Assembly: GCF_020509005.1 (NCBI RefSeq)
Contig: NC_063014.1
Location: forward strand, 4,650,001-4,714,000
Reading direction: 5' to 3'
Length of the DNA stretch: 64,000 nucleotides
Source: Fulvia fulva
Lineage: Eukaryota; Ascomycota; Dothideomycetes; Mycosphaerellales; Mycosphaerellaceae
Shown: piece by piece, positions 1 through 64,000 of the stretch
Numbering within the stretch: the stretch's first letter is position 1
How the letters are laid out: each line of letters begins with the position of its first letter
The notes under the pieces: generated by a model
The model's database searches: none
Told to the model about the DNA's origin: nothing
What the model saw: only the letters and a program-made list of their open reading frames with translations
Translations under genes and position numbers: made by a program

Positions 1-840
1 TATGTCTATCTATATATAAAACGTAGGCCGTCTACCTCGGAGCGGAAAGTAGTTATAGTTAGCTTAAGAAGTACGCTACTATACTAACTGTCGAAGTTAG
101 GGTCGTTATTGTTCTTAAAGTACTTCGGGTTAGGTACGCCCTTACTAACCTCGATTCCGCGTATTAGAGTACGGTTAATAGTAAATAGGCGTTCTAAAAG
201 TTCGGTTAGGGGAGTCTATATACGGGTATTACGCGCTCGAGAGTCGCGACCGTTATTGTTATTAGGTCGTAGACGGTTTCTATTACGTCCTCGGTCGTTA
301 TTACTATTACCGTCATTATTATTATTACTACTACCTCCGCCGCCGCCGCCTCTACTAGTAGCTTTACGATACTTACGTATTAGCTACTCGAGTAAAGTCT
401 CGCGCGGAGGTAAGTAGGAGGGTCGGCGACTAGAGCGGCCCCTACCTCTATTCTATATAGTATCTTTAGTAGCTTAGAGTCGAGTCTTTAGATCGTTAAC
501 CTCCTTCTTTAGAGCCTAGTTCTTAGCTCCGGCATCCTATACCTTCTTCTTCTCCTTTTCGTAAATCTTGCTAAATTGCTTATATAGGTTATTAGCCTCC
601 CTATACTTCTTCTCTACCTCTTATAACTTTGCTAGGTTATAATCCTTCTTACTCTTTAGGTCTACGGCTATCTTCTATATTATAGCCTCCTCGCTTCGTA
701 GTATCTTATAGGTACGGTTATACTCGGTATATAGCGTAGTATACTAAGTGTTCTAGAGGTTATTAGCTCGCTCTATTATATAGTATAACGTGAATAAGAG
801 TAAGTATAAGGTATAACGCTACTTCCTATAGGAGCTCGAC
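1..840 (-). mobile_element. Gypsy-type gag relic, reverse orientation, cut by window edge
   Basis: Read on the minus strand, this stretch resembles the gag region of Gypsy-1 (about 17330-17950 plus). For example, the complement of about 729-745 matches the text around 17383-17400, and the Gly/Asn/Asp-rich repeats near 290-360 match those near 17760-17830. It is therefore a second, inverted copy of the Gypsy-1 family or a close relative. The similarity fades after about position 780, and LINE-1 3' tail sequence begins near 870-890. Stops are frequent in every frame and CpA/TpG is depleted, so nothing is expressed as protein. Pol and LTRs, if present, lie outside the window. Confidence 0.7.
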
Positions 841-869
841 GTACTATAGTACTACGTTATTATAATATA

Positions 870-2192
870 AGAACTATAGATCAACCTATATATAGATAGA
901 TAGATTTGTTACTCCCCTATTCTAGGACCCTATTCGGCCTATATAGGTATATATCTATTGTTATATATAAAGGGAAACCCGAATAGGTAAAAGCCTTTCC
1001 CGCCCCCGACTTCTCCTTATCTAGATTAGCTTTCCCTCTAAACGTACGTAGTCTATATTACTACCCCGTTAGCCCCCGCTCCTAGCCGGTCTCGTCGCGC
1101 TACGCCGTATCCTCTCTTCCTATACTACTTCTACTAGGCGGTACTGATCTAGCTAGCCCTTCTCTAGTATCTAGTTCGTAATACGCCGTAGGTCCTTAAT
1201 ATTATTAAGAAGTGCCCTAATCGTCCGGTTCCTCGCCTTTACTATCTACTCCCCCCTTCCTAGCGACTACCTCGGATAGACGAGGAGTACGTACCGTACG
1301 TTCTAGGAGTGATAGCCGTAGGAGTAGCTAGTATTTATATATTCTAGGTCCTTCCTCTATAATAGGTACCCCTAGAGGCCGATATATTCACTTTGTAGTT
1401 AGGTTACTATACTACTCTATACCCTCGTAAGGCGGTAGTAGATAAGCTTCGGGGGGTACTTAACCGCGGATTTCGTAGCTAACTATTCCTTAGGTTGTCC
1501 CGCTAGCTAAGGGCGTCTACTATACCCTACAACCTAGTTGTTCTACCTCTCTTTCTATAGTTGCTCTATAAACGATTTCTTACCCTCCTATTATATTACT
1601 AGCTATTCGTCCCTTACCCGGTAGTTCGGCTCGTTTCCGGGTCGAATGCCCTTATACGCTAGTATTAATTCGCGGGCCCTTACGACTATACTAGCGATAA
1701 CCTTCTATACTAGGTACTATACTAACTGACCTAAGTAGGAGGTCCGTAGTCCCTAGATATATAGGTCGATCGGCGGTATAGCGGTCTCGTACTTAAGTAT
1801 CCTTATTAGTATCGACTTATATACCCCGGTAACCTTCCTTAGGTATTAGTTTTAGATCTTTACTAACGGCGCGACGAGTCCCTTTAATAGGTAGGCCCTC
1901 TCGCCTAAGGACTATACCTAGCTACTATAGATAAGGACTAGCCGTATAAAAGCCGTATATAGAGGTCGTAACTACCGGAAGTCCGCCCCCTATATAGATG
2001 TAGTAAGCCTCTAGTATAATGCTATATTCTATTTAGCTTTCCGTAATATTACCTATACGTACTTCCTCTACCGTAGCGCCGGGTCTACCTATAGTCCGAG
2101 GATCCTAAGCTAATTTACCGGGTTAGTCGTATACCCCTATATCTAGATAGAAGTATATATATTATAGAACCGTGGCCGGCGCGTAAAGAGTA
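870..2192 (-). mobile_element. LINE-1, 3' part (RIP-degraded non-LTR retrotransposon)
   Basis: The element reads on the minus strand and its 3' end lies at about 880-905, where a short ATCT/TATC tandem tail replaces poly(A). The sequence next to the tail resembles the 3' ends at about 14300-14440 and 15230-15400, so three related LINEs are present. The C-terminal part of the LINE ORF2 lies here and is full of stops. The element is interrupted at 2193 by Copia-1 and resumes at 7721. Confidence 0.7.
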
Positions 2193-2426
2193 TATTGAGA
2201 ACATATAGGCCGTAGGACAAGTATATAGGTGTAGGTGTGTTATGTAACTAGATCACGTGATTAGGGTTTGCTAGCCTATAGGCTAGCAAACATCCGGACA
2301 CCTAGTATCTACCTATACTAACACCGGCGATACTATATATAGATACACGCTATCCTATTAGGTCCTTCTTCGTCTTTCGTATAATCCGCCGTCTTCTACT
2401 ACTACGCAACTCGTACCTATTTAACA
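2193..2426 (+). repeat. Copia-1 5' LTR
   Basis: It is 234 bp, begins TATTGAGAAC (TG mutated to TA) and ends TTTAACA. It carries a CACGTG palindrome at about 2253-2258 and a 26-bp perfect palindrome at 2266-2291 centred on CCTATAGG. The promoter and transcript start of the element should lie here. Confidence 0.9.
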
Positions 2427-2445
2427 GGTTATAAGCCCGGGTTAG
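2427..2445 (+). other. Copia-1 primer binding site (half initiator-tRNA-Met type)
   Basis: GGTTATAAGCCCGGGTTAG follows the 5' LTR directly. Its complement, with one RIP change reversed, contains GGGCTCATAACC, the anticodon stem-loop (CAU) of initiator tRNA-Met. This is the half-tRNA priming known for Drosophila copia. The same motif starts at 41760 in Copia-2. Confidence 0.7.
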
Positions 2446-2930
2446 TAACTCGGTGTTTCACCCTCGACAAAGTCGTATTAGAGTTATTCCTCTTTAGAAC
2501 TAAAGGAAGGCAGACTAGAGGCCGCACCCGCATTGTATAGGAAGCTATAGCCGTGCTATAGGTATATATAAGACGTAAAAGAGCCTAGTAAGGCACTATT
2601 AGACTCTAAGTTAGGGAGCCTATACCAATACCTTAGACAAGTAGGCGAGCTTACTAAGAAGAGTCGCTCTCCGGACATCGCGTTCGTATCGACTAACTGT
2701 TCATTCTAAGAGAGCCGTAGTGTCTTAGAAACCCCCTCTACTAAGAGAGTTACGCTACAGTGTCTTAGTACTAACACTATCCTTACGACCGACTTTCCTC
2801 GCTTTCTAGTAGACAGCTATTCTCTCCACTATTAACCTCGCGTTCGGTTTACCTCCTATCGATCTAATCGCGTACGACCGAATACATCCTATTACCTAAG
2901 GGTAGCTAACCTATCCCTTAACTTATAAAA

Positions 2931-5900
2931 ATGGAGAACGAGACTAGGTTTATAAGAAAGAGAGCAGCACCTCTTCTAATAAGAGAGAACCACGAAACAT
3001 AGTTCAAGCTAATAAGAATACACCTAGTATTAAAGCAGGTTGACTAGGTCCTCGAGGACATTATTACGGACATTCCCGCTATAACCCTAGCGACACCCTC
3101 TATATTATCGGAGTTATCCCTTCCTTTAGATCAAGCGATAAGGAAGGCATCGTACAGACGGTATAATGTAACGGCCCTATATAAGATGTACATCTGTCTG
3201 TCGACAGATGACTAAGAGATGACATACGAGATCCGGTATACGAAGGAGTTGTAGGAATAGGCTAAAGCTAAATATAAGAGAAGACTTCTCGCTACTAGAA
3301 GAAGTTTGCTTTAGCAATATACCAATTTCGTGATGACAGAGGACTAGTCAATAGATGACGCCTAGCAGGAGCTTAGCTTAATTGTAAGGAGGGCTATTTC
3401 AATCTCGCCTTAGTTCTAAGACATCAAGACTAAGGACAGAAAGATCTAGCAACTCTTAGTAGCTCTACTAGACTTATTTGGCTCAATTCGCGATGCAATT
3501 GATGCCTAGGTGAATCTCTCACTACAAGACATTCTTATAATCCTTAGGGAGAAGCAAGAATCAATGATTCATCAAGGGACAGCTATGTTCGCTAAGAAGG
3601 GTTTCTAGGGCAAGCTCACGTGCTATCTCTACAATAGTGACCATTTTATAAGCAAGTGCCTACACCTTTCTACAGCTCAGCAGGCTGTTAGGAACAAGGA
3701 CAAACTAGCTAGGGTTGCCTACCCTACTAAGAGACAACCGTCACCACCTCGTAGGAGGTCATTATTACCAAACCTTCGTGATGTCCTCAAGGTGATAACG
3801 GACCTTATAAAGTAGATAAAGGAGAGCCGCAAGCCAAAGGCCTCCTCTAGTAAGCCTATAAGGGCCTATACGACCCAGGAAGACGCATCAGACTCTGAGA
3901 TACTATCAGAAGATGATGATGTTAATAAGGTTGCCCATTCTACTGTAGAAGCCAAAGGCAAGTACCCCTCGTCCGAGTGGTTACTTGACTCTTGTGCATC
4001 ATTATATATAACTGACCAAGATTTACTATTCAGGACACTGAAGCCTCTTCAAAAGAGGAAGTGGATCAAGGTTAGGGGTGGCTATCTACAAGCTACATAT
4101 ATAGGAAGTGTAGTAATAGGTGGTCCTTCTAGAAAGCAAATTGTCTTAGAAAATGTCCTGTTTGTTCCTAGCCTTAGAGTTAGTCTTGTTTCGTAGAATT
4201 AGTTTAGCTAACAGTTTGCTATCTAACTACCTAGTTTCACCCTAAAATCCTTGTCTAGTAAACCCGTTGTCCAGACCAAACTTCGAGGAGGAGTACCGTT
4301 TATCTACTCGATCTCGGAAATTCTTGAGCTATAGCATACTAGTATACTCTCTTAAGAACGTGACGGTACCGCTATAGCTAACACTGAGTCCGAAGATCAG
4401 TAGGAGCTATAGTATAGAAGATGTGCATACCTTGGCAAGGGACTACTAAGAAACCTGTATAGAGTCACTAATAAGAAAGATCCTATTCCTGTTCCTTCTG
4501 AGCACTAGAATTACAAGGTCTGCTCCCTTACAAACATAAGGAAGTTCAAAGGACCTGCTATAGAGAGGAAAGGGGAGAGGCTGGCCCTCATCTCTATTGA
4601 CATCTGTGGGCCTTTTTAGGGCGCAGTCTCTAGGCTAGGATACAAATATTGGCTTGAGATTGTAGACAACTTCTCTAGGAAGAAGTGGGTAATCCCTTTG
4701 AAGGCCAGGAGCGACGCTCCTACAGCCCTACGGGATTGGAAGGTCTAGGCAGAACGGTAGTCAAGGTGCTTTCTGTCTACGATCCGTAGTAATAGTACAA
4801 AGGAAATTCTCGCCTTACTAAAAGAGTAGGAGAAGGAGTTTGGCACTTAGATAGACACAACTGATGCCTATAACTCTCTTCAGAATGGACCTATAGAAAG
4901 GTCAATTCAAGCCTCTAAGAACATAGTCCGGGCTATGCTTAAAGACTCTAGCATGCTAGTTAAGTTCTGGCTAGAAGCTTTACAAGCACAGACTATGATC
5001 AGAAACAGACTGCCTAATAGTCCGATTATTGATAGTATTGCTCTTTCACTAGAAGAAGCCTTTACTAGCCAAGTACCGTCAGTCGACTATTTCCGCGTCT
5101 AGGGATGCAAAGCTATAGTCTATATAGACCTAAGAGCCTAACCTCAAGGCTTGAGGAGAGACAAGTTAATGAACCGAGGAAAAGAAGCCGTGTTTATAGG
5201 CTACTCAGAAAACACTATAAAACAATAGCTGTTCTAGGATCCCGACATAAAAGCTGTAAAAGCGTATAGTCACGTCGACTAGTTTAAGAATAAGAAGGGG
5301 GGAGATATAGATCTTGGTATCACCTTTACTAACTAGCCGAGTCGAGCGCCATAGCGCAATCCTATTAGGAGGAAGCCCTTTAGGGCGAAATTTTCCGATA
5401 GGGGATTATTAGAAACACCGTTACGAAGGCTAGGAGAAAATATTAAGGCGGTTTTAACACTGTCGAAGGCCGATAACGGTGGATCTATACAGAACCTACC
5501 CGAGTCATCAATACTATAGCAACCGCTGTCTGTATAACTTCCCCCTCCCCTAAAGGACATTAGGGAATACTAGCAGTTTAGAGATCAGGGTACTCTAATA
5601 AAAGAAAAAGAAGATGTCGTTTAGTTCGACCTATCTAAACACCTAGCGCCACCTTAGGTTATAGGCAACAAGAGGTTAAGGGGGGACGGAGATGATAACT
5701 CTAAAGAGTATAAGGCTAAACACTATAAGGCTCTTATCGCCCAGATGTTCTATCTAGACCCTATAATGAGCTAGGTAGAGGAGATTCTGAACGACGTAGA
5801 AGAACATACATTTGCTGCTGTTAGGTAGGCTATAGCCTATTAGCAGGAAGTGCCAATCCTAAAGTCCTATAAGGCAGCCGTAGGAGACCCCGAATAGGGA

Positions 5901-7451
5901 TATATATAGAGAGAGGCAATCGAGAACGAACTTATTACCTTAGTAAGCAACAATACCTAGGAAGTAGTTGTACCGCCAAAGGGTGCGAATCTAATTACTT
6001 CTAGGTGGGTCTTTGATGTAAAAAGAATGATTAGTAGAGCTATTAAGAAGTTTAAGGCAAGACTAGTTATAAGAGGGTTTTTATAGAAATATAGGGTTGA
6101 CTTCGAAGAGACCTTTGCACCTACTGTTAGACATAATACTCTCCGAGTATTCATAGCAGTAGTGTGTAAGAGAGATCTCGAGATACACCTAGTAGATATA
6201 AATAATGCTTTTACCCAAAGTAGCCTCCTTGAAGACATCTATATAATCCCACCCCTAGGAGTTAAAGCACCTCCAAATATAGTGTTTAAGGTCCTACGAA
6301 GCCTTTATAGGCTTAAGTAAGTAGCTAGAGACTGGAACAAGCTCTGTGTTACGAAGCTAGAGAAGATTGGATTTACCTAGTCCTAGGTAGATCTATACCT
6401 ACTTGTCTATACGGATAGAGACCTTATAGTCCTTATCTATGTAGATAACATACCTATTACAGCTCCGAAGCTGTCAGATGTTTAGTGGTTTAAGGCTAAG
6501 CTTAGAAAAGTGTTTAAGATTAAAGATCTTAGTGAACCTACGAAGATCCTTAGAATAAGGATTATAAGAGACAGGTCCTAAGGCACTTTAAAGCTTAATC
6601 AAGGACACTATGTCTACGCTAACTTAGCTAAGATAAATATGGCTAGAGAGAAGGCTACGCTAACCTACTCACTTATAGAGAGCTACGAGCACTTAGTACC
6701 TACGGCACCTATAGATAAGAGGTGTAACAAACAGGATTACTAGAGCCATAATAGTACCTAGATGTGGCCAATGACAATAACAAGGCCAGACTTAGCATTT
6801 CCCCTTAGAAGAATTAGCTCATATGTTGCTGATCCCTCGTAGTAGTATATAAAGGCTTTAAAGAAGCTCTCCCGATACCTACGGTCGTACCTAGACCTAG
6901 GTCTTATATATAGAAAGGGAGGGGGCAATCTCTAGGGATACTCGGACTCTGACTACGCTATAGACAAAGTGGATAGAGTCTCAATTCTAGGATACGTATG
7001 GTTCCTTTATAGATCACCTATGTCCTAGATAAGTAGGAAGTAGAAGTCTAATGTAACATTAATAATAGAAGCTAAGTTCATAGCTATAAACGTAGCCGTA
7101 AAGTAGTCACAATTTCTTGCTACTGTCCTTAGGGAAATGGGGTGCCTAGAACTAGTAGGAAAGAGCTCTTTCTAGCCGAGTATAAGGGCAAGCAGGGGCA
7201 CTATTGACGAGCTAAGGCTAGTCAAGCTTATAGGTAATAACCAAGCCGCTTTGACACTTGTTAAAGATGCCTATATACATGAAAGGTCAAAGCATATTGA
7301 TGTTGCATATAACTATGTCAGACATCTCTAGTAGTAGAAGAAGATTATAGTGGACTACTACTATATAAAGGACATAGCTACTAATAGGTTAACAAAGCCC
7401 CTTAATAGCTAGCAGTTCCAAAACTTTATAAGGCAGCTCTAGCTTACGTAA
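2931..7451 (+). pseudogene. Copia-1 gag-pol polyprotein, RIP-inactivated
   Basis: One frame of 1506 codons from ATG 2931 to TAA 7449-7451 has no frameshift but dozens of in-frame TAG/TAA codons at former CAG, CAA and TGG codons. Order: Gag with a CCHC-like knuckle at about 3631-3660 (second Cys now Tyr); aspartic protease with D-S-C-A at about 3985-3996; GAG-pre-integrase and integrase core at about 4500-5090 (ISIDICGPF motif); RT at about 5980-6480, where the catalytic YVDD reads YVDN; RNase H at about 6940-7400 (SDSDYA, later KHIDVAY). The damage is point mutation only, which fits RIP rather than slow decay. No function remains. Confidence 0.9.
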
Positions 7452-7486
7452 AGGGATTATAGGAGACTATGTGGCCTGAGTGGGAG

Positions 7487-7720
7487 TGTTGAGAACATAT
7501 AGGCCGTAGGACAAGCATGTGGGTGTAGGTGTGTCATATGACTAGATCACGTGATTAGGGTTTACTAGCCTATAGGCTAGCAAACATCCGGACACCTAGC
7601 ATCTACCTACACTAACACCGGCGATACTATATATAGATATACGCTATCCTATTAGGTCCTTCTTCGTCTTTCGTATAATCCGCCGTCTTCTACTACTATA
7701 TAACTCGTACCTATTTAACA
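7487..7720 (+). repeat. Copia-1 3' LTR
   Basis: It is 234 bp, starts TGTTGAGAAC and ends TTTAACA. It differs from the 5' LTR mainly by C/T and G/A changes, including one that breaks the central palindrome (GTTTACTAGCC for GTTTGCTAGCC). Confidence 0.9.
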
Positions 7721-9290
7721 GTATATTAGATTATACTTTTCTAGGGCAAACCGAGCCCTATACCTCCTAGCCTAGTCTTTATAGATCTTATACTTCTCTT
7801 CTAGTAGCCTATAGTTCTCCTTAGTCGAGGAAGACTACGCTAGGATGTTCGTGTCGTCTACGAAGCCGCTCGTAGCGGTGTTCTAGGATTCTAGGGCTAG
7901 GAGTAGCGTCGCTATAAAGAAGAGGAATAGGATAGGTACTAGCGTTAAGCCTTACGGGCTTCTAGTATAGACTACTTAAAATAGGCTTTTGTACTAACCG
8001 ACTAGGATCGACGTACTACGGTTTTAGAGGTAGGACCGTACGAAGTTAATAAGCTACTTAGGGAGTCCTTTCGACCTTAGGATATAGAGTAGCCGCGGGT
8101 ATAATACGTAGTCGAAGGCTCCCGATATGTCTAGACTAAGTAAGGATACTACCTTGTCCCTATACCTATACTAGATAGCCTTTACCTAAGAGGTAATAAG
8201 TTCTATCGCGGATAGCGTCGATCGCTCTAGGCGCGTACCTATCTAGGTATCCGGGAGTAGGGAGTACTCCTCTACCGCCTCGGAGAGTCTCGTTATAACT
8301 AGCTTCTTAAGCGCCTTCCTAAGAGTGTTAAGGAGCGTAATTAGGCGGTACGACTTCACCTACGTATAGTCTTCCTTCTACGGCTTACGTAGGACTACTA
8401 TCGTCGATTATTTAAATGCCGTTAGGTAGTATCCGGTCTATAGGTAGGCGTTAAAGATCGCTACGACTACTAGGGCTAGTTAATCTCTACACTTCTTTAG
8501 TAGTTCATTTAGGATCCTATCCGGCCCCGGGGCTTTCTTCGCCGGTAACTTCCTAAGTATAGCGGTAATATCTCCCTCGGATATATCCTATTAGACCGCT
8601 ATACTAGGGGCTATAGGAGTAGAGCTATTTATGTCGCTTAGATTAGCCTCGACTAGGAGCGGGAAGAACTTACTAGCTAGTAGACGCGCCTTAGCCTCGG
8701 GGTCGCTAACCGGGCTACTAGGCGATTATAGCGCTAATTTAGAGAAGGAGGGGCCCTATATAGGGTCCTATCGGGCCTATTTTACTAGATTCTATATCCT
8801 CGCTAGCTTACCGGCGATTTCTTCTACTATAGCTCTCTAGCCGACTACTTTCTCCCTCCGTATTATAGCTTTCTTCTATTAGTATGCCGCTCTATATACG
8901 TTCTAGGCCTCCTCGCTATAGCTACTCGTCTATACCCGGCGGGCTCTCCTTACTTCTCTTACTACCGTAGTATACTTCGGCGTCTAGTATAGTTTAGACT
9001 ACGTTATTAGTTAGGTAAGCGGAATGTAAAATAAGGTCGCTTTTCTTATTATATCTATTGACCCCTAGACTACCTCGTCTATCTCGTCTTTACTATTATA
9101 TTACTACTACGCGATCTAGACTTATTATAGTCTCCCTATAGAGTGTATAGAAGGTAGGGACAGAAGAGCCTTAGAGTGCTTAGAAGTCGTTAAGAAGTGA
9201 TAGTCTAGCTTAGTATATAAGCGCTAAGAATTATATACCCCGTAATATCTACTACGGGACCTAGCCCTCCAAATTCACCCCTCTACTAAA
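7721..9290 (-). mobile_element. LINE-1, reverse-transcriptase part
   Basis: LINE-1 continues beyond Copia-1. On the minus strand the RT signatures are readable: an APGPD-like motif near 8520-8540, LDISGAFDYV near 8105-8140, and GFVDDTNI (the RT catalytic DD) near 7850-7875. Stops are abundant. The match to LINE sequence is lost at about 9290, where a different relic begins, so the 5' half with the endonuclease is missing or displaced. The exact right boundary is uncertain. Confidence 0.7.
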
Positions 9291-12200
9291 CCTTGACAGA
9301 TTTACTTCGGCTCGTAACTATATGACTTACGGCACTCCCGCGAGTACCCGCGACTACGCTAGACCCTAGAAGAAGCACGTAGAAGACTCGGAACGTAGGG
9401 CAGGTTAGAATAAGGGTTTGAGCAAAGCTACTAAGCGCGGCTTCGTACGGGTTAGCCCTATTAATACGGGGACACGTACTCGCGAGGGTCGCGTATAAGT
9501 ATCCGGCCTTCCCTAGGCCTCTCTTACTTTCTTCGTCTTTCGTTTTATATAGCAATTATACTATACCCTTTATATCTACACTTCGTACCTATATTCTCGC
9601 TTTCACTCTTATATCTTATAGGTTAGGCTCTCGCCCTAATAAGTATAGAGACGGGGCTCCGGTTTATCCTCTATAGTTACTACCGGACGGAAGGTTTAAT
9701 ACGTCTATATAGGCTACTTTCCTTTACTATAAACTAACTGTACCTATACCGGCTTGCCGTCCTATAGGCATAGCTCGTTATAGCGCTCCGAGTCGAGGGT
9801 AAGCGTCCTAGATTCGTAATAGATACCTAGCTAATATACTATACTCTAAGGCCTACCGAGGACTATATTATATTCGAGGTCGGCGAGCTACGTACTTATG
9901 ACTTCCTTATAACTATTTAGGTCTAGTTCTATCGTTATCTATTCCGTAATTTCTACTCCTAAGGTAGAGCTATCCGCTAGCGTAAGGAGTAGAGGCTCTA
10001 GTAACGAATAAACCTTAAAATTATTATATATATATATATATATATATGTTCGGTCTATAAACTTAGAGTTTGTACCGATATTAAAGAACGACTAAGATTT
10101 GATACTATTCGCTATACTAGGCATTACTAAGTATATTACTACCTTAGGTTACTATTCTTATTCCTTTCGAATCGTTCTTAAGGAACGCGAAGATACCCTT
10201 AGCCCTTTACCTAGTAGCGGTAGTAGCTCTAGTTCTTTTAGACTTCTAAGAGGCCTAATACTTACTACGCTTAAGTACTAGCCTAACTATTCCCCCGCTA
10301 TTATAGAGTAGGTAGACGGGGTAGTATCTCGTAGTCGAAGAGCTTATATACTCGATTAGTAAGGCGGTGTCCGGTCTTACGACACTTCTTATAGCGGCCT
10401 TCGTTTATATATCGGGTGTTCTTAGTGTTATCGAGAGGACCGATATTAGCGGCCTATATACTAACTTCGCTACGATTCGCCTACGCCTTACGGGTACGTC
10501 GAGAGCGTCCTCCGCTACCGCTACTACCTCCGTTATTATTACTAGAACCGGCGGTAGGTAGGTCGGTCTTCTCGTCCTTCTTACTATCCTTCTTATTATT
10601 CTTCTTAGTAGGCTACTTTCTCGGGTATATTATATCGACTAGGCGGAATCCTCCTTAGCTCGATATAAGTAATCTTCTATAGCTTTAATTATCTATAGGT
10701 CCTTAAAGATAAACTTCTAGAGATACCGGTAATTTAGCTTACGCTTAAGTATATCGACGTAGTCCTCTTAATCGCGGTAAAGCTATATAATGTTCGTACT
10801 CTTTCTAAAAAAGACGTTAAACTCGGTAAAGGAGTCGTTACGTCTATCTACTTACTTTAAGGCGGCTTTATCGTCGCGTACGCGAGCCTTCGCGTTACGC
10901 TTACTATGGCGCTTATATAAGTCCTTTATAAGCTTATTAAGTATCTTATATATACGGTCGCCCTTTACGCTAGTAAGGGACGGGATCTAAGGTCTAATTA
11001 ACTAGAACGCGCTACCCTTAGTATAGCTATATACGAACTTTAACGTAGCCTTTAAGGTATAGAACGTAATATTCTATAGCTTAGTTTCTAAGGTGTTCTA
11101 CTATACCTCGAACGTTAGCCTAATAGACGTATTGTCCTTATTCCTATTACCGCTAAACTTCTTCACCTCCGTCTTATCTATCTTAAATATAACGTTAAGG
11201 TTTAGATCGACATTAAGTATTATATCCTAGTCCGCGTCGAGCTCCTCGTCCTTACTCTTACCCTTACTCTTCTTAGACTTCTTCTTACGGTACTTACGGC
11301 GATCTTCGTCGTCGCTAGGCTCGGAGTTAGAATCGGAGTCGGACGAGCTCGAGCTATCGGAGCTATTAGATAGGTTATCGTCTTAGGTACTATCCTTACG
11401 CGATCCGCGGCCGCGACGTCCTTACTTAGGCTTCTCGGTAAGTCACTTCTTTAGGTCTATAATTTCGTCGTCCTTAGTCTTCTTAATATACTCGATCTCG
11501 TAGGTAAAGTCCTTAGCGGTAGACTTATAGTTAGAGAGCTTATTATCGACGTCGCTCTATTAGTTCTCGAGATCCTAGATATAATTAACGTGCTCTACGA
11601 TCTAGGCGTTAAGTTTAGAGAGCTCTACGTTCTTGTCTTAAATCTATAACATAGCGTTAAGTATATATTTGCGGTTCTTAGCTATCTCCGGCGTAGGCGG
11701 TAGTTTCTTAAAATCGTCGACCTACTATTAGAGTAGATCACGGGCTACTATTAGCTAGTCGCGATCCTTTACGGCGGTGTCGCGTTCCTTAGTCGTATTA
11801 TCTAAGCTCTTCTAGATATTATTACGATCGGCTATAATTACCTTTAGATCGTCCTTTACTTTAGCGGTATCCGGCTCGTTCCTCTTATACTTATCGACCT
11901 TATTCGTAAGATGCTTAACCTACTTATCTACCTTCTACTATAATATCTATATATCTAACTTCTTCTTCTTAAACTTGGCCTTGTCCTACTTTAGCTTATC
12001 CTAGGCTATCCTAACTACTACTCTCTTATCCTAAAGCTTATTATACGCCTAGCCAAATATCTTTAATAACTCGGTTATATTATAGTCGTCGGCTTAGGCG
12101 CGTCGAAGTAGGTAATAGATCGTAGATAGTACTTTAGATATACTAGCTATAAGGGCTTAGAACTCCGTTATATCTAGGTTCTTTAGCTCCTCTAGATTAT

Positions 12201-12600
12201 AGCGGAAAGTCTTAGCTACCTATTACTCTCCTTCTCCTTTATCTATTGCTATATTATTGTTATAATTAAACTCGACATCCTATCTAGTCGTATATTCTTT
12301 TACTTCGTCGTCCCGGATATAGTCGGAGAGGTTAATTGTCTTAGGCGGTTCGGTAACTAGTTATATTAGTTACTTAATACGCTGCTATATTTGCTCGTTA
12401 GTTAGCTATTAGGGTTAGGTTTAGTAACCTTAAGTCTAGCTACTATTAAATATAAGCGACTCGCGGCGGATCCTAGGGCGACTAGTAAGTAGAGAGTGCC
12501 TACCGCCTATACTCTTAGCTAGTATCTTATTAATAAAGGTACGATTGTTCTTATTGACTTAGACCTATCACGTTTATCGCGCGATTAGTATAGAAAACTC
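9290..12600 (-). mobile_element. Gypsy-like gag-protease relic, reverse orientation
   Basis: On the minus strand this reads first as a long charged coiled-coil Gag N-terminus (about 12500-11450), then an Asp/Ser-rich linker (about 11400-11250), a Gag core (about 11200-10650), and a zinc-knuckle remnant near 10355-10390 (KKCRKTGH; the first Cys is gone). A protease-like segment containing IVLGRPW follows near 9850. Pol and LTRs were not found, so it is a partial copy. Stops are dense. The (TA)n microsatellite at about 10024-10047 lies inside. Both boundaries are approximate. It could be a different Gypsy family from Gypsy-1 and Gypsy-2. Confidence 0.6.
10024..10047. repeat. (TA)n microsatellite
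   Basis: About 12 uninterrupted TA units lie inside the RIP-mutated gag-protease relic. They may have been enriched by CA/TG to TA conversion of an older CA/TG-containing repeat. Confidence 0.9.
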
Positions 12601-12829
12601 GCGATAAGTATAGTTTCTATATCTTTAACCTATTACTTTTTAGGTCCTTTATATTACGTATTCTATAGTTAGTAAAGGAGGTCTAATAAAGTATAAGGGA
12701 GCCGTTCTTAATATAGGGCAAATAACGAAGTTATTAGACAGGCTATCTAAGAGGAGTACGAGGTACGGAAAGTGAATAAATAAGCCGAGGTATACGGGCC
12801 GGCCCGTACCGAGTTACGTAACCGACTAC

Positions 12830-14440
12830 TATTTACTAGACGTCCGCCTAGGCCTATAATACTCTCTCCCCTATCCTATTCCTTACCTTTATAGCGGACC
12901 TTATCCTACTACTAACCTCCCCGTAGACCTTAGTATTAGGATTCGTCGACGATACTAATATCCTCGCCTAGTCTAACTCTATAGAGGAGAACTACCGCCT
13001 ACTCGAGGAGAGATACTAATAGTACGAGGAGTAGGTAAGGAAATATAGCGCCCGTTTCGCTCTAGAGAAATACTAGCTTATATACTTTAGTAAGGCAAAG
13101 ACGTACTATAATATAGAGGTAGTAGTAAATATCTAGGGATACGAGACGAAACCTTCTAGCGAGCTTAGGGTTCTTAGGATCTAGCTCGACCCGAAGCTAA
13201 GCTAGAACCTATAGATTAAGAAGGCCCTAGACCGAGCCCGGACTAACGAGGCTTTAGTAAAGAGACTAATAGTATCTACCTAGGGGGCGACGTTTAAGAA
13301 GGCGAAGGTACTATATAAGGTAATAGTAAAACCGGTAATACTTTACGGGGCGTAGATATAGGCTACGGGCGGAGCGGGCAAACTAATCCCGAGGCGGATA
13401 GAGTAACCCCTTAACCGCGCGTAAGCGGGTAACCTACGACGGATACTAGGGGCCTATAGGACGATACCGACGGATACGGTAGAGATAGAGACCGGAACAC
13501 CCCTAATAGCCTAATATATAAGGGGAATAAAAACCTAGTACGCCGCGAAGATAAGTAACTATCTAGTATAGACTACTATCTAAGAGGTAAAGAGGAAGAT
13601 CGCGAACCGCTACTAGAGAGGACCTAGATATAGGATAAGCTAAAAGGAGGACGACCTTAAGACCTTCGTAGCCGTATAAGTAAGTACTTAATAGTAGGAG
13701 CGGAAAGTAGAGGAGTAGAGAGTCCGCTAGGCCTATAGAAGTAAGGTATAGACCTAGAGCCTCGTAGAATAAGTAGTAAGCTACCTATAGGAGGAGGAAT
13801 AGGAAAAGAGACCCCCTAAGACAATAGGCCTAATAGTACTTCGAACCTTCTAGAGATATAACTACTAAATATATAAGGACCTTACTAGGGCCGAAGTAAG
13901 TATAGCGATCTAAATTAGGTCCGAATATATCGGGTTAAGGGCCTACCTATTTAGAAGATATATACTAGATATCGAGAGCTTAGCTTACTAATATAGCTAC
14001 CTATCGTAAAACCTAGAGTATATACTACTACAATGCCCGTAGTAGGTAAGTGGTAGGGATACGTAGAGATATTAAGTAGAGAGAAGGGACTATAAGTCCC
14101 TTATCGAAGACAAAGGTAACATCCGCCGGATTATACGGTAGATACTACGATAAGGTTTCTTCTAACAATTTAGCCTAGTAAAGAAGACGGAAGAGTAGAT
14201 AGATAAGAGGCGGTAGCTAGAGAGGTTATAGATAGGGTAGTTATTAGGGTAGGCCTATAATACTAGCGTACCCTTAATAAGGGAAATCTAAGACGATAAC
14301 TAGGGGGGAAAGACAGGCGGGAAGGAGGAGGGGTTTTTACTAATACGGTTTCCCCTCTATATATATAAAAACGAGATAGTATAGCTATATAGGCTATAGG
14401 GCACTACAACAGCTTAATGAAATATCTATCTATCTATATA
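12830..14440 (+). mobile_element. LINE-B, 5'-truncated non-LTR retrotransposon
   Basis: Plus-strand LINE ORF2 fragment. The RT motif LSPILF is near 12865, and GFVDDTNILA, holding the catalytic DD, is near 12950. The thumb and connection region follows. A C-terminal zinc-knuckle-like remnant (EYILLQCP, matching the H-x-LL-x-C pattern of Tad-type LINEs) lies near 14020. The element ends at about 14440 with ATCTATCTATCTATA. Sequence upstream of about 12830 is not recognisable as LINE, which fits 5' truncation at integration. Heavy RIP: CAG, CAA and TGG codons appear as stops. Confidence 0.72.
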
Positions 14441-15225
14441 CGCTTCTTAGATTTCCTTAAAGGTTATATAAACGGGCTTATTAGCTTGGCATTCGACTAA
14501 TAAGGGTCTATATACTTCTAGATATTTAGAGACTCGGTATAGAGCTCTAGCTAATAGTCGAATTTATCCTATTATTTATAGCTCTTTAGTACTACGGTAC
14601 TCTATAGAAGGGCGCCTATACTAGATATATCGGTAGTAGCTATAACTACTAATAGGTTAAGCCTAGTAAAAGTTTTACGCGGATCTACTAGGCCTTAGGA
14701 TACTACTATATTACTATATAGTAATACTTTTAATAGAATAGTATCAAATCCTACTAGTTATTAAATAGGTACGGATTGATAGTAGTAGAGTAGAGTAAGA
14801 GATCAATCTTTAACCAACTAATAGTACGAGTATCTAGCAATATATTAGGAACTAATATATTAATTATGTTAAATGTCTATCTAAGCTAAAGGGGAGAGAA
14901 GGTATCTCCCTATAAGCTGAGTTATCGTAGATACCTTAGGCTACTAGATCACTTCCTAATTGTTAACTCCCTTTAAGATGCTACATCTTAACACTAGTTT
15001 TTGATAATAATATAAAATCTACTTTAAGGCTTCTTTATAGTAGCGAGTATTAGTAAGCGCTTATCGGGCTTATAACTATTATGTTAGAAGTATATAAAGT
15101 TATTAAACGGGCTTATAAAGGGCATTTTAAAAGTAGATAGTATATCGTATATATCTATATAGAATAGAAAGGAGTTACTCTTAGAGAGGCTATAGGTAGC
15201 TAATTAAGTTACCTAATTCTTAGCT
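14441..15225. other. AT-rich RIP-mutated spacer, no gene seen
   Basis: About 785 bp lie between the LINE-B and LINE-A 3' ends, which face each other. There is no open frame of note, no LTR pair and no recognisable protein motif. It is most likely an older transposon remnant or former unique DNA reached by RIP. Confidence 0.5.
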
Positions 15226-16479
15226 TATATAGATAGATAGATAGATTATTCATTCGCCTATTCTAGTGCCCTATAGCCTATACAGGTCTCTCACTATTTA
15301 GGTCTATTTATATAGGTAGGAAACCCGATTAACGGATAAAAGCCTCCTCGTCTTTACCCTCCTCGTTCTTTCCTATCTTGTCCCTTCGTTCTCCTTCCTT
15401 TAGGGTACGCTAGTGTCATAGTTGTTACCCTATAACTACCTTGCCCGTAACTCTAGTGATGTCCTCCTCTCGATTCCCTTTCTCCCTTCTATTTCTCCCG
15501 CTCTTCTATCTCTCTCCCTCCTCTCTATCTACCTTTCCGTTTCTACTACTAGAGAGAATTACTCTAGGTAGTCCTCGTTAAGGATCTATCTTATTACTCT
15601 CCTTATATCTTGTCTGTTCTAGATAATAGCCTAGTATTGCCTATCTCTTACCTTCGCCCTCTACTAGCTTCTACCTTTTACCTACTTAGTACAGTTTAGT
15701 ACTATATACTCCGGGTTTTAGGATAGGTAGCTATAGGGGCAACGTTTAGAATCGTATCCTAGGACTCTTCTTTAGTATAAGTATGCTCTTAGCCCAATGT
15801 GCTTAGAGCGAATCTAGATAGCTATACTTGCTTCCGCCCTCTTTAGGTCTTTATAGATAAGGTAGTTATACCTCCCGAAGGTCCTAGCCGCTAGTAGGGC
15901 TCCTAGCCTTACCGGTTTTTAGTTCTAATACGTTTCCTATAGGTGACCTACGATCCTTTCTACTTCGCTTTGCTTCTTTTTCCCTTTGTCCCCTATATTA
16001 GCTTGCTCCCTTAGAGCTTCTCTCTATTCAAGGGCTACTAGGATTTCCTATAATGTTTTTAGGTCTGCTTTCTTCTATAGGATTATATATAGCCGGTTAG
16101 GTCTTCTCCTCCTCTCCTACTAGGTTCTTATCCTTTAAGTAGCTACTAAGATAGTTCCCTAGGCTAGGTATACTAATGTCTTCTCTACGTATTAACACCT
16201 TATACCCTAGAGGTACTCCCTAATAGGGGCTATACCTAATTCCATTTCTATTGTTCTATAAGGGGTTGACTTATATACCCCTAGTACTCTCTTTAGGTAA
16301 GCTACCTACGCTCTATTAAGGGGATCCTTAATTCTCTTCGGAATGTGTTTTTCCGCTACCTAAATTGCTACTCTATATAGCATTACGGGCTTAATAATAG
16401 CCTTATATATAGTCTAGGCCTTTATAAAGGTTGCCCCCTAGGTTAACGTAGTAAGTCTCTTGATTAATTATCTATTAGT
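15226..16479 (-). mobile_element. LINE-A, 3' part
   Basis: The 3' tail (ATAGATAGATAGATAG on the plus strand at about 15230-15246) marks the end of a minus-strand LINE. The adjoining sequence resembles the LINE-1 and LINE-B 3' ends. The C-terminal part of ORF2 is present but stop-ridden. It is interrupted at 16480 by Gypsy-1, leaving TTAGT (16475-16479) as the left target duplication. Confidence 0.75.
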
Positions 16480-16662
16480 TATTACGGGTAGCTCGCGACC
16501 CCCTACTATAGCTACGTCGGCCCGGCTGAACCGCGGACCTTCCGTATCGGGTTAGCGCGGCTTAGCTTTACTTTATAACTTCGCCGCGCCTCGCGCTCCT
16601 CTTTCGTAGCTTCGTAGAATAATAACTATCTCGTTCGGACCCTATAATACGCGCGCCCTTAT
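16480..16662 (+). repeat. Gypsy-1 5' LTR
   Basis: It starts TATTACGGG and runs to CGCGCGCCCTTA(T). It is nearly identical to 23512-23695 apart from transitions. The last two bases are unclear because the sequence runs into TGG, which may begin the primer binding site. Confidence 0.88.
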
Positions 16663-16959
16663 GGTTTGTTCTACCTCCCTACCTAGATCGCGGATCTAGG
16701 TAAGGGACGCGTAATAATAGGAATAGACAGAACCGTAGAACTAGAGAACGCGTAGAGTCGTATTAGAACATAGAACACGGTAAGGCGTATAGCGCGTAGA
16801 TACCTAGAGAACGTAACGTAGCGACATTATTAGTAGGTAGTCGCGCGCTCGTAGACAGTTAGGATATAGGCACCGTTACGCCTCCCCCGAATCTAGACAA
16901 CATAACTTTATAAATAGCGAACGGCGGTATACTACCGCTACCTAAGCCTAAGGGCAAAA

Positions 16960-18960
16960 GTAAGTAGCGTATATCTCTTTTCCCCGACCTCTCCTCTTTC
17001 CCTTAGAGTTAGATATAGGACGACAACCGGCGGGTTATAGTAGACACTAGTGTCGCGCTATAACAAGAGATTAATAAAGCTTACTAGAAGGCCTTCGAGC
17101 GAGAAGAAGGTAGTAAGATTGACTTTATAGAACTGTTCGAGTTCAAGCTCGAAGAGAACCTAGGCGGCGACCTAGACGAGGTATATCTATCACTCGACGA
17201 GGTAGAACACATTCTCGTATCCGAATACTAGAATGTCACCCTAGACAACCTTACGACCCTTACATCCTAACACCCGAAGACTACCTACGACTTCGTGCTA
17301 TAAGTAGTTAACACGGCGATTACTAAGGGTAGACAACTCGATATAATAGAGCGAGCTAACGACCTCTAGAACACCTAGTACACTACGCTATATACCGAAT
17401 ACGACCGCATCTATAAGATACTACGAAGTGAAGAGCTTATTATATAGAAAATGGTAGTAGATCTTAAGAGTAAGAAGGATTGCGACCTAGCTAAGTTATA
17501 AGAGCTAGAGAAGAAATATAAGGAAGCTAATAACCTATATAAGTAGTTTAGCAAGATCTACGAGAAGGAGAAGAAGAAGGCACAAGATGCTAAGGTGAAG
17601 AACTAGGCTCTATAACAAGAAGTCGATGACCTAAAGGCTCGGCTTAAGGCAGGAGACACTATATAGAACGGAGGTAGGGGCCGCTTAGGCCGCCGACCCT
17701 CTCGTTCCCGCCTACGCGAGACCTTACTCGAGTAGCTGTTACGTAGGTATCGCGAAGCTACTAGTAGAGGTGGCGGTAGCGGTAGTAGTGATAACGATAG
17801 AGACGACTATAACCGTAGTAATAATAGCCGAGGACGTGATAACGACCGTCCGCGACTAGGACCTAATAATAGTCGTGACTTAAGAATACGTAATACCCGT
17901 ACCTAGATACTACTAGTTGACCTTCTAGAACGTCTCTTTACTATTAACCGCACCCTTACTCGCGGTATAGAGATCGGTAAGGGTGTGCCTAACCCTAAGT
18001 ACTTTAAGAACGATAATGACCCTAATTTCGATAGCTAGTACAGTAGTGTTCTCCTAAAGCTAACTATAGTAACCTTCCGTACTAAGGTAGATATTCTACG
18101 CTTCGTATATAGGTAGACTTAAGGTGATCCTTAGCGAAGCATTAAGCCGAGGATCCCTATGCCTAGACAGTAGTCCTTTAACGAGTTTAAGACTAGAGAA
18201 GAGTTGTTAGACTAGATAATACGCTAATATAGTATACGTAATAAAGGAACTAAGGCTATAGTTAACATTACTACCTATAAGTAAGAACAAGGCGAAACCT
18301 TTATAGCCTTCTATATACGCTACTCGAAGTTGCGCGCCTAGATGTTATAGACCGATAAGACCGAGCTTATACTGTTCCGTAGCCGACTAAACCGTAAGTA
18401 CTTTATTAAGACCTTCGGCGACCGCGAAGTCGACCGCCGCCTAGATAGTATATAAGACGTTATCGAGGAGTATACCGTACTAGACGAGAGCTTCTACGAG
18501 ACAGATCGACTATACCCGTAGAAGGAGCGCCCCCGTAGTAATAGTAACTCGAACGGTAATAGTAGCTAGAATAACTAGAATAACGGTAACGTAGTTACTA
18601 GTACCGCTACCGGTATAGTAGGTGCCTTAGTATAGCGCCTACTATAGTACGCTAGTACTAAGAAGAAGGAGGATCTACCGACATATCTATAGAACCTACC
18701 TACGCTTAACCGTAAGTAGCGCGAAGACCTTAAGAAGTAGGGTAAGTACTACCGCTACCGTATAGGTTCTTACGTATCGACTAACCCTAAATACCTAATA
18801 TATAGGTACGATAGCGACTATCGCCTACCGCGTCTACGTAATACTACGCCGAATCTAAACGCGAACCTTAGTTCCCTAGCCGCCGATCCGTAGTAGGGAA
18901 ATGGCACGACCGCTGCCTAAGCGTAGTAGATAGCGGTCACCCGAACTTCCTAGGACAGAA
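16960..18960 (+). pseudogene. Gypsy-1 gag, RIP-inactivated
   Basis: This is a charged, coiled-coil-rich Gag N-terminus (about 17050-17650), a Gly/Asn/Asp-rich linker (about 17760-17880) and a capsid-like core (about 17920-18480), followed by an Asn/Ser-rich tail. No clean zinc knuckle is visible. Frame and limits are approximate because stops occur every few codons. The inverted relic at 1-840 is a paralogous copy of the linker and coiled coil. Confidence 0.7.
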
Positions 18961-19079
18961 AGAGTATAAGATTAAGAGACACGGAATGTAAGAGACGGTA
19001 ACAGACTATAGTAAGGAGCTTAAGATATCGGTATACGTACTAGATAAACAATAGCTAGCTATATACCCTCATATATTGT

Positions 19080-22000
19080 TACCCGTAATAATATAATATA
19101 GAAAGGCTCGAGGCCTTATAGATTCTGCTTCTACCTCTCTCTTTCTTAACTAGAAATTCATACGTAAATATACAATACCCCTGATCTCTTTAACGTAAAG
19201 CCGACGACTAACACTAGGAGATAGAACGGCTACTATACGGCAGATTATACACGCGGCCCTTATAGACGTAGTTATCGGCGATTATTACGAGTAAATGTTA
19301 TACTACGTTACCGACCTCGAATATAACATCGTCTTTAGCCTACCGTAGCTTATAGCGTACAACCTAAACATCTTCTAGGAGACAGGCGAGGTGGCATTCA
19401 GATCGGATTACTACTTTAGTCACTGTCTATAGAATAAGACATCGATAACAGTACAATCCCTAAACTATCGCGAGAAGAAGAAGTAGGCACTAGTACGGTA
19501 CGGACTAGAGCCCTTTACTAGAGAAGTAGCGAGCTTTATAGTAGGAGGGGCGGAGCTGAACGTCTTATTATATAACCTAGAAGACATAGACGATAAAGAA
19601 GTGGACTACTAGGGCGTTTCTTAACGCGCGTAGGGAATGTACGCGTACCGGCCTAGGGCTAAGTACTTCTATATTATGCCTACTAGGCGTAAGAGCGACG
19701 ACGGAGAGCTTAAGCTAAGTATAATAGCTACTAATAATCTAGACTAATTCTTAAACAAGCAGTTCAATCACAACCCGAAGGAGAAGTTACCGCCGATATA
19801 CTACGATATTACGGACGCTTTCTTAGCTAAGGATTATAAAGGACTCCTACCTTACCGACTAGGCGTAGATCATAAGATTCACATTAAGCCTAATAGTCTA
19901 TAAGAGCTACTATACCGTAAGCCCTACGGCCTAGCTAAGAAGGAGAACGGGGTAGTTAAGAAATAGCTAGACGAGTAAATATCTAAAGGGAAGGTACGGA
20001 AAGTAGGGCAAAAGACGAGCTAGTCTCCTATACTAGTACTAGTAGTACGTAAGCCTAGAGGTAGGCTACGTGTTTATATCGACTATAGAGGATTAAATAC
20101 GATCACTATTAAGAACCGGTATCCGATTCCCTTAATATAAGAGACGCTTAACCGTATATACGGTAAGAAGTACTTTACGAAGCTAGACATTATAGTAGCC
20201 TTTAACAAGTTACGGATAGCTAAAGGGTACGAGTAGTTAACGGCGTTTACGACACGATACGGTATCTACGAGTGTCTAGTACTGCTATTCGGCTTATATA
20301 ACGGACTAGTATCGTTCTAATTATACATTAACAAGGTCTTATAAGAACACCTAGACAACTTTGTGTCGGCCTACCTAGATGACGTACTTATCTTTAGTAA
20401 CACCTTAGAGGAGCACATTGAACACGTATAGAAGGTTCTTACTAAGCTACGCGATATAGGACTTATAGTAGATATCAATAAAAGCGAATTCTACTAATAG
20501 AAGGTAAGGTATCTTAGGCTAATTATAACCACTAACGGTATCGAGATAGACCCCGAGAAACTCGAATGTATTTAGATATAGGAAGCTCCTAAGAACCTGA
20601 AGGATGTCTAGGCCTTCCTTAGATTTACTAACTTCTATAGGCGGTTTATCGAAGCATTTTCGCGTATAGCTACTCCTCTTACAAACCTGACCAAGTCGGA
20701 CGGACTAAGTAATCACAACAACAGAAGGATTCAATAGTCACTAGATTGCTAACGAGCCTTTAACAATTTGAAAGCTGCGTTTAGCAAAGCCGGTATGCTC
20801 GTATATTATGTACTAGGTAGGGAAACGGTAGTAGAGATAGATTCTTTAGATTTTGTAAACGCCGGCGTACTTTCGTAGTATAACGAGAAGGGTGTGCTAC
20901 ATCCTATAGCCTTCTACTCGAAGAAGTTAAGTCTATAGGAGTGTAATTATAAAATCTATAACAAGGAACTATTAGCTATTATTAAGGCTTTTAAGGAATA
21001 GAGACTCGAGCTCGCCTACGAAGTAGATAATAAGGACTTATAGCTAGTCAAGATTTATACCGACTATAAGAACCTAGAATACTTTATAAAGACAAAGTAG
21101 CTAAATTAGCGATAAGCGCGTTAGGCTAAGTTCTTGTTACAGTTCAACTTTAAGATAATATACCGTCTAGGACTTTAAGGTATAAAGCTAGACAGCCTAA
21201 CGAGACGTAGCTAGGACCTTCCGTAGGGGGTAAACGACCCTCGGAACTAGCATTAGCATTAGACATTGCTGCCTCCTAAGCGATTCCTTAAGATCGCCTT
21301 ACTATAGGCAATAGTAGAAGATACGCCGGAAGAAGAGGAACTAGTATAGCTAGACCCTAAAGCTAAAGAGTTTATGCCTATAGGACGAGATGCGCCTACT
21401 AAACAACCGGCGACGCGTAAAAGTCAACGGGAAGCCGAACTCGAGTATCGAATGTCGACGGCGTACGTAACCGATAACGAGCTTAAGACCGCGATTAAGG
21501 ACCTATAGAAAGACCGTACTCCTACACTACTATAGAGAGCGAAGATTCACCTAGTACACTATAAAGTAGATAGCGACCTGCTATATGTTCGAAATCAATA
21601 CGACGGCTAGAGCTTATAGGTACTAAATAACTAAGCCTTATAGACTAGGATAATTAAGATAAACTATAACGCTCTAGTAGTAGGCTATCTAGGACGAGCT
21701 CGTACTTATAAACTCGTAGTACGTGAATTCTACTGGCCTAGATTAGCGAGATCCGTACGTAGATACACCGCGAATTGCCGTACCTACCGTATAACAAAAT
21801 CTCTATACTCCTAGCCACTAGGATTATTATAGCCACTTCCTGTTCTAGATCGGCCTTAGAAATATATTGTAGTCGACTTCGTTATCGGACTCCTAGACAG
21901 TACTCTTAACGGTATAGTCTATAAAAACATTATAACCGTCACTAATAGGCTTACTAAGGAAGTCGAGCTGATCCCTATTAGCGTAATAATAGCACAGAAT

Positions 22001-23490
22001 GCGGCAAGGCTTTTCCTTAAACATATGTTCTGTCGGCGCGGGTTTCCTAACACTATTATATTAGACCGTAGTAAGTAGTAGGTTGCTACCTTCTAGAAGA
22101 AACACTATAAGATGCTCCGTACAAATCGTAAGCTAAGTTCTTCGTATTACCTAGAAACTAATAGACAGTTAGAACGTACTAACTAGGCGATAGAATAGTA
22201 TCTTCGTATATTCACTAATAAGGTATAGGATGACTAGGCAGAATAGCTATGCCTTGCTTAGTTCGCGATTAATAATCACCTATCCGAGACTACTAGTATA
22301 TCGCCGTTCTACGCTACCTTAGGCTACAACCCTAAGTTTTTAGAGCGAGTTGACCTAAACGCTAGAAAGGAGAGAGGACTGACTACTCTCTAGCGACTAG
22401 ATACGCGATTAGTAGAAACCTTTGTGCGTCGAATTTGCGAGCTTTATAAGTACCTTTAAGAGAATATACGAATATTATAAGCTCTCTAAGTAGAAGTAGC
22501 AAACCGCTACCAAAGTATTCCTCTAGACTACAAGGTAGGTAATTAGGTATATCTTAGTACTAAGAACATCCGTACGACTCGACTATCTAAGAAGCTAGAC
22601 AGGAAATATGCCGGCCCTTACTAGATTACGGAAGTTATACCGGCTAGACTCTCTTATCGACTAAAACTATTAGACGCTCTAGTAGGACTTAATAACTGCT
22701 TCTATACCTCACTAATATAACGAGCCGACCACCCCGATTTCCTACTACTTAAAGGGTAGTATCTGGCGCCGCTACTACCTATAAGTATCGAACCTAACAC
22801 TACCGAGGCTAATATAGTAGCCGATATAGTAGTAGTACCTACGTATATATATAAGGTAGGAAAGATCCTTGATATATATACCCGTAAGCGGGTAGGTAAG
22901 GTGAAGAAGGGGCATAAGCGTAAGGTAGATATATAGTATAAGGTGAAATGGGCTAGATATTAGAACGAGGAGGATAGTAAGACCTAGTAACCTATAGAGG
23001 ACATACTTGAACACGCGGCCGCCGCTATTATAGACTTTTACTATAACCGGCCGGAGTTGTCTACGCCTATAGGCTTCGTAGCTCTATCTAACTAGTCCCT
23101 ACTAGCTACTAAGGTGCTCGGGCTTAATACGATTAGGGTTATTCCGAAAGACACCGTTACGAATAAGTCGCCTCGAGCCTTACCTCTAATAGAATCTGCT
23201 CCGCATATATTCGATACTTAAGTAGAGCCTATAGAGCCTATAATAATACCTAACTTTAGTTATAAGGATTATACGCGAGTACTAGCCGAAGATAGACGTA
23301 GGTCTAGGGCAAGCTAGCTAACTAGGTAACATGTTTCTCGAAGGAAGCCGGTCGAGGATAGTCTTAATAGAGCGAATGCGATGTTATCGGATAACGATAG
23401 GGTACTAGAGGATGATTAGGCGTTCGCGCGATTATAGAGCTCGATAGGTAAGTGGCCTTATAAGGTAGATAACGCTTAGAGGACTAAGGC
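19080..23490 (+). pseudogene. Gypsy-1 pol with chromodomain, RIP-inactivated
   Basis: Order on the plus strand: protease-like part (about 19200-19500); RT at about 20000-20560 with [10 protein letters not shown] and intact YLDDVLIFS at about 20371-20399; RNase H at about 20820-21080 (EIDSLDFVNAGVL, FYSKKLS, IYTDYKNL); zinc-binding part and integrase core at about 21730-22330 (YIVVDFVIG, then D and E positions before INNHLSETT); chromodomain at about 22850-23000 (VGKILDIYTRK ... YKVKWARY ... PIEDILEH). A roughly 150-residue acidic/basic tail follows the chromodomain up to the purine tract. Numerous TAG/TAA codons sit at Gln and Trp positions. In this class the chromodomain steers integration to heterochromatin. 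Confidence 0.88.
22850..23000 (+). other. Chromodomain segment of Gypsy-1 integrase
   Basis: The residues YKVKWARY, then NEEDSKT and PIEDILEH, match the chromodomain pattern of a Tyr/Trp cage strand followed by W-x-P-x-E. The two Trp codons before P now read TAG TAA, consistent with G to A change. Short local open stretches on either strand are by-products. Confidence 0.75.
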
Positions 23491-23511
23491 GTGTTTTAGG
23501 AGGGGGGATAC

Positions 23512-23695
23512 TATCACGGGCAGCCCGCGACCCCCCACTATAGCTAAGTCGGCCCGGCTAAACCGCGGACCTTCCGCATCGGGTTAGCGCGACTTAGCTT
23601 TGCTTTATAACTTCGCCGCGCCTCGCGCTCCTCTTTCGTAGCTTCGTAGAACAACAACTATCTCGTTCGGACTCTATAATACGCGCGCCCTTATA
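23512..23695 (+). repeat. Gypsy-1 3' LTR
   Basis: 184 bp, starting TATCACGGGC and ending CGCCCTTATA, followed by TTAGT. It retains more C and G at variable sites than the 5' LTR (for example CACGGGCAGCCC against TACGGGTAGCTC), so the two LTRs were mutated to different degrees. Confidence 0.9.
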
Positions 23696-23852
23696 TTAGT
23701 GTCCGCTCTCGCTTACGCCTTCTTTACTTATAGTCCCTAGCTAAGTTTCGGGTCTAGCTATATCCTAAGGACTCTAAGTTCCCTTATAGGATAGGTCTCG
23801 AACCCCTAGATATTTACTAGTACTACTAAGTTATATTTTAGCTTTACCTTAC
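23696..23852 (-). mobile_element. LINE-A, short middle piece
   Basis: 157 bp of LINE-A lie between the Gypsy-1 insertion and the solo Copia LTR. The first five bases are the right-hand TTAGT duplication and the last five (CTTAC) are the left duplication of the solo LTR. Confidence 0.7.
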
Positions 23853-24070
23853 TATTAAGAATATGTAGGTCATAGGGTCAACATTAGGTGCTTAGGGGGA
23901 TTAGTAATCAGGGCTTACTAGTCAAGTCCTAAGTATAGCTATCCCTCCTAAAACACCTATACTAATACCGGCGATACTATATATAGATACACGCTATCCT
24001 ATTAGGTCCTTCTTTGTCTTTCGTATAATCCGCCGTCTTCTACTACTACGCTACTCGTACCTGTTTAACA
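23853..24070 (+). repeat. Solo Copia LTR with target duplication CTTAC
   Basis: 218 bp, starts TATTAAGAAT (TG to TA) and ends CTGTTTAACA, with CTTAC on both sides (23848-23852 and 24071-24075). No internal region is attached, so it arose by LTR-LTR recombination after insertion. Its left half matches the Copia-2 LTR and its right half matches the Copia-1 LTR. Confidence 0.92.
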
Positions 24071-27000
24071 CTTACTAAAATAGATAATTTAGTACTTGTC
24101 CGGTACAAATTTCGCCCTATACTCTCTTACCTACTTTTCGTATTATCTATGTCTCTCCTCTAGGATTACGTAGTTTTCCTCTATAGACCCCGACTACGCT
24201 AGGATATTTATATTATCTACGAACCCCGATACTAAGGTATTTACTGTTTCTAGGAGTAGGGTCAGGTCGGCTATAAAGAGGAGGAACAGAATTAGGGAGA
24301 GTATAGAGCCCTATAGGATGCCCGTGTTCGTAATTAGGGTCTACGGGGCTTTAAAGGATCCTAGGAGGATCTAGATTGTTCTGTCCTTAAGGAATAACTA
24401 TATAAAGTATACTATCTAGGCTAGGATACTTCTTATTCTAAGGATATATAGGAGCCTTACGTAAGACACGTTATCGAAAGCCCCTAATATGTCTAGTAAA
24501 AGTAGTAAGGCTACCTTATTATTACTATAGTACTAGATATGTCTAATTTGCTCTATAATCAGTTCGACTACTATAAGGGTAGATCTCTTTTGTCTCCCCC
24601 CTATTTACGTTACCGGGAGGAGGTTGTGTTCTTCTACGATTCCGGTAAGCCTTATAGCTACGACCTTCTCTAGGAGCTTCCCTAGTATATTTAGTAACGC
24701 AATTGGTCTATATAACTTCAACTTAGTATAGTCTTCCTTTTAGGGTTTCCTTAGGACGCAAGTTAGTAATTACCTAAAGGCCTTTAGGTAATACCCCTAC
24801 TTTATATACTAGGTAAAGATTAGCGTAAGTACTAGAGTAATAAGGCTACTACTAGCTTTTAGGTAATAGTTAGGGATCTTGTCTAGGCCTAGGGCTTTAT
24901 TGCCCTTTAGTTTCTTAATAATGTTTCCGATCTCTATAGTAGATACTTACTAGTTAGCCTCCCTTAGCGGAGGAATATATATTCCTAGGATGTTACTTAG
25001 GTCTACCTCTACCTAAGTCCTAAAGAAGTAGTCTACGAATGCTTTCGCTTTCCCTATCGGAGTAGTTTGCGTTTCCCCGTCTTAGTCCTATATTAAGGGA
25101 AACTAGGGCGGGGAGTTTCGTTCCTCGTCTAGTTTCCTAGCCTATTTTGCTAGTCTCTAGATTTGTTCCGAGTGTTCTATAATTATCCCTATAGTTGACC
25201 TCTACTCCTACGTCTTGTCTACGCCTTCCTTGCTTTATACGCGTTATTATAGGCTTCCTAGTTTACTTAGGTACGTCGTTACTCCTATCTCCTTCTTGCT
25301 CTCCTTGCCTCCTTAACTTTAGCTATACACTCTAGTGTCTAGTATAGCTTCTAGTATAGCGACTATCTCTTCTTAGGTATATAGGCCTAGGCTACCCTTT
25401 ATATAGCTTCTATTAGCTACTCTACTACTTAGTCGATCCCCTCCGTTATATATATATCGTTAATGTTTACCTATTCTAGTTCGCCTTCTAGCCGCTACTA
25501 TACTAGTGTCTAATCGGCCTGCTTCTAGTAGAGCTTCCTCTTAGGTTCCCTCTCCTCCTTAACCGTAAGTTGGATATTAGTTTAAATTAGATAGTGGTCC
25601 GATAAGGACTCTAGTTAGTCATTAACTATATAGCTTTCTACCCGTCTTATTAAGGCGTAGGATATAAAGTATAGGTCTAGCGTACTAGAACTATTGTTTC
25701 TAGCCTAAGTTTCTATTCCCTTTAGCGTGATTAAGTATATTTAGGCTGTTTCTATCTAACTAATGAGCCTCCCTACTAAGAAGTAGTATACTAGGGTGAA
25801 GTCCGATCCCTACTTTAGGTAATAGAGGTTAAAATCTCCTATTACGATGTTGTGGTTTTGTTAGTCTATTACTTCCGGGAGCCTTCCTAGCGTATATAGT
25901 TATGTACTACTTCTAGACTCTAGAGGTAGGTTGTATACGCTATAGATTAGGACCTAGCCTTAAGTTGTTTTAAGCTATACTATAGTAATATCCTTATTGG
26001 TTCTCGGCTAGGCTTACTAGTCCTCTACTAGCACCTTCTTACTAATATAGATATATGTTCGTAGGACTCCCTCGGTTCTGTTTATTACTACGTAGTATCT
26101 TGGGTCTCGTATAGTTAATAGAATCCTAGAGTATAGGTTGATCTACGGTTCCTATATTACTATAATATAGTGTTCCTCCGGGTCTAAGGCTTATAGAAAG
26201 CTCCTTTAGACTTTGTCTTTACTTCTGTTTACATTATACTAAATGATTAATAGTCTACTAGTATAAGGTATTAGGACATATTTGTGTCTAGGTCCGTTTA
26301 GTCTTATTATTAGTCTTGCTATTAGTTTTCCTGTCCCTCCTCCTGTTCTTCCCTTTAGGGTTAGCTCCCTATCATTTAGTTAATTCTTATTTGTCTATTG
26401 CTCTACGCTACCTTATATAGGAACGTTAGTCTCCCTATTACTAGCACTTTTTCTAGCTCCTCTTATAGCCGGGGTCTCTTATTCAGGTGGATAGTTCTCT
26501 CTAGTTGTTTCTATTTACCTACTAGGAACCTAGTTAGTATTATTACCCTTACTTCCCGCGCTCTCTACTAAGCTATTAGTCTAACTAGGCATTAGTTTGA
26601 CTATGCCGGGTATTTTCTCCTATATACTACGTATCTTATGTCCTCCTTCCGTTTTTGGCACTCTTAGGTCACGTGATTACTAGTATAGTAGGAGCAGACT
26701 AGTATAGCTTTACTATACTTTAGGGCAATATGTCTATACTATTAACAGTTAAAACATTAAAGGATTCTATAGTTACTTTAATAGATTTCTATATATAGCC
26801 TCTTAAAGTCCTAGTATAACCCTTAGTCTAAGACCTTATTCGCTTACTCTAGTGTTATAACCTATAAGATTAGCGAGGAGGCCCTCTTGCCCTCCTCTAT
26901 CTTCTTCTTAACCTACGCTATCTTTATGATCTATAGTCCTAGTACTGTTCCCTAGTTTTGCCTCTAGAGGTTTAGTATATCCCTTTATATATTAAAGGTT

Positions 27001-27520
27001 TATAGGACCCTATACGTAACTACTATATACTATTAATAGGAGACTTTCGCTATACTCCCGATCTTTAGTATCTACTCCTTATTTATCTCGAGGGCCTTCT
27101 TGTCCTATACGTATACTATAAACAGCTTAACCCCTTTATTATCTACCCTTACTCCTACTATTCCCTTTACTCCGATCTTCTCGACTATCTCCCTCTCGGT
27201 CATCTTTCCTATCTCTTCCTTCTCTTTCTAGTCCGTAATATAAACTCGTAGTACTATACTCTAGGGGGGGGGTAGGTTAGCTCGCGATTGATCCCCTAGG
27301 TCGTTAGGCCCGAGGTCTATCTCGGGTCTCTTTAAGGGTTGTTTCTCGCGTTTTGTGTTACTATCTCAATTACCCTATTAATCGTAGTGCTTGTTTATCG
27401 TTTAAGCGCCTTTAGTCCCCCGGATAGTTCGCTTATTACTCCTTTTAGTACTCTCTCCGGACATCTCCCTTCTTCTACCGCTACTATCTCTTCCGCCTTC
27501 TTATAGAGCGTCCTCTACTC
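24071..27520 (-). mobile_element. LINE-A, RT, endonuclease and ORF1 parts
   Basis: Minus-strand LINE. The RT motif AFDNVSY lies near 24470-24490. The apurinic-like endonuclease contains IVIGDFNL near 25830-25850 (GDFN is the conserved catalytic block of the EEP family) and extends to about 26250. Upstream, about 26830-27300 holds a charged ORF1-like segment. An AT-rich patch at about 26690-26820 looks foreign and may be a small insertion. The 5' end is not defined; RIP-mutated sequence continues to about 28140. Stops are frequent throughout. Confidence 0.72.
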
Positions 27521-28150
27521 GTCTCCCCCTTGCTCTCGGTCGTCTACTACCGTCGTCGTCGCTATCTCCGTCCCTCCTTAGAATCGAATCGAGTGTCGTT
27601 CTTACCCGGTAGTAGATATACTAACCTTTGTAAGTATCTCTTAGCTTATATAGCCCTAAGTTTTAATAGGCTACTACCTATATATATACTTAGATTGCGA
27701 TATAACGTAAGTACCTTCTTATTAACGACGAGAAGAGAAACTAAGTCTCTCCTACTCGAAACGCGCCTTCTTAGCGCTAAAATAATATATATAAAAAGCG
27801 AGTTTACCGTAGCTACGAGAGGATACGTATACGACGACCCTAACTTTAGGAAATAAGCCGCCGAGTAGTAAGAAATATTATAACTACGAGATACTATTAA
27901 AGGGGCGGTTTAAACTACGAGGAAGGACCTAAAGTTTAGTAGATTTTTAGGTCTAGACAACTTGCCTAAGCTAGCTATAGCCGAGCCTAATACCCCGGGA
28001 GGCGGCTGTACTTCTAGGAGATAGAGTAGCCGCTACTACTAGTAATTAGGTACTATACTCTAGAGGGGACTTTTTCCCTAGGCACTTAGGTGTCCCTTAG
28101 TTTTAGGAGGTTCAGATTTTAGAAGGGAGGCTTAGCGTATAGATAAAATC
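27521..28150. other. RIP-mutated flank of the gene island
   Basis: No gene is supported. The run of 108 codons open on the plus strand at 27530-27856 has no recognisable domain and lies in CpA/TpG-depleted sequence. It may contain the 5' end of LINE-A. Normal base composition returns at about 28140-28160. Confidence 0.5.
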
Positions 28151-28361
28151 TCTGCACTTAGCGAGATCCACTGCTTTGTTTTAGACCCGGGGCAATGCGA
28201 CAATAACAAACTCGACACGATACGATAACCGGGTTACGCGGCTGGCTACCGTAGCAATATATTCGACATCTCTCCCGCAAAATAAATCTCGGAGGGTTTT
28301 TATGCCCGGGCTCGGCGGGCTTTTCCCTTTGCAACTCGAACTTGGTCTTTGTCTTACGATA

Positions 28362-28516
28362 GAGACCCGTGTTACATAGTCTAGAACTTAAATAGCACGT
28401 TAATGGAATAATCAATCAATCAATTCTTCTCTCTCGAATTCGGTCTCGTTTCGAGACCTGTGTTACATAGTCTAGGACTCAAATAGCACGTAAATGGAAT
28501 AATCAATTAATCAATC
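28362..28516. repeat. Direct repeat, two ~63-bp units with (TCAA)n-like ends
   Basis: Units at 28362-28425 and 28453-28516 share GAGACC[C/T]GTGTTACATAG, the block AAATAGCACGT and a TGGAATAATCAAT tail that ends in TCAATCAA-type short repeats. The spacer is 27 bp. Repeated tails like this are seen at LINE or SINE 3' ends. The units lie 37 bp downstream of the L-galactonate dehydratase stop codon and could be in its 3' UTR. Confidence 0.85.
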
Positions 28517-28552
28517 AGTGTCACAACTCGATCACAGTGTGAGCTACACGAC

Positions 28553-29954
28553 TCAAATCCTCTCCGCCTCCAAAATTGGCCTCGCCTCCTCACTCTTCCA
28601 CCAGCTCACGCCCTCCTTACCAGGAAACTCATACCGATCCATGCTATCCGACTTCATCTCGACAGAGTAGCCAGCATTCATCGGGGTAGTGTAGTACCCA
28701 TCCTTGATCACAGCAGGGTGCAAGAAATGCTCATGCAGATGATCCACATACTCCAGCACCGACAGCTTGCCACTCACGACGACATAGTCGATGGTGCTAA
28801 GATGCTGCGTATACTCTGGCAACCCCACACCACCAGAATGCGGTACAATCGGCACGCCGTACTTCCTGGCTATGAGCAGGACAGCGAGAACTTCGTTGAC
28901 ACCACCCATCCGGCAGGCGTCGATCTGACATACGTCGATGGCGCCTTGCTGGATGAGTTGTTTGAAAATGACACGGTTTTGGCACATTTCACCGGTTGCC
29001 ACGCCAATGTTGAGAGGCTTGAGAGCATCGCGTATCGCTTTGTGCCCGAAGACGTCGTCTGGCGAGGTGGGCTCTTCGATGAACCAGGGCTTGAACTCTG
29101 CTAGCTCTTTCATGTACTCGATTGCTTCAGGGACACTCCAGACTTGGTTCGCATCAACCATCAGGACGTTGTCCTTGTCGTAGCCGATCACATCCCGGGC
29201 GGTCCGCAGACGCTGCTTGTCTTGCTCGAGGGACGTGCCGACTTTAAGCTTGAAGTGTCGGTAACCTTGGCTGACGGTCTCTTGTAGAAGAGACTTCATC
29301 TTATCTTCGCCGTACCCTAACCAGCCGGCAGATGTGGTGTATGCCGGCACTGCACGGTGTTCAAGTGCTTCCTGCCGGCGCTGTGCTTTTGTTGGTTCTT
29401 GCTCTTTCAGCAACTGCACCGCTTCCTCTGGTGTGATGGCGTCCGTGATGTAGCGGAAGTCTATGCACTTTACAACCTCCTCTGGAGTCATGTCTGCTAC
29501 AATCCGCCAGACCGGCTTGTCCAGAACTTTGGCCCAGAGATCCCAGATTCCGTTGACCAATGCTCCCAATGCGAGGTGTATGACGCCTTTTTCGGGCCCG
29601 ATCCAGCGAAGGTGGGAGTCTGAGACTAGATAGCGCCAGGTCTTGCCCCAGTCCTCGACGAACGACTCCAATGTTCTGCCCTTCACGCGCTCACCGAGGA
29701 GTGCAATGGCTTGACAGACGAGCTCGTTGCCGCGGCCAATTGTGAAGGTCATGCCGTGGCCCTCATGATCAGAATCAGTGCGGAGGATGCAGTAGGCGGC
29801 GGAGTAATCCCCAGCGGCGTTCATAGCATCGCTGCCGGTCTTGTCGAGGGACGTCTGGTGTGGTGGTTAGGTATGAGGTCGGGCTGCTGGGGTGATAAGT
29901 TCTGCTCACTGGAAACCTGACATCTCTTGTTGTTACTCCTGTGATGGTGACCAT
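28553..29954 (-). CDS. lgd1: L-galactonate dehydratase (enolase superfamily), one intron
   Basis: The enzyme converts L-galactonate to 2-keto-3-deoxy-L-galactonate, the second step of fungal D-galacturonate catabolism, probably in the cytosol. The model has exon 1 at 29954-29910 (15 codons, beginning MVTITGVTTRDVRFP), a 55-bp intron at 29909-29855 (GTGAGC donor, CTAAC branch site, CAG acceptor) and exon 2 at 29854-28553, giving 448 residues. The usual fungal N-terminus (VTITG...DVRFPTSLDKTGSDAMNAAGDYS) is only recovered with this exon. Visible enolase-superfamily features: KLK base motif at about 217-219, metal ligands D249 (MVDANQ), E275/E276 (FIEEPTSPDD) and E304 (ATGEMCQNR), and the PHSGG block with H354. 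Length and motifs fit LGD1/GaaB. The related bacterial L-fuconate dehydratase family is the alternative. No RIP damage is seen. It is divergent from ATP23. Confidence 0.93.
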
Positions 29955-30641
29955 CTTGCTGCTCTACGTTATGTGTTCTTGCTCGTGTGAGGATGATAGG
30001 AAAGCGAAGATGTGTTGTGACGAACGATCTGCTCAACTCAACTTCTTGCTATGATGGACAGGGACATGTGAAGTTAAGCAATGCCAATACAGTCTGCATC
30101 GGACCGGGAGTCCACTGGCGAAGATGGATCGCGGGAAAGGTATATACGATATACGAGAAGCTGGTTCCTGAGGTTCCATTGGCGGAAGTGCGAGCAGGAA
30201 GAGGCAGGTGGCAAGGTGGTACTGTCGGCGTTTGGGGGTCAGCATGGTAGTTCTAGTTCTATCCGTGATCGCTGCAAGACTTCATCCGGCCGATTTAGCC
30301 GTTTGCTTGGGGAGCACGATATGCCATCATTACCACGGATGTGACCCAAGGCCACGATACGGTGACCGTCGTGGATGCTGTAGCATAATGAGATGCACAT
30401 GACGGGAGTCAGTGAGGGACGAAGTGCGGTACATGTAGAGGTTGAAGATGAGTAGAGTGTACTGTGTGTGCATGGACGTGTTTCAGATCCCTCGGCGAGA
30501 CCATCACCGAGCCTCGGAGCATCGTCGGCAGTGAATCTCGAACTTCGAGCATTGTCATTGTCATTGTCATCAAGCATTCCAGTGTAGCACTGCTCTTCCT
30601 GTCCGTCCCTACCACGACCGATTGCATCTCTCTCCGCCACC
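29955..30641. promoter_or_regulatory. Divergent intergenic promoter region
   Basis: 687 bp separate the start codons of lgd1 (minus) and ATP23 (plus), so both promoters lie here. Base composition is normal. A short TCATTG repeat (three units) lies near 30554-30572. I see no further gene; open frames here are short and overlapping. Confidence 0.6.
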
Positions 30642-31355
30642 ATGACCGAACGATCCTCCATCCCCCCATCCCCCTCACCATCACCCGACGCCGCCAACGA
30701 CAACACCTTCCGGACGTGGTCCAACTTCTTCTCCATCCTTACTGGCCGCGCAGACCAGACCACAAAGCAATCATACTTCCACGAACGCGACATCCAGAAC
30801 GAAGCAGCCGACATTGCCCGCGCCGAAGAAGACGTCAAATGGCTCTTCAAAGCGTCCCCCATCATAACCTTCCTCAAACACAACATCGACATCCTGGGCC
30901 CAGCCGATGGCAGCGCATCGATAGGACCGCACAACGTGAGATGTAGACGCTGCGACACCCAGCAATCAGGCGGCTTCTCCCCCGAGCACGGAATACTTCT
31001 TTGCGCAAACCAATTCCGCAATCGCGGACACTTGGAAGATACGTTGGCGCACGAGATGGTGCATGCGTACGATTACATGAGGTTCAAGATCGATCCCTTG
31101 GACTTGAGACATGCCGCGTGTATGGAGATTCGGGCGAGCACATTGAGCGGGGAGTGTAGGTTTGGGAGGGAGTTCTTTACTCGAGCGCAGTTTGGCATCA
31201 CGCAGCAGTTGCAGGAGTGTGTGAGGAGAAGAGCGGCGATCAGTGTGGCGAATCGGCCTGCGTGTAAGGATGATGTGCAGGCAGTGAGGGTGGTGAATGA
31301 GGTCTGGGACAGTTGCTTCAATGATACGAGGCCGTTTGATGAGATCTACAAGTGA
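30642..31355 (+). CDS. ATP23: Mitochondrial inner membrane protease ATP23 (peptidase M76)
   Basis: Metalloprotease of the mitochondrial intermembrane space, which in yeast matures subunit 6 of ATP synthase and assists F0 assembly. The single exon gives 237 residues. The start ATG lies in a good context (CCGCCACCATGA). The zinc-site motif HEMVH is at residues 137-141 and is followed by AYD. The family's cysteines are present: C101 and C104 (CRRC), C121, then C150, C162, C193, C208 and C225. Such Cys-rich ATP23 proteins are imported and oxidised by Mia40 in yeast. An N-terminal Ser/Pro-rich stretch of about 20 residues is fungal-variable. Length matches the family (about 230-260). No mutation damage is visible, although RIP-mutated DNA starts within 1 kb downstream. 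Confidence 0.94.
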   Translation: MTERSSIPPSPSPSPDAANDNTFRTWSNFFSILTGRADQTTKQSYFHERDIQNEAADIARAEEDVKWLFKASPIITFLKHNIDILGPADGSASIGPHNVRCRRCDTQQSGGFSPEHGILLCANQFRNRGHLEDTLAHEMVHAYDYMRFKIDPLDLRHAACMEIRASTLSGECRFGREFFTRAQFGITQQLQECVRRRAAISVANRPACKDDVQAVRVVNEVWDSCFNDTRPFDEIYK

Positions 31356-31561
31356 TGTGTGCACCGCACATTTTGCATCTACATCGGCATCGGAATCAAA
31401 AGAAAGCCCAACCGAGGCGCCATCGAAGTGGGCAACACTGGGCACGGGTGCTTCACGGAAGCATGACCTCTCTGCTCGGCCGCGATGCGAGTTAGTGCAG
31501 GACCATCATAAACTACGGACGTTCGTCGAGTGATCCTTCACACCACCAGTTATGCACACAC

Positions 31562-31860
31562 GGCACAGTGGCCAAGAACTACCACAAATGGAACTCATTC
31601 GTCCAGAATGTCGCGGCAGCTCCAGGCGACTCCATCGAGGAAGTCCCGCCAGCTATTGGCACGCAGATGATTTTCACGAACATCTTCCCGCCCCCTTGGT
31701 GTAAGCTTGCCATCTGTTGAAGAATTCTCGTTCGACGAGTTGAACGTGCAGGACAATCCTGGAGTCGCGATCAATGCGTGGAAGAGCTTTGAGGCGGCGG
31801 AGCACCCCAACATCTTGACGGATCTCGGCGATGGGAGGACGAGATGTCAGGCATGATTCG
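31562..31860 (+). pseudogene. Coding relic, unknown protein
   Basis: Two protein-like stretches lie in different frames. The first is at 31562-31718 (contains KNYHKWNSFVQNV and GTQMIFTNIFPPPW) and ends in TGA. The second is at 31719-31856 (contains ELNVQDNPGVAINAWKSFE) and ends in TGA. No start codon or splice signals join them plausibly, since the candidate intron between them would be about 24 bp. I do not recognise the family. It looks like the remnant of a gene broken by a small indel, close to the edge of the RIP-mutated block. Confidence 0.45.
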
Positions 31861-32007
31861 TTCTACAGTCTGCTTGGAATTGCAATTCTGCTGGGCAAGA
31901 AGACGCTGTATAAATTGTTCGAGGAGCAGGGTCAGGATTAGAAGAGATATGTGAAAGAATGATGAGGCTGATCAAGAAGTGTAAGAGCTGGGGTGGTATT
32001 GTGAAAA

Positions 32008-32039
32008 GATAGCATAACCTTGTGATAGCATAACCTTGT
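32008..32039. repeat. Tandem 16-bp duplication
   Basis: GATAGCATAACCTTGT occurs twice head to tail, just before the AT-rich transition. Confidence 0.9.
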
Positions 32040-32071
32040 GACGTGAGATGAGATTACAGAGGTGAAATAAC

Positions 32072-32220
32072 TGTTATAGAGTACAAGGATATAATAGGTA
32101 TTAGTTAAGGAGATTGTAATAACTAAGTTTATGTAACAACTTGCCCTATATAAGGGCTGAGAAGGCACTACTTTTGAATAATATAGTTTTTTATACCTTA
32201 ACTTATAAGTTAACCTAACT
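32072..32220 (+). repeat. Possible solo LTR (Copia-like), degraded
   Basis: It begins TGTTATAGAG, has a TATA-like CCCTATATAAGGGC at about 32150 and an AT-rich end near TTAACTTATAAGTTAACC. The layout resembles a short Copia LTR, but I find no partner copy and no clear target duplication. It could be ordinary AT-rich flank. Confidence 0.35.
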
Positions 32221-32308
32221 TATACCCTATACTTTTAAATCGAGATCCCTAGTTTTATAGTTATAAGCCTAAATTAAATATTTAGAGTTACTATATATAT
32301 TGTTTCTA

Positions 32309-34174
32309 ACGTGCTTTACTACCGAGCGGGCTATACTACCGAGTAGGCCACTTTTGCTAAGAACTATACCACTTCTATAGATATAGCTATACAACCACTA
32401 TTATAGCGTATATTGTCTTTAAACGAGGCCAAACTGACCTTAGCTGTCTAGGCTACGAAACGCGACGCGACAATTACGAATCGACTTACTATAAAGGTAT
32501 ACGACGCGTCTCGAACTACACTAGGGTATCGATTAAATAGACGACCTCCTCGGGGCGACTACGAGCCCAATTCGAAGAAGCTTATAGAGCTAGAAGAGAG
32601 GGTGATACTTAAGTATATACTCGAGCTAGATCTTAGAGGTTTCCCGCTATTAAAGGCTAGTATACGAGTAATAGCCGATTTATTACTATAAGAGAAGGGT
32701 CTTAAGCCCGCTAGTCTTAATTGGACAGACAGGTTTATTAGGCGGTATTGTGAGCTAAAGGTTCGTATAACACGTAGATACGATCGTTAGCGAGCCCTAA
32801 TAGAAGATCTAGACGTTATCGAGAGGTAGTTCTTACTTATACGTAATATAAAGAAGAAGTATAGTATCCTTAACTAGGACACCTACAACTTCGACGAGAT
32901 AGGGTTTATAACAGGTGTCATTACGTCTTAGAGCGTCGTTACGGGTTTAGAAAGGCGTAGTAGAAAGAGGAAGGTCGTTTAACAGGGCAATAGAGAATAG
33001 GTAATAGTGATTAAGACTATCTATATAGACGGAATAGCGCTCCTACCCTACGTCATCCTTATAGGCAAACAGCACATTAGTACCTAGTACTAAGACGGCA
33101 ACTTAGGTCTAGACTAGACAATCGGGCTAATAGAGAACGGCTAGACTAATAATAAGTTCGGTATACGGTAGCTAGAGCATTTCTAGAAGTATACTATAGC
33201 TCGTACGACTAGGGTATAGAGACTACTTATTATCGATAGCTACGAGAGCTACAACTCGAAGGTATTCTAGAATCTATATAAGGAATACAAGATCTTGGCC
33301 CTATATATACTATCGTACGCCTCGTACTTACTCTAGCTATTAGATATAGGTTGCTATTCGCCTTTAAAGAAGGTATACGGTACTTAGCTCTCGGGCTTAG
33401 TACGCTAGCGTATCACTTATATCGATAAAGTAGAGTTCCTACGCGCCTTCCGGGCAGCCTATAACGCTATATTTAGATAGGAGAATATCCTATCGAGCTT
33501 CAGAGGCGCTAGTTTGGCTCTATTCAATCTATAGGTAGTAATAGACAAGCTTAATATCAAGCTACGTACGCTAACCCCTCTAGCTCCGGACTCTACCCCT
33601 TAGGAGTCGAAGACACTACGAACTACAAAAGAATTCGACTCTCAATCGACACTAGTAACGAACAAAATGCGTGCCCGGGCAGGTTTATCGCTAAACTCGT
33701 TATAGGAAGGGGTATATTAGCTTATAAAAGGGAGTAGAGAGATAGCGTATTAGATAGCTCTTATACGAAGCAAGATCAGTAAGCTACGTAAGTCTAAAGA
33801 GGCCCTTATATAGCGAAAAGCACGAAAGCGCAAGTATATTCAGTCTAGAGGGTCTCTAACCTTCGATAAGGCGTCGCAATTGATACCTCTAGAGGATACT
33901 AGGAGGCAGGAAGTGAGTAGAGAGTCGCTAGATAGTGTTTAGCTAGTACTAAGGCTACGACGCTATAAGCGATATAGCGAGTCGGGGCATAACGTACGTA
34001 CCTATTAAGTAGACTTACTAGATAGCGAAGAATCTGAAGAGGAATTGTCCTCCTAGTAACGATTCTATAGGATGTCGTCGTGTTAAGATACCGTCGTAAT
34101 TAAAGTAGAAGTAGTATAGTTCTTAGTAAAAGTAGCCCGCTCGGTAGTATAGCCCGCTCGGTAGTAAAGCACGT
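32309..34174 (+). mobile_element. Pogo-1, Fot1/Pogo-type DNA transposon with TIRs
   Basis: 1866 bp bounded by TA duplications (32307-32308 and 34175-34176). TIRs of about 55 bp start ACGTGCTTTACTACCGAGCG. Each TIR contains the unit TACTACCGAGCGGGC twice in tandem, a likely double binding site for the transposase. The element holds one transposase frame. The left TIR has GAGTAGGCC where the right TIR complement has GAGCGGGCT. Confidence 0.93.
32400..34085 (+). pseudogene. Pogo-1 transposase, RIP-inactivated
   Basis: Plus-strand DDE transposase of the Fot1/Pogo group. An N-terminal Psq-type HTH (about 32410-32570) is followed by a CENP-B-type HTH (LNWTDRFIRRY near 32715-32750). The catalytic core has YNFDEIGFITG near 32885 (first Asp), LIIDSYESYNS near 33235 (second Asp) and DKVEFLRAFRAAY near 33430. 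A basic C-terminal tail contains GHNVRTY near 33985, a motif common in these transposases. TAG/TAA codons at former Gln/Trp sites interrupt the frame, but long parts read through, so RIP is lighter than in the Gypsy elements. Confidence 0.87.
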
Positions 34175-34176
34175 TA

Positions 34177-34394
34177 TACCTTTTAGAACACTATTATAGA
34201 CCTTAAAAAGTATATTCTAGATAACCTATCCGCTATAATATTAAAGAAGCTAGATTGCTATAATAGTAGCCTTAGTATAAGGCTGTCTATATATAATATT
34301 AGGGTCTTTCGGACTATACCGGACGTAGGGGAGCCGTACGTAATATATACTACGACTTATATACGAAATACTAGTCTTAAGAAATAAAGTAAGC
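34177..34394. other. AT-rich spacer between Pogo-1 and Copia-2
   Basis: 218 bp of RIP-mutated sequence with no recognisable gene or repeat. It was the DNA next to the Copia-2 insertion site. Confidence 0.5.
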
Positions 34395-34491
34395 TATTAA
34401 GAATATATAGGTTATAGGGTCAATATTAGGTGCTTAGAGAGATTAGTAATTAGGGCTTACTAGTCAAGTCCTAAGTATAGCTATCTCTTCT
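34395..34491 (+). repeat. Copia-2 5' LTR, left part
   Basis: 97 bp matching the first part of the 3' LTR at 46784. It is more RIP-mutated than that copy (GGTTATAGGGTCAATATTAG against GGTCATAGGGTCAACATTAG). It ends with CTTCT, the left Gypsy-2 target duplication. Confidence 0.9.
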
Positions 34492-34688
34492 TATTACGAG
34501 ATAGCCCTTTTTATAAACTATCTCGTAATTTAGTATCGTCGGCTATACGCCCGCGCGCTAGCGGCCGCTAGTACCCGCTAGCTCGATTTGCGCGACTTTA
34601 TCTTCTCGTGCTTCTCGCGCTCTCTTAGATAGCTCGCGTAACTATTATATCTTTACCCGACCTAATTATAGTACTCTCGTACGTAATA
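34492..34688 (+). repeat. Gypsy-2 5' LTR
   Basis: It starts TATTACGAGATAGCCC. It pairs with 41429-41626. The right edge is uncertain by a few bases because the end (CGTACGTAATA) diverges from CGCCTATAATA. Confidence 0.85.
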
Positions 34689-35139
34689 GATAGTTACGCC
34701 TACCTACGAGTAGAGAGCTAACCTCTACGTACAATACCGAGACCGCCCGAGATAGTATAATAGTACTAGACCGTACGATCAATTCGCGATAATAGAGAAC
34801 GCCGACGAGGCCTCTCGACGCCCTCCTCTACGACCTTTAAGTATACGACCTACCGCCGCTACTTAGCGATAGTAGTACCTATATCGTACGCCCTCTATCT
34901 TAGCCGAGTTACTAACCGGAGACCCTTAGAACCTAGAGATTTAGAACTAGCTCAACTCGATCCTTAGCGATAGTATATATCCGGACCGCGTAAGTAGGAT
35001 ATAGTATAAGTAAGAAAATAGAATAGGTAGGGACATACCGCCGTTTGGTATAGGTAGGTCTACTCTCTCTTATCTTTTTGTACCCGATTTATAAATCCCT
35101 ATAACTAATAATACGCCTTAGTCTTTAATACGATACAAG

Positions 35140-36950
35140 GGTAGTAGGGTAGAGGGTAAGAAGCTAGTACGACTAGATATCGAAGACACTCGTCTCTCGT
35201 CTTACGAAGACGATAGTAAAGGTATCGACTTTATATAGTTTTTTAATAGTATAGCGCCTCCTCGTATAGACTAGATCGACTTTAACGATATAGACTTCGA
35301 GTACGATCTAATAAACTATAAGATCGCCGATATCGAAGTATTTAAGAGAGTAGTTACCTTACGGCCTAATACTATATCTCTTAAATTTAAGAGAACTATA
35401 GATAGGTACGCCTACTAGAAGGTCATACTCGACTACTCTCGAGCCTAGGTACGACGATATTACGAGGAACGCGATCAAGTCGACTCTAAACTCGCGAAGC
35501 TCTAAGAAGAATATAATGTCGTCTTCGAAGACCGATAGGATATAGCGACCGAACGAGATAAGATATAAGCCGATACTATAATATATTAGACATCCCAGGA
35601 AGACGCTAAGGCCCGTATCTAGACACTATAAATAGCCTTAGACAATACCGTAACTAAGGAATACTATAAGAAGATTACCGATGAGCTAGTAGGCCGTATT
35701 AATACTACTAATAGCTATCTCGAGTAAGTAGAGGACGAAGTGGACTAACTTAAGCCCAAGATTATATAGTAGGACACTAAGATCTCGTAACTTAAGATAT
35801 AAGCCCGGCTTACCGCCTTACTAAGCGAGCGAGACCGCCCGCCTACTTTCTCTAAGTAGTTACGACCCTAGTAATAGCCGTAGTAGTAGGAATAGTAGAC
35901 TACTAGTCTAGAGGGATTCCTATAAGCTAGTACCCGTCGTTCTTAGACTCTAGTAGGTAGCGGCTATCGGGCCCGTACCTATAACCGTACTACCCGCGCC
36001 GGTTCTCTCGTACCCTTAGTAGCCCGTACTAATAGTACTATAATATTTGCCGCCTAAACCGACTAACGTTTCCCCTATCCTAAAGAGTTCGACCACTTAG
36101 GCGAGCTCTCCTATATCGACTAGAAAGAGAGATATAAGGACTCTATCGCGGTACGATATACTATATAAATACCTTGCCTTAATATCTTTAACTACGTTAA
36201 GCGTTATACTCTCGGTATCTCTAGGGATATTATCCGTACGGCTATTAAGAACGACGAATATATAAGCCTCGAGGACATATAGGACGAGTTAGACGATAAC
36301 TTCGGTAACAATCCTCGAGACATTAAGCTTAAGGCTAGACGCGACCTATACTAGCTAAAGTAGAAGTACGGCTAGGAGTTTAGCGGATATATTGTCGAAT
36401 ACCGCCGCCTTAGCGCTAAGGCCGGTAAGCCTATAGTGTCGTACGAGCTATAGATTAGCCTAAACGAGTTCTAGATAAAGAAGATAGAGGACTACTAGCT
36501 TATAGACCCCGTTAGCCAGTTTATTCGTATCGCTAAAGATAAGGAAGAGGTATATAATACCGTAAAGAGTATATATAGTAAGAGGGATAAGGATAAGGAC
36601 ACCTAGTAAGGCGGTAACGGGCGTCGTAGTAGTTAAGGACAAGGCTAATAGGGCTATAGACAATAGAGTGCTAGTAAAGTAATACGAGCCGCGCCGCCTA
36701 CTATAAATAATACGCTTACGGTCTCTACGCGTACCTAGAACGCTAGCCCGGCCGTACGCCTTATCCCCTAGCGTTATACTATACTACCTAAGCTTAGAGA
36801 CGAACTCCGTAACTAGCTACGCTAGTAAGGCCGCTACTTTCGCTATCGTGAACCTAGATATACCGGCCTCGACCCCGTATATATTCTTTATAACTCCCGC
36901 GGTAAGTAGCGTACCGGCGACGTTAACCGCGAGATACCTATCGCTCTTAA
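35140..36950 (+). pseudogene. Gypsy-2 gag, RIP-inactivated
   Basis: A charged N-terminal coiled coil (about 35250-35900) is followed by a capsid-like domain at about 36060-36640. That domain includes ELSYIDWKERYKDS, then NYVKRYTLG and DELDDNFGNNPRD, the pattern of retrotransposon Gag cores. A Gly/Asn/Arg-rich linker follows. Stops are frequent and the limits are approximate. Confidence 0.7.
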
Positions 36951-37139
36951 CGCTATAACCGACGCGCTAGCCCTCTAGATCGAAGTACTACCCGTTTAGG
37001 GAAATTCCTAGCTCCTTAGTACCGTCGCGCTAAAGGAGTAATATACGAATCTACGAATTATAAACACGAAGAACAAGACCACGAGATATATACCTAAGAG
37101 GAAGAATACCTATATATAGTAATAGCTAAGAGAGACACC

Positions 37140-40100
37140 TATATACGTATATATATATAACTAACGTATAGAAAGTATATAGTATATACTAGTACTATAA
37201 CTAGTATATTAGGTAGAAAAGCAAACGTACTTACCCTCTCTAATACTAGCGCCTCCTCTAAGTTTATTGACCTAAGATTCGTTCGCGTAAACAAAGTCCC
37301 TACCTTTAAGCTAGAAAGGCTAAGACGCCTACGTATAGCTAACGGAGCGGCTATACGACTGCTCGAAGTAGTACTAATAGACGTTACTATTAGTAGCTAT
37401 ACTAGTTAAGAGCTATACTACGTTACTAACCTCGATAAGTACGACCTAGTACTAGGTATCTCCTAGCTTAAAGAACATAACCCTTTGTACAGCTTTAAAT
37501 ATAAGACTCTTAGCTTTGATAAGCCTACCTACTACTAATATTAGTACTAGAACGGTATGCCTTATACGATAATAATAGAAGGTAGTAAGCCTAAGGCGCC
37601 GAAACTAGTACTACCCGAGCTAGAACCCGATATCTATTTTATTAGCGCGGACGCCTATTATTATATAGCAAAGCAAGCCTAGAAGCGATAAGACTAGCTA
37701 GACGCTAATAAGCTCTTCGTACTATAGCCGGAGGATTTCGACGACGAGGAGTACACCTCTACCTTCGCTATATCGCTAGATAATTTAGAAATCTTTATAA
37801 ATAGGAATAAGGTATAGGACCCGAAGGCCAAGCTACCGCCCGAATATCACGACCTAGCCGATACCTTTAGGTATAAGAGCGAGTTTAAGCTACCTAAGTA
37901 CAGCCCGTCCGACTATACGATCAACTTGAAACTAGGATCAGAAGGGTAGCGACCCTATAAGAAGGCCTTTAGTATAAACCCGGATTAGCTAGTAGTCGTC
38001 AAGAAATTTATTAATAATAGTATAGCTAACGGTACGGTTGAACTATCTAAATTAGACATATCATCTCCCGTGTTAATTATTAAAAAGCTAGGAGGCGGGC
38101 TCCGCGTCTATATCGACTACCGCGCCCTAAATACTATTATAGTTAAGGACCGATACCTAATACCTCTATTAAGGAAGACACTTAAGCGAGTTTCTAAGGC
38201 CAAGTGGTTTACTAAGCTTAATATCGTCGCTATATTTAACAATATATATATCCGTAAGGGGGACGAATAGATAACCGCCTTTATTACTAGGTACGGATTA
38301 TACTAGTTTAAGGTCCTTCCGTTCGGCCTCTATAATAGCCCTAGTAGTTAGTAGCGTAAGATTAACGACATCCTCCGAGAATTCCTAGACGACTTCGCTA
38401 TAGTATACCTTAATAACGTTCTAATTTATACGGACGGCCCCTTAAATAATTATAGAGCTTACGTACAAAAGGTCCTATATAGACTACGGGATATAGGGCT
38501 ACTAGTAGATATCGACAAGTATGAATTCCACGTCAAACGGATTAAATACCTAGGCCTTATTATTACGACGGAGGGCGTTAAGATAGACTCTATAAAGATT
38601 GAAGCTATTATAAACTAGGAGGTGCCTCGTAACGTTAAGGACGTTCTTACGTCCCTTAGCTTTACTAGATTCTATAGGAAGTTTATCCACGCCTTCTCTA
38701 AAGTAACCGCGTGCCTTATAGACCTTACGAAGATAGGTAAAAAGAGCAAAGTCGACGGTAAGGTAGTTAAGAAGCTAACCTTCGTATAGACCTAATAGTA
38801 TAATATAGCCTTTAAGAAACTTAAGTAGCGCTTTAGCTAAGTAGGTATACTAGCCTATTATTAACTTAGCGAGCAGATTTAGGTAGAGATAGACTCTAGC
38901 GACTAGGTTAATATAGGGGTACTGTTATAGATAATTAACGGCGTCCTTAGACCCGTAGCGTTCTACTCGAAGAAGCTTAGTCCGTAAGAATATAACTACG
39001 ACATTTACGATAAAGAGCTACTAGCTATCGTTAAGGCGTTCGAGGAATAGTAACCGGAACTTATCGGCGCTATAGACAATAAACTAGTTCGGGTACTTAC
39101 CGATTACCGTAATCTTAAGTACTTTATAACTACTAAGTAGCCTAACCGGCGCTAGGTACGCTAGGCTAAGTTCCTGTCCTAGTTTAACTTCAAGATTACC
39201 TATCGCCCGGGCGCCTAAGGAACGAAACTAGATAGTCTTACCTATCGCTCTTAGGACATACCGGCGGGGGTAGACGATACTAGAACGTAGTATTAATAGT
39301 AGACTATTCTAAAACCCTATAACCTAGATATAGTTACTTAGTTCGCTATATAAGTATAGGACGACCTACTAATAAACAATTAAGTACTATTAATTTGCGA
39401 CTCGGACGATAAATAAGAAGACTACTATACTAGCGATATCGCTACCCCCTGGCGACTAACCCGCCCCGCCTAGCGAGACGTAATATAGCCGTTACTCGAA
39501 CTAAACGACGCCGAAGTACGTAGTAACGTCGACTCGGAACTAGATAATAGAGTCCTAGTCGAAGAGATGCCTAGTAACGAGCAACCTATCGAAGGAAGTA
39601 TAGAGCCGTTAGACGAACCTATACTACTAGAGGAACGGGAGTAAACGGAGTTATATAAAGAAAAACTATATATAGAAGTATATAATAGCCGGTCTATAAC
39701 GACACGTATACTTAAACTAAAGTCCGATCTCTAGTAGGGGATCGCTAACGTATAGCTATAATAATAGAAGATCGCCGCGTTAGATTATAAAATTATCGCG
39801 GATCGACTATACGTCGATAAAGCCTTATATATCCTAGCCTTTTAGAACCTCCGTACCCGGATAGTACGTAAATACTATAATAGTAGAGCAGCTAGCCACT
39901 AAGGTATAGCGAGGACTTTTAATCCACTATAACGGCAAAACCTCTTCTAGCCTAGTCTAGTAAGTAACGTCGTAAGATACGTACAATACTACCTAATATA
40001 TAGGCGCTCGACTCTATTAAGACTAATAAAGCAAGGCACCCTATTCCTATACTATACGCCCGGTTACGAATAGAAGTATATCGTAGTAGACTTTATCGTC

Positions 40101-41420
40101 GACCTACCCGCTAGTAAAGATCCTAATACTAGACTAATCTATAAATATATTATAATAGTTACTAATATACTAACTACACGCGTACGGCTACTCCCTACTA
40201 ATAACTTAAACGCTAAGCATACCGCTACCTTATTCTATAAGTATATATTCCCCGTATACGGCCTACTAGAGGTAGTCGTAAGCGATAGAGGTACGTAATT
40301 CGTTAGCGCGCTCTTCCGTAGACTCTACGTAAGGCTTAGTATCTACTAAAATCTTTCTATAGCCTTCTATCTAGAAACGGATAGGCAATTAGAACGTATA
40401 AACTAAGTACTCGAATAGTATATCCGCGCCTATACTAACTATTAATAAGAGAACTAGGTCGAGTTACTACCCAACGCCGAGTTCGCCCTTAATAATTACG
40501 AGTCTATAAGTACCGGAATAACTCTATTCTTTACCGACTCTAGCCGCTACCCGCGGATAGAGTTTAGTAGCCTAGCTAAACTATAAGTTATAGCTCGGGA
40601 AGTACCTAACGTCGAGGCCACTAACGCCTTAGTTAATAATATATAAGATACTTAAGTATAAATACGGCGGGTACTCGAGTCTATACGCCGCGACCGCCTA
40701 GACGAGCTACGCGACGTATATACTTTTACGTAAGTACGAATAGCTAACGCCGTAAATACTCGGCAAGCGCTAGCGCCTACCTACTAGCCTAACGATATAG
40801 TTCTACTAGATGCCTATAATATTAAGACTATACGCCTAAGTAAGAAACTCGATTATAAGTTCCTTAGACCGTTTCGAGTCGTTAGGGCCGTAGGTAGACG
40901 CTCGTATAAACTCGAACTTAGCAATAGGATATAAATCTATAACGTGTTCTATACGAGTAAGTTACGCCGCGTAGTAACTAAAGAGATGCCTAGATAATAT
41001 AAACTACTACTAGCGCCCGTAATCGTGGAACGCAAAGGCTAGGTATCGGAGGAACACGAAGTAGAGGATCTAGTAGATTCTAAGATTAGGTATAACGATA
41101 TATAGTATATAGTTATTTAGAAAGATCGTACGCGGAGCTAGGCTAAGTAGTTAGCCGTACTACCTAGATATAAGGAACTCGTAATCGCGTTGTACTAGCG
41201 ACACCTAGATAAACCTAAGCCTACCTTCGACGGACTCGATTAGCCGGTAACTAAATACGGGCTAGCGCTAATCCTCGGACCGTATATATAAACGCGGGAT
41301 AACTATAGCTTCCTCGATAAAGCTCTTAAAACTAGTACCGGTATTAGTACTAGTAATAGCCCTCTATACGCTTCGAGTATTAAACGTGTAAATGTCGTAG
41401 GAGCTCCTTATTCGAGGAGG
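37140..41420 (+). pseudogene. Gypsy-2 pol with chromodomain-like end, RIP-inactivated
   Basis: Protease-like region at about 37220-37560. RT at about 38060-38570 has [11 protein letters not shown] and the catalytic block reading YLNNVLIYTD (YLDD changed to YLNN). RNase H at about 38870-39120 has EIDSSD, FYSKKLS and LTDYRNLKYF. The integrase core at about 40070-40560 has IVVDFIVDLPASK, SDRGT and ETDRQLERIN, covering the D, D and E positions. A chromodomain-like piece at about 41055-41150 (EVEDLVDSKIRY ... YIVIWKDRTRSW) follows. Dense TAG/TAA codons sit at Gln/Trp positions. Confidence 0.85.
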
Positions 41421-41428
41421 GGGGGTAC

Positions 41429-41626
41429 TATTACGAGATAGCCCTTTTTACGAACTACCTCGTAATATAGTATCGTCGGCCGTACGCCCGCGCGCTAGCG
41501 GCCGCTAGTACCCGCTAGCTCGATTCGCGCTACTTTATCTTCTCGCGCTTCTCGCGCTCTCTTAGATAGCTCGCGTAACTATATATATCTTTGCCCGACC
41601 CTATTATAGTACTCTCGCCTATAATA
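41429..41626 (+). repeat. Gypsy-2 3' LTR
   Basis: 198 bp, TATTACGAG to CTATAATA, followed by CTCCT. It contains a GC-rich GCCCGCGCGCTAGCGGCCGC-like block in which CpG sites are intact. Confidence 0.9.
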
Positions 41627-41631
41627 CTCCT

Positions 41632-41759
41632 AAAACACCTATACTATTAACTATCGATACTATATATAGATATACGCTATCCTATTAGGTTCTTCTTTAT
41701 TTATATAATCTATAATTTCTATCTTCTACGGCTACGCAATTCGTGTCCTATTTATAATA
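41632..41759 (+). repeat. Copia-2 5' LTR, right part
   Basis: It continues the LTR after the Gypsy-2 insertion (AAAACACCTATACTATTAAC onward) and ends CTATTTATAATA. The primer binding site GGTTATAAGCCCGGGTTAG follows at 41760. Confidence 0.88.
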
Positions 41760-42268
41760 GGTTATAAGCCCGGGTTAGCCTTTAGGTCTTATAGATTGAC
41801 GTCGTAGTAGTTATTCCTCTATTATACTAAAAGGAAAGGTAGACTAGAGGCCGCCTCCGCATTATATAGGAAGCTATAGCTCGCTATAGGTGTATATTAG
41901 CCGTAAAAGGGCCTAGTAAGGCACTGTTAGACTTTAACTAACTTAGAGGGTTAGAAGAGAAGCCTATACTAATACCTTAGAAAGGTAGGCGAGCCTACTA
42001 GGAAGAGTTGCTCTTAGGACATCGTATTGTCCTTACTAACTTACTGTTCCGTCTAAGAGAGCCGTAGTGTCTTAGAACACCCTCCCCTAAGAGAGCTATA
42101 GACAGTGTCTTAGAAATACGATCCTTACGACCGACTTTCCTCGCTTTCTAGTAGATAGCTATTCTCTCTACTATCAACCTCGCGTTCGGTTCACCTCTTA
42201 TCGATCCGATCGCGTACGAACGAATACCTTTCTTCTATAGGTAGCCATCCTGTCCTATATATAAAAGT

Positions 42269-45200
42269 ATAGAGGAAACTAGATACAGCACCCTTAGTAG
42301 GAGGAGAGTAGCACCTATCGAACTAAGGACAACTAGAGGACATGGTTCTCATTAATGTAAGACTATCTTGAAGCTCAAGATGTGCTTTGGGTTGTAGATA
42401 GAAGCCATCTATTATCAAGCACACCTAGCTCCTTAACACTATCTGAGTCATTAGATCCCTTACCTAGACTTGAAGAGTCAAGATACAGTCTAGTTAGGAG
42501 GAAAGCAAATGTAAAGGCAAGATATAAGATCTTTATCTACCTTTCACAAGATGACTAAGATGAGGTGTTAGAGATGAGACAAGCTGGAGAGATCTGGCTC
42601 AAGATGAGGGCAAGGTACAGCAAGGTTCATGCTGCATATGCAATGACAGTTGTTCAAGAATTGATCAACTTCAGAATGATAGATGGCATAGCCATCAGAC
42701 AGGCCTAGGTCCACCTTAGCAATCTTGTAAGAAGGATTGCTGAAGTTGACCCAGCAGAGGCTCACTACAGAGAGCCTACAAGGAAGCTGAAGCATCTGCT
42801 TCAAGCCCTGCCTAAGGTGTATCTTAAGACCAAGAACACTATCCTGGCCTAGCCAGGACTGTCATATAAAGATTGTCTACAACTGCTTGAGTCATATGAA
42901 TCTAGGCTGGAAGTTGTATCTAAGGAAACAGCAATGTTTGTAGGAAGAGGTTTCTAGGGCAAGATCACCTGCCATCTCTGTGATGGTGATCATGTGATCA
43001 AGGATTGCCCACACCTCTCTAGAGCGAAGCATGCTGTCAGGAAGGACAAGCTCAACAGAGGAAACACCTCTGTTGCAAAGAGACAATCATCACCACCAAG
43101 AAGGAGGTCCCCATCCCCAAGCCTGAGGGACATCCTAGTGGTGATGAAAGACCTTATAAGGAAGGTGGGTGACAGCCAGAAGAAGAAAGCCTCATCTACC
43201 AAGAAGCCTGTAAGAGCCTATGCAACCTAGGAAGACTCATCAGACCCTGAGACACCATCAGAGGATGATGAAGTTGATGAGGTTGCCTATTCAACTGTGG
43301 AAGCCAAAGGCAAGTACCCCTCCTCAGAGTGGTTGCTTGACTCTTGTGCTTCATCCCAAATGACTGACCAGGATTCACTTTTCAGGACCCTGAAACCTCT
43401 TCAGAAGAGGAAGTGGATCAAGGTTGGGGGTGGCTACCTATATGCCACACATGAGGGGAGTGCAGTGATGGGTGGTCCTTCTAGGAAGCAGATTGTCTTG
43501 AAGAATGTTTTGTTTGTTCCTGGCCTTGGAGTTAGCCTTGTTTCTTAGAATCAGTTCAGCCAACAGTTTGCTGTCCAACCACCCAGTTTCACCCTCAAAT
43601 CACTTTCTGGAAAACCTGTTGTCTAGACAAAGCTGAGAGGGGGTGTTCCATTTATTCAAAGTGTTTCAGAGCAGCTTGAAGCTATGCCTCAAGCATATGC
43701 CTCTCTACAGGAGCATGACTTGGATCTGTCCAAGTTAGGTACACATTTTGAGTGTGAATTAGAACAGGCTATGACTGCCACTGAGTCGCAGGACCAGTGG
43801 AAGCTATAGCATAGAAGATGTGCATACCTTAGCAAGGGACTGCTAAGAAACCTATATAGAGTCACTGACAAGAAAGATCCTATTCCTGTTCCTTCTAAAC
43901 ACCAGAACTGCAAGGTCTGCTCCCTTACAAACATGAGGAAGTTCAAAGGACCTGCCACAGAGAGGAAAGGAGAGAGGCTAGCCCTCATCTCTATTGACAT
44001 CTGTAGGCCTTTTCAAGGTGCAGTCTTAAGACTTGGCTTCAAGTACTGGCTTAAGATTGTAGACAACTTCTTAAGGAAGAAGTGGGTAATCCCTTTGAAG
44101 GCTAGGAGTGATGCTCCTACAGCTCTAAAGGAATAGAAGGTTCAGGTAGAGAACAGCTCAAGGTGTTTTCTATCTGCAATCCGTAGTGATGGTGTAAGGG
44201 AAATTCTTTCCTTACTAAAACAGTGGGAGAAGGAGTTTGGCATTTAGATGGACATAACTGATGCCTACAACTCACTTCAGAATGGACCTGTGGAAAGGTC
44301 AATCTAAGCCTCTAAGAACACAGTGAGAGCTATGCTTGAGGACTCAAATATGCCAGTTGAATTCTGGCTAGAGGCCCTTATTGCTCAAACTGTGGTCAGA
44401 AACAGACTTCCAAATGGACCAATGATAGATGGTACTATCCTTTCACTAGAAGAAGCCTTCACTGGCCAGGTACTATCAGTTGACCATTTGAGAGTCTAGG
44501 GATGTAAAGCAGTGATCTATGTAGACCCGAGATCCTAACCTCAAGGCTTGAGAAGTGACAAGCTCATGAATAGGGGTAAAGAAGTTGTCTTTGTTGGCTA
44601 TATGGAGAACACCACAAAGTAATGGCTCTTCTGGGAGCCTGACATGAAAGCCTTCAAAACACACGGGCAAGTTGACTGGTTTGAGAATGAGAAAAGGGGT
44701 GATATGGATCTTGGCATCACCTTCACAAACCAGTCAAGCAGAGCCCTAAAGAGAAACCCCGTTAGAAGACCTCCTGCTCAGGTCTCCAGTTCATCAATGC
44801 AGCCACAGCAGCTCCAGGTAAAGCCTCTGTTTGTGCAACTTCCCTAACCTCCAAAAGACATTAGAGAGTACCAGAAGAGTGGAGTAGAGGGGACTCCAAG
44901 AAAAGAAAAGGAAGAGGAACTTGTTCAGGAGGATCAACCTCAACAGCCACCTCAGCTTATAGGCAACAAGAGGTCAAGGGGGGATGAAGATGATGGCTCT
45001 ACTAAGCATGAAGCCAAGCATCATAGGGCATTGATTGCTCAGATGTTTCATCTTGATCCAACTATAAGCTAGGTTGAGGAAATCCTGAATGATATGGAGG
45101 GATATGCATTTGCTGCTGTTAGGCAGGCTATAGCCTACCAGCAGGAAGTGCTAATCCCAAAGTCCTATAAGGAGGCAGTGGGAGACCCCAATTAGGGACA

Positions 45201-46749
45201 TATGTGGAAAGAGGCAATCCAGAAAGAACTTATTGCCTTAGGAAGCAACAACACCTTGGATCCAGTTGTACCACCAAGGGGTGCAAACCTGGTTACATCT
45301 AAGTGGGTTTTTGATGTGAAAAGAATGATCAGTAGAGCCATTAAAAAGTTCAAGGCAAGACTAGTTACAAGAGGGTTTTCATAGAAATATAGTGTTGACT
45401 TTGAAGAGACCTTTGCACCTACTGTTAGGCATGATACCCTTAGGGTCTTCATGGCTGTAGTATGTGAGAGTGATCTTGAGATGCACTAGGTGGATGTGAA
45501 CAATGCTTTCACCGAAAGCAGCCTTCTTGAAGACATCTACATGATCCTACCCCTAGGTGTTGAAATTCCACCAAATATAGTCTTTAAGGTCCTTAGAAGC
45601 CTATATAGACTGAAGCAAGCAGCTAGAGATTGGAACAAGCTCTTTGTTGCTAAGCTAGAACAGATTGGATTCACCTAGTCCCAGGTGGATCTATGCCTAC
45701 TCATCCACAGAGGAAGAGACATCATGGTCCTCACCTATATAGATGACATCCCTATTGTAGCTCTAAAGCTGTCAATTGTTCATTGGTTCAAGGCTGAATT
45801 TAGAAGAGTGTTCAAGATCAAAGATCTTAGGGAACCTGAGAAGATCCTTAGAATGAGGATTACAAGAAACAGGTCCTAAGGTACTTTGAAGCTTGATCAA
45901 GGACACTACATCTAAACTAACCTTGCCAAGATGGGCATCTCTCCAGAGAAGGCCACACCCACACTCTCACCTATAGACAGCTATAAGGATCTGAGACCTT
46001 TAGCTGCTATAGATGAGAGGTGCAACAAACAGGAGTACCACAGTTGTAATGGTACCTAGATGTGGCCAATGACAATGACAAGGCCAGACCTTGCTTTCCC
46101 CCTTAGAAGAATCAGCTTATATGTTGCTGACCCTTCAAAGTAACATCTTAGAGCTTTGAAGAAACTCTCTAGATATCTGAGATCATACCTAGACCTAGGC
46201 TTAATGTATAGAAGAGGAGGAGGTATTCTCTAGGGATACTCAGATTCTGATTATGCTATAGACAAGGCAGATAGATTCTCAATCCTTGGACATGTGTGGT
46301 TCCTTTATAGATCACCTGTGTCCTAGATAAGTAGGAAGCAGAAGTCTGTTGCCACATCAACAATGGAGGCTGAGTTCATAGCTATAAATACAGCAGCCAA
46401 GCAGTCACAGTTTCTTACTACAGTCCTTAGAGAGATGAGGTGTCCTAACCTAGTTAGAGAGTGTTCATTCTAACCTAGGATCAAGGCAAGCAAAAGTACT
46501 GTTGATGAGCTGAGACTAGTAAAGCTTATAGGTGACAACTAAGCAGCTTCGACCTTTATTAAAGATGCCTATATCTATAACAGGTCAAAGCATATTGATG
46601 TGGCATACCACTATGTTAGGAATCTCTAGTGGTAAAGGAAGATTGTAGTAGATTACTACTATACAAAGGACATAGTTGCTGATAGGCTGACTAAGCCCCT
46701 TAATGGCTAGCAGTTTCAAAACTTTGTAAGGCAGCTCTAGCTTAGATAA
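42269..46749 (+). pseudogene. Copia-2 gag-pol polyprotein, lightly RIP-mutated
   Basis: Homologous to the Copia-1 polyprotein. The start codon position now reads ATA (42269-42271), and the frame there differs from the main frame, so a small indel lies before about 42990. Zinc knuckle CHLCDGDHVIKDC is intact at about 42970-43008. Protease has D-S-C-A near 43338. GAG-pre-integrase and integrase lie at about 43800-44500 (CGPF now CRPF). RT at about 45290-45780 has VDVNNAFTESSLLEDIYM and intact YIDDIPIV. RNase H is at about 46240-46700 (SDSDYA, EAEFIA, KHIDVAYHYVR). The end is TAA 46747-46749. Most breaks are single TAG codons at Gln or Trp positions. Confidence 0.9.
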
Positions 46750-46783
46750 GGGATTGTTTAAGACCTTCTGACCTGAGTGGGAG

Positions 46784-47005
46784 TGTTAAGAATATATAGG
46801 TCATAGGGTCAACATTAGGTGCTTAGGGGGATTAGTAATTAGGGCTTGCTAGTCAAGTCCTAAGTGCAGCTGTCTCTCCTAAAACACCTACACTATTAAC
46901 TAGCGATACTGTACATAGATACACGCTATCCTATTAGGTCCTTCTTCATTTATATAATCTGTAATTCCTATCTTCTACGGCTACGCAATCCGTACCTATA
47001 TAATA
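46784..47005 (+). repeat. Copia-2 3' LTR
   Basis: 222 bp, starts TGTTAAGAAT after the purine tract CCTGAGTGGGAG and ends CTATATAATA. Its first half differs completely from the Copia-1 LTR, while both ends and the GATACACGCTATCCTATTAG core are shared. Confidence 0.9.
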
Positions 47006-47157
47006 CGGGCGTATACCCTTCGTACCTCCCTTAAGACGGTCACCGGCTCTCTAGTACTACATCTCTAGTGCCTCTTATAACGCGCCTTCGGCGCAATTAG
47101 TATGCTTAGCATCGTATACGCGAATACGCGTACGATTAACGTTATTCGTACCTACTA
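47006..47157. other. Spacer between Copia-2 and Pogo-2
   Basis: 152 bp, RIP-mutated, no gene. It contains a GCGCCTTCGGCGC hairpin near 47081 and CGCGAATACGCG near 47119. Confidence 0.6.
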
Positions 47158-49052
47158 GCCGTGTCGGTCCCTATATACCCGCGAAGCGGGTATTAGACAA
47201 CCTAGTAATATTAGACACCTTAACAATATCAATAAGGTGTATTCAATTATCTATTAGCTATATCGCCTATATAGACAAGCTATATTAGCATAATCTTCCG
47301 TCTCTCTACTAGATAAGCAGGTCTGTTATATATCCCCTTAATATAGCTTATAATCTTACTTATCCGGTGTCTTAATTCACCTATTCTTATACGTACTAGC
47401 TAGGCTTTAAGCTGCTTTACTGTGTTCTCTTCACGTTCTTATATAGTAGCTCTTACGTTAATAGCCTTCATAACACCTCTACGCTAAAGGTGTTGTCTCT
47501 TCTAAGTATTACGAGCATTACGAGCGTTCTAGCGGACCGTAGTATTATTCAATTTAGCTACTACTTTGGCGCCCTTAACGATAGTAATCTAGGCTCTACG
47601 GAAGAGTAGCTCTAGTCGCTACTTAATAGACTTATCTATTAATAGATTAGCTATTAGCGTAGTAGTATATCGACCGAAGGTCCTTACTATTATTAGAAGC
47701 TACTTATCGTTAATAATCGGCTCCGGTGTTAAGACTCGTTTATTCGATTAAAGAGTAGCTAGGTCTTACCTTATACAAGCTAATATTAGCTCCGGATTGA
47801 AGGGGTAGATACTACACTTCTCGAAGCCGCTTATAATAGTTGTTAGCTTTATTACTTGCCTTCTAAAGGCCTCGAAGTTATATAAGAGCTCGAGCTTGTT
47901 ATAGTCGCTATAACTATAGCGAGAAGCTGAATCTATAGCCTCTACGTACTAGTGCTTATAAGGCTAGAATACGACTATATCTAAGGGCTATAGAAAGTGT
48001 ATTGTATAGGCTAGTAGTGTAAAGGGGATTATTAGATGCTCGTTATAATATTCAATAAACTTAATCGTGAAGTGAGAGCCGTACCTATCTATTAATAGCA
48101 GCCTATATACACCTCGCTATGTCTTTGTAGAGTACTCGTTAAAATGTCGTAGCTATTCTAGTATAAGTAGGTCATTCGTGTATCTAGAATCACTAACACC
48201 TATAACCGTGTCGTCTTTAAGGTATTAGTACTACGTATTTAGGTGCATCTTCCCTATCAAGATAAGGAAGGCTAGAATCACATACCTAGCTACTAAGACA
48301 GCAACAATATCCGTATAGCTCTTACGGTTAGTAGTAGGAAGGAAGTTCTTCCTCTTCGGATATTACGTAAGAACGTACTAGTTCTTCGCAATACTAATGC
48401 GGAAGCCAGTCTCGTCCATATTCCACATGTCCTTAGGCAATATGCCATGCTCTTGACAGGTCTCCTACAGCTTGCTATACCACTATTTAAGGTCACCAAT
48501 ATCCTATGCCGCTACTCTTGCTACTTCTAATAGTTGTTGCTTCACCTTCTTCTATTCTAGATGTCGATTGAGCCATCGTTGTAGCCACTTCGAGCTCACA
48601 ATTGGAGGTGATCTAGGTCTAGTATAGTATCGCTTAAGGATCGAATTTGCGCTGATCTGGACTATCCGGAGTCGCGCGGATACGCCTATCTTGTCACACC
48701 TCCTCAAGTAGGTTGCAAGAACAGCTTCTTGATCGTCTGTCAACACCGTGTGCGTACGCGGCCGTGTGCTGCGTGAGTTGTGACCGAGAAGTCGTCTTCT
48801 GAAGCGTTGGTAATCGACACCCCAGTTGGCGGCTACCTGCTTAATAGGACCTGGATTTGACGCGTCGCAGTACCACTGCACGGCCTCACTGATGAGCTCC
48901 TCTTCTTCACGATAGATGGAAGCAACCATATTGATGAGATAACGCGTGTTGAATGGAAGATACGCGTGTTGGAAAGCGTGGTTTTATTGAGGTGTCCAAT
49001 ATCACTGGGTTGTCCAACACCCGCTTCGCGGGTGCATGGGGACCGACACGGC
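47158..49052 (-). mobile_element. Pogo-2, Fot1/Pogo-type DNA transposon, half RIP-mutated
   Basis: 1895 bp with TA duplications (47156-47157 and 49053-49054) and TIRs of about 64 bp (47158-47222 and 48988-49052) beginning GCCGTGTCGGTCCC. Each TIR contains a CCCGC-GAA-GCGGG hairpin and two GTCCAA-type direct repeats. The transposase reads on the minus strand. The left TIR differs from the right TIR by about eight changes, all CpA to TpA or TpG to TpA. DNA right of about 48550 looks unmutated and DNA to the left is RIP-mutated. Confidence 0.93.
47250..48929 (-). pseudogene. Pogo-2 transposase with intact N-terminus
   Basis: The start ATG is at 48929. The first 125 codons (to 48555) are open and read as the DNA-binding part: a Psq-like HTH (ISEAVQWYCDA, then VAANWGVDYQRFRRRL) and a CENP-B-type HTH (LTDDQEAVLATYLRRCDKIG and SKWLQRWLNRH). 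The DDE core follows with WNMDETGFRISIAKN near 48415 (first catalytic Asp) and LPYLDREDAPKYV near 48260, but stops accumulate toward the left. A truncated protein with only the DNA-binding domain could in principle be made; I infer this and have no evidence of expression. Confidence 0.85.
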
Positions 49053-49300
49053 TAGTTATCTTAGATTCAGACTCCTATAGCGAATTCGGACGACCTGACT
49101 TTGTTAGCGTAACGCTAAAGCCCAGCCGGTCACTTTAAGCGACTGCCGACGAGTACCGATCACGCTCCACACTGACCAAACCGCCCAAAACAACTGGTGG
49201 GATTATGCTCATTTCTGAAGGTGTTGTTCTATCTCTCTATTCACATCCACACCACCTTGTTCTTCGTTCTGCTGCGTCTATAGTCACAATGTGTATCTAC
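49053..49300. other. Short non-coding flank right of Pogo-2
   Basis: About 250 bp with a GTTAGCGTAACGCTAA palindrome near 49104-49119. ACTTTAAGCG at 49132-49141 is matched in inverted form by CGCTTAAAGT at 49834-49843. No gene. Confidence 0.5.
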
Positions 49301-49530
49301 TGCGTTCTTCTGACCCCTGCTGAATATGATATTCTCCAATCTCTCGGGTGATATGGCTGTCTTGAGCCTGCAGTGTCCAGAGCATTGCGCACCTGATGCC
49401 TTGTGGGTGCGAAGAGCGGTTTGAAGGTCTTAACAAGGTCTCTTTGCGAGCACTTGATGCCCTTAAGTCTGCAGTAGTGATAGGCTCCTACTATCTGATT
49501 CTTTTGAGGTGTTGAAAGGTGTTTGGTCAT
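49297..49530 (-). pseudogene. Transposase N-terminal fragment with HTH
   Basis: From ATG 49530 the minus strand reads MTKHLSTPQKNQIVGAYHYC, then a helix-turn-helix-like CSQRDLVKTF and HQVRNAL. The pattern resembles the first HTH of Tc1/mariner-like or other DDE transposases. The frame ends at 49297 and no catalytic core follows, so it is a fragment or a remnant. The weak inverted repeat at 49132-49141/49834-49843 would fit a deleted element of about 710 bp. Family assignment is uncertain. Confidence 0.45.
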
Positions 49531-49843
49531 CTTGCAGTAGCTTCTCCAATCCAAGAAACAGGTGAAAAGTTTGCGACGGTAGCATGCGACAACAACACCA
49601 CATATAGCCAATCCAAGCACGACAATTTGTTCAGTGATGTATCCAGATACGTATATAAATTTGCTGGTTGCAATGGGCCTGATATTGGATAAAGAAAACA
49701 CGATTGAAGATGTGGTGTTGTTTTTTGGTGGAGGTAGGCGCTTTGGTCCGTATGACGCGTGCCGATCAATCAGAGGCTTAGAAGAGTCGTCAGGGGTTCA
49801 ATTTGCGCACATTGGTCGAAACTCACCGGTTCCCGCTTAAAGT

Positions 49844-50600
49844 CACTAGCGTCGGCACGACGCACTTCCGAGCCTTCGCAAAACGCCCGAGCTCGCTGAG
49901 GTAACCTGTACCAGCTCCACCCTCCCCATCAATTCCCCGGACCCCAGCTAGCCAATCGGACCCCAGTGACCCATCAAGCTCCCAATCAAGTTCCATTAAA
50001 TGTTGACAGTCTTGCACGTCGCCGTTACGCCTCGGGGAGGGCACATCGGCGGCGCCCTTACCCCTGCCTAATGAGGGCCCCCCCTCCCACTCGTTGCCGG
50101 CTCGAGTGCGCGGAAAAGATAGATTCTAAGCGGTTTTCAAGGTGTAGCTTAGAGTTGTAGTAGCAAAAGCTCAATTCATATAAGCGGTAAATAATAGGGT
50201 TCGGTCGGCTAGCTAGGGTCCGGTAAAGTGGTTAGGCTCTACCCTACTTAAGACGTTCCTTTAGAGTTGACCTTATTAAAGCTATTAGACGACAGACTAG
50301 CTTTCTAAGAGTACTCGAGCCGCTAATAGGCCTAACACCCCTACTTTTTATCTCCTCAGATCCCTACTACGAATACTTAATAACTGCCGTAGGATAGATC
50401 CCTATTACTAACATAATACTACGATATAAAGAGAGGGATCCCTTACCTTCCGTCGAAAGGCCGATTCTATAATTACTATCTAAGCACTTCTAGATTTAGC
50501 TATCGGCCGTTACTTCCTATACTTACAGTGACCGCGCTCGAGCTTTCTTTATATCCTCTCCAGATATTATACACAACCTACTACTACTACAACTACTACT
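49844..50600. promoter_or_regulatory. Upstream region of the small secreted protein gene
   Basis: 49844-50100 has ordinary composition. From about 50110 to 50550 the sequence is RIP-like (TpA-rich, CpA/TpG-poor) and holds no gene. A run of CTACTACTAC-type repeats lies directly before the ATG. If the small gene is expressed, its promoter is in this mutated DNA. Confidence 0.45.
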
Positions 50601-50941
50601 ATGCGTCTTCCTTGGGCTTACCAGATTCCTCTGACTATTTTTCTTGCAATACCTGGAGGTTTCTGCATAGATGCCTCCCGCCCGGCCTGGACTAATCCTG
50701 AAGGAGACTCGACCCCTATCAAGTTAACGCCGCCACCAGGCTATCACCAATTCTGTGTAAGTAAAGGCTAATAGAAATGCTTTCTACACATACGTTCGAA
50801 CGGCTAAGATATAACTAGGGCAACATGATTCATCAGGGTGGTGTGCAAACGTTTGAGTTCTCAATATACCGAGGACAATGTACCTTGGTTCCTTCAACAC
50901 CGTGCCCTCCAATGGGGAACGTTTTGTTATGCAAGTCATAG
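50601..50941 (+). CDS. Candidate small secreted cysteine-containing protein, two exons
   Basis: Exon 1 is 50601-50756 (52 codons), the intron is 50757-50836 (80 bp, GTAAGT donor, CTAAG or TAACT branch-like site, CAG acceptor) and exon 2 is 50837-50941 (34 codons, TAG), giving 86 residues. The start MRLPWAYQIPLTIFLAIPGG has the basic, hydrophobic, small-residue layout of a signal peptide with cleavage near residues 22-27. Mature cysteines are C52, C67, C75 and C84. I recognise no family. After the stop, another frame reads on with protein-like text (RYSMFARDQCCGYPPVGAG at about 50948-51004), so exon 2 may carry a frameshift that shortened a longer protein. It lies between RIP-mutated DNA and a Helitron, a common place for effector genes in plant-pathogenic fungi. 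The function is inferred from layout only. Confidence 0.5.
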
Positions 50942-51342
50942 GACGCCGCTACAGTATGTTTGCGCGAGATCAATGCTGTGGATACCCTCCTGTGGGCGCA
51001 GGCATAGGGAGGCGAGTTCTTCAGCCCAGGCGAGAGCAGTCTTAGGAGATGGGGGGGCGAAGGTCCTGTGAAGATGTTAGTAGGGCCCTTCGGGGTTGTC
51101 GTGGCCATTAGCCTAGCATCGTTAGAGGATGTACATCATAAAATGTATCCCGATGGCACCGCGTTGCTAATGGAGTGAGCGGAGGGTGCCACCCGGAGCG
51201 ACAATACAGATCTCAATTATGTGAACATGTTGAAGTCAACACTATGTAACGCGATACGATATGTCCAATCCGGATCAACTACCCAGTTAGTCTATGAACG
51301 CCTACCCCTTTACATTCGTCATCCATCAACGCCCACTCTATA
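50942..51342. other. Region between the small gene and the Helitron ORF
   Basis: It contains the possible frame-shifted tail of the small gene (to about 51020). Non-coding DNA follows, in which the Helitron 3' terminus should lie. A duplicated ATTCGTCATCCATC occurs at about 51313 and 51344. I could not fix a CTRR-type end or its hairpin. Confidence 0.4.
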
Positions 51343-54300
51343 TTATTCGTCATCCATCTTCACTGAGCACATCGACTACTGTTGATTGCAGTTCTTATTC
51401 TGTGGCTGTTCGCTTGCCTGGGTGGGCGCTTGTGTCTGCTGAGTAGGCTAGGGCAGCTGATTACCATCATCCATCGATATGTCTGGCTAGATCTAGTGTC
51501 GATCAATGTCCTCAATTGCTGACCTATATCGTGTTGCAAGCTGGTCAACCGTGAAGTGACCCCACTAAGGGTTGTCAGGTGTACTCATGTAGTATGCAGC
51601 TCGAAGCTCTTCCTCTGAGAATCCAGTGCCCTAGCGGACTGCACGTTGAATTATAGACCGAAGCTCGCCCTCAGTAGCTGGCATAGGCTCGCCATCCGAG
51701 AGTGTACGATGCACAGGATCTAGGGCTCCATGTAGGAAGCGAGAGCGCTGATGTTGTAGTATAGCAGCCACGGCTTCATCAATCGAGTCCTGCATCTGCT
51801 GGGCATACTGTCTCTGGCGCTCGTCTTCAGCTTCTCTCTCCATGATGCGAACTTGAGCAGGACTCAACGACCTCATACGCGAGACTCTCTGGCGCTCGGC
51901 TTCCGCTCGCTCGGCTTCCTCTCGCTCGGCTTGCGCTCGACGATGAGCAGCATCAATAGCTGCTATCTGAGCAGTAAGCTCTGTGCCGTCGATACTGTAT
52001 TCTTCTTGGAGTCGAAGTGCGTACTCACGATCTGCAGAAGTCTGCGTCTCTCGAGCACGCTGCTTAGCGGCAAGAGCAATGGCAGCTCGAATCTCTTGCT
52101 GGCGGCGGACCTTCTCGATCTTATTAAGAGACTTCGGGTGCTCTAGATGTGGCGGCGTCGATGACATCTCTCCGCCTTCGACCATAATACGCTATAGGCG
52201 GCGACGATTCTTATCACCCCAGCGTTGAATAGCAAGCGACGATGGCTTGCCCTTGAAGCGATCGAATGAGAATGGCTCTTCAAACATAATGTCCTGTAAG
52301 CTGCGTACTCGTGACATTGCGACGTAAGTGAGCCCTGGGGAAAAGTCCTTCGTGATGTTGAGAACGACCTTAGGCAAGGTCATGCCCTGACTCTTGTAAA
52401 TAATGATGGCGTACGCGATTGTAAGAGGGAACTGGGTCCGGCTGCACATGCCGTCCTTGCCACGCATCTTGTAATTGTGTCGCACTGGAAAGATAGGGAC
52501 CACCCGAGGCGGAAGTCCTGCGCCAGGGAAGTGCTGCGTGTCGTCCAAAGTCGGGCCATCGTACTGATCCAGCTCAACCAAGATAGCTGCTGGCAGGAGG
52601 TCTAGAATCTCGTCGTTGTTTCTGCCATCGAGTGGATTGCTAGTCTAAACAACACCTCGGACAGTACCAAGTGAGCCGTTAACTACGCCTTTCTCAACCT
52701 ATAGGTTCTGCGTAATCATGACTCGACTGCCAATGCATAGAGGGAAAGCCTTGTGAAGATTGCTACCCATGTCGTAGGTAGCAGATGAGGCATTGCTTCC
52801 AGTATGCTTGGCCTCGATGATTCTCACTAGATTGTTTAGGCGAAGAAGGGCCTGCTGGTTATAGGCGTTCACCTTGGCCTTGGTAGCATAGATGCGGAGC
52901 GCAGTATCGAACTCACGCTGCTGTTGGGCTGTAAGCTTCATACTTACACGAGTGACGAGTAGCTGCCACTGCTCGAGGGTGAGGTTGCCAGGACCAGCAC
53001 GGACTGCACCTAGAACTTGGCGGAAGGCATCACCAGTTGGATCATCCTCTGTACGGCGCTGAATGGTCTTTAGTTTTAGCGTAGTAGAGAAGGACGTCCA
53101 CAGCTGACGACCAGTAGCTTCTTCGGCAGTACGCAGACCATCCTTGACGTATACAGCATTGCCACTGACGGGCGGTAACTACCAGAAGTCGCCGATCATG
53201 ATAATTAAGAAGCCGCCAAATTCGATGTTCTTGTCTCCAACCTGACGAAGACGTCGATTAATCCAAGAGAGCATCATCAGGTTGACTATTGACTTCTTAT
53301 TAATGACGATGTAGACGACACCCTGCATGAATATCTCAAAATCGCGGAGTCCCGTGCCATCAAGTGGGACATACTGACCTATATTGATTGGCAGACGGAG
53401 AGCCGAATAGATAGTGTACCCACAAATGCCGTGAGCGGCGAGTCCAGTAGGTGCAAGTCGCAACACAGGATTACCATGGAACATAGGCTCGCGGACTTGC
53501 TCGCCATTCTCATCGAACAACGGCAGGCCAGCCATGTTATACATTGGCTTGCCCGATGCTGCGCGGAACTCTAGCTCAGAAGACACGTAGCGAATAAGGT
53601 ACGACTTGCCAACGCCCGCTTAACCATCGGTGTTGACACGTATCGGAGCTGGCCTTGGATGTGGATTGTCAGGGCTGTCAAACTCGCTGAGAACGAGAGC
53701 CTTGAAATGATCTATAACCTTACCAGCGAGTGTTTGCTGCTCTGGTGACATTCCATCCAGCACAGCTTGGGCAGCAGCGCTATTAGGGGCCCAGCCGTAT
53801 GCTAAGCGCTTAATAAAGTCTCCACGTAGATCTTTCCACCAATCTGTAGGCATATCTCCTGGGTGGAAGCCGTACATGCCGATATGAGAAGCCCAGTTAT
53901 ATGCATCAATCTCGCGGGTTCCAAGACCTTCGAGAGCCGCCGCTGATGCACGAGTAGGCAGTTGGTTGGCGATAAGTGCAAAACCTGGGTTCTCAACAGA
54001 CTCGGGGTGGAATTCTTCCTCGAATTCGGAATCAACAGGCGCATCGAGTGAGAACCCATAGTAATCATCTAGATGATTCCACTCATCATGATACGACAGC
54101 TGCTGCTCTTCGTCCGAATCGCTCTCCTCGTGCTGCACAGGCGGGTCCGGTACTTCGTGGACGTGAGCAGTGCGGCAGTACGCTAATGCATCGGCGTACG
54201 TGTCGAATGCGAGTACCTCTTCATCATCCTGAGAATCTTCAAGGCTCTCGGAGAATATGTACGGCAGGCTGGGGTACTTGCCATGGAAGGCATGATGAAA

Positions 54301-57300
54301 GCAGATCTCCGCCCGGGCATACTGCTCGTACGTCTCGCTGCCTGGGACTGGGCTGTAGCGTGGAAAGTAATTAATGACGCGAGTCTTCGCCTAAGGGCGC
54401 GGACGTAGCAAAGCAAAGTCCCACCGAATAAGCCAGTCGTAGAGGGTGCAATCGATGACCTCCTGTAGTCGCTCCATGTGCTGTTCGTCGTGTTCATCGT
54501 CCTTGTTGACTTCAGTGAACCGAGACACGCGGCCCATGTACTTCTGGAGAGATGACTGGCCAAAGGGAACCATCTGTCCAGAAGTCTGGTCGAATCTCAG
54601 CGCAGTACGCTGGTCACCTGGCTCCCTACAATCGAAGGAGATGATAGTGCGTGTACTGTTGGTCATCGGCAGCTTCAGCAAGACATAGCACACCTCTTGA
54701 GCTCCAACATCGCGCTCACCAACTAATTGATTCAACATCTTAGCCGTGAAGGACACCATTAGGTTGACATGGCTGACCTTCGGCAGCACCTTGGTCGCGA
54801 TCTGAGTGAAGCTTTCTGTCGGTACTTCCTGCTTGCTGACATACTTGGCCAAATAATTGACAGTAGCCCCAATATTTGTGCATAGAGTGATGTCGGTGTT
54901 GCCCATCCAGCCAAGACTGTTTAGACGATTCCACTGGTTCATGCGGTCGTCGTTACGTGGGCTATCGTACATGTCATGCGATGCATTAATCGCCCGAGTA
55001 ATAATAGCTTCGTACGGGTATAGCGGACGAGGGTAGTGGAAGCGGCATTGACGGGTCTTGGTGACTCTGTTGAAGCGCTCACAGTACTTGTAGGTACAGT
55101 TGTGGCGTTGAACGCGGTTGACAATGAGCATTAGCTGGTAAAGATTGTTCTCACGCTGATCGTGCGGCAAGGACAGTATAGCAGGCTCTCCAGGTTCTGG
55201 TCCGGATCGCTAAGGAAGTGGATTGCTAGCAGTAATGTGCTTGCTCCAGAAATTCGTCATTGCTGCACTCTGCGCCGGTGTGGACGTCGCGGGCTCTGGT
55301 GCAAGCAGTCCGGGAGTGTGTGCGTCCTTTAGCCAGACCAACTTGTGGCAATGTACACTGCCGCGCATCTTAGAATTCAAATCGCTCCCATGAGTCATTA
55401 ATGCCCAAGATCGGCTCCATGACCATCTTAGTGAAGCCAGTGTAACGGTGGTAAAAGCTGTACGTAGCGATGTGTGGGTTATCGCGGACGTTCTCCTTCG
55501 CTAGCCGCATGCGCTGATCCTCCGTCAGATCTGGCGTAGGCGGGTTGGGCATATAGCGGTGAAGGTCATGAGTATAGTAGTCCGGTGCACTGTATGTCAT
55601 GAATGTAGTAGGGCAATCCAGGAAGTGTACGGTGTTCTGCAGCTGATTGCCCTTGCATCTCCAGTAGGCGCGTGTGCCACGCAAAGTGTTGCCCTAGCGG
55701 ACAACGGCATTCAGTAGACGCTGGCCATCAAGATCATCGTCATCACCTTCTAGGGCCGCACGGAGATCCTCGACGGTGATGTTTTGATACTGATTGTTGG
55801 CACGCACAAAGTGCTTCGACTTCGCCATCGACTGACGTCGCATAAGCATGTTGTAAGCGACGTAGCGAAAGCGAGGGTGTTGCGCAAAGCGTCCATCTTG
55901 GTACTTCATCATATGGTCGATGTAGTCGTCAAAATTGACCTTGCGCTGTCGCAGGGGCTCTACGAAGTCTGCCTCACCGCATGGATACAGCGACGGGAAC
56001 GCTCTAGACAGCAATGGATATGAGCTGTTAAACTCATCCAGCGGCATCGTGTGAAACTTAGGCATAGTGAAATGGCGTTGCTGCTGAAGCTGTTAAGACT
56101 GAGACGACTGAAGATCATCGAAGTCTCCTGACAGCAGTAGGGGTGGTGACGATGTTCCGTCAAGCTGCGATATGTCGCTGAACTGGGCATATTGCTGAGC
56201 CTCTGCAGCAGCGGCGGTCCGCGTTCGGTTCTCGAGCTGCTGAGCATCATATTGCTCGACAACTTCGCGCATAGCGTCAAGCTGCTTCTGTCCATACTGT
56301 ACTCCAGGAATGCAACCGTGCGTGATCTCATACTCGTCATCCTCACCGGCTGGTTCTTCTGTAGTATGATTATCGCTGAGACTTGGCTCAATCACATCGG
56401 TGCGCTAGTTTTAGGAGGTGTTCATTGCTGGGACCTCATCGTTATCGCCATCCATAGCAGATGTGTTGCATAGTCCCATCTCCAGCACGTTGCCATCTTC
56501 GGGTAGTTCGCGGATGCGGTCGGGGTTAATAACCACATCTCTGTACAGCGGATGTCGATTCTTGAGGTGGTCAAGCCACTTAGCAACAACGGCACATCGG
56601 ACTGTGAACTCGCGAGCGAACATGCGGCCTTGAGCCTGATCGGTCTCTGATGGACGAAGGATAACGTCGGTGACCTCTGTAGGGATCAACGGCAGCTCCT
56701 TGTATACACGACCAACCTCGCGGAGGAAGTGAATCACATTGCCTTTGTACTTGTGCTGGCCAAGGGGTCCACCAACAACCCAAGTTGTGCAGAACACATG
56801 TACGATTGCGATAAGCTGTTCCTCAATCTGCGTGATAGCTGGTAGATCCCAAGCAGCTGGGCCAAGGCTTGGGTTCATGTGATTTGCCGCGGACATAAGG
56901 AAGGGATCTCCCAAGCCCTTCGCACTATCGCGACCGTGACGACAACGCTTGCAGACCTGGTGCTGATCCGATGGCTCGAAGGCATCAGCCATCTGCGCAT
57001 CTCCATCAATGTCGTCAGGCTCATGACCGGCATCGTAGATAAGCTGCATGTTGAACCACCGCTCGAAGCAGCGCATACATGTTTCCATCTTCTGCTTCTA
57101 CATAGCGGCAAGCCACTTCTGGATAAGCTTCCAGTACGCAGGGTGAACCGCTTCTTGTGTCTCGAGGAGTTGCCGAGACATAGGTCCAGGTGGGAATGGC
57201 AGCTCAGGTGGCGCATCTCGTAGGAACAGGTCACGCAGCTCTTCAAGCCCACGCTGTGCAGTCTCACGAGCTCGTGGGCCTGACTTTCGAGTAGCAGGCG

Positions 57301-58138
57301 CGTCTGGCTCCCTGTCGGTCCGATGAGGCTCGCAATTCCAGTCAAACTCGTCACCAGTCTCATCGTTGATGAACTGTATGCGGTGCTCTTCATGCATTCT
57401 GAGAATACACCACTTCTTCTGCTGGGTAGGATCCGTGTTGCCAGCTACGCAGTACTCGCAGATCTCTTCGCCACCAATTGGCACCAAGCGTGAAATAGCG
57501 CGAGGGTGCTGGCACATGACGCACATGAACCATTAGCGTGTAAGAATGGGGGAACCTGGAGGATCATCGCCTAAAGCACCGCCGAGATCTTCTTCGTCTT
57601 CTTGTTCTTCTTGGCGATAACCTTTAAAAGGTGTGCCAAAGCCTGAAGGCTGACTCGGATCCTCTTCACCCTTGTTGAGGCGGGCGATAAGCTCCTCAAG
57701 ACTCGGTGTCACAGATCGCTCACGGTCCTCTCGATCTGCAACGCGGTGGTTGCGGCGTATGTTGTTTTGCTACGCTCGAGCGCGCGCAGTGACCTCATCG
57801 TCATCACTGTGCTGACCACGTGGGAAGAACTGGCGATCAGACAGCGGCGTGCCTGATGGCAGGCTGCCAGTATGCTGTGAGGATCGTCGAGGCTGAGAGG
57901 AAGGAGGTGGCGGCGGTCCTATGTTGCCTGAAGGTCGACCTGCAACAGTAATATAGGATAGGGTTGAGGTAGTCACGGAGGACAGGCCGGAAGAGGATGG
58001 TGATGGCGATGGCGCGATATTGATGGGCGTTGCAGGGGCTGGTGGAGCCAGGCCACGAGCCTTTGGACGGCCTCCAGCATGCTTCTGGCTTGGTTCGTCG
58101 GCTGACGGCGATGACACGCGCTTCCTCTTCTTCTCCAT
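51343..58138 (-). pseudogene. Helitron RepHel protein, broken by Gln-to-stop changes and one frameshift
   Basis: About 2265 codons from ATG 58138 to TAA 51345-51343. Order: basic AT-hook-like segment (GGRPKARG, near 58050); CxxC zinc ribbon (CVMC ... CEYC, about 57510-57440); DUF6570-type region (about 57090-56440, with RHPLYRDVVINPDRI); Helitron-like Rep (about 56065-54400) with HUH motif GSVHCHKLVWL near 55345 and two-Tyr motif YLAKYVSK near 54850; Pif1-type helicase (about 54140-52190) with Walker A AGVGKS near 53610, DFW-LPPV near 53175 and the SQGMTLPKVVL and YVAMSRVRS blocks near 52390-52300; a charged coiled-coil tail (52185 to about 51630). At least ten stops are TAG/TAA at Gln positions. 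One 1-bp frameshift lies near 55371-55378. Confidence 0.9.
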
Positions 58139-58156
58139 CTTAGTATTCAACAGCTT

Positions 58157-58438
58157 ATCTTATTTGACCTTGTTAGATTGTCCTCGACACTTCTTACAAT
58201 TAGCAGTGCGGTTCTGCGTCTTCTTGGTCTTGCGGATTAGTGTGAACTTGGACTTCTTCTTGCACCGCTTGCATTTGCCGCAATAGTATTTGTCCGAGTC
58301 GGCGTTCTGGCTGGCCTCAGAGTCACTGCTGGTGCCTTCTTCCGGGTCGAGTGCACGAGACGCCGGCAGCTGCTTGCCAGGTAGGATAGGTGGTGGTGGA
58401 GGGTCCATGCCTCCGGGAGCAGACATGACATCTGCCAT
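58157..58438 (-). CDS. Small zinc-ribbon ORF in front of the Helitron protein
   Basis: 93 residues from ATG 58438 to TAA 58159-58157. It is Pro-rich at the start (MDPPPPPILPG), then acidic, then Cys/Lys-rich with CGKCKRCKKK and CKKCRG, a zinc-ribbon or knuckle layout. It is in frame with the Helitron protein and separated from ATG 58138 by only TAA and six codons. Since all other breaks of the Helitron frame are Gln codons turned into TAA/TAG, this TAA may also be a mutated CAA. In that case the ORF is the true N-terminus of the Helitron protein rather than a separate gene. The function is presumably nucleic-acid binding. Confidence 0.5.
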
Positions 58439-58854
58439 GTCGCCGACTGAAGGTATGAGGTATGTAGAATCTGTGTTTGCGACAGAGGGTGTTTGCGACG
58501 GAGGGTGTTTGCGACAGTGTCGGTGGTAGTGACGTACGACAACGCCGATGCGGTTGACAGTGCTGGTGGTAGGACTGGTGATGGCGGAGGCGAAGTTGCA
58601 GATGCGTTGCAGATTGGGGTTAAGTATCCGGCAAGAAGGAAAGAAATAAGAAGGCAAGAGAAAGGTGGCCTGCAGCTTTACGGGAAGAAAAGTAGGTCGC
58701 ATTGATATGCAAACGCGTTGTGTAACACCACGGTTACCAGACACTACGTTCACCATCAAGGCCTTATGCGAGCAGCCGACGTCACCACGTCACCGCCGGA
58801 CAGCTGCACTCGTTAGCCTTGGCACATGTGACAGACTGGGGCAAAGGAGGACTT

Positions 58855-58925
58855 ATCTAACATCCGCACAACGCCTGCGGCGTGCTTGAAGGCGCTCCGC
58901 GAGGGGCGCAGCAAGCTGCGCGGTG
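58855..58925. other. Cluster of GC-rich hairpins upstream of the Helitron ORF
   Basis: GCGCAGCAAGCTGCGC (about 58907-58922) is a near-perfect hairpin. It is preceded by GGCGCTCCGCGAGGGGCGC and by CGCCTGCGGCG. Terminal hairpins are a feature of Helitron 3' ends, but this cluster lies on the 5' side of the Helitron, so it could belong to another, deleted element. Confidence 0.5.
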
Positions 58926-59669
58926 GGCCACTCACTAGCTGGCATTAATACCTGACGGTGTTGCTGTCCAGCTGGCGAGTATCGATACCTCCGGCGGCTG
59001 GGGAGACCCCAGACCCCCTTTCTTGGCTCTTGCGGAGCGGCATTTTCACATGCTTTGTGCCGACTCATCATGTCAGTGAATGCTTGGTGTGAGGTTTGGG
59101 TGGCTGGGACTTCCCTAGGCACCTCACCCGCCCCTCACTTTCACTGAAGCTATATCAATAGTTAACTTTGCACACCCATTGTCTCGCGAGCGGCGATATG
59201 GTCCTTAGTGTGCTATCATATCAATGTGAGCGAGACATATCATGGCGGGGGGCCAGGGAATCATTTCCCATAACCACCATTCAAATCCAACTCGCTATCT
59301 TGTTGGTCTCAGCAAACCGTCGTACAGGTCTGAAGTAGACAGTAGGTCCTCGGCGCGCAGTTCGTTCAAGCCCATCAGTTCTTGATGGCATTGGCCTATC
59401 GACGCTTTAAAACTTATCTTCCGAAATGTATTATCTGTCCCGAGCGGGTATCACCGGTCGTGGCCTCCGTAGGATGCGGTATTCGTTACCTTCCCTATTG
59501 TTGCCCGGGTGCGCCTGCGCCTCGCAGTGATGTCTTCGGGACACTTGCGGGATGACTCGATTGAAGTTCATTATAGGTATGAACAGTCGGTGTGGGTTCG
59601 TCCCTACCGGCGATAATGGGGTGTTTGGATATGCTGTAATGGTCTCACCTCCGTCGAGGGGGCGTTGTA
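58926..59669. other. Non-coding stretch, no gene seen
   Basis: Ordinary base composition. Open frames are short and lack recognisable motifs. A TGTCTCGC/GCGAGACA inverted pair lies at about 59180-59236. Confidence 0.5.
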
Positions 59670-59727
59670 AAGGCACCTTCGGGGTGCCTTACCTTCTGCA
59701 CTTTAGAAGGTCACCACCTTACAAGGT
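59670..59727. other. Three consecutive hairpins
   Basis: AAGGCACC/GGTGCCTT with TTCGG loop (59670-59690), CCTTCT/AGAAGG with 7-base loop (59692-59710) and ACCTT/AAGGT (59716-59727). They run directly into the first tRNA T-arm-like motif. The stacked layout suggests a structured RNA or transposon end. Confidence 0.6.
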
Positions 59728-59815
59728 CACTAGTTCGAGCGTCTCGTCTGGTGTCCATCTCTCTTTGCCAATGCTTGAAGGGTGAGGCAGGCGTAAAGGT
59801 CGCTGGTTCGAGCGT
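59723..59815 (+). repeat. Pair of tRNA T-arm / B-box-like motifs
   Basis: AAGGTCACTAGTTCGAGCGT (59723-59742) and AAGGTCGCTGGTTCGAGCGT (59796-59815) are 73 bp apart and differ at two positions. The core GGTTCGAGC resembles the polymerase III B box. No complete tRNA cloverleaf could be drawn, so these are more likely remnants of a tRNA-derived SINE or of tRNA genes. Confidence 0.6.
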
Positions 59816-60118
59816 GTTCGATTGCCGTATCGTCGTCTCTTTTTGTCGCATAATGGCACGGTGTGACAGTGTTTCTCGTGATCTGATTGGCTGTGGCTAT
59901 CTACCTCCATGGACGCCGTAACACTGCTACGAACAGGCTCGTTTCTTGCCGTTTGATCGTTAGCCAATAGGGGTGCGAGAAACACCTTGCACATACCGCC
60001 AGCACACCCTGCAGCAGGACGCTGTCGCTATCGTTGTCCTTGGTATCCACCTCCATTGTATATATGTCCGTCGCGTCCACTGCTGCTAGTGGTTGTGATC
60101 GTTCGTCCGGCTCGGGCG

Positions 60119-60220
60119 CAATCTGTTTCCTGTCGCAATCTGTTTCCTGTCGCAATCCGTTTCCTGTCGCAATCTGTTTCCTGTCGCAATCTGTTTCCTG
60201 TCGCAATCTGTTTCCTGTCG
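60119..60220. repeat. 17-bp minisatellite, six units
   Basis: CAATCTGTTTCCTGTCG is repeated six times with one variant base (CCGTTTCC in unit 3), followed by a decayed unit. A further copy starts near 60387. Open frames on both strands here only reflect a period without stops. Confidence 0.95.
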
Positions 60221-60296
60221 CAGTCTTCTGTTCCTGTTGCAACACACCCCTTAGGTTATTCTATCTCTTTTCTGCCACTGCTGCTTCTGCCGCCGC

Positions 60297-60345
60297 CGGT
60301 CGTTCTGGTCATTCTGGTCGTTCTGGTCGTTCTGGCCGTTCTGGT
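60297..60345. repeat. 9-bp repeat array (TCGTTCTGG)
   Basis: About five units of TCGTTCTGG with single-base variants lie next to the 17-bp minisatellite. Confidence 0.85.
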
Positions 60346-60684
60346 GGTGGGTCGGGGTTTGCCTCGCTCGTTGGTGGGGCGGTCGCAATCTGTTTCTGTT
60401 ACTGCCATTACCACTGCGCGATCTCTCCGAGGGCGCCTGCGCGGCGGGCGTGGCCTGCGGCGCCAGTGAGGTGTGTGTCCGTTGTTGCTTAGATCTATCT
60501 CTTTGTTGCCGTGAATGCTGAAGTCCGCGGATCCACTACGGCAGCGGCAGCGTCCAGCAACTCACGTTGTTGCTGCGCTGTTCGAGTTTGGACCAATGAG
60601 AGGCTGCTTTGATTTAGTACTGGTCGGCGGTCATCCTTTTACCTCGTGCTCTATCGCAGTGCACGCCAGGCACGTACTGTGACG

Positions 60685-62782
60685 ATGCTCTCGTTCTATC
60701 GACCATACAGGGCTTCTCCCAAATCGCCCCGAAGCCTTCTTGCCTCGGACGACGGCGACAACGCGTGTGAAGATGACCATTGTGCTTACTTGACTTTTCG
60801 ACGCCTGTCGTACAGCTGAGTACATGGAAAAGATACCGGTCGATGCACTCATTGGCTTCGCACAACAGATCATCGACGGTGACCCGAAGATCACCATTCC
60901 GCTGGAGATACTCAATGTCACGAAAGACACCATAGATGGGAGAAGAGCATGTGCGGGGTGGTACTCCGGCTTTGAACGCGACCAGGAATTGCCTCGAGAT
61001 GTTATCGACTCCAATACAAAACACCGATACTTTCTGCTGCAGCTGGAAACGGTTTTCGAAGCTCGCCGCAGAGAAGTGAAGAGTCGTAGACCAAAGCGGA
61101 AGAAGAAGATCGAGCTCAGTGGTGCGGAACATCTGACCAATCTGTACCAGCATCTTCAGCTCGAAGAGCCCAGCAGCAGCGAGAGCAGCAACCCGTCAAG
61201 CTCGAGTACGAAGCCCAAAAAGCCAGTCGTTGAGGAGCATGACTACTCATTGGCGGACAGCGAGGAAGACGACAAGGCCTTTGCGGTCTACTGCATGTTC
61301 CAAGATCTTTGGGAGCTGAGGATGCAGATCGGGCAGCTGTGGCATGACTATCATACCGGCAAGATCAGCTTCATCGCAGCATCTCACACAACAGAGAGCG
61401 CAATCCAAATTGCCTTTCTTTTGGCCGGAGATTTTCACAGCACCCACTCAGACCTTCAAAACTTTGACCAGATTGTGGACTACTTGGGCCACGAGTCATA
61501 CATCAGTGTCGCCAGATACTGTGGCGGCGGTCAAGTTGAGGCCGGTTCTAGTGACCCAGCCTCAGCGTCGGCATTGGAACACAAGGATTCGTTCTTGTTG
61601 ATGCCGGCTTGGTGTGCCATCAACGATGTCCGGCAGCTCGCACTAGACCTTCACATCCAGCGTTCAAGTGTACAGGCGTCGAGACCTACAACAGTATTTC
61701 CTGGTCATCGTTTTTTGCTGAACATAGTGGGCGATCTGGGAAAGCTGGCAGGCCTACCCTGCCAAGAGTACACAGAGGAGTTCCGGACCCAGCTAGACGG
61801 CCCTTGGCTGATGCCCTACTGCGATCACTATACCGCCCGACTTTTCGGACTGGTATCAGCACCCACGCCTTTCGGTGCCGGCATACCTGCGGCGACCGCC
61901 ATGTATATGAATGTCTACGATGTGCTCGAGGGTGACCTTGAACGCGGTCTTCGTGAGTGTATGCCAAATGCTCGAGCGACTCCCCGGCCTGCTGAAAGAA
62001 TACAACTACTGGTGTGAGCAAACATCTGAGTACGCACGATCTGACTCAGGCGGGACGCTGTTTGACACCGCGATCGCCATCGTCCCTACTTTCGAGGCAG
62101 CGAGCGCTCAAGGCTGGCTGATGCATACACCCAAACGCTCTTTTGACCCCATGAACCCTGACTATCTTAGGAGCCTACGGGCCCAAGCTAAGCAGCGCTA
62201 CTCGTCGGTCGCGAAACAAGTCGAGTACCTGCAGGCCAACGCACCTTGTTTAATTAGGAGACCAATCCTGATGCCAGCGAATGTTCTGGCCGCGTTGCCG
62301 CTCCTCGCGGGACAAGCCACTTGGACAGCACTCATGCAGTACGAGACCAGCACGAAGAGCTTCATTAACTTCCACCAGACCGTACTTGCTTCGATGCATC
62401 TGCATAACACAACAATGCTCCAATATAGCTGCAGTGAAGAGTGGCTAGACATGGACTTCGCCCTCAAACAAGAGCCGAGAACGTCTCAGCTGCTGCATGC
62501 TGGCGATGGTACCATCGCCTCAGCTGCCAAGCAATACGCTTTAGCTATGGGTGTGAGTCCCCAAGATGTCATGCGCAAGCAGGCTCCCAAACTTCCCCGT
62601 CACCTAACTTCTGCCACCAAAGCACCGAAATTGGCTCAGGTAACATACTTGAGCTCTTCCAAGGCCGATGAAGAGAACACCTTCTCGAGCCGAAGGAAGC
62701 CGATCTCGTTGAGAAGGAAGGACTTGGGGTCCTGCTCAGGGACCAGGATATCGTTGACACATACATGGAGGTCGACATATAG
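60685..62782 (+). CDS. DUF6604-like fungal protein, probable multi-exon gene or recent pseudogene
   Basis: The long open part starts at ATG 60824 (MEKIPVDALIGFAQQI). An upstream exon 60685-60766 can be joined through a 49-bp intron (60767-60815, GTGAAG...TACAG, CTTAC branch-like). The N-terminal part, with an IP...L..FA block, PLEILNVTKDTI, a W-containing helix and NTKHRYFLLQLETVFE, follows the DUF6604 pattern of fungal proteins of unknown role. The frame changes twice. Both changes can be explained by short GT-AG introns with matching phase (61951-61996, 46 bp; 62640-62689, 50 bp), leaving a stop TAG at 62780-62782. The alternative is true frameshifts, because the skipped 46 bp also codes a plausible LERLPGLLKE. 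The family often has a WL-type motif near the start, which I do not see. It is convergent with MSP1. Confidence 0.55.
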
Positions 62783-62934
62783 AACAGGATTTGCTTTGGT
62801 GCTGTCGCGCGTGAGCTTGTGGGGGTGGCTCAGGTGTTCAGAAACCCTGTGCTACGAAGCAGACGGGCATATCGCTAGGAGCGCGGGATGATCACACTTC
62901 ATAGTTGCAAAAGCTGAGACTTGATTGCGCGGTG

Positions 62935-64000
62935 CTATCTCCTCGTGGAATTAACGACCTCTTCCACATCATCGAAATTGTCCACTTCCTCCGTACTCCC
63001 ACTGCCCTGACTCCTCGCGTCTCCATCTTCACTCGCCTCGATGCTGAGAGGAGGCGCGGAACTCTTCTCAAGCTGTCCACCCTTTCTTCCAAAGAAATCA
63101 TCCGTTTGCAATCCTCGGACAGCATCACTCCTTATGCTCTTCTTCATGCTCCCGCCACTCAATCTCGCATACTTGATCGCTTCCCGTACAGGCACCATCG
63201 CCGCATCTCGACATGCTTCTTTGATGTCGCTTCCTGACATACCAGCAGACACTCGCACCAGAACATCGAGGTCGAAGGCTGGCCGGCGGTTACCTTCGGA
63301 GTATCCACTGGAGCTCTGGAGACCCCGTAATGCTTCGAAGCATCCAGTGTCGATCTTTGTATCCCTCAAAGTAAGCTCAAAGATCTGGCGCCTCTGTCCA
63401 GCGTTCGGCAGTGACACTGGGAACTTCTTTGGCATTCTCCGTAAAATTGCGTCGTCGATGTCCTGGATCCGATTCGTTGCGCCCAAAATGCATATCCTCT
63501 GCATTCCACTATCTGTCGTTGACGACGCGAGACCGTCCCAGTGCGTCATGAACTCTGCTTTCACCATCCCACTAGCCTCGTGCTCTCCACTCCTCCGTTG
63601 TCCCAGCACTGCGTCGATCTCATCAATGAAGACAATTGCAGGTTGAAGCTTTCGCGCTAGGGAGAAGACGGCTGCGACCAGTTTGTTGCTGTCGCCGTAC
63701 CATTTCTCGGTCAGCGTCGAGATGTGCAGGTTTATGAATGCGGCACCAGATTCGCGGGCTAGGGCTTTCGCGAGCATGGTCTTACCGCAGCCAGGAGGTC
63801 CATATAGCAGAACACCGCTTGGTGCCGTGAGTAGCGAGGAGTGGTTGGCATACAGGTGAGGCATGGTCAGAGGGTATATCACGGATTCGCGCAGCTCTTC
63901 AATGATGTCGTCGAGTCCTCCAATGTCTTGGAATGTCACGGGTATTTCTGTGGGTTGGACAACCTCCATGGCGATTGTCTGCTCGTACAGCGTGAGGACA
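62935..64000 (-). CDS. MSP1: MSP1/ATAD1-type mitochondrial outer membrane AAA-ATPase, 5' end outside window
   Basis: The protein is an AAA-ATPase that extracts mislocalised tail-anchored proteins from the mitochondrial outer membrane. The open frame runs off the right edge. Codons upstream of the internal ATG at 63969 read LTLYEQTIA, which fits the linker after the N-terminal membrane segment, so the ATG at 63969 is not the true start. Relative to that Met: DIGGLD at 15-20, Walker A GPPGCGKT at 57-64, pore-loop region EKWYGDSNKL at 88-97, Walker B IVFIDEID at 112-119, sensor GATNR at 153-157 and arginine-finger region RRMPKKF at 167-173. The C-terminal helix and an acidic tail (DDVEEVVNSTRR) follow. 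The fungal family has about 400 residues, so only the membrane segment appears to be missing. No damage is visible. Confidence 0.93.
   Translation of the reverse strand, partial: VLTLYEQTIAMEVVQPTEIPVTFQDIGGLDDIIEELRESVIYPLTMPHLYANHSSLLTAPSGVLLYGPPGCGKTMLAKALARESGAAFINLHISTLTEKWYGDSNKLVAAVFSLARKLQPAIVFIDEIDAVLGQRRSGEHEASGMVKAEFMTHWDGLASSTTDSGMQRICILGATNRIQDIDDAILRRMPKKFPVSLPNAGQRRQIFELTLRDTKIDTGCFEALRGLQSSSGYSEGNRRPAFDLDVLVRVSAGMSGSDIKEACRDAAMVPVREAIKYARLSGGSMKKSIRSDAVRGLQTDDFFGRKGGQLEKSSAPPLSIEASEDGDARSQGSGSTEEVDNFDDVEEVVNSTRR

What the first reader, a model, noticed from the sequence alone, without database searches (positions are those of the whole stretch)
50601..50941. Unlisted small secreted protein gene beside RIP-mutated DNA
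A signal-peptide-like start, a clean 80-bp GT-AG intron with kept phase, and four mature cysteines in 86 residues make an effector-like protein that long-ORF searches miss. Its upstream region is RIP-like and its downstream neighbour is a Helitron. A protein-like continuation in another frame after the stop (RYSMFARDQCCGYPPVGAG) suggests it may be a shortened allele of a longer Cys-rich protein.
Basis: partly seen in the sequence, partly recalled or inferred. Interest (0 to 1): 0.75.

Follow-up and report, generated by a model that had tools for sequence, protein, structure and literature searches.

The report
Known tomato leaf mould effector gene

Summary
The finding is a real gene, but not an unlisted one. 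It is Ecp24-1 of Fulvia fulva (Cladosporium fulvum, tomato leaf mould; UniRef A0A9Q8LDQ0), 92 residues, whose two exons match the window letter for letter. The acceptor is at 50818, not 50836: intron 62 nt, protein 92, not 86, residues. Searches of the genome (67.17 Mb, 14 contigs) found one relative, Ecp24-2, 2.37 Mb away on the same contig. It has the same acceptor and ends at the matching stop, so the 'shortened allele' idea fails for this gene. RIP-like DNA upstream and a degenerate Helitron downstream are confirmed. One less ordinary point: between the copies, flanks and intron are 86-87% identical, exon 1 is 72% and exon 2 51%. Replacement sites differ 2.8 times as often as noncoding sites, yet dN/dS is 0.90 because synonymous sites changed too. 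That suggests accelerated, block-wise change of the mature protein; gene conversion of the flanks or exon replacement is not excluded. No usable fold, no Pfam domain and no relative outside F. fulva was found.

The parts
50601..50756 (+). Exon 1 of Ecp24-1 (codons 1-52, signal-peptide-like start)
   Evidence: identical to residues 1-52 of the deposited protein
50757..50818 (+). Intron, 62 nt, GTAAGT...CTAG
   Evidence: gap between the two exact exon matches; same length and splice sites in the sister copy
50819..50941 (+). Exon 2 of Ecp24-1 (codons 53-92) with stop
   Evidence: identical to residues 53-92 of the deposited protein; stop shared with the sister copy
50819..50836 (+).
   Evidence: in the deposited protein
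50260..50600 (+). 5' part of the duplicated unit, RIP-like
   Evidence: 86.8% identical to the sister unit; RIP composite 1.59 here and 1.91 in the sister
50942..51151 (+). 3' part of the duplicated unit, non-coding
52195..57097 (-). Neighbouring degenerate Helitron (not part of the gene)
   Evidence: PIF1, Helitron_like_N and DUF6570 pieces in different open frames

Best explanation
The locus is the gene Ecp24-1 of the tomato leaf mould fungus Fulvia fulva: two exons, a 62-nt intron, 92 residues. Shown: identity with the deposited protein, gene structure, one diverged sister copy (Ecp24-2), RIP-like 5' flank, Helitron neighbour. Inferred from the name (extracellular protein), the signal-peptide-like start and the cysteines: the protein is secreted into the tomato apoplast, held together by disulfide bonds, and acts there as a small non-enzymatic effector, most likely by binding a host extracellular protein or shielding the fungus. 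Inferred from comparing the two copies: after an old duplication of a roughly 0.9-kb unit the mature protein changed fast while leader, intron and flanks changed slowly, as expected if a host target or receptor drives change.
For: Exact match of both exons to Ecp24-1. Sister copy with the same gene structure and stop, deposited as Ecp24-2. Genome size and contig number as reported for F. fulva Race 5 (PMC9453070, passages). Mismatches 43/156 in exon 1 and 60/123 in exon 2 against 83/612 in flanks plus intron. 36 of 92 codon pairs differ at two or three bases where 4.6 are expected at the noncoding rate. First 22 codons less changed (pN 0.18) than the rest (pN 0.44).
Against: No expression, secretion or plant-response data were seen here for Ecp24-1. 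dN/dS is 0.90 (bootstrap 0.54-1.48), not above 1, because synonymous sites are raised too. No Pfam domain; the only single-stretch PDB match of note is an O-methyltransferase (E 5.6e-4 with the whole protein; 0.048 with exon 2 and i-Evalue 1.9 for its best stretch), judged chance. The predicted fold is unusable (pLDDT 39). Searches for Ecp24 in open papers found none.
Confidence: 0.88

Rival explanations
1. One reading: acceptor at 50836, 80-nt intron, 86 residues, as main product or minor isoform. The two acceptors are 18 nt apart and both keep the frame.
For: CAG|G at 50836 is a plausible acceptor and keeps the phase.
Against: The deposited protein uses 50818; the sister copy shares CTAG|GG there and has no AG at the match of 50836.
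Confidence: 0.04
2. The gene is a shortened allele of a longer cysteine-rich protein whose tail lies after the stop in another frame.
For: The 34 residues after the stop look protein-like, and a similar stretch is in the sister copy.
Against: The sister gene stops at the homologous position. The downstream DNA is 86% identical overall; the named frame gives dN/dS 1.37 with one stop in each copy within 102 nt, and the 3' gaps are 7, 1 and 2 nt.
Confidence: 0.02
3. (Not exclusive with the best explanation.) The exon/flank contrast is not selection on the protein: gene conversion or shared constraint kept flanks and intron alike, or the exons were partly replaced by recombination with a third copy that is now lost.
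For: Synonymous sites in the exons are also more changed than noncoding DNA (25.3 of 62.5 sites against 79 of 580; Fisher p 1.2e-6). Changes come in blocks. Transitions:transversions 37:69 in exons against 54:25 in noncoding DNA.
Against: Synonymous change in codons with an unchanged residue is 8 of 29.7 sites, not clearly above noncoding (p 0.059). Two exons either side of a conserved intron would need two separate replacements. No third copy was found in this genome.
Confidence: 0.35
4. Chance open frame in decayed repeat DNA, no gene.
For: The region is repeat-rich and RIP-like upstream.
Against: Exact database protein; splice sites, frame-keeping indels and stop shared with a diverged copy.
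Confidence: 0.01

Closest known systems
Ecp24-1 of Fulvia fulva (A0A9Q8LDQ0_PASFU)
   Same: identical in all 92 residues to the window's two exons
Ecp24-2 of Fulvia fulva (KAK4630169.1; record of 77 aa)
   Same: sister gene with the same structure; 30 of 52 aligned residues identical in exon 1 (58%) and 14 of 40 in exon 2 (35%, alignment); cysteines in similar places
   Different: the deposited record ends after 77 residues; in this genome the open frame runs to 100 residues with three more cysteines
Other Ecp/Avr effectors of F. fulva (such as Ecp20-2, Ecp36)
   Same: class and naming scheme: small secreted proteins of this fungus. Ecp20-2 is required for full virulence (title of PMC9294515, listing); Ecp36 inhibits the tomato subtilase P69B (abstract passage of PMC10533508)
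   Different: not compared with them directly; the two region searches returned only the Ecp24 records

Membership tests
Ecp24 (F. fulva extracellular protein 24) | identity with the deposited Ecp24-1 protein over its full length | tested here: met
   both exons identical to P0007, 92 of 92 residues
Ecp24 (F. fulva extracellular protein 24) | found in apoplastic fluid or induced in planta (basis of the Ecp name, as I recall it) | not testable with these tools
   the 2018 source paper is not held; held papers describe the Ecp set as a whole (passages)
fungal small secreted cysteine-rich effector (class) | shorter than 250 aa, secreted, at least 2% cysteine, no membrane span or GPI anchor (one of the rules in PMC9453070) | tested here: inconclusive
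   92 aa with five cysteines, 5.4%; hydrophobic start reached by 7 of 209 comparable ATGs, itself included; no signal-peptide, membrane-span or anchor predictor available
fungal small secreted cysteine-rich effector (class) | effect on the host plant | not tested
   needs plant experiments
any Pfam domain or structurally known effector fold | significant profile or structure match | tested here: not met
   no Pfam family. PDB by sequence: designed 'Pizza' repeat proteins with no single stretch passing, an O-methyltransferase at E 5.6e-4 that falls to i-Evalue 1.9 for its best stretch with exon 2, ClpP at 0.077. Fold model pLDDT 39, so no fold search was run
Helitron (neighbour) | Helitron_like_N and PIF1 helicase domains | tested here: met
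   PF14214 in 55697-56092 and PF05970 in 53182-53619, - strand, in separate open frames; element ends not established

The most novel reading that the evidence does not exclude
The Ecp24 pair is a compact case of exon-limited hyperdivergence in a fungal effector: a duplicated 0.9-kb unit in which promoter, intron and 3' flank, and to a lesser degree the leader, stay alike while the mature protein is rewritten in blocks, with cysteines and a few short motifs kept. The pattern recalls venom toxin families (from memory, not tested). One member may also exist in a shortened form in another isolate.
Probability: 0.35. Interest if true: 0.45.

Novelty: already known. Interest (0 to 1): 0.25.

Why it matters
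Showing that the gene is the deposited Ecp24-1 stops it from being re-reported, corrects the splice site and removes the shortened-allele idea. The comparison with its sister copy adds a small testable point: the coding parts of this effector pair have diverged far more than their noncoding surroundings, so the pair may help to show which parts of such orphan effectors are driven to change by the host.

Tried and rejected
Homologue search with exon 1 alone found nothing, probably because that search takes no protein over 1.75 times the query (91 aa) and the true one has 92. Repeating it with the longer open frames and a region setting found the Ecp24-2 and Ecp24-1 records. Pfam on the exons and on the two records: none. 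PDB by sequence: repeat-driven or chance matches. Rfam at gathering scores and tRNA scans of the window: none. Plasmid collection: none. Structure prediction from two sequences: pLDDT 39.1, pTM 0.26, so no fold search was run. A third family member in the genome: not found by DNA or by exon 1 protein; exon 2 of the sister finds only itself, so it is too diverged to find even Ecp24-1 by protein. The genome tool scores only its best candidates, so this is not proof of absence. Flank searches found further places only for neighbouring repeats. Literature: 0 papers for 'Cladosporium fulvum' with 'Ecp24' and 0 for 'Ecp24-1'; two narrow searches for the exon/noncoding contrast gave 0 papers, which says little.

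Full report
What was checked. The window is C3:4650001-4714000 of a genome of 67,169,167 bases in 14 contigs. The published F. fulva Race 5 assembly has 67.17 Mb in 14 chromosomes (PMC9453070, passages), and both protein records found are from Fulvia fulva. That the genome is this isolate's is an inference from these facts.

Gene model. The database protein P0007, Ecp24-1, has 92 residues; its first 52 equal the translation of 50601-50756 and the other 40 that of 50819-50938. The intron is therefore 50757-50818, 62 nt.

Sister copy. DNA searches of the own genome with the gene region and with the sister unit each gave two places: the window (50260-51151) and C3:2330950-2331896, 2.37 Mb away. 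Exon 1 as protein found the same two. The sister keeps the ATG, the donor, an intron of 62 nt, the CTAG|GG acceptor and the stop; its exon indels are 15 and 9 nt. It is deposited as Ecp24-2 with 77 residues, identical to the first 77 of the 100 residues that are open in this genome. Whether the shorter record is a different allele or an annotation choice was not tested.

Not a shortened allele. The sister ends at the homologous stop. Downstream DNA is 86% identical. I see no sign of a lost coding tail.

Rate contrast. Identity in a whole-unit alignment: 5' flank 86.8%, exon 1 72.4%, intron 85.5%, exon 2 51.2% (stop included), 3' flank 86.1%. Sliding the mismatch track round the unit, 5 of 891 rotations, the unshifted one included, reach the observed exon/noncoding difference (neighbouring rotations are not independent). 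By codon counts 80.7 of 213.5 replacement sites and 25.3 of 62.5 synonymous sites differ, against 79 of 580 noncoding sites (Fisher p 7e-13 and 1.2e-6). dN/dS is thus 0.90 (bootstrap 0.54-1.48; 68% of 2000 resamples at or below 1), which alone is no evidence of positive selection. In the 44 codons with an unchanged residue, 8 of 29.7 synonymous sites differ (p 0.059 against noncoding), while 35 of the 48 replaced codons differ at two or three bases. Changes sit in blocks, with many transversions (37 transitions, 69 transversions; noncoding 54 and 25), which does not look like RIP. Fast change of the mature protein is the reading I prefer; conversion of the flanks or exon replacement is not excluded. 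Exon 2 is so diverged that its alignment, and hence its counts, are uncertain.

Surroundings. The RIP composite is positive 5' of the gene in both copies (1.59 and 1.91) and negative in both exons of both; the 3' flank is -0.37 here and 0.53 in the sister, and the 62-nt intron (1.62 and 0.33) is too short to judge. Left of the duplicated unit lies a MITE-like repeat, right of it a degenerate Helitron on the minus strand. Ordinary genes stand further off.

Relatives and function. Each of the two region searches of about 5.8 billion proteins returned one protein, Ecp24-2 for the sister and Ecp24-1 for the window. The method needs shared five-residue words, so distant relatives may be missed. No Pfam domain, no credible solved relative (the O-methyltransferase at E 5.6e-4 is the strongest single-stretch match and I judge it chance, since its best stretch has i-Evalue 1.9) and no usable model. 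PMC9294515 (passages) says that more than 50 Ecp genes are induced in planta and that nine caused a hypersensitive response in wild tomato; whether Ecp24-1 was among those tested was not seen.

Verdict.

Noticed in passing
L002 1526-1890 (G000 C3:2331315-2331679): Sister gene Ecp24-2: open for 100 residues here, but the database record has 77 and lacks the last three cysteines.
   Followed up: partly
49923-50239: About 316-bp repeat with roughly 36-bp terminal inverted repeats; five copies compared, 85-92% identical, on contigs C1, C3, C5 (two) and C13: MITE-like.
   Followed up: partly
51138-51208: A 71-bp stretch also found on contigs C7 and C13 (84-85%), starting near the end of the duplicated unit; may be a mobile-element end.
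   Followed up: partly
52195-57097 (-): Degenerate Helitron with DUF6570, Helitron_like_N and PIF1 pieces in different open frames.
   Followed up: partly
60117-60226: 17-bp tandem repeat, 6.5 copies, 96% matches, some 600 bp before a DUF6604 open frame.
   Followed up: no
28553-31355: Island of two ordinary genes (enolase-superfamily protein; peptidase M76) at about 54% GC between RIP-like stretches of about 41% GC.
   Followed up: no
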